Source: Selaginella tamariscina (lineage: Eukaryota; Streptophyta; Lycopodiopsida; Selaginellales; Selaginellaceae). From it: a stretch of DNA of 64,000 nt. The translations under genes were made by a program, and so were the position numbers. The notes under the pieces are model-generated. The model searched no databases and was not told where the DNA came from. It saw only the letters and a program-made list of their open reading frames with translations. Positions 1-64,000 of this stretch are shown here, in pieces. The stretch's first letter is position 1. Each line of letters opens with the position of its first letter. The stretch covers positions 1,593,422 through 1,657,421 of the forward strand of contig PUQB01000020.1 of the NCBI GenBank assembly GCA_003024785.1. The letters run 5' to 3'.

Positions 1-472
1 TTGAGAATGGATCATGTCCATTGAGTTTTGACTTAGGTCAAGATTCAATATTGGATTCGATAATAGTGTTAAACGAGGAAAGGCTTATGTTTAAATGTAC
101 AATTTTGACTTTGGAAAAAGGGGCATAATCAAACATAAAAGTGAACATTACATTCTGATAGAAATTGCAAAACAAGTTTTCATTATAGTGTGTGTTTTCG
201 AGAGTGTAACTCAAGAAACAAGTTATAGTGTTGGACTTATAATACAACAAAAAGTTAGGTATTAACATATGATCAATATGTTAAGCGATTAGTTCAATAT
301 GTAATGTAATCAAAGTATTGTCCAATGTTCGAAATATTTTGATAACGCTAGCTACAAGTAACATTAGATATAATAGTTTACTAAGTTCAAGTCACTTGAT
401 TTGGACAAATATAACTTGAAACCTTAATTAATTGTAAGTGCTCACTTTATATTTAAGTTAGCTAGCTCAACT
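1..472. repeat. Inverted-repeat arm (pairs with 17,226-17,689)
   Basis: This AT-rich stretch is a diverged reverse complement of 17,226-17,689. The opening bases, with catgtccattgag, match the complement of the bases near 17,660-17,689, and the end near 460 (ttagctagctca) matches the complement near 17,230. The pair flanks the whole ABCC copy 1 region. The distant arm lies inside what I interpret as the internal region of an old LTR element, so this arm may belong to another copy of that element in the opposite orientation, cut by the window edge. No convincing coding sequence is visible. Confidence 0.75.
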
Positions 473-481
473 ACGAGGAGG

Positions 482-1470
482 ATGGTACAAATCACGACAA
501 GCCCTACAGATGTTTGTTGTTGGATTCGGAGACTTTATGAGGTACCATCACTGCTTGTAGGAAACCGTTTTCAATTGTTTGTGATGGATTGGCAGGTGTC
601 AAAAAATCCTTCGACAGACAGGACATTAAAGGATTTGGTGGAGAAACTTAGCCGTGCAAGCATGTACAAAGAAGGTATTTATTATTGAATTCATACTTGC
701 ACTCTTAACTGATACCTATGTTTTCAGGTATTTATTTCTTGATTCTTGCTCATGTCACCGATACCTTTGCCTTCGCCTTTGCCAAGAGGAATAAACATCA
801 TTGGACAGGATTTATATGAATGATGCTGATTCGAAGTGCATTGATTCGGTTGTTCACTTGGTTGTTAAGAATGCGCCAAACAATTTCAAACTTCCAAATG
901 ACTAGACAGGCATTTGTTTGCACTCCAACGGCCCTGAACCTCCATCCGATACATCAATAGCTGAGAGTGACATATTCGGCAATGTACGTTATCCAAACAT
1001 TACAAGTCAAGCGGCACGGAGCATCGTCAACTTGATCAGGGGTTCTCACAATGATGCGTGTGTTTTTACTACTGCACTGTCTTGAAGGAGTGTTACCTTC
1101 GGGATACATGTGTGTTTGCCGTTGAAACGGATAAAACCATGGTTGAGGACTTGAACAAGTGGATAGATAGGTTTCAACTGACTACCCCAATAAACCCATA
1201 CATGAGTATTTGGGAAAGTTCCTTTCCCAAGAAGTGCGATAGCTCTAAAGACGAATTCTGGTTCAATGTCGGAGTATAAGGACGAACTTCAATCAGATAT
1301 TAGACCAGAAGTTATCTTAAGGAGTACAAAACATTCACATACTTCATTACCCATGGAAACATCAACAGAAGATACAGAAGATCATGAACGATCTACCAAA
1401 GCGGCTTAGACCTTCTTCACCTCACTCAGAAGGTAATAGCGAAGAAGAATTGTTAATAAGTTCTTAGAGT
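482..1470 (+). pseudogene. Degraded DNA methyltransferase-like gene (copy 1)
   Basis: Reading frames broken by stops and shifts can be followed in pieces. Near 585 comes FVMDWQVS, then at 735-800 a hydrophobic strand of the type FLILAHVTDTFAFAF. At 980-1,150 comes a helix plus a GG...LKECYL...VETDK stretch, and then an acidic serine-rich tail. This order of parts (D-x-x motif, strand, then the glycine/acidic AdoMet region) parallels the C-terminal half of the ParB-methyltransferase at 60,400-61,150, that is, a permuted beta-class layout. The glycine motif is degenerate. An intron-like segment (gtatttatt to ttttcag) lies at about 675-728. A better preserved copy of the 3' half is at 25,165-25,700. 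Identification as a methyltransferase relative is inference; the broken state is seen directly. Confidence 0.45.
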
Positions 1471-1929
1471 GATGAATAATTGTAAATGAGTGTAACATAA
1501 GGCATTTTTGTATATTTCGTTTATATTTGTACAGAAAATAAATTCTCAAGGATTAATGAAACTTTTTAATTCAAAACATGGGTCACACATTAACAAGGTA
1601 AATAATATACCTTGATAATTATAAGGCATCATTTTGTAGATGTTAATGAAACAGTTGAGAACATGGATTTTCAGCATTGCCATGAGGTAAGAGAGGGTTC
1701 GGCAAAAATTTCTTGTGCCACATGTCAGAATGATAGAGTTCATGCAGGAAATGGATAATAATGCAACTCAAAACATCGTTACCATGGATCACTTCAGTTT
1801 TTTCATCACCATTTTTATTGCTTGAAGTTTAGTTCCTAAATCACTTTCTTCAGCACCTGCAATATCTGAATCTTGTAAGGATGATGTACAATTAAATGAT
1901 AAAGGGATAGGCAACGATATAGTGTCAAC

Positions 1930-2880
1930 AGATAAATGTGAGGGAGCAAACAAATGAGTTACAAAGCATTCAAGAGGCAACGCTACCCTATGTTACCCAT
2001 GGCCATATTGTGTTGTTTAATGTCAATGGTGTTCTGCTTCATCAACAAAGGCCTGAGGATAGAAAAAAAGAAATCAAACAAGGAGATTTCATTCTTTGTC
2101 ATGATAAATTTATCATTTTTCGTCTAGGGTTAAACCGTCTCTTTTAAAAGCTTAAGGAGATGGGTGCACTTGTGGGGATTGGTCATGCATGCAGATTCAC
2201 AACTTGACACCGCTACTGAATTTGCTTAAGAACATTGTATGTTGCAGAAGAGGTGATTTGTAAAGATTACCAGCGAATATGTTATAAACCTCTCGAATTT
2301 CACATAATAAAAAAGGAAGCAAGTCATACTTCTTCAAGAATGAAAGATTAATTAGGTTCATGGGGAGATCAATCAGTTAAGGATAATGAAGAACGCACAT
2401 ATCTAGTGGTAGACAACTCTCCTTAGAAGGCTATGCTTAACCAAAACATTGCTTGTATTCATCCAATCACTTTCGATCCATATTCTGATACATACATGGA
2501 TGAGCTAGTGAACTACTTGGATACGTGCCTCAGAAAGAAGAATCTCGAAAACTTTTGTGAGCAGTATCCACCGTATCAAACATTTCCTGAAGCTTTTCTT
2601 TCTCGTGATTTTGAATTTTATAAAATGAAGGATAGCAACCGGGGCTTTATAATATTATTCTTAAGGAACGTCATTTTTAGATGAGCCTTTATGCAGACCT
2701 GTCTTATCACATCTTATGTATTAACAAGGATGGCAACTCCCAATTGCATTCGTGAGAGTGTTAAGTGGTGGCAACAACATCAAGATATTGACCAAAATGA
2801 TTTGATTAATCCGGAGAGTGATGATTTAGACAAAATGAGGAATTTCTCTGTATGGTTAGGAAGAAAGTATTTATAAAAAA
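1930..2880 (+). pseudogene. FCP1/HAD phosphatase-like pseudogene (copy 1)
   Basis: Broken frames show the landmarks of an FCP1/NIF-type HAD phosphatase. Near 2,000-2,040 a strand reads HGHIVLFNVNGVLLH, in the place of the catalytic hhhDxDGTL motif, with the first Asp replaced by Asn here and Asp in the duplicate. Near 2,110-2,175 comes FRLGL...LKEMGALVGI, resembling the RPG-x-x-x-F-L motif and the following strand. At about 2,400-2,500 comes YLVVDNSP...IHPITFDPYSD, resembling the C-terminal hDDs motif. The C-terminal extension runs to a stop near 2,876. Several frameshifts and in-frame stops separate these blocks, so no intact protein is made as written. The duplicate at 26,120-34,400 is interrupted by element A. 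Confidence 0.55.
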
Positions 2881-3379
2881 TTAACATGTTGATAAGAAAT
2901 GATTTCATTTGTAATTATGTTTGATAGTATTTTTAATTATTGTAAACTATTTTTAAAAGAATAATATGAATATTCTAAGATATTTTAGGAATATTCCTTA
3001 CTAAGTAAGGTTATTGAAGGATTAATTTAATTAATTAATTAATATTTAAGGCTTAATTACATATTAATTAAATAATTAATTAATAATTAAAACTTAAGTA
3101 TTAATTAGTAATTTATTTTATATTCCCATTTTCACGTATCATGCCCATTTTAGTTACAATGTGCATGTAAAGAGTTTGTTGATTATCTAAGTAGCTATTT
3201 GAAAAAACAAATTTGTAGCAAAATCAAACAAGTGATTGATGGAGATTGATTGTTAATGAGAGCACATACATAACATGCATTCAACATTTGATTTATTATT
3301 ATGAGTTACATAAAAGAAATTGTGAAGAAAATAAAAGAAGTTAGATTGGATTTGAATAGATTTATTGGTTTTGAAATGG
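2881..3379. other. AT-rich spacer with TTAATTAA-type runs
   Basis: This stretch is very AT-rich, with clustered TTAATTAA and TAATTAAT runs at 3,025-3,110. I see no gene. The left part (to about 3,170) recurs at 34,400-34,711. The part after 3,170 has no counterpart in copy 2, which resumes at the position equivalent to 3,927. Confidence 0.6.
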
Positions 3380-4600
3380 TGGGGCTTCAGTCATAATAGG
3401 CAAAAAAAGTGGTGTTGTCACAAGATTAAAGAAAGTTAATCTTTTTTAACTTTTGTTGATTGTGTGGCACAAAAAACAATTTGTGTGTTAGAAATGCAGC
3501 AAAGGATAAAGTTTGCAAAGAAACTATGCAATAGATTAATGAGTTAATAAATGGAATTACTAAATTTTTTGTACACACCAGTTAACATATGATACATTTG
3601 AATGAAATACAAACTGAATTTTCAAAGCCACACAGAAGATTGAAGAATATTCAAAGTACATGTTAGCTTAGTTGACACATAAACATTACTAAATTATGCA
3701 ATAATTTTGAGTTTGTTATGGAAATTTTTAAATCAGAAAAGTTTGAGCTTTATGAAAACTACATCAGTTTTCAATGATTTATATTTTTATACTTTCTCCA
3801 AATATTTTAAGACGTATCAGTGAGCTAAATATGGTGTTCAAGAAAAATCTCAATGATACACCCTCAGTGATGAATTAGTGAATTTCAGAAGATTAGTTTA
3901 ATTTGAATGCTATATTGATAATAAAGAATACTCCATTATACATGAATATGAACCTCCAGACGGGCATCTAGCAGCGTTAAGAGAAATTATCGAATGTAAA
4001 TTCTATAGAGGTTTAGATATGCAAATGAGTTTGGATAGAAAGAAAGATTTAGTATACCTTTCCAATTTTAAATGGATTTGCTCACGTGGTTATTCATAGT
4101 TTGAAGAATATGTTTAAAGACACTAGCATGTTCAATAATTTCAAGATTTTTCTCCAGCTCACATGATTAGAAGTACAAAATAACTGAAGTAATTTAAAAT
4201 AGAGCTACAAGAGCTTATGATTTTTGATGGAGTTGACAAAGAAATTGAAGGTAATAATTTTTTAAAATTATTATTAAAGAGAAGTTGTTAAATGAGTTTA
4301 GGAGGTTAGATTCAAGCAAGCACAGAGTGGATGGGCAAAGTTTTCTTTTAACAAAAGTCTACGAGGACAAATATCATGAGCTGGTTAAACTTAGCCTTGT
4401 ACGAGTTATAACACAACAAAATGTGAGTGTTATAACACGAGTGTGGCTTCAGCAAGTTGGCACATATTAAGGACAAATATAGGTGCTTAAGAAGCTGTCG
4501 ATGCATTAACGAGAGTGGCTGTTCATGGTCCAGGCATGAAGACATTGATAGCTTTGATTTTAAATCTTGTATCAGATTACATGCATATATTTGCATAGGT
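3380..4600 (+). pseudogene. hAT-family transposase remnant (copy 1)
   Basis: Fragments in several frames resemble hAT transposases of the ZNF862-like type. Near 3,410-3,480 is a GVVTRLKK...DCVA(H)K block, as in the RNase H-like core. Near 4,100-4,260 are NMFKDTSMFNNFKIF and KELQELMxFxGVDKEI blocks. At 4,300-4,560 is the C-terminal dimerisation region, including SWHILRTN in place of the usual Cys-Glu-Arg-Gly block, and DALTRVAVHGPGMK. Stops and frameshifts are frequent, so this is a fossil. The same remnant follows the second upstream unit at 52,663-53,345, where the middle part reads more openly. Confidence 0.55.
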
Positions 4601-4786
4601 AATTCCTATTTAACTTCTTATTTTAAGTTTAAGTTTAATCAGTAGCAAAAAATGAAGGCTGATCTTTTGGTTTACAGAAACTTCGCTGGCAGTTGCCAAT
4701 TCTTATGAATCGAGGAAATTTTTGTATATTGAATTGAAAATTTCTTCTAACCCTGTATATATGTGACGAAAAGTCACATGTAACGA

Positions 4787-4794
4787 CAAAATTA
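4787..4794. other. Unoccupied insertion site of the MULE-like element
   Basis: The sequence cgacaaaattat is shared with 53,635-53,646, and agacttccacatatt follows a few bases later as it does at 61,425 onwards. In copy 2 the 7.8-kb transposon separates these two flanks, and CAAAATTA is duplicated. In copy 1 the flanks are joined by about 15 extra bases (cttccgtagtctacg), which could be an excision footprint or an independent indel. Confidence 0.6.
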
Positions 4795-5049
4795 TCTTCC
4801 GTAGTCTACGAGACTTCCACATATTAATTAATCAGGTTACAAAACTTAATTATATTAATTAACCTTCAATATTTTTCTTTTAAACCAGTTTAAAGATTAT
4901 ATAGAAAACACTTTTCCTGTTTTAACAAAATAATGTTTATTAAAAACCATTTTTATATTAATTAGTTCTCCCGGAATAGCAGAAAAGTAGGGACTAACTA
5001 ATTGTGTGTTCTGCAAGTCAAGCAAGTTCCATATATATAAACGGCCCCA

Positions 5050-11674
<6,625 letters not shown>

Positions 11675-12839
11675 ATGAACTCTTAACGTTATTATTAATG
11701 TTTTACTTTACGTGTACAAATAGTGTATATGTGTGTGTAAATTTATATTAAGAAATTTAAATGGTGAAATTTATACAGTGAAGCATATTTTAAACAAACA
11801 AACACATAATTTTTTTTTCAATAAACCAAAATATATCATTAGTGTATCATTTTAAATATAAAATCTTATTAACTTTTGTTTCTTAAATTTAAGCTGCACA
11901 ATTAAGAACTTTAAGGTTGAAACAGACTATAATTTGTGTGAATTATTTATACAATTAGTTTATAATATTATTTTAAATATTATACACACAAAATGTATAA
12001 ATATTGTATACATACACAAGAAATAAAAAAGTTTCTTGTAAACTCATAAATTTATTAAGAGCATGTTAATAAGATTGATTATCTCAAAAAATGTTTTGAA
12101 TTATACAGTAATTAAATTAATATTTGTGTCATTTAATTATATAATCCATACAAATGTGTGCGTGTACAACTTATAAAAAACATGTAATAAATAAGTGAAA
12201 TAGAAATACAAAGCAATGCAACTTTATTAAAAGTCTTTATTAAAATTACAAACTAAAGATGTAAAAACAATATAATATAGTATCACAATCTATATTTACT
12301 TCATCTTATCATTATGTAAATTTAATGTTAATCACCATTATAATTTATATATCTTTTGCTTTTGTGGCGTGTATATACTTATTTATGCTAATAACTACTA
12401 ATATATTTTTTCCACTAAACCATCTAATTAGAATATATCCTTAAAGAATATTATCCAAACCAAAAGAACTGGTTTTTAAGTGTGAAATAATAAAATAAAT
12501 TAAATTATACCCTAAAGCGAAAGGGATTGAGATACATTCGTATCTGTAATTATTTTAGGTTATAGGATTTCTGTATTATACACATTATTTACAAATAATA
12601 ATTACACGAGAACAAAGTCAACGGTTACCATTGTTGTCAATCCACCGGTCGATGGCACATCAACTTACACTCATCAGTCAACTATGGGTCAATCATTCTT
12701 AGAGTTGGCATTTTTGTGAATCACTTGTCTACTTATCTTTCAAAAAAAAAATAAAAAATTGTTGGAACTATTTTAAAGAAGTATACACAAATAGATACAA
12801 CTAAAAAACAAATACAGACTCCAAACTTCCTTGTCATCC
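11675..12839. other. AT-rich downstream spacer of ABCC copy 1
   Basis: This is strongly AT-rich sequence with poly-A and poly-T runs after the ABCC stop codon, presumably including the 3' UTR. I see no coding sequence, RNA gene or recognisable mobile element. Confidence 0.6.
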
Positions 12840-13400
12840 CAACTTGGAATAATCTTCTTCGACCGGCTTTTTTGAGGCGGTGGAGTTGATATCGAATGTG
12901 TCGTTGTTGTCGTCTCTCCTCTACCTGTTGTGGCTCTGCTTCAACCTCTTGTCCCAGCTCTTTTCAACATGTTGGTCCATAACCGGAGGCAGAGGTAGGC
13001 TCCTGCTTGCTCGTTTGCACACAACCACAATAGATCCTCATACTCTTTCAACTCCTTGACCGCAAAGAGTTCCAAGCTTCTAGCTTTTGCTTGGTCTCAG
13101 TGGTGCAACATCAAGTTGTCTTGCAGTTTGTGCTAAGGACATGCTTACAAACGAATATCAGGCACGGACGCCCCTTATCGTATGCATACCGACAGAAAAC
13201 ACATTGCCAAGAATCGCTCACCAGGAAGGTGTATTGCTCAGTGGCATCATCGGGTTGTGCCATATGTTCCTACTTCGTCCATGCTGCTTAGGCCTTGGTT
13301 TGCCGGCATAGCCACACTCATCCTCTTCCTAACGAAAAACTGACCGCCCTAGCTGCTCCTCAGCACCGCCAGAATCCATCCGTCGGATTTCATTGATCAC
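12840..13400 (-). other. GC-richer island with unassigned coding remnant
   Basis: Base composition rises sharply against the AT-rich surroundings, as expected of former coding sequence. On the minus strand, 13,350-13,210 gives EECGYAGKPRPKQHG-type peptide after an in-frame stop, and 13,260-13,130 gives a Cys-rich stretch (CVFCRYAYDKGRPC...CKH) in another frame. I recognise no family. It could be an exon fragment captured by a transposon or the end of a decayed gene. No complete ORF is supported. Confidence 0.3.
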
Positions 13401-13582
13401 CTAGCAGAATATTTCCAAATTTTCTTCCCAAAATCTAGTTTAATAACTTCCTTAATTACCAATATTAAATTGTGGCTGATATAGCAGGTTTTGCTATATT
13501 ATCTTAAATTTAAAAATTAATTTATCTGAGATGAAGTTAAAACAATTAATTAATTTACTTTAAAGTCAATATATATATCTGA

Positions 13583-15183
13583 TGTTAGAATTTTAATTTA
13601 GAGGTTAACATGTGGCAACATGTGACTCTCAAGTGGCCATCTAGAGTCAACATCTTGTGTGAGTAACCTCAAACCTTTCAAGACAACCCTTAAAGCATGA
13701 CCTAAATACCCAAATAAATTTAAGACTTAGGTCCTACCTAAGTACTCTAAAATGACTATCCCTTGAACTTTAAAGGATAATCCAATAGACTTAAGATCTT
13801 GTCCTAAAAGACTTACCTAAACTTTGTCACGGGGGTATGTGCAAGGCATATCTCTCTTAGTATGGTTAGGGCATGAGCCTTCGCGTCTTACCTCTTGAGA
13901 TATCACCCTCATCCGGGAGTACAACCCATGACTAACCCTTAAAGATTTGAGTAACCAAGTCATACTTTAGTCCTAGTACTAGTACTTAGTGAACACAAGT
14001 GTTCTGCTAAGCAAACTCTTTAAAACCAGGTTTGGATATCTTTCATGAATGCATCACAAAAAGGGCTTCTGCTAATGAGCTTAGATTGTTTAACCCTTGG
14101 ATCCCAAAGAGAACACCCCTAGCCAAGTGTGCCAATAACACACTTAGTTACGAGACATAACTTCCCTTGAGCTGATGCCAACACCTTGATGCGAACACAA
14201 GCATGCCTGCCTACTAGAGTATCTAGGCGTTAATCCCATGAGACAACCCCAAAGAACGTGTCTCAGGCGTTGTATTGTGTTCCATTCCATCTTCATGTGA
14301 CATTGTTTCCCAATATGTGGGCTATCATGTCATAGCCCCTTAATTTCAAGTGTGGCGGCTCTTAAATGCTAACTCTAGAACCCCTTCGTGAACCCTTAAG
14401 AACTTGGTAAATAAAATTAGTTAGCTAAAATCCTGCGCCCACAATTGAACAAGGACAGGAATGTGCCCTACTTAGCTGTGAGTGCTATTTTAGCTTGACA
14501 TGAAGGAGGAGGTTGGAAACAAGCCTCAACTTTTAACCCTTGAAACGTGCAGTTTTAACATGACATCCCAAGTATAGATTCGCTAACATTAAGGGTAGGA
14601 TACCCCAAAGGTGGGACATACCCTTATTATCTGAAAGTTAAGGTGGCACAATAGAGGGTTGTGCCTTGATGACACAAGTTAAAGCTTGCACCAATAAAAA
14701 GAATAACAGCTTAGTTATGAACCTAGGAACCCTCACTACATATATTACTTAATATATGTAATAGAGCCCCCTTGTTTTTTCTGTTTTGTAAAGTGGGTTA
14801 GCATGAAATTTTATTTCTAATGGGAATATACTTGGTGAGTTTAATTTAATGACTTATTAACACCAAAACCCTAACCCAAGGGGTTTAAGGCAAACGATCA
14901 ACCCTAGGGGTGTTTCTACCTATATCTAACATGCCAAACTCATCAGAACTAGTCAATAATTCAATCGAGACACGAAAAATGAGGCTAAGAATTTTTTAAA
15001 TAGAAGTGTTAACTTCGCCTAGAATTTCTTGTAAATACTTAATGACACCGGGCCGGACCATCATTATATACCAAGTGCACTAAACAGGCCTATTTCTTCT
15101 ATACCTAGGGTTTATTAACATAATTTAGTAGGGAACAACAGTCAATTCCAAAGTAAAAATAAATGTCATAATAAAATATGACA
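13583..15183 (-). repeat. Old long LTR (3' LTR of minus-strand element F)
   Basis: The segment starts TGTTAG and ends ATGACA. Its right part (about 14,350-15,183) is a diverged antisense copy of the LTR of elements A and B, including the ggcggct...ccaactctagaacc block and the cactacatat promoter region. Its left part (13,583-14,345) matches 18,128-18,458 plus 51,504-51,840. It is followed at 15,184 by cctttgaaaatgtcaac, the antisense of the polypurine tract region that precedes the 3' LTR of A. This orders it as the 3' LTR of an element whose 5' LTR is the split copy at 18,128-18,458 and 51,504-52,662. Matching target-site duplications are not evident. Confidence 0.6.
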
Positions 15184-15840
15184 CTCTTTCCGCCTTTGAA
15201 AATGTCAACATCCTTGTTGACAAATAACGCTAACTCTAATACTAGATAATGTTAAAGAAAATTAACCAAAACTAACATATCACTTTATGCGGAGTTAACA
15301 AAAAGTTCACATAATTTTCATTATGCCCCTTGCTTTACACAAAACCAAATACTTAGAATCGTCCTTCACTGAGTCGTAAACTTAGTTGCTAGAGGCACCA
15401 CCTACAACTTAGAGACCTTTGCACATCTGCAAAGTCTAGCACTTGATGCAAACAACTATGGATTAACTTTTTTAGCTTAGACTATGATTTTTATTATTTA
15501 TGAATAATAAACCCTAATTTTTAATAATATATATATTAATATTATATAATGAATAAATTAAAAAGGTATTTATAAAATTAAAGAATATAAGATTAAATTT
15601 ATATATTTAATTTAATTTAAAATAATTAAAATTATTATATAAATTGGTTTGAAATTTATTAATTTAAATCACCATGGTTTATTTGATGATTTAAACCATG
15701 GTCTAAATCAAAATTGTTAATTCATTCAATCAACATAATCGTTATTTTCTTTATTTAACTAAAATTTATATTGGAGGCTTCTAGTTAATGTTGACTATTG
15801 ACCCTAGATTAACAGAAATAAAGCCTTGTTTTATTCCTTG
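15184..15840 (-). mobile_element. 3' internal tail of element F, degraded
   Basis: Antisense sequence matches the untranslated 3' tail of gypsy elements A and B (compare 42,010-42,370): the tgtcaacatccttgttgac block, the ctgagtcgtaaacttagttgc block and ttatattggaggcttctagtta. An AT-rich stretch at 15,480-15,740 interrupts the match. No coding sequence survives here. Confidence 0.6.
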
Positions 15841-17225
15841 ACTTTTAAATACACTTGATGACTTTGTCGTCAAGCACTTAATAAGCAATTTAAGCCATCT
15901 TAAATGCTTAACCCAACGCTTTCATTTCTTTGATTTTTCAATGGTTCCATATCTCCACATGTTATAATATTATAGCCTTACATTTCTGCATCCTTTGTGT
16001 TTTTTATTACCCCTTGTGTAAGGGTTTGCTACTATACTTATCCCTTGTTAGTGTATAGCTACACCATACTAGGTATGAGACATTTATTAGAATTAAGCTT
16101 TTTTTCGATACAAGAGTACTATTTCTGAAACTTTGTTCTTTGTAAACATGTCAATATGTTCAGAGGCGATCCTAAAGGTGCATGGCTATACACATATATA
16201 CAACAAGGTCATGACATAAATTCATTTTTTGATGGGAATCAAATTTAAGTCAATTATGTGATCAATGTCATAGTACTACCATTCCCCTTTCACAACCAAC
16301 TTTGTACTCTTTCATAACACCGACTAGTTCATATAGCAGATAAGTTAACATATCAGACTTTGTCAAGTCATTTATAACCAATCTTAAAAAAACTATCATA
16401 AATATTTTCAATATAAAGTATAAATATCTTAACAAATGAGGTGATAAGAAACCTCATATTCTTGAATCGATATGTACCATACACTAGGACTTTGGATCAT
16501 AATTATCAAGAAGGGACAACATCTTTTTGATTTAATTTAGCCACTTGATATTATTCTTTCACGAATATTAAATCAAACTTAAGGAACATCATCAAATCTT
16601 GAATTAAGAAAGTCCCACTTTTAATATTCCCGTGGATTGAAGATACATACTTTGTATATTTTCTGAGTGCCCATATTTGCAATCATGATGCAAAGTCAAG
16701 AAACTGACTTTTGAATAACTGTATTTGACTCTGAAACCGAAAACTAGCTCCAACTTTAAATTCCACGGATAACAACTTCTCTAAAGAGGTACATACACCA
16801 AAACCACCAAAATGAATATCCAATTGTTTTTGACTCATCGAGCCTTCCAAACATAACCTATCAAACTTAGAAAGTTTTCCTTACTTAGTTAATAAGTAGA
16901 GTGAAGAATCTTAATTGATGCTCTTGTTATCAAGAATCCTGTTTAAAAACTTATTCCCATAGTGCAAACAACAACACTTCAAATTTTAAACTTAAAGAGT
17001 TAAGAATGAAAACACAAGTGTGCGTTAACGCCTTCACTATGCAAATCTTTCTATACTCAGAAACTAAAAATGTAAACATATATTTTTCATATTTTCGTTT
17101 CTAGTATATCATGCCATCTACCACAAAACTACACTAATAGGAATTTAGTATTAAATCCCTTTATTTGCCATAAGTTATAATTCATCTCCTTCTCATGATC
17201 CCACATGAAATAATTTCATAGTTAA
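15841..17225. other. AT-rich unassigned interior of element F
   Basis: I see no open frame or conserved protein motif on either strand. By position it should be the degraded interior of element F, but the usual reverse transcriptase and integrase motifs are not recognisable. It may include unrelated insertions. Confidence 0.35.
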
Positions 17226-17689
17226 GTTAGTCGAGCTAGCTAACTTGAATATAAAGTGAGCACTTATAATTAACTAAGGTTTCAAGTTATATTTGTCCAA
17301 ATCAAGTGACTTAAGTACTATTATATTTAAATTACTTGTAACTAGCGTCATCAAAATATTACAACATTGGGCAATACTTTGATTACATTAAATATTAAAC
17401 TAATCGCTTAACATATCAATCATATGTTAATACCCAACTTTTTGTTGTATTAAAGTCCAACATCATAACCTATTTCTTGAATTACACTCTTGAAAACACG
17501 CACTATAATGAAAACGCGTTTTCGCAATTTCTTAGAATGTAGTGTTCACTCTTATGTTTGATTATGCCCTTTTTCCAAATCAAAGTTGTACATTTAAACA
17601 TAAGCATTTCCTCGTTTTAACATTATTATGGAATCCAATATTGAATCTTGATTAAGTAAAACTCAATGGACATGATCCGTTCTCAAATT
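17226..17689. repeat. Inverted-repeat arm (pairs with 1-472)
   Basis: This is the reverse complement of 1-472 with scattered substitutions and small indels. The conservation includes the aacgcgtttt/aaacaagtttt block near 17,515 and the terminal ctcaatggacatgatcc block near 17,660. Confidence 0.75.
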
Positions 17690-17828
17690 ATATGTTATCC
17701 CAATTTCATGCATCTTTAAAGAAAAGAATTTTTTTTCCAATAATGTACATACTTTAGATATCACATGATCCACTTTACAAGACTTAGTTTGTAAGTCAGA
17801 ATCTAGCTTGCCATGTCTTGTGGAGTGT

Positions 17829-17951
17829 AAACATAAGGTAAAGTAATTTGGACAAACATAAGGTAAATAATCTAGACAAACATAAGGTAAAGTAATATGG
17901 ACAAACATAAGATAAAGTAACTTGGGCAATTATATAGTAAAGTAACTTGGC
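17829..17951. repeat. Minisatellite, about 24-25 bp x 5
   Basis: Five imperfect direct repeats of the form aacataaggtaaagtaatttggac follow one another. The open minus-strand frames here are made of this repeat and are not taken as genes. Confidence 0.85.
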
Positions 17952-17999
17952 ATGCAACTTGGAAGTTGCCTTCCGAGTGAGGACCAACTCTTTATGTAG

Positions 18000-18127
18000 A
18001 ATTCATACGTGTTAACCAAAGTGAAAGTACTTCAAGATCTTAGAAGTAAGTAAACCTTGAAACACATTACACTTTAGGATGTCCTACTAACCACAGAACA
18101 TGCCTCCGATACCAATTCTCAAAATGT
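18000..18127 (-). other. Primer-binding-site region of element F
   Basis: The antisense of this segment reads TTGGTATCGGAGGCATG followed by sequence resembling the leader after the 5' LTR of elements A and B. TGGTATC-GAG is the usual initiator-tRNA-Met primer site of plant LTR elements. It lies directly against the LTR that starts TGTTAACC at 18,128. Confidence 0.6.
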
Positions 18128-18458
18128 TAACCTAGAGGGTAACAAGTGGCAAACTTAGGGTCCTACCCTAAGTTCTCTAGAATGATATCCCTCGAACCTT
18201 AGAGAATAATCTGAGCATGATTAGAGTCAAGGCATCGTGACTTACCCCTTGAGGAATTACTTTCATCGGGGAGTACAACCCTTTTAGGGTAACAAGGGGT
18301 GCCCTAAACCACAATTAACCCCTAAAGGTTTGAGTGGTTAAGTCACACCTTAGGCCTAGGGCTAGTACTTAGTGAAGATAGGAGGGTGTGCTGAAGGCAA
18401 ATATGAGTGTTCTACTAAGCAAACTCCCCAAGGTTAGGTTAGGATAACCTTGAGTACA
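18128..18458 (-). repeat. 5' LTR of element F, first part (continues at 51,504)
   Basis: The sequence matches 13,583-14,040 and is cut at 18,458 by the plus-strand LTR of element E/D. The rest of the LTR resumes at 51,504, after the 3' LTR of E/D. Confidence 0.6.
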
Positions 18459-21262
18459 TGATAATTTTTATTATGACTTAACCTTTTACTTTGAAGGTTA
18501 ATTGTTGATTATGTAACGAACCCTAGATGTAATGAGAAATTGCCCTGCTTAGTGCACTTAGGTGTTTAAGGGTAATTCGGCTGGTTGTCACTAGATATTT
18601 TGAGAAACTCTAGGCGAAGATAGAACTTACCTTCTAAAAAACTCTCCCTGGTTTGATGTTCAAGTTAGGTTTCCTAAAAAGGTATAGCTTGTCAAAAAGG
18701 AGGGTTGGCTTAAACCTAAGGTTGCCCTAACCCCACGCCCTAATACCCCCTAGGGTTAGGTTAGTAAGTTAGGTCATCTCATTTCATTAAGGGCTAGCAT
18801 TCCGTGCTAGCCACTTACTCATTTAGGAAAATAGATTGGGGGGGGGGGGGGGTTCCATTACATAAATAAGGTAGAGTATATATAGTGAGAGTTCTGGGTT
18901 CAAAAGAGAGCTTATTATTCTCTTATCAATGCAAGTTAAGCTTGTGTCATCAAGGCATAACTCTCCATTGTGCCACCCTAACTTCCACATGATAGGGGTA
19001 CATTCTACCCTTATCATTGATAAGATTTTGCCCTTGTGACTGGGTACGTCACGTCCAAGGAGTTAGTCAATTCTTTGGTTTGTCACCCCACTTGCAAGCC
19101 TGAAAAGGATTGCCCGAGTTCACATTCCGCAAGACTAGTGGATAAAGTCTTGCTTAGGCCACCTCATCCACGCCAAGTTAGGAACGATACTTGCAGCTCG
19201 GCTAGCCTACACATCTTGACTCACAAGGTGAGCCTTAACTGTGGACTTGGCCAACTAGGGGTGTGAGTTCCTAAAGAGGCAAGTTTCTAATACGGGTACT
19301 TTACCAAATATCGTGGGGGTTTCTAGAGAGGGATTCCAGAGTTGGCATCTAGAAAGCCGCCTTCATGGCACCATGCAAAAACTCTAACAATTGGTATTAG
19401 AGCAAGTTTTCTGTGGTCAGTAGGATTGCCTAAAGTCATAGGGTGTTTTAATATTTAGATAACTCTAAATTTCTAATTTACTCTATCACTTTGGATTGAC
19501 ATGTTTGTATTTTGCATAGAGTTTAATCATGTGAGTTATCAATCTTCAAAGAACACTTGCTGAGCAAGTGGCGTGAGATTTTAGGTATGTCTAAAGTCTT
19601 ATGTTGGTTCAAGCTGATGTTGTGGGTGTACAACCTATGCAAAGTGTTTCCAACTTCGTAATGGGAATATTCCAAGTATATTCTCCAAGTATTGAAATTA
19701 GGGTTCAATACGATGAGCAAGAAAAACAACTAGAGCCTAAGGTAAAGAGGGTTGTCACAAAGGTTCAAAATGAGGAATGGATGAAGCTGACCCAGGTCAA
19801 CCCCTTAGAGTTAGACAATGGCCTAGTTGGCAAGAATAATGATGGATGCCCTGAACAAACTTCGAGGGGATGTTTTAGAGTTGAACAATGAATCAATAAT
19901 GTTGCATTTGGATTCAAGCAACTACCATAGTACCATATGTTTTACAGCCAGACACACGGAAAAAGAAAGTAGAAGCATAATTCAGAGTCAGGTTCTTTTG
20001 AATCAGATTCTTCGATAGAAGAATATGGTGAAGGTCTTAGTAAGTTTAAGCTGGTCAAGCCTTCAGATTTTATGAGTTCAAAAGATTACAAAGTTTAGAT
20101 GACTAGTTGTATGATATGAAAAGTTAATTCGAGGTCGCTTCCATGAGAAAGACACAGAAAAGGTTGCATGATGAGAAAGACACAGAAAAGGTTGCATGTG
20201 CCAAGCAAGATTTGGTGGTGGATTGTTAAAGGTGAACGTGGATACCGAGACAACGGAAAGCGCATAAAAAGGAGATTAAAAAGCAGTACATGCCGGATGA
20301 CCTTGGATTGCAATTGCATGCTGACTTGGCACTTTGTAAATAAGGAATTCATGGAAGCCTGATGGACCATGTTTATTGGTTCGAAAGTGTATGGCATTTG
20401 ATGCCAAATATGACTGATGATGAAGCGCGAAGTTGCTTCATGGCTAGCTTGAATGAAAAGACTTGAAGGGAGATCCTAAGGTACCAGCCAACAAGCTATC
20501 GAGAATGTCAAGAGGTAGCACAAAAGGTTGCTTACAACATGTCGTTAAAAGACTTGTACAATAAAAGCGATAAACCAAAACTTAAACCGTGGAGTTATCC
20601 TTTAAAGTCTGGATGGAGAGGGTTCGATAAAAGACCTACATAATCACCATCAAATTGAAGTGCAAGTCCCTTTGTTAACAGTTCCAAATTTTCAAACACA
20701 TCAAAACCCACCAAATTGCAGAAACTGTTAGTTTACCACCACCTCAATAGGCCAAGGGCCCAACTCTGAAGTTTGTTCCTCCACAATCTACAAGCAAAGT
20801 CTCAAAGTGTTATATTGTAATAAATCTGGTCATTTTGCTAAAGATTGCCAGGCACCGTCATAACAATCGGGACATTTTAAGGCAATGGTAAAAGAGAAAG
20901 TTGTTGAACTTGAAATGCTTGAAAATCCAGAAGACGAATCAGAAAAGTAATGGTTGTGCTATACACAACCTGCCTTATTCATTATTCAAGACAAACTAAC
21001 CCTTTACTATATTTAATAGGAAGGATACGAAAGGACTGAGTTCAAATAATAATCAATACTAGAGCAACATACAACTTCATATCGACTAGTTTAGCTCGTT
21101 GATTGATTTTAGATATAACAAAGATGAGTAAAATAAAGATTAATTTTGATAAAGGTTTTAAAATATTAATAAATAGCAAGGGTAATTCCTGTCCAAATTA
21201 AAGGTTGGAAAGTTAAGCTCTACGGTTCGATTTTGTGTTGGGTATAGGGTAGTTTCATAAAC
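18459..21262 (+). mobile_element. Old gypsy element E/D, 5' half (LTR, gag, protease remnants)
   Basis: The 5' LTR is 18,459-19,389 (TGATAA...CTAACA), diverged from the LTRs of A and B but collinear with them, including a 14-base G run at 18,839-18,852. A primer-binding site resembling TGGTATTAGAGC follows at 19,392-19,403. Gag remnants run from about 19,560: the PMQSVSN, KLRGDVLE and ARSCFMASLNEKT blocks and a zinc-knuckle remnant near 20,810-20,850. A protease remnant lies at 21,040-21,130. Stops and shifts are abundant, so it is non-functional. Homology stops at about 21,262, exactly where the 3' half resumes at 34,712. I therefore read the two as one element split by a later 13.4-kb block. 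Confidence 0.7.
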
Positions 21263-22260
21263 ATATGCAAGTTGTAACTAAAATAAGAATATATGTTTGA
21301 AATAGAATATTCTATTTTGTAATTGACCTTTTAAAATTATAGCATTCATTGAACAAAAATTAATAACATTATAAAAGTAGAAGGTATTAAATTATATAAT
21401 ATTATATATTTAAGATTGTATGGGCCTAATATAAAAAGGAAAGCATAAGAGGTACATATAAAATATTGATGTTGTTATTAAATATTAATATTTAAATATA
21501 ACATTATTAATTAAAAAATTTGTACTAGTAATAATATATATATAATATACAAAATCCTATATAATATAGTCAATCTTCCATATCTTTTTATAAATTTATA
21601 TAGTTAAGTAAATAATTTGTACTATTATTAAAAAGTTTATAATAATATGAATAAAATATACGATATTTTATAATTTTGTAATTGCTTTAAGCTTCATAAA
21701 ACATACATTCTCTTGCAGTTTTGTTAATCGTGACTTATCAATGCTTCTTGACATCCACCCATATCAAATAAATTTAACATTTATAAAACATGCTGGGTCT
21801 TTTTAATTGGGAGACCATGTTTTCTCTAGGCATCCATTATATTTTTGCTCTCCTTCTCGTGTCGCCTTTTTTGTGGTTTAAACCATGCAACCTTAACCAT
21901 ACTATATTTTTATGATTACTTCAGGTGTGTCGATAATTTAACCCATCCAAATAGGCTGATTATATGACACATCTGAAGTAATGAGAACCATCATTAGTTT
22001 TGAAGATCCTTGTAGCAATCAAAGTATGTTTTAGGTTTTTGGTTTCTTTGTTCAACAAAGTGTGGGGTTTGCACTTCCACATCACTACTAACTTCTATGT
22101 CGTCTGTGCTCAATGATGTCATTTCAATCTCCTCTTGTCACCTTGATTTAGGCCAAAAAGGGTGTTGCAATTCTGTACTTGTGATAGTATGCCCTTATAA
22201 CTCTCAAACAATAATCTCCCAATAGTCGACTATATGCTTATATAGTTCTGAGTAACTAGT
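21263..22260. other. AT-rich spacer downstream of the DUF7869-type gene
   Basis: The left part (to about 21,720) is mostly A and T with no coding signal. The right part is of average composition and could hold the 3' UTR of the minus-strand gene ending at 22,268. I see no RNA gene or repeat. Confidence 0.5.
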
Positions 22261-22267
22261 TGCCTTA

Positions 22268-24893
22268 TCAGAATTCTTTGGCATCGATTTTTGAACCCAT
22301 GCCACATATTTTTATGCTATTAATAATAACCTCTTGTTCCTTGAGCTGGGCACTCAATGGAATAGGGTCTGGTTGTCCTTCTGGGAGAAGTGGCTTTCCA
22401 TCTTCTCCACTTTTGAAGAGCATTAAGCCCTCTTTCGGTAACCACTCCTGTTCTGATGGCCGTAACTTGTACTGCATAATAGGTATACCATATCTTATGG
22501 AGAAAAAAGAATTGTAGCGGCACAAGGTGACCAAACTAAAGAATCACTCCCCTCTTTTATATACTCCTTGAGAAATTTTTTGAAGTCTGGCACCTCAGTC
22601 ACAAGCAAAGCACAACTTTTTGGAGATGCAATTTTCAAAAAAGATTCATCATATGCGGTAAGGTAAGTGTACTTGTTCTTTTTGTAGAGTTGGAGACCTT
22701 GCTGAAGAACGCATCAATATCTTCATGAGTGTGACCAACCATAAGGAACTGAGCGTGATTGTCTCAAACACACCTTTGGCAACAAGCATTGGCAAGTATG
22801 CACATATCTAGAAAATAAAAGTAAGTATGAGCTTGAGAAACCCTTAAGTAAAATGATTTACCTATTTTTGTTCTTGCCTGCACAATTATCCATCTGTAAA
22901 AGCAAATGACGAAGAAGCTTATTTGATGTTGAGGACACATGTACATTATTTGAGCTAAATCCCTCCACTGAACCAAAACTCTCAACAAAACCATCTGTTT
23001 TTTGTGTAGGCTGCTGACAATGCCTCTCATATTCCCAAGTGAGCCTTAAGTGCATACATGTTCATGAGAGCATTATGTAAAGGTTGAAGGTGTTGTTTCT
23101 TCACTTTGAGATCACTAATAGGACTTGTTTGTGAGTGGGCTTCAAGGTTTCTGAAACACATGGCCAACGACCTAATAGTGAAATTGGAGTCGCTAGACCA
23201 ATATGGAAGTGAAAAGTGTCTATATGACTCACATGTCAATAAAATTGGAAGTTTCATGACATTTTTAAGGCACTTTGGTGTTGCAACGAGCTTTGGAATG
23301 CTGGTCTTTGAATGATCCATCTTGTCATGGATCAAGCACAGGTACTTTAATGGGCATGACATAGAAAGCATGCTGGTACAAGTACTCACAAGAGTGATGC
23401 TAATATTACTTGTTTTCCTCTCTTTACAAGGCTAATAATGCCCAATCTGATATAGGAGATGAGACTGCTTTATTTGAAGTTCAAATATTCAATTAACGAT
23501 CGGTGTGCATAGTACTGAGACAGGCAAGTTTGTTGTACAATCATGTGGGCCTTCCATCTTCTTTTGAATGGCAGTGATCTCCACCAAGGTTTTTGGATAA
23601 GCCTCTGCAGCCTTCAATTATGTACAAGTGTCACACTTGGAAAAGCTAGAGTGTTTTGCAATCTCCACATCCTTAAAATGAGTATTCCATATGTTGTTGA
23701 AGGTACTAGTGCAGATTGCTTAGAGCCCCATCAAATTAAGGCACTTGTTCACATGTTCACACAGCTTCAATTGAGTGTAGATTGAAGGCAAAACTTGAGA
23801 TTTTCCCTGACCCTTGCATTTGTGGTTCGGCATTTTGTGAGGCATCCTGTCTGCATTTGCTTCCACAAAAGCCTTGAGTATCTCTATGGCTGCCATAATG
23901 TGAGAGCGGGTTTTGACCAAGCAAATGTTTCCCATGTACTGAGGTTTGCACTCCATCTAGCCACTCATCCTTCGACAGTAGAACGTGGTCTTTGGGATCC
24001 CATATATATTGTACTAAGCTTTGAAGCAGATAGCCACCTTATTAAATACCATGGATGTACTTTGATAACATGTGTCCGAGGCCATTCCATCAATACACCT
24101 AGTTAGTGCAGCATATACAAACTCATGCCTTTGCTTTTGGGCAAGTATACGAAAGACATGTCTACATTGGGTAATTTCATTCCGGTCTGCCATCTGATAA
24201 CACTTCTTCTTGCAGCAGTCAATCATGGAAATGCTCGTAACACTTTTCGGAAGATGTAGGATCCATCTTCACCCTCTTGATCTGCAACCCATGAATGGCC
24301 TTTTTCTTACAATAGGACCAATGCAAGCAACTTCTTCAAATATGGGTTGTTCTTTCAGGTTGTTATTATTGAAATCCAACCTAGATTATGTTAAACCATC
24401 TTGCCGTCTTAATTCAGATGTTCGCCACCTCACGAGGGATCCAGGATGCAATGTGTCATTAGGTGAAACCTCTGTCACAACTACACCACGAAGTCGGCCC
24501 CTAGTTTCTCTTCTGACACTGCTTCTATTGGATTTATAGCTGTGATGATGCTTCTCCCAACCTCGATTTCATGAAGAAAGAGAATCACCTCATCCATCAC
24601 AACAGGCAAGTCATCATCTGGTGAACTCGTGCTAGTATTTGTTTGTGACTCTGCATATTCTGTGTCAGCCTTGACTTCATCCAAATTCCATAATACAGGA
24701 GAACCCTCCTCAAATTCCATTCCCGGAACCTCAACATACTTGTAAATGGTGTTCACCCATACGTACACACAAGATCCTTGGGCAATATTATGACATGATG
24801 CATTATCATCTTGAACTTCTACAGTTCCAGTGCCAACTATCTCGTTATTCCGAAGAAGACATACTTTATCTCCAGTATTAAAATAATTGTCCT
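22268..24893 (-). CDS. DUF7869-type, transposon-related protein gene (disrupted)
   Basis: Blocks in order on the minus strand: 24,893-24,481, an acidic N-terminal part starting after a tgcag acceptor (GDKVCLL...VGTGTV); 24,226-24,014, a Cys-rich CCKKKCY...RHEFVYAALTRC block; 23,956-23,720 with FVEANADRMPHKM; 23,389-23,060 with HDKMDHSKT and SLPYWSSDSNFTIRSLA; then LLLQMDNCAGKNKNR, a 54-bp intron (22,808-22,861), VGHTHEDIDAFF near 22,721-22,745, and a C-terminal MQYKLRPSEQEWLPKEG block. As I recall, this D-N-C / H-T-H-E-D-I-D pattern belongs to DUF7869 proteins, which expand like transposons. The function is unknown; an RNase H-like transposase-derived role is inference. At least two frameshifts are visible (near 22,745 and 22,500). 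Confidence 0.6.
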
Positions 24894-25040
24894 GCACATA
24901 AATAATTGTGTTATTTATGATATCTGTTTATACAATATTTCTAAGAAAATCTGAAACTGCGGTTGTTTAATAATATGCATGTGCAATAATACATAATTAT
25001 GTATAAGGATAATATCTCATGCTTGATTAATACAACTGAT

Positions 25041-25149
25041 GGGTGGGATTAATCCCACCCACAACTCCCTCCGATGAGGAACGGTGGGCGGGATTAATCC
25101 CGTCGCCGATTCCCTCTGGAAAGGAAAAATTGGCAGGATTAATCCCGCC
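25041..25149. repeat. Three palindromes in a 45-bp tandem array
   Basis: GGGTGGGATTAATCCCACCC (25,041-25,060), GGCGGGATTAATCCCGTC (25,087-25,104) and GGCAGGATTAATCCCGCC (25,132-25,149) share the core GGGATTAATCCC and have centres exactly 45 bp apart. On the minus strand the array could encode 15-residue repeats containing GINP. It lies just 5' of the DUF7869-type gene, next to the point where homology to copy 1 resumes. Confidence 0.85.
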
Positions 25150-25159
25150 GCCTGATCTT

Positions 25160-25700
25160 CCTCGCTTGAACCTCCATCCGATACACCGATAGTTGAGAGG
25201 GACGTATTTGACAATGTATGTTATCCAAACATCACAAGTCAAGCGGCACAGAGCATCGTCAACTTGATCAGGGGTCCTCACAATGATGCATTAGGGGGTC
25301 CGTCTTGAAGGAGTGTTACCTTTCGGGATACATGTGTGTTTGCGTTGAAAAGGATAATACCATGGTTGAGGACCTAAATAAGTGGATAGAGAGGTTCTCA
25401 ACTGACTACCCAATAAACCCATACAGGAGTATTGGGAAAGTTCCTCCCGAGAAGTGCGATAGCTCTGAAGATGAATCTGGTTCAATGTCGGAGTCTGAGG
25501 ACGATCTTCAATCAGATATTAGACCGGAAGCTATCTTGAGGAGTATAGAACATTCACATACTCTATTACCCATGGAAAACATCAACAAAAGATATGAAAG
25601 ATCATGAACGATCTACCAAGCGGTTTAGACCTTCTTCACCTTACTCAAAAGGTAATAGTGAAGAAGAATTGCTAATGAGTTCTTAGAGTGACAAATAGTT
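25160..25700 (+). pseudogene. Degraded methyltransferase-like gene (copy 2, 3' half)
   Basis: This is the duplicate of 925-1,470. The frame PNITSQAAQSIVNLIRG runs to a stop near 25,298. A one-step shift then gives LKECYLSGYMCVCVEKDN and an acidic tail (SEDESGSMSESEDD) to a stop near 25,605. Compared with the intact methyltransferase at 60,900-61,190, the helix, glycine-rich loop and acidic residue of the AdoMet site are in the same order, but the loop itself is reduced to GG. The 5' half seen in copy 1 (482-925) is absent. Confidence 0.45.
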
Positions 25701-26119
25701 GTAAATGAGTGTAACATAAGGCATTTTTGTATATTTCGTTTATATTTGTACAGAAAATAAATTCTCAAGGATTAATGAAGCTTTAGTTCAACATGAGTCA
25801 CACATTAACAAGGTAAATAATATACCTTGATAATTATAAGGCCAGCTAACTATCATTTTAAAAATGTAATGAAACATTTGAGAACATGGATTTTCAGCAT
25901 TGCCATGAGGTACGAGGGGTTTGGCAAAAAAAATTTTGTGCCACATGTCAGAATGACAGAGTTTATGCAGAAAATGGATAATAATGCAGCTCAAAACATC
26001 GTTACTATGGGGACCACTTTAGTTTTTTCATCACCTTTTTTATTGCCTTAAGTTCTTAAATCACTTTCTTCAGCGCCTACAATATTTGAATCTTGTAAGA
26101 ATGATATACAATTAAATGA

Positions 26120-26619
26120 TAAAGGGATAGGCAATGATATGTGTCAACAGATAAATGTGAAAGGGAGCAAACAAGTGAGTTGCAAAGCATTCAAGAGGCA
26201 TCGCTACCCCATGTTACCCATGGCCATATTGTGTTGTTGGATGTCAATTTGTGTTCGCTTCATTGACAAAGGCCCGAGGATAGAAAAAAAGAAATCAAAA
26301 AGGAGATTTCATTCCTTGTCATGGTAAATTTCGATATAATATCATTTTTCGTCTAGGGTTGGACCATCTCTTTCAAAAAGCTTAAGGAAATGAGTGCACT
26401 TGTGAGGATTTGATTGTGCATGCAGATTCACAATTGACATCGCTGCTGAATTTGCTTTAAGAAACATTGTAGTATTGCAGAAGAGGTGATTTGTAAAGAT
26501 TTGGATTTTTAACTAGCGAATATGTTATACTCTCAAATTTCATAAATAAGAAAGGAAAGCAAGCCATACTTCTTGAAGAATGAAGATTAATTGGGCTTCA
26601 TGGGGAGATCAATCAGTTA
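26120..26619 (+). pseudogene. FCP1/HAD phosphatase-like pseudogene (copy 2, 5' part)
   Basis: Homologous to 1,930-2,379. Here the catalytic strand reads HGHIVLLDVN, keeping the first Asp. Frameshifts break the remainder. The gene is cut at AGGAT (26,620-26,624) by element A and resumes at 33,908. Confidence 0.55.
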
Positions 26620-26624
26620 AGGAT

Positions 26625-27590
26625 TGTCATAGTTTTTACTATGACTCGACCCTTTACTTTGGGGTTTGACTGTTGTTACCTACCGAGTTGTGTGGCGAAC
26701 CCTAGTTGTAGTGAGAAACAGCCCCGCTTAGTGCACTTAGGTGTTTAGGGGTAGTCCGGCCGGCTGTCACTAGGTACCTCGAGAAACTCTAGGCGAAGGT
26801 AGTACTTACCCTCTAGAAAACTCTCCCCCAGTTTGACGTTACGTAGGTTTTCCGTTAAATATAGCTTGTCAAAAAGGGTTAGGGACACCCCTAGGGTTGA
26901 CCTAACCCAGCCCTAATACCCCCCCCCTAGGGGTTAGGTTTAGGGTTAGGTTAGGACAACCATTTTCTCTAAGGGCTGGCATTTCCGTGCCAGCCCACTT
27001 ACTCATTTAGGTAAACAGGGGGGGGGGGTCCGTCACATAAATAAGGTAGAGTATATGTAGTGAGGCTTCCTGGGTTCAAAAGAGAGCTCGTTAACCTCCT
27101 ACCGGTGCAAGCTAAGCTTGTGTCGTCAAGGTGCAACCCTCTGTTGTGCCGCCCAAACTTCCACACGACAGGGGTACAACCCACCCTAGGGTTAGACTAT
27201 CCTTATCGTTGGCAGGATCTTGCCTTTGAGACAAGGGCACGTCACTTCCAAGGAGTTAGCCAGATTCCTTGGTCCGAAAACCTGCTCGCAAGCTCAAAGG
27301 TATTGCCCGAGTTCACGTTCCGCAGAACTAGTGGTTGAGGCCTTGCTCCGGCCGCCTCAACCACGCCAAGCTAGGAACAACACCTATAACTCGGCTAGTC
27401 CGTGCATCCTGATTCACAAGGTGAGTCTCGTTCGTGGACTTGGTCAGTTAGGGTTTAGTTCCTAAGGGTTGGGTTCCTAATACGGGTTACTTTACCAGAT
27501 TCCGTGGGGTTTCCAGAGAGGGGATTCCAGGGTTGGCACCTGGCAAGCCGCCTTTGTGGCACCAGGTAAAAACTCTGACAATTGGTATCG
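26625..27590 (+). repeat. 5' LTR of element A
   Basis: 966 bp, TGTCATAG...CTCTGACA. It holds a hairpin GGGCTGGCA/TGCCAGCCC at about 26,966-26,997, a run of Gs at 27,018-27,027 and a TATA-like CATAAATAAGG at about 27,036-27,046, a plausible promoter set. Confidence 0.9.
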
Positions 27591-27592
27591 GA

Positions 27593-27604
27593 GCAAGTTC
27601 TCTG
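27593..27604 (+). other. Primer-binding site of element A
   Basis: TGGTATCGGAGC lies two bases after the 5' LTR. It differs by one base from TGGTATCAGAGC, the standard complement of the initiator tRNA-Met 3' end in plant retrotransposons. Confidence 0.85.
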
Positions 27605-27777
27605 CGGTCAGTAGGACTACCTTAAGTCATAGTGTTTCAATGTTTAGATAACTCTAAATTCTTGATCTACTCTATCGCTTTGGTTAACATGTCTGTATTC
27701 TGCGCAGAGAGTTTGATCCTGTGAGTTGTCAAACTTCGGAGAACACTTGCTCAGTGAGTCGGCGTGAGATTCTAGGT

Positions 27778-29675
27778 ATGTCCGAAAGTCTTATGCTAGT
27801 TCAAGCTGATGTGTGTGGGTGTACAACCTGTGCAGGGTGTTTCCAACTTAACATTGGGAATATTCCGAGCATATTCTCCGAGTGTTGAAACTAGGGTTCA
27901 ATACGATGAGCAAAGAAAGCAACCGGAGCCTGAGGCAGAGAGGGCTGTCGCAGAGGCTCAAAATGAGGAGATGGATGAAGCTGATCCAGGTCGACCCCCT
28001 AGGGCTAGGCAGCGACCTGGTTGGCGTGAAATAATGATGGATGCCCTAAACGAACTTCGAGGGGATGTCTTGGGTTGAATGACAGAATCGATAATGTTGC
28101 CGTTCGGATTCCAACGAATACGGCAGTGCCAGACGTTCCGCAACCAGACACACGGAAAAAGAAGAAGAAGCATGACTCAGAGTCAGGTTCCTCTGAATCA
28201 GATTCTTCGACGGAAGTAGTGGTGGAGGTCCCAGTAAATTCAAACCGGTAAAGCCTTCGAATTTCATGGGTTCAAAGGATTACAAGGTTTTGGATGACTG
28301 GTTGTATGATATGGAAAGCTATTTCGAGGCTGCTTCCGTGAGAAAGACAGAAAAGGTTGCATGTGCCAAGCAGTTTCTTAAAGAAGAAGCTAAGACTTGG
28401 TGGCGAATTGTTGAAGGTGAACGTGGATACCGAAACAGCTGGAAGCACATGAAAAAGGAGATCAAAAAGCAGTATATGCCGGATGATCTCGGTTTGCGAT
28501 TGCGTGCTGACCTGGCACTTTGTCAACAGGGAGTTCGGGGAAGTCCTATGGACCACGTTTATCGATTCGAAAGTGTACGGCGATTGGTGCCAAATATGAG
28601 CGATGATGAAGCTCGAAGTTGCTTCATGGCTAGCTTGAATGAGAAAACGCGAAGGGAGATCTTAAGGTACAAGCCCACAAGCTATCGGGAATGTCAAGAG
28701 GCAGCTCAAAAGGTTGCTTATGGCATGTCGTTAGAAGACTTGTACAAAGGGGAGGAAGCAAAACCTAAACCAAGGAGGTTTCCTCCAAAGTCTGGGTTCA
28801 GAAGGTTTGATAGGCGACCAGATCAATCGCCATCAATTCGAAGTGCAAGTCCCTTTGTTGGCAGTTCCAAGTTTTCGGACACATCAAGACCCACCGGATT
28901 TCGGAAACCATTGGCGTTACCACCTCCTCAGCAGAAAGGATCGGCTCCAAAGTCTGCTCCCCCGCGTTCCGCAGGCGGGGTCGTGAAATGTTATAATTGT
29001 AACAAGCCTGGTCATTTTGCTAAAGAGTGTCCGGCACCCTCACAACAATCAGGACATTTCAAGGCGATGGTAGAAGAGGAAGTTGCTGAACCAGAAACGC
29101 TTGAAGATCCGGAAGATGAGTCAGAAGAGGTAATGTTGTGCCAGACACAACCTGCCTTATTCGCTATTCAAGACAAAACTGACCCTTTGCTATATTTGAC
29201 AGGAAGGATACGAGGGGACCGAGTCCGAATGATGATCGATACTGGAGCAACATACAACTTCATATCGACTAGTCTAGCTCGTCGATTGAATTTGGATGTA
29301 ATAAAGATGTGTGAAATAAAGATCAATTTTGGCAAAGGTTCTCAAAATACTAATAATATAGCAAGGGCAGTTCCTGTCCAAATCAAAGATTGGAAGGCTA
29401 AGCTAGACTTAGTTGTCTTGAATATGACGGGGTTTGACTTTGTTTTGGGTATGGAATGGTTCCATAAACATGTAATCGAAATGAGGGGTTCCGGAGATAA
29501 TCGAATCACGCTTGCAGCAGATAAAGAAGCCATTAGAAAACACGCTCAAATGGAAACGCTAACTGATAAGGATTGGAATCCTATGTTCCTTACCTTAACT
29601 CAGTTGCGTAAGCAGTTAGACATCGGGAACGTGTGTTTCTTGCAATGGTTTTGGATACTGGTGAAGTCAAAATAG
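27778..29675 (+). CDS. Element A gag and aspartic protease (frameshifted)
   Basis: The first ATG after the leader is at 27,778. Gag can be followed through frame changes near 27,812, 28,075 and 28,235, then an open stretch of 469 codons from 28,266. That stretch contains the Retrotrans_gag core (LDDWLYDMESYF, KTWWRIVEGERGY, about 28,290-28,650), a basic Pro/Ser-rich linker and a CCHC zinc knuckle CYNCNKPGHFAKEC (about 28,988-29,030) that binds RNA. The retropepsin motif MIDTGATYNFIS follows at about 29,230-29,268. Near 29,540 a one-base shift diverts the frame to an early stop at 29,675. Confidence 0.85.
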
Positions 29676-29732
29676 GAGATGGTCAAGAATCTGTTCCGAA
29701 CCTATTTTGGAAGTCTTGAACATGTTTAGGAT

Positions 29733-31060
29733 GTGTTACCAGAAGATTTGCCGCCTGAGTTACCTCCACGTCGAGCTGTGGACCACAGAATAGAGGTTTT
29801 GCCAGGTTCGTCTCCACCGGCAAGAGCCCCATATCGGTTGAATCCTCAAGAGTTAGTAGAATTGAAGAGACAGCTGACAGAATTGATGGTCGAGGACACA
29901 TTCGACCTAGTCGATCCATATGGTGCACCTATCTTGTTGTAATGAAAAAGGATGGTACGATGCGAATGTGTGTGGACTATCGAGCGCTGAACGCGATAAC
30001 TATCAAAAATAAGTATCCTCTTCCACGAGTGGACGACTTATTTGATAGGCTATCAAAAGCAAAGTATTTTTCAAGAATAGACTTGAGATCGGGGTACCAT
30101 CAGATTCGGGTAGCAGAGAATGACATTGAGAAGACCGCTTTTCGAACGCGTTATGGATCATTTGAGTTTCTAGTCTTGCCATTCGGGTTGTGCAATGCTC
30201 CAGCAACTTTTTGCACAATGATGGATGATGTGTTTAGAGACTATCTAGACGAGTTCGTGGTGGTATATTGATGACATTCTGATTTTCAGTTCGACAATTG
30301 GAACATGTGGAACACTTAGAAAAAGTGTTTCAGAGGTTGAGAGAGAACCAGTTGTATGCTAAAGAAAGCAAGTGCGCATTTGGTCAAACCAAGATAGATT
30401 TCTTGGGACACTTGATCTCAGGTGGGGAGGTTGCCATGGACCCAAAGAAAATTCAAGCTATTACTGAGTGGATGACTTAAAAGACGTGCATGAAGTTAGA
30501 TCATTTCTTGGTCTGACAGGGTATTACCGAAGATTCATAAAGGGTTACTCGGAAATAGCGGCCCCATTGACAGATCTTACGAAAAAACATTCCATGGCAT
30601 TGGACTCCAGAGTGCCAACGTGCGTTCGTCAAACTCAAAGAGGCTATCTCTTCTGAGCCAGTTTTGCAGTTGCCCATCTTTGAAGATCCCTTTGAAGTAG
30701 AATGTGACGCTTCCGACTTTGCAATTGGTGGTGTATTGCAACAGAAAGGACATCCAGTGTCCTTTTTCTCGAAGAAGTTAGATGCCGCGCAAACTCGATG
30801 GCCTACTCACGAAAAGGAGATGTATGCTATTGTTGCTTCCTTGGAGTATTGGCGTCATTATCTTCCAAGTCATGGCACTGTGGTTTGGACAATAGTGTAA
30901 CTCTAAGGTATTTTGAAACGCAGCCGAAGCTATCGCCGAAGTATGCTAGATGGCAGCAGAAGTTGGCACGATTTCAGCCTGAAATCAAACATAAGCGGGA
31001 AAGGACAATGTGGTAGCTGATGCACTCAGTAGAAAGGGTCATCTTCGATTATGTCAGCAC
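29733..31060 (+). CDS. Element A reverse transcriptase and RNase H (frameshifted)
   Basis: Typical Ty3/gypsy [31 protein letters not shown] and [15 protein letters not shown] at 29,960-30,210. The YIDD catalytic box near 30,262 is split by a shift. FLGHLISG follows at about 30,400 and [16 protein letters not shown] near 30,500. RNase H begins with [14 protein letters not shown] near 30,700, with [19 protein letters not shown] at about 30,810-30,870. At least five frame changes (near 29,890, 29,940, 30,270, 30,477 and 30,585) prevent a single product as written. Confidence 0.85.
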
Positions 31061-31199
31061 CCGTGTCAACTTTGGTGGATGAATTTGTGACGGCGTATCC
31101 TCAGGACAAGTTTGCTAAGGAGGCTTTGAGCCTGGTGGCAAAGAGGAAACAAGTTCATCATTACGAAGAGATGGTAATATTCCAGCAGGAATAGAAAGT

Positions 31200-32364
31200 C
31201 GAATGGATGCACTCAAACAGGCGCATTTTGAGTACGAGATGGAGTTCTTTATTATAAAGAAAAGAGACTCTATGTTCCAGAAGGGACATGGAGGGAGAGG
31301 CTGTTAAGAGAGCATCACGACGTTCCTTTGGCAGGACATGGTGGAAGGCATAAGACGTTGGCTTTGTTGAACAGGGATTCTATTGGCCGGGTATGATAGA
31401 TGATGTTGCCAAGTATGTCAAGACATGCCCCACATGTCAACAAGTAAAGAGCCGATCGCAAAAACGAGCTGGGAAGTTGCAGTGTATACCGATTCCAGAG
31501 CGGCCATTTCAAAGTGTTACTTTGGACTTTATCATGGGATTGCCAAAATCTTGTGGTTTTAATGCGCTCATGGTGGTAGTCGATCGTTTTCAAAGGTTGC
31601 TCATTTCATTCCAACTGTAGAGACAGTGAATGCAATTCAAGCAGCAAAGTTGTTCTTCCACGAAGTCATAAGAGTGCGCGGACTACCGGAAACATGATCT
31701 CAGATCGGGATCCTCGTTTACGGGAAGTTTTGGGGACATTGTTTAAGCAGTTTGGTACGATGCTCAAGTTCAGTACAGCTTACCATCCGCAAACTGATGG
31801 TCAACGGAGAGGGTGAACCGACAAGTCGAGGACTATCTCAGATGCTATGTTCAAGGTGATCAACTTGATTGGGCTGAACACTTAGATATGGCTGAGATAT
31901 GTTACAATAACTCGACACACACTGCAATCGGATGTAGCCCGATGGAAGTGTTAACTGGGAATAAGGGTGGTATTCCTCAGAGTATGGTGTTACCGAAAGA
32001 CGATAGCAATCGAGTTCCATCTGTAGCAGAGTTCACGGGACAATTGTATCGAACATGGGAAGCTGCTCGTCAAGCGATGGCTGCAGCACAGGAAAGGTAT
32101 CGTCAGCAGTACGATAAACATCGGCGGGATGTAGAGTATCAGGTTGGGGATATGGTATTGTTGAGTACCAAAAACCTGAAGGTTCCAACGACTCTTTCGA
32201 GGAAGTTTCTATCGCACTACATAGGTCCATACAAGGTGGTGAAGCAAGTAGGGAAAGTGGCTTATGAGTTAGATCTTCCTCCAGAGTTGGGAACAATACA
32301 CAATGTGTTTCATGTCAATTTACTCGAGCCATTCCACAAGGATGAGAAACATCCGCAGATATGA
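31200..32364 (+). CDS. Element A integrase (frameshifted)
   Basis: The zinc-binding HHCC domain shows REHHDV/HGG...KTCPTCQQVK at 31,308-31,445. The DDE core shows VTLDFIMGLPKS and MVVVDRF at 31,518-31,590, then ISDRDPR near 31,700. The open stretch 31,813-32,364 carries the C-terminal part, with AEICYNNSTHTAIGCSP and the GPYKVVKQVGKVAYELDLP (GPY/F) module, followed by HNVFHVNLLEPF. Shifts occur near 31,370, 31,595 and 31,735. Confidence 0.85.
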
Positions 32365-32384
32365 AACTTACGTCCGCCTGAGCT

Positions 32385-32585
32385 GGTGGCGATATGAAGG
32401 AGTTCGAAGTTGAGTCGATATTGGATGCAAAGGATATTAAACGCCGATGGACGCGAAAACGTAAACGAGAATATCTTGTAAGTGGAAGGGTTACCCGGCA
32501 TGCGAGTCGACATGGGAACCATTGGATAATCTACAGAACGCGATGGAGATAGTGAATGAGTTTGAGGCAAGGTCTCAAACTGTTA
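32385..32585 (+). CDS. Element A C-terminal chromodomain (frameshifted)
   Basis: After the integrase come blocks resembling a chromodomain: EVESILDAKDIK, REYLV, then YPACESTWEPLDNLQNAM, with a shift in between. Such domains place chromoviruses in particular chromatin. The element therefore looks like a chromovirus, although the conserved aromatic cage was not checked residue by residue. Confidence 0.7.
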
Positions 32586-32947
32586 GTAATGATGATAAGA
32601 ATAAAAAGTTATTTCTTATTAACCTAGGGGCCGCAACAACACTAACTAGAGGCCTCCAATATAAATTCTAGTTAATAAAGAAATTAACAGTGTTGTGTCG
32701 TCGGGTGACAGACTTTGCAGACGTGCAAAAGGTCTCCAAATGACTTCTTGTCGCAGGTGGTGCCTCCGGCAGCTGGTCGACTCAGTGAACGACGGTTCTG
32801 AAGTACTTGGCTTCGCGTAATGCAAGGGGGGTAATAAAACTTGTGAACTTTTGGCTGACTCCGCATAGAGTGATATGTTAGTTTTGGTTAATTTTTTTCT
32901 ATTATCTAGTCTTGGAGTTAGACGTCAACGAGGACGTTGACATTTTC
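32586..32947 (+). other. Element A 3' untranslated tail
   Basis: No open frame. It contains blocks conserved in B, D and F (ttatattggaggcctc in antisense form, and gtgcctccggcagctgg), so this is a family-specific non-coding tail between pol and the polypurine tract. Confidence 0.6.
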
Positions 32948-32961
32948 AAAGGCGGGGAGTG
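32948..32961 (+). other. Polypurine tract of element A
   Basis: AAAGGCGGGGAGTG immediately precedes the 3' LTR, as expected for the plus-strand primer. The equivalent in element D is at about 38,607-38,620. Confidence 0.85.
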
Positions 32962-33907
32962 TGTCATAGTTTTTACTATGACTCGACCCTTTACTTTGGG
33001 GTTTGACTGTTGTTACCTACCGAGTTGTGTGCGAACCCTAGTTGTAGTGAGAAACAGCCCCGCTTAGTGCACTTAGGTGTTTAGGGGTAGTCCGGCCGGC
33101 TGTCACTAGGTATTTGAGAAACTCTAGGCGAAGTAGTACTTACCCTCTAGAAACTCTCCCCCAGTTTGACGTTACAGTAGGTTTTCCGTTAAATATAGCT
33201 TGTCAAAAAGGGTTAGGGACACCCTAGGGTTGACCTAACCCACGCCCTAATACCCCCCCCTAGGGGTTAGGTTTAGGGTTAGGTTAGGACAACCATTTTC
33301 TCTAAGGGCTGGCATTTCCGTGCCAGCCCACTTACTCATTTAGGTAAACAGGGGGGGGGGGTCCGTCACATAAATAAGGTAGAGTATATGTAGTGAGGCT
33401 TCCTGGGTTCAAAAGAGAGCTCGTTAACCTCCTACCGGTGCAAGCTAAGCTTGTGTCGTCAAGGTGCAACCCTCTGTTGTGCCGCCCAAACTTCCACACG
33501 ACAGGGGTACAACCCACCCTAGGGTTAGACTATCCTTATCGTTGGCAGGATCTTGCCTTTGAGAAGGGCACGTCACTTCCAAGGAGTTAGCATTCCTTGG
33601 TCCGAAAACCTGCTCGCAAGCTCAAAGTATTGCCCGAGTTCACGTTCCGCAGAACTAGTGGTTGAGGCCTTGCTCCGGCCGCCTCAACCACGCCAAGCTA
33701 GGAACAACACCTATAACTCGGCTAGTCCGTGCATCCTGATTCACAAGGTGAGTCTCGTTCGTGGACTTAGTCAGTTAGGGTTTAGTTCCTAAGGTTGGGT
33801 TCCTAATACGGGTTACTTTACCAGATTCCGTGGGGTTTCCAGAGAGGGGATTCCAGGGTTGGCACCTGGCAAGCCGCCTTTGTGGCACCAGGTAAAAACT
33901 CTGACCA
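32962..33907 (+). repeat. 3' LTR of element A
   Basis: 946 bp, nearly identical to 26,625-27,590. Most differences are short indels in runs and a few substitutions, so the insertion is young. It is followed by the AGGAT target duplication at 33,908-33,912. Confidence 0.9.
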
Positions 33908-34400
33908 AGGATAATGAAGAACGCACATATCTTAGTGGTAGATGACTCTCCTCAGAAGGCTATGCTTAACCAAAACATTACTTGTATTCATTCAATCACT
34001 TTCGACCCATATTCTGATACTAATACCATGGATGAGCTAGTGAACTACTTGGATACGTGCTTCAGAAAGAAGAATCTTAAAAACTTTGTGAGCAATATCC
34101 ACTATATCAAACATTTCCTAATGCTTTTCTTTTTCATGATTTTGAATTTTATAAAATAAAGGAGAGCAACCGGGCGCTTTACAATATTATTCTTAAGGAA
34201 CGTCATTTTTTAAATGAGCCTTTATGCAGACCTATTGTCACATCTTATGTATTAACAAGGATGACAACTCCTAATTGCATTCGTAAGAGTGTTAGGTAAT
34301 GGCAACAACATCAAGATATTGACTAAAAATGATTCGATTAATCCAGAGAGTAATGATTTAGACAAAATAAGGAGATTTCTCTGTATGGTTAGGAAGGAAG
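33908..34400 (+). pseudogene. FCP1/HAD phosphatase-like pseudogene (copy 2, 3' part)
   Basis: Continues from 26,619 after element A. It carries ILVVDDSPQKAMLNQNI and SITFDPYSD, the equivalent of the C-terminal DD motif of FCP1-like phosphatases, then DELVNYLDTCFRKKNL and a broken C-terminal extension that matches 2,690-2,876. Confidence 0.6.
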
Positions 34401-34711
34401 TATTTATAAATAAATTAACATGTTAATAAGAAAATGATTCCATTTGTAATTATGTTTGATAGTATTTTTTAATTATTATAAACTATTTTTAGAACAAAGA
34501 ATAATATGAATATTTTAAGATATTTTAGGAATATTCCTTACTAAGTAAAGTTATTGAAGGATTAATTTATTAATTAATTAATATTTAAGGCTTAATTACA
34601 TATTAATAAATAATTAATTAATAATTAAAACTTCAGTATTAATTAGCAATTTATTTTATATTCCCATTTTCATGTATCATGCCCATTTTAGTTATAACGT
34701 ACATACATGTA

Positions 34712-37700
34712 GTTGAAATGAGGAGTTCCGAGGATAATCGAATCACGCTTGCAGTAGACAAAGAGGATATTAGAAAAACGACGCTCAAGATAGAAATGTT
34801 AACTAATAAAGATTGGAATCTCATGTTCCTTACTTTAACTCAGTTGTGTAAGGCAATTAGACATCGGGAATGTGTGTCTTGTAATGGTTTTAGATATTGA
34901 TGAACTCAAGATAGGAGATGGTCAAGAATCTATTCTCGATCCTATTTTGAAAGTCTTAAACATATTTAAGGACGTGTTACCAAAAGACTTACCACCCGAG
35001 CTACCTCCACATTGAGGTGTGGATCATAGAATAGAGATTCTGCCAAGTTCATTTCCACCGGCAAGTGCTCCATATCGGTTAAATGTTCAGGAGTTGATAG
35101 AATTGAAAAGACAGCTAATGTAATTGATTGGTCGAGGACATATTTGACCTAGTTGATTGTAGTATGGTGCATTGATCCTGTTTGTAATGAAAAGTAACAG
35201 TACGATGCGGATGTGTATGGATTATCGAGCGTTAAATGTGATAACCATAAAAAATAAGTATCCTCTTCCACAAGTGGATGACTTATTTGATAGATTATCA
35301 AAAACAAAGTATTTTTTAAGAATAGATTTGAAATTTAAGTACCATCAAATTGGGTAGCAAAGAATGACATTAAGAAGATTGCTTTTTGAACGTGTTATGA
35401 ATCATTCAAGTTTCTAGTCTTACCATTTGGGTTTAGGACCTTTTTGCACAATGATGGATGATGTGTTTAAAGACTATCTAAATGAGTTCGTAGTGGTGTA
35501 TATCGATAACATTTTGATCTTCAATTCGATAATTGAGGAACATGTAGAACACTTGAAAAGGTGTTTCAGAGATTAAGGGAGAACCAATTGTATGCTAAGG
35601 AAAGCAAGTGTGCATTTGGTCAAACCAAGATAGATTTTTTGGGACATTCAACCTCAGGTGGGAAGGTTGTTATGGATCCAAAGAAAATTTAAGGTATTAC
35701 CGAGTGATCGACTTTGAAAGACATGCATGAAGATAAATCATTTCTTGGTCTAATAAGCTATTATCAAATATTCATAAAAAGTTACTTGGAGATAGCAGCA
35801 CCATTGACAGATCTTATGAAGAACATTCCATGGCATTATACTCCAAAGTGCCAGCGAGAGTTTGTCAAACTCAAAGAAGCTATCTCTTCTGAGGCAGTTT
35901 TGTAGTTGCCAATTTTCAAAGATTCATTTGAGATAGAGTGTGAATTCGAGGGCTTACTCACAAAAAAGAGATGTATACTATTATTGCTTCCTTAAAGTAT
36001 TGGTGTCATTATCTTCCAAGTCATGGCATTGTGGTTTGGATAGATAGTGTAACTCTAAAGTACTTCAAAACATAGCCGAAGTTATCACCAAAGTATGTTA
36101 ATTGGCAACAAAAGTTAACTTGATTTCAGCTTGAAATTCAACATAAAGCTGGAAAAGACAATATGTGGTAATTAATACACTTAGTAGAAGGGGCATCTTT
36201 GTATTATGTTAATACCAATGTTAACTTTAGTGAATGAATTTGTGATGGCATATCCAAGACGAGTTTGCTAATGAACCTAGTAGCAAAGAGGAAATAAGTT
36301 CATCAATTATGAAGAGATGGTGATGTTCTAGCAGAAATAGAAAGTTGAATGGATGTACTCAAGCAGGCACATTTTGTAGTGCGGGATGGAGTTCTTTATT
36401 ATAAAGAGAAAAGACATTATGTTCCATAAGAGACACGGAGGCAAAGACTGTTAAGAGAACATCATGATGTTCCTTTGGCAGGACATGGTGAAAGGCATAA
36501 AACGTCGGCTCTATTGAAACATGGATTTTATTGGCTGGGAATGGTAAGCAATGTTGTTGAGTATGTTAATATATGTTCCACATGTTAACAATGAAGAATC
36601 AATCACAAAAACAAGCTGGAAAGTTATAATGTATACCAATTCCAGAACGGCCATTTCAAAGTGTTACTTTGGACTTTATCACGGGATTGCTAAAGTCTTG
36701 TGGTTTCAATGCTCTCATGGTGGTGGTTGATCAGTTTTCAAAGGTTGCTCATTTTATTCTAATTGTAGAGACAATGAATGCAAAGCAAGCAACAAAGCAT
36801 AAAAGTGCGTGGACTACCGGAAATGATGATCTTAAATCGAGATTCTCGGTTTACATGTAAATTTTGGAGAACATTGTTTAGACAATTTGGTACAATGCTG
36901 AAGTTTAATGCGGCTTACCATATGTAGACAGATGGTTAAATAGAGAGGATGAACTAAAGGGTTGAAGACTATTTTAGATGCTATGTTTAAGGTGATCAAC
37001 TTGATTGGGCTGAACACTTGGATATGGCTGAGATATGTTATAATAACTTGACACACACTACAATTGGGTGTAGCTCGATGAAGGTGTTAATTGGGAATAA
37101 GGGTGGTATTCCTCAGAGCATGGTGTTACTGAAAGATGATGTCAATTGAGTTCCCTCTGTAGCAGAGTTCACTAGAAAGTTGTATCATACATGGGAAGTT
37201 GCAGCACAAGACATGTATTGTCAGTTGTACAATAAGTATCAACAGGATGTAGAGTATTAAGTTGGAGATATGGTATTGTTGAGTACCAGAAACCTAAAGG
37301 TTCCAGTGACTTTTTCGAAGAAGTTTTTATCACACTACATAGGTCCATACAAGGTAATAAAGCAAGTAAGAAGGTGGCTTATGAGTTAGATCTTCCTCTT
37401 GAGTTGGGAGCAATGCACAATGTGTTTCATGTCAATTTGCTCGAACCATTTCACAAAAATGAGAAACATCTAGAAAGATATTAAAACTTACGTTCGCTTC
37501 ATGAGCTGATCGGCGATGTGAAAGAGTTCGAAGTTGAGTCAATTTTGGATAAAGGATATTAAACACCGAGGGTCACGGAGACGTAAACGTGAATATCTTG
37601 TTAAATGGAAAGGTTATCCGACATGTGAATCGACATGGGAACCATTGAAGAATCTACAAAACGCGATGGAGTTAGTTAATGAGTTTGAAGCAAGGTCTCA

Positions 37701-38620
37701 AGTTGTTTGTTAAAAAAATTGTTAAAGGTACAATGTTAGGAGCATAAGACATCCTACTATTGAGAGAATAAGGGTAGGAAGGTCCATAGGTAGCGTGAAT
37801 GGAAGGCTAGGAAGGAAAGAAATTCTTATCAAGAGGAACATGATAAAGGAAAAGGAAAAGAATATCTTGGAAGGGAAAGGTTGACATGGCGAGAGGTAGA
37901 GTATGTTATGGTAGTTAGGGCAAGGAAAAAGAGGTCTCCATGCTTATTCTCTTGTACTCATGTTTAGAAAAAGAAAAGAAGGTGCATATTATGAGATCTC
38001 TTGTGTAGAATCTATATATACTTTCAACGAATATGTCTAACAAAGTAATAATCAAAAACTGTTCTGCCCTTGACTTCAAAAACCAGTCATAGTGGCTTAA
38101 ACAAGAGGTAATTTGATTAATGTATATTGAGAGTGATGAAAAGAAATGTGTATAGCCTTTTCTGACTGTGCTTGAGAAGGTATTGGTTAAATAGGAAAAG
38201 GTGAGTTTTCTTGTTTAATAAAAATAAAGTGGACTTTATTTCTTATTAACTTAGGGGCCGATAGACAATATTAACTAAAGGCTTTCGATATAAATTTTAG
38301 TTAACATAAAAAATTTAACTAATTTATTGTTTATGTCGGGTGACAAACTTTGCAAACGTGCAAAAGTTTCTAGGTGACTTAATGTCACAGGTGGTGCCTC
38401 TGGCAACTGGTTATACTCATTGAATGACAGTTATGAAGTACTTGGCTTCACATAAAGCAAGGGAGGAATAAAACTTAGGAACTTTTTATTGATTCTACAT
38501 AGAGTGATTAGCGTTAGTTTTCCATTATTTTTTCTAACCTAGTCTAGTCTTGGAGTTGGATTTAGTAGGGCGATGGGGCCCGTTCAATGAGGACATTAAC
38601 ATTTTTAAAAGCGGGGAGTG
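34712..38620 (+). mobile_element. Old gypsy element E/D, 3' half (RT to chromodomain remnants)
   Basis: Collinear with 29,474-32,961 of element A but heavily diverged and full of stops. Recognisable blocks: [22 protein letters not shown] (35,210-35,270), a YIDN remnant of the YIDD box (about 35,500), SFLGLISYY (35,740), VTLDFITGLLKSCGFNALMVVVDQFS (36,665-36,740), an integrase tail (37,010-37,460) and a chromodomain remnant (37,540-37,700). The polypurine tract is near 38,607-38,620. The first base of homology (34,712) matches where the 5' half stops at 21,262, supporting one split element. Confidence 0.75.
37734..38042. repeat. Candidate solo LTR inside element D
   Basis: A roughly 500-bp stretch (about 37,713-38,215) is absent from elements A and B. 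Within it, 37,734-38,042 begins TGTTAG and ends CTAACA, an inverted terminal match typical of LTRs, with a TATA-like tctatatata near 38,011-38,020. No clear 5-bp target duplication is seen, so the call is weak. Confidence 0.3.
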
Positions 38621-38674
38621 TGTTATAGTTTTACTATGACTCAATCTTTTACTTTGAAGGTTGAATGTTGTTAT
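38621..38674 (+). repeat. 3' LTR of element E/D, first part (continues at 50,665)
   Basis: TGTTATAGTTTTACTATGAC starts the 3' LTR, which is cut by element C at the target site GTTAT (38,670-38,674, duplicated at 50,660-50,664). The LTR continues at 50,665-51,503. Confidence 0.85.
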
Positions 38675-39208
38675 TGTTAACATATGTGTGCAGAAAACAC
38701 TGTTCACAATGCAGGAAAAGCTTTGCAAGTTAAAGTGTAGGGATTTCGTCTAATAGAGAGCTCTATATATGTACTTATCTCGTCTCTAAGGTCAAGGATA
38801 GGATTTTGCTTTGGCCATTGCCATGTATAAGCATTCACAATACACCATAAATATGCACTTGCATTACTATATGAATACAAAGAGATAGCAAGTGTGGAGA
38901 CTTACTTCTCTCCCAAAGATACTCTCTCTCTCATGCATTGCTCTCCATAGCCTTCCATAGTCTTCATAGTCTCTCTCCCCCTTCTTGCCCTAGCTTGCCC
39001 TAACCGAATCCTGTCCTCCTCCAACCGTCATAACTATCTGCTTCCTGCAACCGTAGGATCCTTCCTACCCTGTAAGATTTTTCCTATTGTTGTAGGATTT
39101 TCCTGTACACAGGATATTTTCTACTACTACTTTTCTACAAGTTATTCCTCCATTGTAGGAAAGTCCTATGTATGCAGTTCCTACATGCTATATTTTTGGC
39201 CTTTAACA
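38675..39208 (-). repeat. 3' LTR of element C
   Basis: 534 bp, close match to 50,115-50,659 with a small deletion near its left end. It is rich in short ctctc and cttcc motifs. Confidence 0.88.
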
Positions 39209-39419
39209 CTATTCCCCACCTTGAATCCTTGCAATGTCCTCATTGCACCTATCCTATGCCTTCCTTATGATGTTGATTTTCATGGTACTCTAGATTTTCC
39301 TCTTTATGCTTTTGAAAGTTATTCCTCTCTTCCTTTAGTTCTTAGTTGGAAGTTGATACCTTGAGTTGTAGCACTTGATTTTCTTCATGATGTTCCTTAT
39401 GTTCACTATTTGCTTTCTT

Positions 39420-39535
39420 TTTCCTATTCCTGAATAGTTTTTCCTTCCTATTCCTGAATAATTTGTCCTTCTTGTTCTTGAATAGTTTTTCCTTCATGTT
39501 CCTGAATAGTTTGTCCTTTCTGTTTCCTTAGGCTC
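39420..39535. repeat. Minisatellite, about 30 bp, at the RT deletion edge of element C
   Basis: About four imperfect units of the form ttcctattcctgaatagtttttcc lie just where the reverse transcriptase reading frame of element C loses homology. The repeat may mark or have mediated the internal deletion. Confidence 0.75.
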
Positions 39536-40843
39536 ATCCTCTATAAACAGAATAGGAAAAACATCCTTCTTTGTGGTATCATTTAACTTCTTATAGTTTA
39601 CACATACTCTTAACTTTTCATTCTTTTTAGGAATAATCACAAGTGGTGATAACCATTGTGCACCCTGTATAGGATAAATAAAACCTACACTTAACAGCTT
39701 ATCTATCTCCTCCTTCACAAGCTGTGCATAATTAGGATTCATCCTATTGCTCTCTGTTTCACAGGCTCACTTCCTGGTAATAATTGTCTAGTATGTGTAC
39801 ATAATTCAGGAGGTATGCCTTTAAGATCTTTATAGGTCCAGGCAAAAACATCCTGATATTTTTGAAGCAAATTCAATCCTTTTTCCTGGAATTCTTTATC
39901 TAATTCCTAAGCAATGAATAGGTTTTTAGGTTCATTTTCTGTACCTATATTCACTTGCTGCAAAGGATCTGTAGTATACACATATGTATACTCTGCAGGC
40001 TGTTCCTGTAAATCAATCTCATATGGGATTGCCTTATAGAACTTTTCCTGCAATCCGGGCCTATCTTCTTCCTTCTGCTGAACAGTTTTCTTTCCTTTCA
40101 GCACTACGTTTAAGTTTATATCCGTCAGGACTTTTAAGTCAGGATATGCTTTCAGGATTTCTACTTCTTCCTGATCGTCTAAACCATTAAACCAGTCATA
40201 ACCTTCTAAAATAAGAGGTCTGTTTTCCTTTTTAACACCTTTTAGTATGATTGTATATCACCGGTTTTCCTTCTCCTTCTCCCAACGTCATCTTTCATGT
40301 TCCCCAATCCTGTATAACTTTGGCAGTTTTCAACCAAGGCCTACCTAATAACATAGTATATCAGTGTCTTTTCCTTCCATTTGGAGGACAATAAGGGATA
40401 CCTTAATTTAAGACCCTTTATAGATATAGTCACTCCTCTCACTATACCTATAGGCTTGACACTTCTCTGGTCTGCCATTTTTAAATTAAAGGAGTAGGCT
40501 CAATGGGTCCTAAACCCATTTTCTTACAAGCATGTTCCTCAATAAAATTAACTCCTGAGCCTCCATCTATAAGGACTTCTTTTATCTTGTTTTTACCAAT
40601 ATATACAGTAATGCTAGGCACATACCCATCATAATCACCTTCTTTTTCATAATGTTTTTCTACTCGGTGAATTTCATTTCCTGTATATGCAGGTAAGGAT
40701 TTTGGAACAATGTTCAACATTTCTAAGATTTGATTTTTAATATATGGGGCAATATGTATTAATTGTCCCAACGTAATTGTAATTTCTTGGCTCAATGCAC
40801 TTTGAGCCATTGATTCTGCCACGTCATCCTGAATCCGTTTCAC
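39494..40843 (-). CDS. Element C protease and truncated reverse transcriptase
   Basis: On the minus strand, 40,843-40,481 encodes an aspartic protease domain with the motif VLIDGGSGVNFIEE in place of the usual D-S/T-G, a variant known from some plant gypsy lineages. A linker (40,104-39,907) precedes 39,742-39,494. That block carries the start of RT: EEIDKLLSVGFIYPIQ, WLSPLVIIPKKN and LRVCVNYKKLNDTTKKDVFP. RT ends there, before the catalytic YxDD box. Frames are separated by stops, so this copy is defective. Confidence 0.8.
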
Positions 40844-41017
40844 AAGAATACTCTGTTTTCTAGGGTTACTCTGTTTTACATGAATATTCTTTTTCTCTTG
40901 AATATTCTTCCCTAAAATAGAATCAGTTATTTTAGATCTTTAGGCATATCCATCTGTTGTGTATCATCATCTGAGATATACTCAGGGGATTTTCATTTTT
41001 GGAGACGAGTGTCCATC

Positions 41018-42010
41018 TGTCAGAGTTTTTTACCTGGTGCCATAAAGGCGGCTTGCTAGGTGCCAACCCTGGAATCCCCTCTCTGGAAACCCCACGGAAT
41101 CTGGTAAAATAACCCGTATTAGGAACCCAAGCCTTAGGAACTCAACCCCTAACTGACTAAGCCGCGAACGAGACTCACCTTGTGGATCAGGATACACGGA
41201 CTAGCCGAGCTTTAGGTGTCGTTCCTAGCTTGGCGTGGTTGAGGCGGCCGGAGCAAGGCCTCAACACTAGTTCTGCGGAACGTGAACTCGGGCAATGTCT
41301 TTGAGCTTCCGGGCAGGTTTTCGAACCAAGGAATCTGACTAACTCTTTGGAAGTGACCGTGCCCCTATCTCAAAGGCAAGATCCTGCCAATGATAAGGAT
41401 AGTCTAACCCTAGGGTGGGTTGTACCCCTATCGTGTGGAAGTTTGGGCGGCACAACGGAGGGTTGCACCTTGACGACACAAGCTTAGCTTGCACCGGTAG
41501 GAGGTTAACGAGCTCTCTTTTGAACCCAAGAAGCCTCACTACATATACTCTACCTTATTTATGTGACGGACCCCCCCCCCCCCTGTTTACCTAATTGAGT
41601 AAGTGGGCTGGCACGAAAATGCCAGCCCTTAGAGAAAATGGTTGTCCTAACCTAACCCTAAACCTAACCCCTAGGGGGGGTAATTAGGGCGTGGGGTTAG
41701 GGCAACCCTAGGGTTAGGTCAACCCTTGGGGTGTCCCTAACCCTTTTGACAAGCTATACTTTATGGAAAAACCCTAACCTGGAACGTCAAAATGCGGGCA
41801 AAACGGGGGAGAGTTTTCTAGACGGTAAGTTCTAGCTTCACCTAGAGTTTCCTGCAAATACCTAATGACACCCGGCCGGACCATCACCAGATACCCAAGT
41901 GCACTAAGTGGGCCTGTTTCCTACTACATCTAGGGTTCGTCACACAACTCGGTAGGTAACAAACAGTCAAACCCCAAGTAAAGGGTTGAGTCATAGTAAA
42001 AACTATGACA
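41018..42010 (-). repeat. 3' LTR of element B
   Basis: 993 bp, nearly identical to 47,215-48,205. It is followed on the plus strand by cactccccgcctttg, the complement of the polypurine tract. It holds a C run at 41,570-41,583, the complement of the G tract next to the TATA-like motif. Confidence 0.9.
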
Positions 42011-42399
42011 CACTCCCCGCCTTTGAAAATGTCAACGTCCTCGTTGACATCTAACTCCAAGACTAGATAATGTTAGAGAAAACTAACATATCACTCTTGC
42101 GGAGTCAGCCAAAAGTTCACAAGTTTTATTACCCCCCTTGCATTACGCGAAGCCAAGTACTTCAGAACCGTCGTTCACCGAGTCGTAGACCCAGCTGCCG
42201 GAGGCACCACCTGCGACATGAAGTCACCTGGAGACCTTTTGCACGTCTGCAAAGTCTGTCACCCGACGCACACAACACAGTGGTTAATTTCTTTACGTAA
42301 CTAGAATTTATATTGGAGGCCTCTAGTTAGTGTTGTTGCCGGCCCCTTGGTTAATAAGAAATAAAGGTTCACTTTATTTCTGATCATCATTACCAACAG

Positions 42400-42620
42400 T
42401 TTGAGACCTCGCCTCAAACTCATTCACTACTCCATCGCGTTCTGCAGATTCTCCAATGGTTCCCATGTCGACTCGCATGCCGGGTAACCTTTCCACTTAA
42501 CAAGATATTCACGTTTACGTTTTCGTCGTCCATGAATGTTCCTCCCCTTTAATATCGCCTCAACTTCGAATTCTTTTCCTCACCAACTAATTCTGGCGGC
42601 GGACGTAAACTACATATCTA
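42400..42620 (-). CDS. Element B chromodomain (frameshifted)
   Basis: Antisense equivalents of the element A chromodomain are seen: the complement of cgacatgggaaccattgga near 42,460 and the complement of cgtgaatatcttgtt near 42,505. A shift separates them from the integrase. Confidence 0.65.
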
Positions 42621-42639
42621 TCCGGATGTTTCTCATCCT

Positions 42640-43758
42640 TGTGGAATGGCTCGAGTAAACTGACATGAAACACATTGTGTATTCCTTCCAACTCTGGAGG
42701 AAGATCTAACCCATAAGCCACTTTCCCTACTTGCTTCACCACCTTGTATGGACCTATGTAGTGCGATAGAAACTTCCTCGAAAGAGTCGTTGGAACCTCA
42801 GGTTTTTGGTACTCAACAATACCATATCCCCAACCTGATACTCTACATCCCGTCGATGTTTATCGTACTGCTGACGATACCTTTCCTGTGCTGCAGCCAT
42901 CGCTTGACGAGCAGCTTCCCATGTTCGATACAATTGTCCCGTGAACTCTGCTACAGATGGAACTCGATTGCTATCGTCTTTCGGTAACACCATACTCTGA
43001 GGAATACCACCCTTATTCCCAGTTAACACTTCCATCGGGCTACATCCGATTGCAGTGTGTGTCGAGTTATTGTAACATATCTCAGCCATATCCAAGTGTT
43101 CAGCCCAATCAAGTTGATCACCTTGAACATAGCATCTGAGATAGTCCTCGACTTGTCGGTTTACCCTCTCCGTTTGTGGATGATAAGCCGTACTAAACCT
43201 CAGCATCGTCCAAATTGCTTGAACAACGTTCCCCAAAACTTCCCGTAAACGAGGATCCCGATCTGAGATCATGTTTCCGGTAGCCTCGCACTCTTATGAC
43301 TTCGTGGAAGAACAACTTCGCTGCTTGTTGCATTCACTGTCTCTACAGTTGGAATGAAATGAGCAACCTTTGAAAACGATCGACTACCACCATGAGCGCA
43401 TTAAAACCACAAGATTTTGGCAATCCCATGATAAAGTCCAAAGTAACACTTTGAAATGGCCGCTCTGGAATCGGTATACATGCAACTTCCCAGCTCGTTT
43501 TTGCGAACGGCTCTTTACTTGTTGACATGTGGGGCATGTCTTGACATACTTGGCAACATCATCTATCATACCCGGCCAATAGAATCCCTGTTTCAACAAA
43601 GCCAACGTCTTATGCCTTCCACCATGTCCTGCCAAAGGAACGTCGTGATGCTCTCTTAACAGCCTCTCCCTCCATGTCCCTTCTGGAACATAGAGTCTCT
43701 TTTCTTTATAATAAAGAACTCCATCTCGTACCAAAATGGCCTGTTTGAGTGCATCCAT
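42640..43758 (-). CDS. Element B integrase (frameshifted)
   Basis: The HHCC domain is at 43,670-43,505 (LREHHDVPLAGHGG, KTCPTCQQVKSRSQ). The core follows (VTLDFIMGLPKSCGFNALMVVVDRF), then MISDRDPRLREVLGNV at 43,272 and AEICYNNSTHTAIGC near 43,070, with the GPY/F tail towards 42,720. Frames change near 43,480, 43,390, 43,280 and 42,800. Confidence 0.85.
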
Positions 43759-43904
43759 TCGACTTTCTATTCCTGCTGGAATATTACCATCTCTTCGTAA
43801 TGATGAACTTGTTTCCTCTTTGCCACCAGGCTCAAAGCCTCCTTAGCAAACTTGTCCTGAGGATACGCCGTCACAAATTCATCCACCAAAGTTGACACGG
43901 GTGC

Positions 43905-45240
43905 TGACATAATACGAAGATGACCCTTTCTACTGAGTGCATCAGCTACCACATTGTCCTTTCCCGCTTTATGTTTGATTTCAGGCTGAAATCGTGCCAA
44001 CTTCTGCTGCCATCTAGCATACTTCGGCGATAGCTTCGGCTGCGTTTCAAAATACCTTAGAGTTACACTATCTGTCCAAACCACAGTGCCATGACTTGGA
44101 AGATAATGACGCCAATACTCCAAGGAAGCAACAATAGCATACATCTCCTTTTCGTGAGTAGGCCATCGAGTTTGCGCGGCATCTAACTTTTCGAGAAAAA
44201 GGACACTGGATGTCCTTTCTGTTGCAATACACCACCAATTGCAAAGTCGGAAGCGTCACATTCTACTTCAAAGGGATCTTCAAAGATGGGCAACTGCAAA
44301 ACTGGCTCAGAAGAGATAGCCTCTTTGAGTTTGACGAACACACGTTGGCACTCTGGAGTCCAATGCCATGGAATGTTTTCGTAAGATCTGTCAATGGGGC
44401 CGCTATTTCCGAGTAACCCTTTATGAATCTTCGGTAATACCCTGTCAGACCAAGAAATGATCTAACTTCATGCACGTCTTTTAAAGTCATCCACTCAGTA
44501 ATAGCTTGAATTTTCTTTGGGTCCATGGCAACCTCCCCACCTGAGATCAAGTGTCCCAAGAAATCTATCTTGGTTTGACCAAATGCGCACTTGCTTTCTT
44601 TAGCATACAACTGGTTCTCTCTCAACCTCTGAAACACTTTTTCTAAGTGTTCCACATGTTCTCAATTGTCGAACTGAAAATCAAATGTCATCAATATACA
44701 CCACTACGAACTCGTCTAGATAGTCTCTAAACACATCATCCATCATTGTGCAAAAAGTTGCTGGAGCATTGCACAACCCGAATGGCAAGACTAGAAACTC
44801 AAATGATCCATAACGCGTTCGAAAAGCGGTCTTCTCAATGTCATTCTCTGCTACCCGAATCTGATGGTACCCCGATCTCAAGTCTATTCTTGAAAAATAC
44901 TTTGCTTTTGATAGCTATCAAATAAGTCGTCCACTCGTGGAAGAGGATACTTATTTTTGATAGTTATCGCGTTCAGTGCTCGATAGTCCACACACATTCG
45001 CATCGTACCATCCTTTTTCATTACAAACAAGATAGGTGCACCATATGGCGATCGACTAGGTCGAATGTGTCCTCGACCAATCAATTCTGTCAGCTGTCTC
45101 TTCAATTCTACTAACTCTTGAGGATTTAACCGATATGGGGCTCTTGCCGGTGGAGACGAACCCGGCAAAACTCTATTCTGTGGTCCACAGCTCGACGTGG
45201 AGGTAACTCAGGCGGCAAATCTTCCGGTAACACATCCCTA
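43905..45240 (-). CDS. Element B reverse transcriptase and RNase H (frameshifted)
   Basis: RT begins near 45,168 ([22 protein letters not shown], intact here where A is shifted). It continues with [24 protein letters not shown] and the catalytic VVVYIDD box near 44,700-44,681. [14 protein letters not shown] and [16 protein letters not shown] lie in 44,655-44,400. RNase H follows with [18 protein letters not shown] and [11 protein letters not shown] to about 43,910. Shifts near 44,920, 44,670 and 44,330 break the frame. Confidence 0.85.
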
Positions 45241-45479
45241 AACATGTTCAAGACTTCCAAAATAGGTTCGGAACAGTTCTTGACCATCTCCTATTTTGAC
45301 TTCACCAGTATCCAAAACCATTGCAAGAAACACACGTTCCCGATGTCTAACTGCTTTACGCAACTGAGTCAAGGTAAGGAACATAGGATTCCAATCCTTA
45401 TCAGTTAGCGTTTCCATTCTGAGCGTCGTTTTTCTAATGGCTTCTTTATCTGCTGCAAGCGTGATTCGATTATCTCCGG

Positions 45480-47014
45480 AACCCCTCATTTCGATTACAT
45501 GTTTATGGAACCATTCCATACCCAAACAAAGTCAAACCCCGTCATATTCAAGACAACTAAGTCTAGCTTAGCCTTCCAATCTTTGATTTGGACAGGAACT
45601 GCCCTTGCTATATTATTAGTATTTTGAGAACCTTTGCCAAAATTGATCTTTATTTCACACATCTTTATTACATCCAAATTCAATCGACGAGCTAGACTAG
45701 TCGATATGAAGTTGTATGTTGCTCCAGTATCGAATCATCATTCGACTGTTGCGAAGGTGCCTAACATTCCTTAGCAAATGACCAGGCTTGTTACAATTAT
45801 AACACATTGGAACCCCTCCTGCGGATCTCGAGGGAGCAGACTTTGGAGCCGAGCCCTTGGCCTGTTGAGGTGGCGGTAACGCTAATGGTTTCCAAAATCC
45901 GGTGGTCTCGATGTGTCCGAAAACTTTGAACTACCGAAAAAGGGACTTGCACTTCGTTTCGATGGTGACTGAGTTGGTCTTCCATCAAACCTTCTAAACC
46001 CAGACTTTGGAGAAAACCTCCTCGATTTAGGTTTTGCTTCCTCCCTTTGTACAAGTCTCTAACGACATGCATAAGCAACCTTTTGAGCTGCCTCTTGACA
46101 TTCCCGATAGCTTGTGGGCTTGTACTTAAGATCTCCCTTCGCGTTTCTCATTCAAGCTAGCCATGAAGCAACTTCGAGCTTCATCATCGCTCATATTTGG
46201 CACCAATCGCCGTACACTTTCAAATCGATAAACGTGGTCCATTGGACTTCCCCAAAACCCTGTTGACAAAGTGCCAAGTCAGCACGCAATCGCAACCCGA
46301 GGTCATCCGGCATATACTGCTTTTGATCGCCCTTTTCATGTGTTTCCAGCTGTTTCGGTATCCACGTTCACCTTCAACAATCCGCCACCAAGTCTTAGCT
46401 TCTCCTTTAAGAAACTGCTTGGCACATGCAACCTTTTCTGTCTTTCTCATGGAAGCAGCCTCGAAATAGCTTTCCATATCATACAACCAGTCATCCAAAA
46501 CCTTGTAATCCTTTGAACCCATGAAATCCGAAGGCTTTACCGGTTTGAATTTACTGGGACCTCCAACACCTACTTCCGTCGAAGAATCTGATTCAAAGGA
46601 ACCTGACTCTGAGTCATGCTTCTTCTTCTTTTTCCGTGTGTCTGGTTGTGGAACGTCTGGCACTGCCGTACTCGTTGGAATCCAAACGGCAACATTATCG
46701 ATTCTGTCATTCAATCCCAAGACATCCCCTCGAAGTTCGTTTAGGGCATCCATCATTATTTCACGCCAACCAGGTCGCTGCCTAGCCCTAGGGGGTCAGA
46801 CCTGGATTAGCTTCATCCATCTCCTCATTTTGAGCCTCTGCGACAGCCCTCTCTGCCTCAAGCTCCGGTTGCTTTTCTTTGCTCATCGTATTGAACCCTA
46901 GTTTCAACACTCAGAGAATATGCTCGGAATATTCCCAATGTTAAGTTGGAAACACCTTGCACAGGTTGTACACCCACACACATCAGCTTGAACTAGCATA
47001 AGACTTTTGGACAT
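45480..47014 (-). CDS. Element B gag and protease (frameshifted)
   Basis: The first ATG after the leader is at 47,014. The open stretch 46,756-46,220 covers the gag N-terminal and core parts (MDALNELRGDVLGLNDRIDN, LDDWLYDMESYF, TWWRIVEGERGY). The CCHC knuckle near 45,810-45,765 is damaged by a missing base. The protease motif near 45,735-45,690 is also shifted, followed by LNLDVIKMCEIKINFGKGS and FVWVWN at 45,683-45,510. Confidence 0.8.
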
Positions 47015-47214
47015 ACCTAGAATCTCACGCCGACTCACTGAGCAAGTGTTCTTCGAAGTTTGACAACTCACAGGATCAAACTCTCTGCGCAGAATACATA
47101 CATGTTAACCAAAGCGATAGAGTAGATCAAGAATTTAGAGTTATCTAAACATTGAAACACTCTATGACTTAAGGTAGTCCTACTGACCACAGAGAACTTG
47201 CTCCGATAACCAAT

Positions 47215-48205
47215 TGTCAGAGTTTTTACCTGGTGCCACAAAGGCGGCTTGCCAGGTGCCAACCCTGGAATCCCCTCTCTGGAAACCCCACGGAATCTGG
47301 TAAATAACCCGTATTAGGAACCCAAGCCTTAGGAACTCAAACCCCTAACTGACTAAGCCCGCGAACGAGACTCACCTTGTGGATCAGGATACACGGACTA
47401 GCCGAGCTTTAGGTGTCGTTCCTAGCTTGGCGTGGTTGAGGCGGCCGGAGCAAGGCCTCAACCACTAGTTCTGCGGAACGTGAACTCGGGCAATGTCTTT
47501 GAGCTTCCGGGCAGGTTTTTCGGACCAAGGAATCTGACTAACTCCTTGGAAGTGACGTGCCCCTATCTCAAAGGCAAGATCCTGCCAACGATAAGGATAG
47601 TCTAACCCTAGGGTGGGTTTACCCCTATCGTGTGGAAGTTTGGGCGGCACAACGGAGGGTTGCACCTTGACGACACAAGCTTAGCTTACACACCGGTAGG
47701 AGGTTAATGAGCTCTCTTTTGAACCCAGGAAGCCTCACTACATATACTCTACCTTATTTATGTGACGGACCCCCCCCCCTATTTACCTAATTGAGTAAGT
47801 GGGCTGGCACGAAAATGCCAGCCCTTAGAGAAAATGGTTGTCCTAACCTAACCCTAAACCTAACCCCTGGGGGGGGTATTAGGGCGTGGGGTTAGGGCAA
47901 CCCTAGGGTTAGGTCAACCCTTGGGTGTCCCTAACCCTTTTGACAAGCTATACTTTATGGAAAAACCCTAACCTGGAACGTCAAATGCGGGCAAAAACGG
48001 GGGAGAGTTTTCTAGACGGTAAGTTCTAGCTTCACCTAGAGTTTCCTGCAAATACCTAATGACACCCGGCCGGACCATCACCAGATACCCAAGTGCACTA
48101 AGTGGGCCTGTTTCTCCTACTACATCTAGGGTTCGTCACACAACTCGGTAGGTACAACAGTCAAACCCCAAAGTAAAGGGTTGAGTCATAGTAAAAACTA
48201 TGACA
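47215..48205 (-). repeat. 5' LTR of element B
   Basis: 991 bp. The adjacent internal sequence on the minus strand reads TTGGTTATCGGAGCAAG, the primer-binding site of the iMet type with one extra T. The LTR pair differs by few substitutions and short indels. Confidence 0.9.
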
Positions 48206-48319
48206 CCATCTCTCTCATTGTTTGTGTACTATCCCGCAATGGATACATAGAATTTCCTTCTTCTGCTGGAAGGTATTCTTGTTTCTAATATATATTTCTT
48301 TTTGTACAGATTACTGCTC

Positions 48320-49860
48320 TCACGGCAGGATGGTTTTCCAGCTCATTCTCATCCACATCAATGAACTGAGCTCCAAGCTCTCTCTTAGGAGGATTATCTG
48401 AGGTAGAAGGCTGATTCTTAGGACAATTTGGAGAAATATGTCCTTTCTCTCCACATGTATAACAAGTAAGATTAATAGAATTCCTTCCTTGTACTTGTCT
48501 TTATCTATAGTTATTTTGATCTCCATAACTCTCTTTTCTTGGATATCTTTCTGGTCCTCTGTAGGACGTCTCCTTCCTTCCCATATTAGGCTTATATGGT
48601 GGAGCATATCTAGTTTGATTCCCCTCATATAGCCTATCATCTCCTCCTGTATAAGGAACATTCCTTTTTTTACCAAAAGGATTCCTGTTTCTTCCTTCTT
48701 CCCAACTCCCAGGCTGTTCCTCATAATAGAGCTTTCTATTCCGAGATGGGAATGTGGTAAAGGTGGTTGTCTCACAGAAAACGGCCTGTTATACCAGCCT
48801 TCCTTTCTTCCTTCCTTTCTCCTTTCTTTTTCCACACGTGCCACATTTTGATTAATAAAATACTTACAGTCTTTTGCCGAATGTCCTTCTTTATCACATA
48901 TTTAACATTTTAGCAACTGTAATCTACACTCATCCTTAGTATGTCCAGGATTTTTACACTTGGCACACCATACTTTGGCATCTAATTCCTTATACACAGG
49001 ATTACCTTTCAAGGACTTAACTAGCTGTAAACATTCTCTCATTAGCCTTATAATCACGAACTTTGATAGGTTCATCCTCATCATCTGAACTATCCTCCTT
49101 TCTCCTTGAGGATTTTATCTTTCCTTCTGCTATGTTTTCTATTTGTCTCCTCTTCTTCTCATAATCTTTAAGATGCTTTACAAGATCTTTCCTGTCTACT
49201 TCCTCAATTGTCATTACATAATGCCTATATGGCTTCTGCAATCCTTGCTTATACCATTGAAGCAAAGCTTCTTCCTTAACATATAGTGAGCATTTCTTTT
49301 CATGCTTTTTAAAACGGTGTGTATATTCCTCTAGAGTTTCAGTTTTCCCTTGTAAGATATTTCTGAGCTTCTCTAAATGCTCTTCAGGCAACTCTTTCTT
49401 TTTAAAGTATTCTTTAAAAGCTTCTGTAACTTTCTCATAATCTTCTCTCACATCCTTCTCCAACTCATAATACCAATCAGATGCATTTCCTTTTAATGTG
49501 TGAGGAAATATAAGCAACTTATCTGCATTGCTTACTTTATACAACTTCACAACTTCCTCAAACTGCAATAAATGTCTTTTAGGATTTTCCTTCTTTCCTG
49601 CGAAAAATATTGGGAACATCAATGTGCCTCCCAACATTTCGGGGAAAAGTGTCATATTAGACATTCTCGGTGGGTTTTCTCTACCACCTTCCTCCTCACC
49701 AAGAGAGGAATTTCCAGGAGATACTCCTCCTGGTCTAATAGGAAATCCTGTTCTCTGAGGAGTTCCTTCTAACTTCTCTTCTCCTGTAGTTTGATAGTCA
49801 CCGTATTGTATATCTTCCACACCTTTAGCAGCACTTTCTCCTATCTGATCAATGAGTTTT
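48320..49860 (-). CDS. Element C gag with zinc knuckles
   Basis: The open minus-strand stretch 49,820-49,017 holds a typical Retrotrans_gag domain (LLIFPHTLKGNASDWYYEL, YKVSNADKL, KNILQGKTETLEEYTHRFKKH). It is followed by an acidic, lysine-rich segment. Downstream come a knuckle CAKCKNPGHTKDEC near 48,970-48,930, a second CxxC...GHSAKDC with an in-frame stop near 48,905-48,870, and a third CYTCGEKGHISPNC near 48,465-48,420. Gag is the best preserved gene of element C. Confidence 0.85.
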
Positions 49861-50114
49861 TATAAGAGCTTCTTGCCTATTAGCAAGCTCTATTTGCTCA
49901 GCTCGAGCAGCCTCTCTCTCGGCCTGCCTATTATCTCTCTCTCTTGCTAAAGACGAGTTAGGATTATGTTGCCTCCAAGGCTCCATCCATCATCATATAT
50001 ATACACACTTCTTTTTCACTTAAGCTCTACTTCTCTCAGAGCTATGTCACTTCTCACTTAGGAATTTAACAAATTCCTCCACAACAATGGCGAAATCCCT
50101 CCGTGGTCACCATG

Positions 50115-50659
50115 TGTTAACATACAAAACTTTCCTGTGTGCAGAAAACACTGTTCATAGCGCAGGAAAAGCTTTGCAAGTTAAAGTGTAGGGATTTCGT
50201 CTAATAGAGAGCTCTATATATGTACTTATCTCGTCTTTAAGGTCAAGGATAGGATTTTGCTTTGGCCATTGCCATGTATAGCATTCACAATACACCATAA
50301 ATATGCACTTGCATTACTATATGAATACAAAGAGATAGCAAGTGTGGAGACTTACTTCTCTCCCAAAGATACTCTCTCTCTCATGCATTGCTCTCCATAG
50401 CCTTCCATAGTCTTCATAGTCTCTCTCCCCCTTCTTGCCCTAGCTTGCCCTAACCAAATCCTGTCCTCCTCCAACCGTCATAACTGTCTGCTTCCTGCAA
50501 CCGTAGGATCCTTCCTACCCTGTAGGATTTTTCCTATTGCTGTAGGATTTTTCCTGTACACAGGATATTTTCTACTACTACTTTCCTACAAGTTATTCCT
50601 CCACCGTAGAAAAGTCCTATGTATGCAGTTCCTACATGCTATATTTTTGGCCTCTAACA
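50115..50659 (-). repeat. 5' LTR of element C
   Basis: 545 bp, TGTTAACA...CTAACA. On the minus strand it is followed internally by TGGTGACCACGGAGGGA (50,097-50,113), which has the form of a primer-binding site; I do not assign the tRNA. Confidence 0.88.
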
Positions 50660-50664
50660 GTTAT

Positions 50665-51503
50665 CTATTGGATTATGTGACAAACCCTAGATGTAGTGAG
50701 AAATAGCCTCGCTTAGTGCACTTAGGTGTCTAGGGGTAGTCCGACCAGCTGTCACTAAATATCTCAAAAAACTCTAAGTGAATGTAGCATTTACTTTCTA
50801 GATAACTCTCCTTGGTTTGATGTTCCAGTTAGGTTTCCTCAAAAAAGTATAACTTGTTAAAAAGGGTTAGGAACACCCTAGGGTTGCCCTAACCCCACAC
50901 TCTAATAAGCCCACTTACTCATTTAGGAAAACCAAGGGGGTTGGGTGCGCTCCATCACATAAATAAGATAGAATATATGTAGTGAGAGTTCTTAGGTTCA
51001 AAAGAGAGTTCACTATTCTCCTGCTGGTGCAAGCTAAACTTGTGTCGTTAAGGCACAACTCTCCGTTGTGCCACCCTAACTTTCACACGACATGGGTACA
51101 TTCCACCTTCAAGTTAACCTACCTTTATCATTGGCAGGATTTTGCCCTTGTGATCGAGTACATCACGTCCAAGGAATTAGTTAATTCTTTGGTTTGTTAA
51201 CCCACTCGCAAGCTTGTAAAGGATTGCCCAAGTTCACGTTCCACAAGACTAATGGATGAAGCCTTACTCAGGTAGCCTCATCCACACCAAGCTAAGAACG
51301 ATACTTGTAGCTCGACTAGCCCACACATCCTGACTCACGAGGTGAGCCTTGACCATGGGCTTGGCAAACTGGGGGTGTGAGTTCCTAAAGAGGTAGGTTC
51401 CTAATGAAGTTACTTTACCAGATATTATGGGGGATTCCAAAGAAAGATTCTAGGGTTGGCATCTGGCAAGTCGCCTTCATGGCACCAAGTAAAAACTCTA
51501 ACA
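50665..51503 (+). repeat. 3' LTR of element E/D, second part
   Basis: Continues the LTR interrupted at 38,674 and is collinear with 18,520-19,389 (E 5' LTR). It ends AAAAACTCTAACA. The G run is reduced here (ccaaggggg near 50,932). Confidence 0.8.
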
Positions 51504-52662
51504 TTGCGAGTGCCTCATGAATGAGCTCTTGCTAACGAGCTTAAAATGTTCAACCCTTGAATCCCAAGGAAAAGTCTCCCTTTAACTAAATGTGACAAAT
51601 AGCACATCCAGTTAGAAGACCTAACCTCCCTTGAGTGAATGGCCAAGGTTTAGCACCCTAATGTGAGCACATGCACACCCTGCTTGCCCTCAACATTAAG
51701 CCCATGAGATAACCCCAAAGGGCGTGCTTCATGTGTTGTACCATGTGCAATCTAGTCTAGTGTCAATCTTTATATGACATTGTTTTCTAAGATGTGAGCT
51801 ATCATGCCATAGCCCCTTAATAAAAACCATGGTCTAAGTCAAAATAGTTAATCCATGGATTCAAGAGTTGCACCCAATGTCATGAATATGGCTCTCAAAA
51901 TGCCAACTCTAGAACCCCTTTGTGATCCCTCAGGAACTCGATAAGAAAAACTTATGAGCCAAAATCTCACACCCACAGTTGGACAAGGACACAAATATGC
52001 CCTACTTAGTTATGAGTGCTACTCTTAACTTAACATGAAGGAGGAGATTGGAAACAAGCCTCAACCTTTGACCCTTGAAATATGCAGTTCAATAAGACCT
52101 CTCATGCATGCATTCGCCAATGTTAAGGGTAAATTACCCCTACCCCTATTGTTTGGAAGTTGAGGTGACACAATAAAGGGTTGTGCCTTAACGATACAAG
52201 TTAGAGTTTGCATTAGTAAAAGAATAACGAGCTTAATCATAAACTCATAAACTCTCACTACATATACTCTACCTTATTTATGTGATGGAGCCCCCACCCC
52301 ACCCCTATTTTCCTATTTGTGCTAGCATAGAATGCTAGCCCCACTCCTACCCCTAAACCCTACCCAAGGGGAGGGGATTTAGGGTGTGGGTTAGGACAAC
52401 CCTAGGGTTAGGTTAACCCTAGGGGTGTTCTTAACCTCATTTGCACTAACCAAAAAACTTAATTAAAATGTCAAAATTGGGGAAACATTTTTTAAAAGAT
52501 AAGTTCTACCTTCGTTTAGAGTTTTTAATAAACTCGACTGAACCATCACTAGATACTCAAGTGGACCTGTTTCCTATTACATTTAGGGTCCATAAACATA
52601 GTACAATAAATAACAACAGTCAATGTGCAAAGTAAAAAGGAGTCTTAATAAAAATTATGACA
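51504..52662 (-). repeat. 5' LTR of element F, second part
   Basis: 51,504-51,840 matches 14,043-14,345. 51,880-52,662 is an antisense, diverged copy of the gypsy LTR (compare 14,350-15,183 and 41,018-42,010) and ends ATTATGACA. At 52,663 the sequence rejoins the upstream unit of ABCC at the position equivalent to 3,927. Confidence 0.6.
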
Positions 52663-53345
52663 TTGATAACAAAGGATATCCCATCATACTTGAATATGAA
52701 CCTCCAAATGGGCATCTAGCAACATTGAGAGAAGCTATCAAGGGTAAAATTCTATAGAGGCTTAGGGATGCATAGGAGCTTAGATAGAAAAGAAGGATTA
52801 GATATAGCTCTCCAATTTCAAATAGATTTTGCTCAAGTGGTTGTGCAGAACAAGTTTGAAGACACCAACATGCTTAATAATTTTAAGATTTTTTCTCCAG
52901 TTCACATGTTTAGAAATATGAAATTGTTAAAAAAATTTGGAAAAAAAGAGTTACAAGAGCTTATGAATTTCCATGGAGTTGACAAAGAGATTAAAAGTAA
53001 ATAATTTCCTAAAATCATTATTAAAGAGAAGTTGGATGAGTTCAAAAGGTTTAAGATTCAAGCAAGCCCAAAGTGAATGGCCAAAGCTTTTGTAGATACC
53101 ACGAGCATCAACAAAAGTTTGTAAGGAGAACGAATATCTTCAGCCAGTTAAACTTAACACTATTAAACTTATACAAAGTTATAGCACAACAATATGTAAG
53201 CGTGACTTCAGCAAGTTGGCACATATTAAGGACAAATACAGTTATTGATGCATTAATGAGAGTCACATAAGAGATTGACAACTTTGATTTTGAAGCTTGT
53301 ATCAACATTTGAAACAAACAATGCAAATTACATGCATATCTTTAC
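52663..53345 (+). pseudogene. hAT-family transposase remnant (copy 2)
   Basis: Duplicate of 3,927-4,600. The stretch 52,768-53,004 reads openly: QFQIDFAQVVVQNKFEDTNM, LNNFKIFSPVHMF and KELQELMNFHGVDKEIKSK. This resembles the region before the dimerisation domain in ZNF862-like hAT transposases. The C-terminal part (WMAKAFVD, SWHILRTN, DALMRVT) is shifted and stopped. The 5' part is missing because of element F. Confidence 0.6.
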
Positions 53346-53637
53346 ATAGGTAAATTCTTATTCAATTTCTTATTTAATTTTAATCAGTATGAAAAATGAA
53401 GGCTGATTTGTTGTTTACAGAAACTTTGCTGGCAATTCTTATGAATTTCCTAAAAAGTTTACATTATCAAGAAATTTTGCATATTGAATAAAAAAACTTT
53501 TTCTAGCTCTGTATACGATGTGACGAAGGCTGAGGTTTTTGTTTACATGGCAATTCTTATGAATTTCGAAGGAAATTTTACATATTGAATAAAAAACTAA
53601 CTCTGTATATGACGCGACGAAAAGTCACATGTAACGA

Positions 53638-53645
53638 CAAAATTA
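53638..53645. other. Target-site duplication, left (CAAAATTA)
   Basis: CAAAATTA here and at 61,415-61,422 flank the transposon. Eight to eleven bases is the usual duplication length for MULEs. The unoccupied locus at 4,787 has one copy. Confidence 0.65.
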
Positions 53646-53697
53646 TAGAGGATTAGCAAAAAACCGGGCTTCGTACAACGGGCTTTTCGCATATTCC

Positions 53698-53748
53698 CGA
53701 ATATCCAGGAATATTCTGTCAAATAAACGGGAATATTCTAGAATATTC
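53698..53748. repeat. Left subterminal GAATATTC cluster
   Basis: Perfect GAATATTC palindromes at 53,709, 53,731 and 53,741, preceded by a near copy CCGAATATCC. The spacing is 22 then 10 bp going inward. Likely transposase-binding sites, by analogy with subterminal repeats of other plant DNA transposons. Confidence 0.8.
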
Positions 53749-53846
53749 TGCCAAGTAGATTATCTTTAACTTTCAATATAAAATGCCGACCAACAAGTGA
53801 AAAACGCTAATTATTTGCCGACTAGACTTTACTATACCGACTAAAC

Positions 53847-56800
53847 TTAAAAGGTCGCAGGTTCGACATTGCGCTTGCAATCAACCAATAACCGATGCAC
53901 TTCTGCTGGAGTAAGGGTCCGCCTCTGTAAGAAGTAAGTAATCGTTGGGTCTAATCCAAGAACATGAGTGTACACAAAATACATGTGTTGGCAGGGGCTC
54001 CAGTTCTTGGCTTTCTGAAAAGTTGCACAAGTGCATGACGGAACAGTAGAAATTGTTACCTTAGCAGATTGCATGCCTGCAGAGACAATGAAGGCCTCAG
54101 TCTTCCCTCTTTGAACCACCTCCACGTTGTTGATCCGACCTTGAAGAATCTTTGCCTGGTTGTAATGTTTCTCATGTTCCTTGGACATTCTTGTTGGTGT
54201 TCGCACACTCCGTCCATGGTATGTTGGTACTCTATGTGCTCCCTCTCCTCTTGGTGGTGATGGTGTTCGATCCATTCGGCTACTACTGTCGTACCATTTC
54301 TTCAAATCCCTCCAACTTGAATCCTGCTTTCAGAAGAGCTTCAACCTCATTTGCATTCAAGTTTGTTCCTTTTTGAACTGGCCAAACCTCTGGAACTTCT
54401 GGAATACTCTCAGGAGGAATCCCTGCATATGGTCGTCTGAAGCAACAAGAATCGCGTGGGCAGAACCATAGCATCTGATGAGTGAACTCAATGTTCCCAA
54501 ATGCATTTGTATATTGCCGTCTACCGTGAAATCCTGGTGCCGGTACACGATGTGGATATCCTATGGGTCTGCCACACTTGCTGTTACCGTCCTGAGTGAG
54601 ACCTAGACATTTCACCTGACTTGCCTCCCCAATGCGTCTGATGGCCCACTGAGTCATCAACGTCTCTCTTTCAGTGACATTGACATCTTGAAACTTGAGT
54701 TTTTTCCTGCGTGCATTTGGGATGACTTGTTCTGCATATTGTGTGTCATGTCTATGTGTACGAAGTGCATCAATCCCATGGTCCCCAGTTGACGGTTGAC
54801 GAACGGTTCGAACACGAACATTTGTTGTAGAGGCAAACTCTGGACTTGCAAGATGCTCTTCATCACTAACAAGATTTGCAAAAGTTGTTGGAGACACTGA
54901 TTTTCCCGCTGAAAGTTTCTGCTGTGCACGTTTCAGAAGAGTTTCCATGGAAGGACCTGTGCCTGAATATCTCCCTTCAAATGATGCCTTGACCTTTGCA
55001 CTTTGGAAAACAGCATCTGTTAAATCTAACATTGTTGCCTCCAACAAAGGAACACGCTTCGTCAGCCTTGCTCTTCGTGCTCTTGCATGAACAACTTCGG
55101 AGTTGTTAGTGGTAGGCACATTCGCAACACCATCTTCTGTCAAGTCAATTATCTCTGTCATGGAAATATGATCTTCATGTCTTGCCCACCATGACAGCCA
55201 TGTTTGCAAAGCGCTAACGTTACTGGACCTGCCTTCCCAAAATGACTCCAACATTACTCGTCGTTCCAACTTATCTTGGTTGGTTAGTGCTGCAGGCCAT
55301 GAGCGTGCAAGGTTCATGTGCTCCTCCCTGTGTTCCTCAAGTATCCACTTCTTTGTAACTTGACGCACTGACTGCATGTAATGGAACAAACAACTCCTTT
55401 CTCTTCCTCTCATCTTTGACCCATTGTTGAAAACTTGACGCAATGCTAACCAAATTGCACCTGACTCATCTGACATGAACCCCGCAAAGTTCACATTATG
55501 AAGTCCTTGCTTGCTGCACACTTGAAGCATAGTGTTCAAAAATTTGATCACCGCCACACTATCCTCCCTGATCATGTCACCATAAGCAAGTGTCACCATC
55601 GACCTTAAACTACACAAACATAAGTGCATTATATTAGTAAGTATTTTAAAACATAGATATGTTAATACTTACAATGGATCATAGAGATGTATTCCCAGTG
55701 TACACCAATCATCAATACGATATGTGTGGTCTAGCACCACCCACTGCTGTTCGAGATCACCTCCAGATTGACACCTTCTAATGTAGTCTATTCCGGATCC
55801 TGGGCCGGCAACTGTCATTTTGAAGATTAAAGGCTGCTCTTCAGCTCCGTTGAGGTCCATTCCGGGTATGTGGATAACATGTATGAATGGGATTGATAGC
55901 TTCTTCTTTAACTGCAGAAGTCCTTCGTAACCTTCTTTGAAACGAGTGTCTCTTGTTCTAGCCTGAGATATCCATTCTCTTGTTCTACATGGAAAGGTTA
56001 AGCATCTCCAAAAGGAAATAATAATTTTTTTGCTTACCGGCGGTGATTTGTGAGTGGTAGTAGATCTGACAGAACCTTGTCGTATGATACATCTCCAGAA
56101 TCTGTTACCAGTTTTTCCAAAATTATATTGCGTGCTGCTTGAAACTCTATGACACGTTGATTAGTTCTTGGGGTTGCAGCGACTGCTTTGTTGATTGTCT
56201 CCTTAGCTCTGTCTTTAGAGACCATGGATTCGGGTGGTCTACGTGGGTGTTGATGTTCTCCAAGATGGATGAAAAGCCTCGTGCATGTGATATCATCTGG
56301 AATTATGTAATATGCAACAACGGAGCATGTCTGCACTAGAAGGGGCTCATTGTTGCAATGCACACACTTCATTCCAAGCACTCTACCATCTGAAGATAAC
56401 TGGACTTTATCAATGGTGCCCTTAAATTGGCAGTCATTTGCTTTCTTACTGAAGCTGATGAACGGACATGTTTCCTTTACGCATTTCATGTGGCCAATAC
56501 ATGAACTGCGACTAACACGAGCTGGAACATTCCAATGTGTTGTGCAGCGTTGAGTCCAGTAATCACACCCATCCTTCCTATTCATCCCTTTGTACTTGTC
56601 CTTCATTGTTTCGTGTGCTGGCAACTCGTAAATCACATTTCCGTTGCAATCTTCTGGGACCTCAGCAACTTGCTGAATCGATGACGAGACCACCAGTTGC
56701 TTCCCAATCCTACATCTCTGACTATTGCGAAGTATTGTTACCATAGAATTGTCCCGATCTGTTGTCTCCAACCGGAATAGCGGTCCTTTGGAAGGAAGAA

Positions 56801-57017
56801 GTGTGTAATACACAAAACTGCTAGCTCTTGCCCCTTCTGGTTCTACCTCAACATTCGCAGCATCTCCACCAACAACAGACATCAAATGCAGCACTTTAAA
56901 AGATTGCCAAGGTGGAATGTCAAATGCAGACCTGAGATCTGTTTCAAAGACAAATGCAATACCATCTTCATCTGCAGGGAAGTCCTTGTCAACACCATTG
57001 TAGCTGATTCTTGCCAT
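53847..57017 (-). CDS. MULE-like transposase with SWIM zinc finger
   Basis: Exons on the minus strand: 57,017-56,039, 55,985-55,673 and 55,609-53,847; junction phases are consistent. Start chosen at MARISYNGVD (57,017); an upstream ATG at 57,059 is less plant-typical. The N-terminal part has a Cys/His cluster (CIGHMKC...C, CVHC...HLGEHQH), resembling the zinc-binding domain before the catalytic core in MULEs. The DDE-type core shows VVLDHTYRIDD (near 55,729), FMSDESGAIWLALRQVF (near 55,470) and RSCLFHYMQSVR, the C-x-x-H block typical of MULEs; I could not fix the third acidic residue. After an unusual Cys-rich insertion (CLGLTQDGNSKCGRPI) comes a C-terminal SWIM finger, CTC...CQH (near 54,035-53,985). 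A one-base shift near 54,295 joins two overlapping open frames. It should cut and insert the element. Confidence 0.75.
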
Positions 57018-57510
57018 GTAGCAAAAATGGAACAAACAAAAGTTAAAATTCAAAGACAATGAACATATTACACACGATGGTTAATGTGTTTGTTAGTCGT
57101 GAGGCAATCATTTCATTGACAAATATTAAAAATAATATTAATTGCGTGCGTCTGGGTAGAAGAGTGAAATTAATTTACTGCGTCTGGGTAGGTTTTTTGT
57201 AAATTAAAAAGTTTTACTATGTACAAGTGGCGATCATGCATGCAATATGTTTACAGAAATTAGGTTGGTTTTTAATTGATTTAGGGCGGCTAGGGTTTTG
57301 CAATTAGGGCGGCTAGGGCAGCTAGGGCGGCTAGGTTTTCGTGGAGCAGGGGCTCATTTGGGGGCATAGCGTGGAGCAAGTGTGGCTCCAGGGATTAATC
57401 ACAATAGGCTTCCATTGAGGGGGTGAGTATTTTCTGATTTCTTCATGATCTGCTCATGATCTCTTCATGATCTGTTCATCTTTTTACATCTCTTCACAGT
57501 TGCAAGAAAT

Positions 57511-57532
57511 CCGAGTCGGCCTGCCGACTCGG
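57511..57532. promoter_or_regulatory. Palindrome 1 of the AGTCGGC array
   Basis: A perfect 22-bp inverted repeat with the core GAGTCGGC-CT-GCCGACTC extended by CC/GG outside. Confidence 0.9.
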
Positions 57533-57550
57533 ACTGACTTCGTTGTCCGT

Positions 57551-57572
57551 CCCAGTCGGCAGGCCGACTGGG
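57551..57572. promoter_or_regulatory. Palindrome 2 of the AGTCGGC array
   Basis: A perfect 22-bp inverted repeat, core CAGTCGGC-AG-GCCGACTG, starting 40 bp after palindrome 1. Confidence 0.9.
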
Positions 57573-57574
57573 GT

Positions 57575-57686
57575 GGACTGTTCCAGATCCAGTCAACATT
57601 TTGACCGGGGTTGACTGTTCCAGCCCCAGTCAGCATTTTGACTAGGGTTGACTGTTCTAGTCCCACCTAGCATTTTGACTGGGCCT
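57575..57686. repeat. 37-bp tandem repeat x 3 between palindromes
   Basis: Three units beginning gactgttc (57,576, 57,613 and 57,650), each with CAGTCARCATTTTGAC-like sequence, a half-palindrome-like CAGTC plus a TTTTGAC block. Unit length is 37 bp. Confidence 0.85.
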
Positions 57687-57730
57687 CGCTTCGTTCCCAG
57701 TCCCAGACTGGGCCTCCCTTTGTTGCCAGG

Positions 57731-57752
57731 CCCAGTCGGCATGCCGACTGGG
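57731..57752. promoter_or_regulatory. Palindrome 3 of the AGTCGGC array
   Basis: A perfect 22-bp inverted repeat, core CAGTCGGC-AT-GCCGACTG, 180 bp after palindrome 2. Confidence 0.9.
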
Positions 57753-57772
57753 ACTTACAGCAACTGCTCTCT

Positions 57773-57790
57773 CAGTCGGCACGCCGACTG
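57773..57790. promoter_or_regulatory. Palindrome 4 of the AGTCGGC array
   Basis: A perfect 18-bp inverted repeat CAGTCGGC-AC-GCCGACTG. Its core starts 40 bp after the core of palindrome 3 and about 85 bp before the ParB-methyltransferase ATG. Confidence 0.9.
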
Positions 57791-57874
57791 TGAGGGCTAG
57801 TATGTTTTTTTATTTTTATTAAACATCTTTGAACATTTATTACAGTTTTTTGTTAAACCTTATTGCTTTTGTAG

Positions 57875-60800
57875 ATGCGCTCTTCACAACGTTTACAAGA
57901 AAAGAAGATGAAGGAGCCTACTGAGAGAGAAGCAGAAGCTAGAGCTGCAATTCAGAGAGGGCGTCGGGTCGTGGGAGAGGAAGTAGGAAGCTGGCTGTGG
58001 TTCAGGAACAAGGACCTTCAAGTGATGCTCCAGTTGAACAGGCAAGCCAGCAGGACTGGTCAGGAGAGCAAGAGGATGTAGTTCAACCCCAACAAGAACA
58101 ATCAGACTTTGTTGAAGAAGTTGAGGATGATGTCTTACCACAGGAGACACAGGAGCAGACAGAAGGCACACAAGCCTCATGCGCAGTGACTTTGTCGAGT
58201 GACGAAGAGGATGAACCCAAGAACAAGAAGAGACGACGCAAAGCTGCTGGAGATTCAGAGGCTGCTAAGAAGAAGAAGAAGGGTAAAGCAGAAGTGCCAG
58301 ATAATGAGGAAGTTTACAACATTGCAGCCAGCATGCATTCGGAGAGTGCAGTGCGTCTTCTCGCGAAGATCACAATCCGAGAATATGGAGAGGCACCGGA
58401 TGTCCCTATTTGCCGAATTCTGGGAAATGAACAGGTGCGGAGAGTCAATCCAGCGGATCTGGAATCTTTGACTAGGAGTTTCAAGAAGGCAGTTGGTTAT
58501 TTGCGCAACACCACTCAGTTCATCCTTCAAGTTGGGGACCCCATGACAGATGCAGATCTGGCAGCATTGAGAAGCGATGAAGCGATGTATGCTCAGCATT
58601 TGGCTTTTGAGGAGGAGCTTCAGTCTGACATGTTCCGGCAATGGGCACCAATGCTTTCGATGAAGAAGTTCATCTGTTGGGATGGTAATCACAGGCTAAA
58701 GGTGCTTCAGAAGCTGTACATAGAAGACACGGAAGATAAGAATCAGTGGGCAGTGAGAGTGCGTTCAGGCTTCATCCGTGCTGGGGTCATGGATAATCTT
58801 CAGCTTGTGACAATGTTTCAGCAAATTAATAGGTAAACATAGTGACCTCTAGATCATAGGATTAACTAACTTCGAGATTTTCAAATATGCAGTTCCTCCG
58901 CAACGGCAGTGCAAACCACACTGCCACATCTTCTGCTATCTGTGAAGACATGTTGCACCAGTGAGGAGGGCACAGCGAAGATCTTGGCCAGGCTCAGTGA
59001 CAAGGAACGAGATGACATAAGAAAGTGGAAGGAAAGCGCAACTGGACAACAAGCTTGGCATCCACTTCCGAATTTGATCTGTGCAAAGATTTTTTTTGAG
59101 GTACCACGTCTCACACTTATATTACTTAGTTGATTACGTCTGTGAATTACAGAGTGAGATTGAGGATGATCTTGAGAAGGCTGCAAGGGCATCCAAAGGC
59201 AACAAATACCAGGAGCAACAACAGGTCTACATTAAGCATGACAAGCGCATGATGAAGATCTTAGCCATCATCGATCCTGCATTGGGTGAAGAGTGGTTCG
59301 ACAAGGTGACCCAAATCACATGGAAACAATGCAGATGGATGGGGTTGGAAAAGCTGTACGCGCTTTCAAGGGCGAGAATTCCAAACGAGACGAGAATCAT
59401 GTACTTCAATAAACTGGTACGTCTCGAACTGAAGAGAGAGCAAGAGACACTTGGATTGCCGGGTGTTCAGGATAAGGAGTGGATAAGGTGGTTTACTATC
59501 GATTTGTATTGGCGAGCATCAGAGAGGAGGCAGTCAGATTCTCACGGGACTCATCGAGGATGGCGAGTGGACAGGCCGGTTACAGATTTCACGACTTGGT
59601 ACGATGAAGTGCGGGTAAAATGCAAGAACGTGATGTTCCAGCCATTCCATGAGTGTGTGAAGTTCACTTACTCCATAGAGCCGAAAGAGTTCCTCGAACA
59701 CGAAGAGACAGCAAGAAGGATGATTTGGAGGTAAGGATGATCTTCTTGACATGTTACATTCTGACACTACTATATGTTCATTACAGGTATGTCGCAGCGA
59801 GAAAGGTGCCTCACACACAGACTATGGTATTCTGGTCAGATTACATGGAAGCACCACACATGTGGTCGAAGACAAGATCTGGCCTGACAGAGTTCGAACG
59901 TGTAAACGTACCGTTCTGGCTTGATTATCCACCTGGGCAACCACCAACATGGGAGAAGGATCTCTACAATGAACACTCAAAAGATCTCCCATGCATCTCA
60001 TGGGATCCGGCAGAGGTCGACTTCATTAAGAAGACAAAGGCCAAGGCAAAGCGGCGTCAGCCTGTGCAGCAGTCAAAGAAGAACTCAGATACAGTAGCTG
60101 GCACCTCCACTACTCGCGATCCAGCTGCCTTATTCAATTTATCTGAAGTGCTACCATCGCAGGGAACCATGGACATCAAGGATGACTTGGTCACATTCGT
60201 CCCTTCACTTGCTACAACTCGAGGTGATAATTTCTTGGCGATTGATGACATCGAGGAGATGCAACAGGCCGTGCTCACGGATGAGAAGGAAGAGGAGGTT
60301 CCTGACGCTAGACTGGTTCCTTATAGAAAAGTTCAGACACAGGTGGCCAGGTACCATACAGCTGACAGCCAGACTCGCTACCAGCATATTGCGGGAGAAT
60401 ATGGTTTCAACTTGGTGATCTTCGACCTTCCAAATGGGACCTTGCCAGGAAATACAACGAGTGATACGCCATACCTCTACCTTGATCCAGTGAAGTTCGA
60501 TGAAGCACTCCAGTTTGCAGGTATGCATATGGCTGCAAATGGTTGGTTGGTTGTGTTTGCTGCAGCAAACACCTGGGATCAAGTTGTCCGAGCTGCAAGT
60601 GTGGTGGACCTTCAACTTGCTGCAACGTACTACATCTACAGAGGGCGTGGTTGGGGCTACCGCAACAAGATGAAGGTACTTTTTTCTTTATTCATGAAGT
60701 TCATTAATGATTTTTGATGTTTTAACAGGAGAGCATCCTGCTCCTTCTTGTCTTCCAAGATGCATCTAGAGGATTGCGCGATAATCCCTGCGTTTGTCAT

Positions 60801-61190
60801 CAACAATTCTTGTTGATAATCCTGAGCGGTTCCAAGAACCATGGTAGGCATTTCATTTCAACAATTTAAGTATTTACCATTATCTTCACATGCAGGATGG
60901 ACTACCAACCGAAGAGCACTCGATTGATGCAGCTCGTGATAGAACGACTCACCCGGCCAGGTGATCTTATCTGGGATATAGGCAGTGGTACGGGGTCCTC
61001 AATGCTTGCAGCTATCGAGCTGGGGAGAAACATTGTTGGGACTGAGAAGAACCCTGAGCTCGGGAGAATTGCTATGAACAGGATTAAAGAGAACATCCAG
61101 CCAGAGGAAATCCCAACCCAAGCAATAGCGACGTCAAGTAGGACTGGTGGTTCACGAATTGCAGCATTGCTCAATCGTAAGAAGAAGTGA
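57875..61190 (+). CDS. ParB-like domain / beta-class DNA methyltransferase protein
   Basis: Exons by GT/AG: 57,875-58,834, 58,894-59,100, 59,152-59,731, 59,787-60,675, 60,730-about 60,840 and 60,897-61,190. The N-terminus is basic, then acidic/Gln-rich with Lys-rich stretches. A ParB/Srx-like domain follows: VRRVNPADLESLTRSFKKA near 58,437 and WDGNHRLKVLQKL at 58,678-58,716, matching the D-G-N/H-H-R box of ParB-like proteins. The large middle part (58,900-60,300) is unassigned and ends in a Lys/Arg-rich, NLS-like segment (KKTKAKAKRR). The C-terminal Rossmann part has NLVIFDLPNG (60,409-60,438) where N4/N6 methyltransferases have D/S-P-P-Y/W, then GDLIWDIGSGTGSS (about 60,960-61,001) and RNIVGTEKNPELGRIAMNRI. 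Motif IV before motif I is the beta-class order (CcrM/DpnA-like). Shifts lie in about 57,950-57,990 and twice in exon 5 (near 60,795 and 60,820). It likely methylates DNA in the nucleus if intact; activity is unproven given DLPN. Confidence 0.72.
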
Positions 61191-61220
61191 CAAGTGTTGA
61201 ATTGTACTCTTTGGTGTTGA

Positions 61221-61226
61221 AATAAA
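61221..61226 (+). terminator. Polyadenylation signal of the ParB-methyltransferase gene
   Basis: AATAAA 31 bp after the stop codon, in AT-rich sequence. Confidence 0.55.
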
Positions 61227-61321
61227 ACTTTAATAATACAGTATAAACATGGCTATGATTTAAATATTTTTTGTTGTTAATTGCCGACTGAGCCAAAATC
61301 CTAAATTCTAAGAATATTTAG

Positions 61322-61362
61322 GAATATTCTAAGAATATTCTGGTAGATTCTTTAGAATATTC
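61322..61362. repeat. Right subterminal GAATATTC cluster
   Basis: Perfect GAATATTC palindromes at 61,322, 61,333 and 61,355, that is 22 then 11 bp going inward, a mirror image of the left cluster. They are followed outside by a small hairpin ccgggtccaagcccgg (61,362-61,377). Confidence 0.8.
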
Positions 61363-61414
61363 CGGGTCCAAGCCCGGAAGCCCAGAAGCCCATAGCCCTC
61401 TTTTCGTCGGGACT

Positions 61415-61422
61415 CAAAATTA
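61415..61422. other. Target-site duplication, right (CAAAATTA)
   Basis: Second copy of the 8-bp direct repeat flanking the transposon. Sequence homologous to 4,810 onwards (agacttccacatattaatt) resumes just after it. Confidence 0.65.
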
Positions 61423-61544
61423 CAAGACTTCCACATATTAATTAATCAGGTTATAAAACTTAATTATATATAATTAACCTTCAAAATTAAATAATGTTTA
61501 TTAAAACCATTTTTATACTCCCAAAAAATTAGAAAAGGAAAGGG

Positions 61545-62229
61545 ATGAGTAACATAAACGGCCAGGATTTACAAGCGCAAATGTTCCTCTCAGTGGGTAT
61601 GATCAAATTTCCATTCTTTATTACATATTCCTCATTTTCACTGATTTATTCACTATCTTCACACCCACGCACACACATACACACACATCAAAAACTATAT
61701 ATATATATAGGTATGTATGTATGTTTTTGCAGTGGCCCAGAACACATTTTCCTGGATTGAATGTTCCTCAATTCTTATAATTGGACTTGATGTTTTGTTT
61801 GTATTCGCTTACTTAGTAAGTAAGAAGGAGAGCAATAGCAATTCCAGTGTTAAGTACTCGAGTTTATATATAACTCTGCAACTCGGATCATTCTATCTTG
61901 TGGTGGTAAACCTTGGTTCTGCAATCTGGCTTGCGTATGATCAATGGCAAAGCAGGAACTTGCAGAATGTTCTCATATTCTCCGAGCTTGTCACTCAAGG
62001 TTTGACATGGTTAATTTCATTAATTACTCTCCGCAAACAATTTTTACCAATTCTGAGAGTATGGTGGATACTTTCATTTTTCACAATCTTCATTCAGCCT
62101 GTAATATTCATGGTGGTCTTCAAGACTCCTCCACAGGTAAATTTCAATCAATTAATTTATATATAAATTTATCAGGTACATTGAGTTATCATAATATATT
62201 TTATAACTCTAGTTTGAATGTTTAATATA

Positions 62230-62279
<50 letters not shown>

Positions 62280-64000
62280 GAGAGAGAGAGAGATTGCATT
62301 ATAGCAGAATTATTAACCATGAGATTACAGAAGTGTTTAGTGGGATTAGTGGCTTTGGCTTCGGTTCCGGCGAATATTCTACTGTTGTGGGCTTCAAGGA
62401 CAGGAAAGATGCACGAAGACGGCCTTGAAGAGCCCCTACTAAATGGTGGAGTCCGTACAAACGACGTCACTCCATACAGTACGGCGGGAATATGCAGCGT
62501 CCTTGTGTTTTCTTGGCTAAATCCCCTACTTGCAACAGGTGCAAAACGACGTCTCGAGGTATAATATACGTATATATATAATACATCTTTAAAAATACAC
62601 ACATGCATGTATAATACGTACGTACGTATCTTTTCATGTTGTTATTATACAACTAGCATATTGTGTAAATCCTCTCTCTCTATATATATGCTATGTTGAC
62701 ACGATATTTTCATTTCTGATCTCAGACATCGTATATAAGTATATTCTTATATTCAGTATATGCTTTTACGTGAACTGACAACGACTCCAGGACGAAAAAC
62801 ATTATATTATACACAATATATTGACTGATTAACTTTTTACTTACTTTATTATATATGCAATGGCATATTTATACTAATATATAAATGTAATAGCCTGAGG
62901 ACCTGCCCAGTTAGCAGAAGCACACCGTGCTTACGCAGCATACAGCAAATTACAAGAGGAATGGGAGAAGTCAATGGGGGTCAGCAACAGGTCAAGGGCA
63001 GTCAACACGGGAGGACGCTCCTTAATGAGAACTCTTATCAAGTGTTTCTGGAAGGAGGCTGCCGTAGTTGGAGTTCTCGTGGTTATAAACTCCGTGTCTC
63101 AATACGTAGGACCATATTTAATCGACGACTTTGTAACGTATTTGAGGTAATTAGTATATACTTAATTAATAACTCAGTGGTGTAAGGAGGTTCCGTTATG
63201 AAGGTGCGATTCTGGTTACTACTTTTCTTGGGACAAAGATAGCGGAGAATTTTGCTTTCCGGCAATGGATTTTCTTGGTTCGTATACACACACGCGTGTG
63301 TGCGTGCGTAAATATATAACTATTATTATATTGTTTAGGTACAAGCTCTAGCAGTGAAGATAAGGGCAGCGTTAATAGCATGTGTATATCGAAAGGGTTT
63401 AAGGTTGTCCAACCAGTCGAGGCAAAGTTGCACTAGTGGAGAGATTGTTAATTACATGGCAGTGGACATTCAAAGGGTTTTAGACTTTACGTGGTTCATG
63501 CATGACATGTGGATGGTACCATTTCAGGTGCGTGCGTGTGTGTATATGACAATATGATACAAATACTAATATAATTTTAGTTAGTCTTAGCCTTGGCTAT
63601 ATTATATAGCAAAGTGGGGCTTGCAGCAATTGCCACAATAATTTCAACAATATTAACAGTGGCCTGTAATGCACCGCTTAGCAGGATGCTAGGTAATTAA
63701 GTTTAATTAAAGTTATTAACTTTATAAATTTTATTATCTATTAATTTGACAGAGAAATATCAAGATGAGATAATGCAAGCCAAAGATGTTCGTATGAGAG
63801 CAACCATAGAGTGTTTAAAAAGTATGAAGATATTAAAATTCCAAGCGTGGGAAAAAGCTTATTTAAAGAAGCTTGAGGATCTTCGAAATGCTGAATATAA
63901 ATCCTTAAAAAATTCATTCTATGCACGGGTACTTATGTGTGTGTGTGTTACACAAAGGGTGTACTAATGTATTTTACAGGCGGCAATAAATTTCCTATTC
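61545..64000 (+). CDS. ABCC (MRP-type) ABC transporter, copy 2, cut by window end
   Basis: Tandem duplicate of 5,050-7,600. Exons: 61,733-62,136, 62,331-62,558, 62,894-63,146, 63,178-63,277, 63,339-63,537, 63,581-63,692, 63,753-63,928 and 63,980-beyond 64,000. The first, second and sixth are open where copy 1 is shifted (TMD0: LVTQGLTWLISLITLRKQ and ILRVWWILSFF; SVSQYVGPYLI; LVLALAILYSKVG). Exon 4 (62,894) has its own one-base loss (DLPS then stop, where copy 1 reads DLPQLAEAH). TMD1 is complete as far as visible (SGEIVNYMAVDIQRVLDF); the ATP-binding domains lie outside the window. The start codon is unclear: ATG at 61,545 is out of phase with exon 2 under the donor I prefer. The MULE-like element ends 130 bp upstream. 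Confidence 0.85.
62232..62291. repeat. (TA)n(GA)n microsatellite in ABCC copy 2 intron 2
   Basis: Same site as 5,761-5,821 in copy 1, with a longer TA run and a shorter GA run. Confidence 0.9.

Follow-up and report, generated by a model that had tools for sequence, protein, structure and literature searches.

A Mutator-like transposon family of Selaginella tamariscina that carries a methyltransferase gene and may mark its own DNA

Why should a plant cut-and-paste transposon carry a methyltransferase gene of bacterial type beside its transposase? The question is raised by a locus of Selaginella tamariscina that lies in a window of 64,000 nucleotides (assembly GCA_003024785.1, contig PUQB01000020.1, positions 1,593,422 to 1,657,421). 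The features of the locus are collected in Table 1, with positions counted within the window.

Table 1. Positions of the element, its genes, its repeats and its target sites in the window
Feature	Position	Strand	Remarks
Unoccupied target site, duplicate copy 1	4788..4796	.	
Left target site duplication	53639..53647	.	AAAATTATA
Complete transposon	53648..61415	.	ends GAG...CTC; 9-bp duplications; similar ends in 18 other fetched copies; empty site 4788-4796
Left terminal region	53648..53748	.	inverted repeat (imperfect); repeats of GGGCTT; GAATATTC palindromes at 53709, 53731 and 53741
Transposase exon 3	53847..55609	-	FMSDESGAIW with the presumed second Asp; CLFH motif; weak SWIM match at the C terminus
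Transposase exon 2	55673..55984	-	first Asp of presumed DDE core (VVLDHTYRID), assigned by eye
Transposase exon 1	56038..57017	-	open frame, splice sites
Intergenic array	57511..57794	.	four AGTCGGCnnGCCGACT cores (57514, 57554, 57734, 57774), including perfect 22-bp palindrome CCCAGTCGGCATGCCGACTGGG (57731-57752)
Partner exon 1	57875..58832	+	ParB-like region
DGNHR box	58681..58695	+	ICWDGNHRLKVL; without profile support
Partner exon 2	58893..59100	+	
Partner exon 3	59153..59730	+	
Partner exon 4	59787..60675	+	N-half of methyltransferase; motif IV-like DLPN at 60424-60435
Partner exon 5	60729..60843	+	
Partner exon 6	60896..61190	+	methyltransferase motif I, SAM-binding (DIGSGTG), at 60975-60995; Pfam N6_N4_Mtase match
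Right terminal region	61322..61415	.	three GAATATTC palindromes (61322, 61333, 61355), AAGCCC repeats
Right target site duplication	61416..61424	.	AAAATTACA; one mismatch to the left one

The element is 7768 bp long and, as had been noted, it is missing from copy 1 of a duplicated locus: the flanks 53548-53646 and 61421-61488 align with 4694-4795 and 4807-4873, respectively, around the empty site. The two divergent spliced genes lie between direct repeats, as had been claimed, but the duplication is 9 bp and not 8 bp. The hAT and Zisupton/KDZ readings, which rested on 8 bp, were dropped because the family duplication is 9 bp. A perfect duplication (9/9) was seen in 15 out of 21 copies, i.e. 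at 14 distinct sites, L028 and L032 being counted as one on account of their identical flanks; the count started from 22 copies and L060, whose right end was not located, was left out. The imperfect duplications are those of L025 and the window copy (8/9), L016 (7/9), L059 (6/9) and L023 and L026 (3/9). The terminal inverted repeats form an imperfect local match with a score of 66, the maximum of 100 shuffles being 55. We also note that copy 1 has 14 additional bases next to its empty site.

The DDE-like core and the SWIM finger claimed for the transposase are seen as patterns: D, D and C..H by eye only, and the C.C...C.H SWIM pattern, which falls in the transposase frame in the majority reading of the family. 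By profile, neither the exons nor the joined protein gave a Pfam MULE match, and the SWIM match (E 0.0029, 17.5 bits) is weak, below the curated cut-off of 19.6. The target site duplications of MULEs are 8-11 bp, typically 9, in the available text of a survey (PMC6446971), and our element shares with the MULEs described there the 9-bp duplication, a putative SWIM-like finger, a D...D...C..H pattern seen by eye and the large transposase; the word methyltransferase is absent from the main text of that survey. The absence of a Pfam MULE match and the weak inverted repeats are differences from MULEs; some MULE groups have no terminal inverted repeats. Near 54290 the window copy is 2 bases shorter than 16 out of the 18 further copies.

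The methyltransferase gene is a regular part of this Mutator-type family. Starting from the transposase, it was found in 39 out of 39 copies, and no transposase-only relatives were seen among them. The 39 copies comprise 18 fetched whole, the window copy and 20 hand-picked among the 95 transposase places (20/20 with a methyltransferase partner); the 19 full copies were retrieved from hits ordered by their resemblance to the entire element and are thus biased to complete copies. From the other side, the transposase lies alongside 17 out of 19 methyltransferase sites checked, and was not found at the expected spot in L073 and L077. The 300.7-Mb host assembly contains at least 95 transposase places (95 scored of 2337 candidates), 92 of which have no internal stop in the matched part, and at least 132 methyltransferase places (132 scored of 1789 candidates), 113 of them without internal stop in the matched 296-aa exon. 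With this copy number a single-copy host gene was rejected, and the original prediction of a plant cut-and-paste transposon carrying a methyltransferase is upheld. A separate subfamily, matching only residues 57-439 of the transposase exon, was also discarded; L059-L061 belong to the same family.

The partner protein had been described as a ParB-type DGNHR box followed by a permuted methyltransferase. The methyltransferase is well supported in its C-terminal half, which matches Pfam N6_N4_Mtase (PF01555; E 6.8e-10, 39.7 bits against a cut-off of 26.7; profile positions 165-220 of 221), the phage methyltransferase family phrog_67 was matched at E 9.8e-13, and DLPN is ahead of motif I, though without the usual aromatic residue. 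DGxHR is the box of the ParB/Srx domain, and besides ICWDGNHRLKVL there is no DG.HR in any of the window's six frames, but no ParB profile or sequence match was found in Pfam, NCBIfam, PHROGs or PDB sequences, and the comparison with YbdM showed no similarity (278 out of 300 shuffles reached the alignment score). In the HMM searches N6_N4_Mtase passes its cut-off, but ParBc and MULE are without match and SWIM falls short. A single-sequence AlphaFold model, considered for the ParB/Srx fold, was poor, with a mean pLDDT of 41. Searches of 5.8 billion predicted proteins, with E values allowed up to 10, gave no homologues; the viral contigs gave 8 pattern matches, 0 of them confirmed, and the ParB exon was without match in plasmids. 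The phage matches are to the methyltransferase part, the sole part used as query, and of the twelve phage loci taken as ParB-methyltransferase comparators (L001-L007, L034-L038), the seven scanned with Pfam gave no ParB domain and L037 was read by eye.

That no system of this kind was known to have been described does not hold. The available text of PMC12477816 reports a ParB-methyltransferase gene in the transposon Sola1-1_Ec32 of the brown alga Ectocarpus, cites green and red algal transposon cases and proposes self-modification. In both elements a large protein with ParB-like and N4C/N6A methyltransferase parts (1104 aa there, 1015 aa here by majority reading) is encoded opposite in strand to the transposase of a DNA transposon. 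By description, however, Sola1-1_Ec32 belongs to Sola-1, measures 21.5 kb and comes from a brown alga, whereas ours is a 7.8-kb Mutator-type element of a land plant with 9-bp duplications and a palindrome array. The similar proteins of published algal transposons suggest that the partner may be an older transposon gene rather than a capture from prokaryotes in the plant lineage. The bacterial fusion Bce_0392, as far as PMC5512222 describes it, also joins a ParB-like part to a DNA methyltransferase; what sets ours apart by description is its six-exon eukaryotic gene and the some 500 residues from the DGNHR box to motif IV.

Other transposons are comparable in part. VANC of the Arabidopsis VANDAL elements is likewise a second gene of a plant Mutator-like element, and it acts through short tandemly repeated motifs in the non-coding element DNA; in the descriptions available (PMC5735166, PMC10398659) its effect is that cytosine methylation is lost, and the term methyltransferase is not applied to it. 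Fungal transposons with TET/JBP dioxygenase genes are also DNA transposons with their own DNA-modifying enzyme, but in the portion of PMC12730594 at hand they oxidise methylcytosine, with no N-methylation, and their hosts are fungi. ParB-methyltransferase transposon genes are already in print; what is new is the Mutator-like carrier in a land plant, the tight linkage, the recent burst and the candidate binding array. No land-plant ParB-methyltransferase transposon was found among the literature matches listed.

The non-coding DNA of the element is rich in palindromes. Between the genes there are 4-14 palindromic cores per copy in 19 out of 19 copies, with 1-11 perfect 22-mers per copy, and this central array is the largest and the most variable one. 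At the ends, three GAATATTC are found on each side in 14 out of 19 copies and one fewer at one end in the other 5; six of the 18 GAATATTC in the window are within the two element ends. The palindromic sites could also be used by the transposase or by a factor of the host. Our preferred but tentative reading, which we hold with considerable doubt, is that of a recently amplified Mutator-like family with a SWIM transposase and a methyltransferase with a ParB-like N-terminal region, in which the partner would bind and methylate the family copies for anti-silencing or self-recognition. The transposon with its copies, the linkage of the two genes, the methyltransferase profile match and the palindrome array are observations; beyond them we infer that the partner protein, supplied by copies still encoding one, would bind the array between the divergent genes, and perhaps also CCGACT half-sites near both ends, and would place N6-methyladenine or N4-methylcytosine on the family copies. 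The methylation would hold the common promoter open against host cytosine-methylation silencing or, alternatively, tell the transposase which DNA is its own. The element may thus mark its own DNA, and the system would be an analogue of the VANC anti-silencing proteins that works by methylation. The perfect duplications, the copy numbers, the gene linkage, the methyltransferase matches, the palindromes and the published algal and VANC cases speak for this reading; the broken partner frames described below, the missing ParB match, the DLPN of motif IV and the weak polymorphism test speak against it.

It is also conceivable, if unlikely, that the partner controls transposition, i.e. that it methylates the ends at the GAATATTC palindromes to time the binding of the transposase, e.g. 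to newly replicated DNA only, or that its ParB-like part nicks DNA to aid excision. Dam is known to restrict IS10 transposition to newly replicated DNA. The clustering of GAATATTC at both ends and the tight linkage of the two genes are consistent with such a role, and in the available text of PMC5512222 the ParB domain of a Bacillus cereus fusion with an adenine methylase nicks DNA non-specifically. On the other hand, the main array is central and not at the ends, and the family has multiplied copies whose partner gene is broken, although these may have been helped in trans. Mutator-like elements are generally not known to need such a partner protein in order to move.

The state of the frames bears on another explanation, which we consider improbable, namely that a successful transposon carries the methyltransferase gene along, either as a passenger or as a formerly useful gene in decay. 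In the assembly as it stands, none of 22 copies has a full-length open partner frame (L023 comes near, with 1011 of 1015 aa), and 10 out of 22 have an open transposase frame; in the window copy both genes have broken frames, and this copy and L017 have one base fewer near 57966 than the other 17 copies. The copies differ mostly by indels of 1-2 bases, with few substitutions, and the partner half is richer in indels than the transposase half. Groups of methyltransferase places have a common stop or a common truncated match, so some lesions look inherited and some broken partner genes seem to have been inherited and moved. Assembly error as the cause of all frame breaks is not sustained, given the excess of indels in the partner half and the shared lesions. 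The partner frames, the shared lesions and the excess of indels in the partner half speak for a passenger; the partner polymorphism (47 N : 30 S against 2.67 expected, a weak test) is only mildly under neutral, and in a recent burst a gene without use would multiply as well. The transposase has 16 N : 11 S against 2.62 expected, by the same weak test. Yet a majority reading in which three columns were decided by the letter present yields a six-exon frame of 1015 aa; at one column the letter that keeps this frame occurs in only 6 out of 19 copies. Most of the methyltransferase places are moreover free of stops in the matched exon, as given above, and similar genes occur in algal transposons of other superfamilies in the available text of PMC12477816, which argues for repeated retention.

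Since the partner gene is broken in most assembled copies, a dependence of each copy on this gene in cis becomes less likely. A more specific version of the self-marking proposal, and a rather doubtful one, would have a few intact master copies whose ParB-like methyltransferase reads a palindrome array that is parS-like, private to the family and able to expand, and puts 6mA or 4mC on every family copy, whether broken or intact. Such marks would shield the copies from cytosine-methylation silencing and would have made possible the recent expansion to at least 130 of them, the enzyme and the array co-evolving as a self/non-self tag. A programmed role of N6-methyladenine or N4-methylcytosine in plant nuclei is disputed. 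A young, high-copy element that comes with a methyltransferase gene and, within itself, a candidate array of target sites offers a clean test of N-methylation in plants. If the marks are present, transposons would have another means, beside the VANC and TET/JBP genes, of changing the epigenetic marking of the DNA they consist of, and the part that binds the palindromes would be a candidate for a targeting domain.

The motif IV consensus of beta-class N6A/N4C methyltransferases is (D/N/S)PP(Y/F/W), and the final aromatic residue is missing from DLPN in the window and in the family majority. With motif I intact and palindromes between the divergent genes that resemble an auto-regulatory operator, the partner might be read as a DNA-binding regulator or copy-number repressor whose fold keeps SAM binding without base methylation; we regard this as quite improbable, and a phage beta-class enzyme (L004) has DLPY at the place of motif IV, from which it follows that the second position of the motif tolerates change.

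The transposon lies within a duplicated segment of the host genome, and 3' of the insertion the similarity between the duplicates is about 89% across 2.6 kb. The original prediction had placed it between 8-bp direct repeats; a flanking duplication is indeed present, with a length of 9 bp and one mismatch. The predicted absence of the insertion from copy 1, the other duplicate, was borne out by a matching unoccupied site. The 14-base difference beside this site may reflect an indel, in one copy or the other, or else the footprint of an old excision. The duplicated segment holds a gene, and the transposon sits upstream of the second gene copy. By eye, the frames of this gene resemble what we take to be the N-terminus of a plant ABCC (MRP-type) transporter; a Pfam search with one piece of the frame gave no match. 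It is on this resemblance that the tentative land-plant reading of the host is based. A TA-type dinucleotide palindrome adjoins this gene in both duplicates, and a nest of related retroelement pieces is found elsewhere in the window.

Positions of the transposon, its target site and neighbouring features in the window
Feature	Position	Remarks
Transposon	53648-61415	7768 bp, complete; termini GAG ... CTC
Left target duplication AAAATTATA	53639-53647	9 bp
Right target duplication AAAATTACA	61416-61424	9 bp, one mismatch vs left
Unoccupied target site, copy 1	4788-4796	
Bases beside target site, copy 1	about 4797-4810	14 bases, missing from copy 2
Duplicated segment	3914-7600 / 52662-64000	
TA-type dinucleotide palindrome	62225-62276	common to 5761-5787
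Nested retroelement pieces	18500-52400	direct and inverted orientation
Pfam gag, protease, integrase-type matches	28197-32361	in retroelement nest
Pfam gag match	49020-49859	in retroelement nest

The host assembly (300.7 Mb, 1391 contigs) contains at least 19 near full-length copies of the element including that of the window (DNA search, 19 of 1414 candidates scored), the main pieces of which are 96-100% identical. The transposase exon (441 aa) was found in at least 95 places with 92-100% identity (95 of 2337 candidates scored) and the methyltransferase exon (296 aa) in at least 132 places with 90-100% identity (132 of 1789 candidates scored), all three counts being lower bounds. Most of the transposase places listed are 100% identical over 439 aa, and the matched part is stop-free in 92/95 transposase and 113/132 methyltransferase places listed. 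Both ends were located in 21 of the 22 copies read whole, and in 15 of these 21, representing 14 distinct sites, the 9-bp duplication is perfect. The imperfect duplications agree at 8/9 positions in two copies, 7/9 in L016, 6/9 in L059, and 3/9 in L023 and L026. Two copies (L028 and L032, on contigs C90 and C486) have identical flanks, i.e. they represent a segmental duplication or two haplotypes in the assembly.

Further full copies with both genes between target duplications, proposed as a check in the original prediction, were found: 18 fetched copies carry both genes, as does the window, and most have 9-bp duplications. This set of 19 is biased to complete copies, as the search ranked candidates by similarity to the entire element. 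A further 20 transposase places were hand-picked from the 95, and all 20 had the 3' part of the methyltransferase gene at the expected spacing; three of them (L059-L061) were later read whole. Conversely, 20 methyltransferase places were chosen for which the list showed no transposase partner; at one of them the stretch extended past the contig end, and the transposase was at the expected spot in 17 of the remaining 19 and missing there in two (C749, C576). Pairing by distance only, among the matches listed, joins 56/95 transposase and 56/132 methyltransferase places. This shortfall is at least partly due to the lists being lower bounds, since many unpaired places proved to be paired on reading.

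All 19 copies have tandem repeats of roughly 37-40 bp between the divergent start codons, with 4-14 cores AGTCGGCnnGCCGACT per copy, of which 1-11 form the perfect 22-bp palindrome CCCAGTCGGCATGCCGACTGGG. The window copy is the poorest, with four cores and a single perfect 22-mer. In the four copies inspected for it, the half-site CCGACT has two occurrences close to the left end and one close to the right. Palindromes of the type GAATATTC are found three at each end in 14/19 copies and one fewer at one end in 5/19; 6 of the window's 18 fall in two terminal stretches of about 144 bases. The variable number and the position of the array match a candidate recognition site for one or other of the element-encoded proteins. 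The most likely way of working is that the partner protein, made by intact copies, would bind the central array and methylate the family's DNA, which would keep the promoter unsilenced or mark the DNA for the transposase. The closest parallel in function is VANC, the anti-silencing proteins of Arabidopsis VANDAL elements, whose targets in these elements are short motifs in tandem repeats (PMC5735166).

The MULE-like transposase of the original prediction, with its DDE-like core and SWIM finger, was recovered in part: Pfam MULE gave no match, the Pfam SWIM match is weak (E 0.0029), and a D...D...C..H pattern can be read by eye. It is the latter two, together with the 9-bp duplication, that suggest a Mutator-type assignment. 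The last exon of the partner matched Pfam N6_N4_Mtase (E 6.8e-10, above cut-off), the phage family phrog_67 (E 9.8e-13) and PDB enzymes such as MboIIA (3.9e-4), and the permuted order predicted (motif IV before motif I) is present. The motif IV-like DLPN aligns with DPPY (four), DPAY, SPPY and DLPY (one each) of seven phage enzymes and is without the usual aromatic final residue, which usually stacks on the target base. As to the predicted ParB-type box, the N-terminal region carries ICWDGNHRLKVL, by eye a typical ParB/Srx box; Pfam, NCBIfam, PHROGs and PDB sequence searches gave no ParB match. An alignment with E. coli YbdM was no better than chance (score reached by 278/300 shuffles), and an AlphaFold single-sequence model was uninformative (mean pLDDT 41). 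Protein searches found no homologue. Introns are 52-60 bp, unusually short for flowering plants.

The original prediction knew of no such system. Nevertheless, ParB-methyltransferase genes in algal transposons, with self-modification proposed, are in print (PMC12477816) and are the same kind of system with the same hypothesis. What sets the present case apart from the algal ones is its Mutator-type carrier, a host resembling a land plant, a family that is young and high in copy number, the tight linkage of its genes and a concrete array as candidate binding site.

In the window copy the reading frames of both genes are broken. In the assembly, 10/22 copies have an open transposase frame and 0/22 have the partner frame open at its full 1015 aa; in L023 the latter runs open for 1011 aa, with an in-frame gap. 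By majority reading the transposase has 1018 aa, with the SWIM part in frame, and the partner 1015 aa. The intact partner frame is partly an assumption, since gap columns were given the letter present even if rare (9, 6 and 13 of 19 copies at three columns). Substitution counts across the 19 copies are low, at 0-20 in 3.3 kb for the transposase side and 2-42 in 3.4 kb for the partner side. Short indels make up most of the differences, a pattern resembling assembly error. This is not the whole story, because the partner half has more indels than the transposase half and groups of methyltransferase places share one stop or one truncated match; for example, seven places have a 97% match to residues 34-296, a single TGA and equal scores (small differences in one). 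Such common truncated matches (34-296 or 38-296, some with the same single TGA) suggest that lineages with a defective partner gene have transposed. Since broken-partner copies thus seem to have spread, the partner would act in trans, be unneeded for movement or be decaying. The non-synonymous to synonymous variants are 16:11 for the transposase (2.62 expected) and 47:30 for the partner (2.67 expected), and the per-copy sums over 22 copies, in which shared variants are counted repeatedly, are 39:43 and 134:90. These ratios are suggestive, no more, of constraint that is stronger on the transposase. Between the copies L016-L033 and that of the window, the methyltransferase half is the more variable in indels and mostly also in substitutions, e.g. 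42 vs 10 in L027, with the order reversed in L030 (3 vs 20). This is a hint of recombination, of differing constraint or of read errors that depend on the base.
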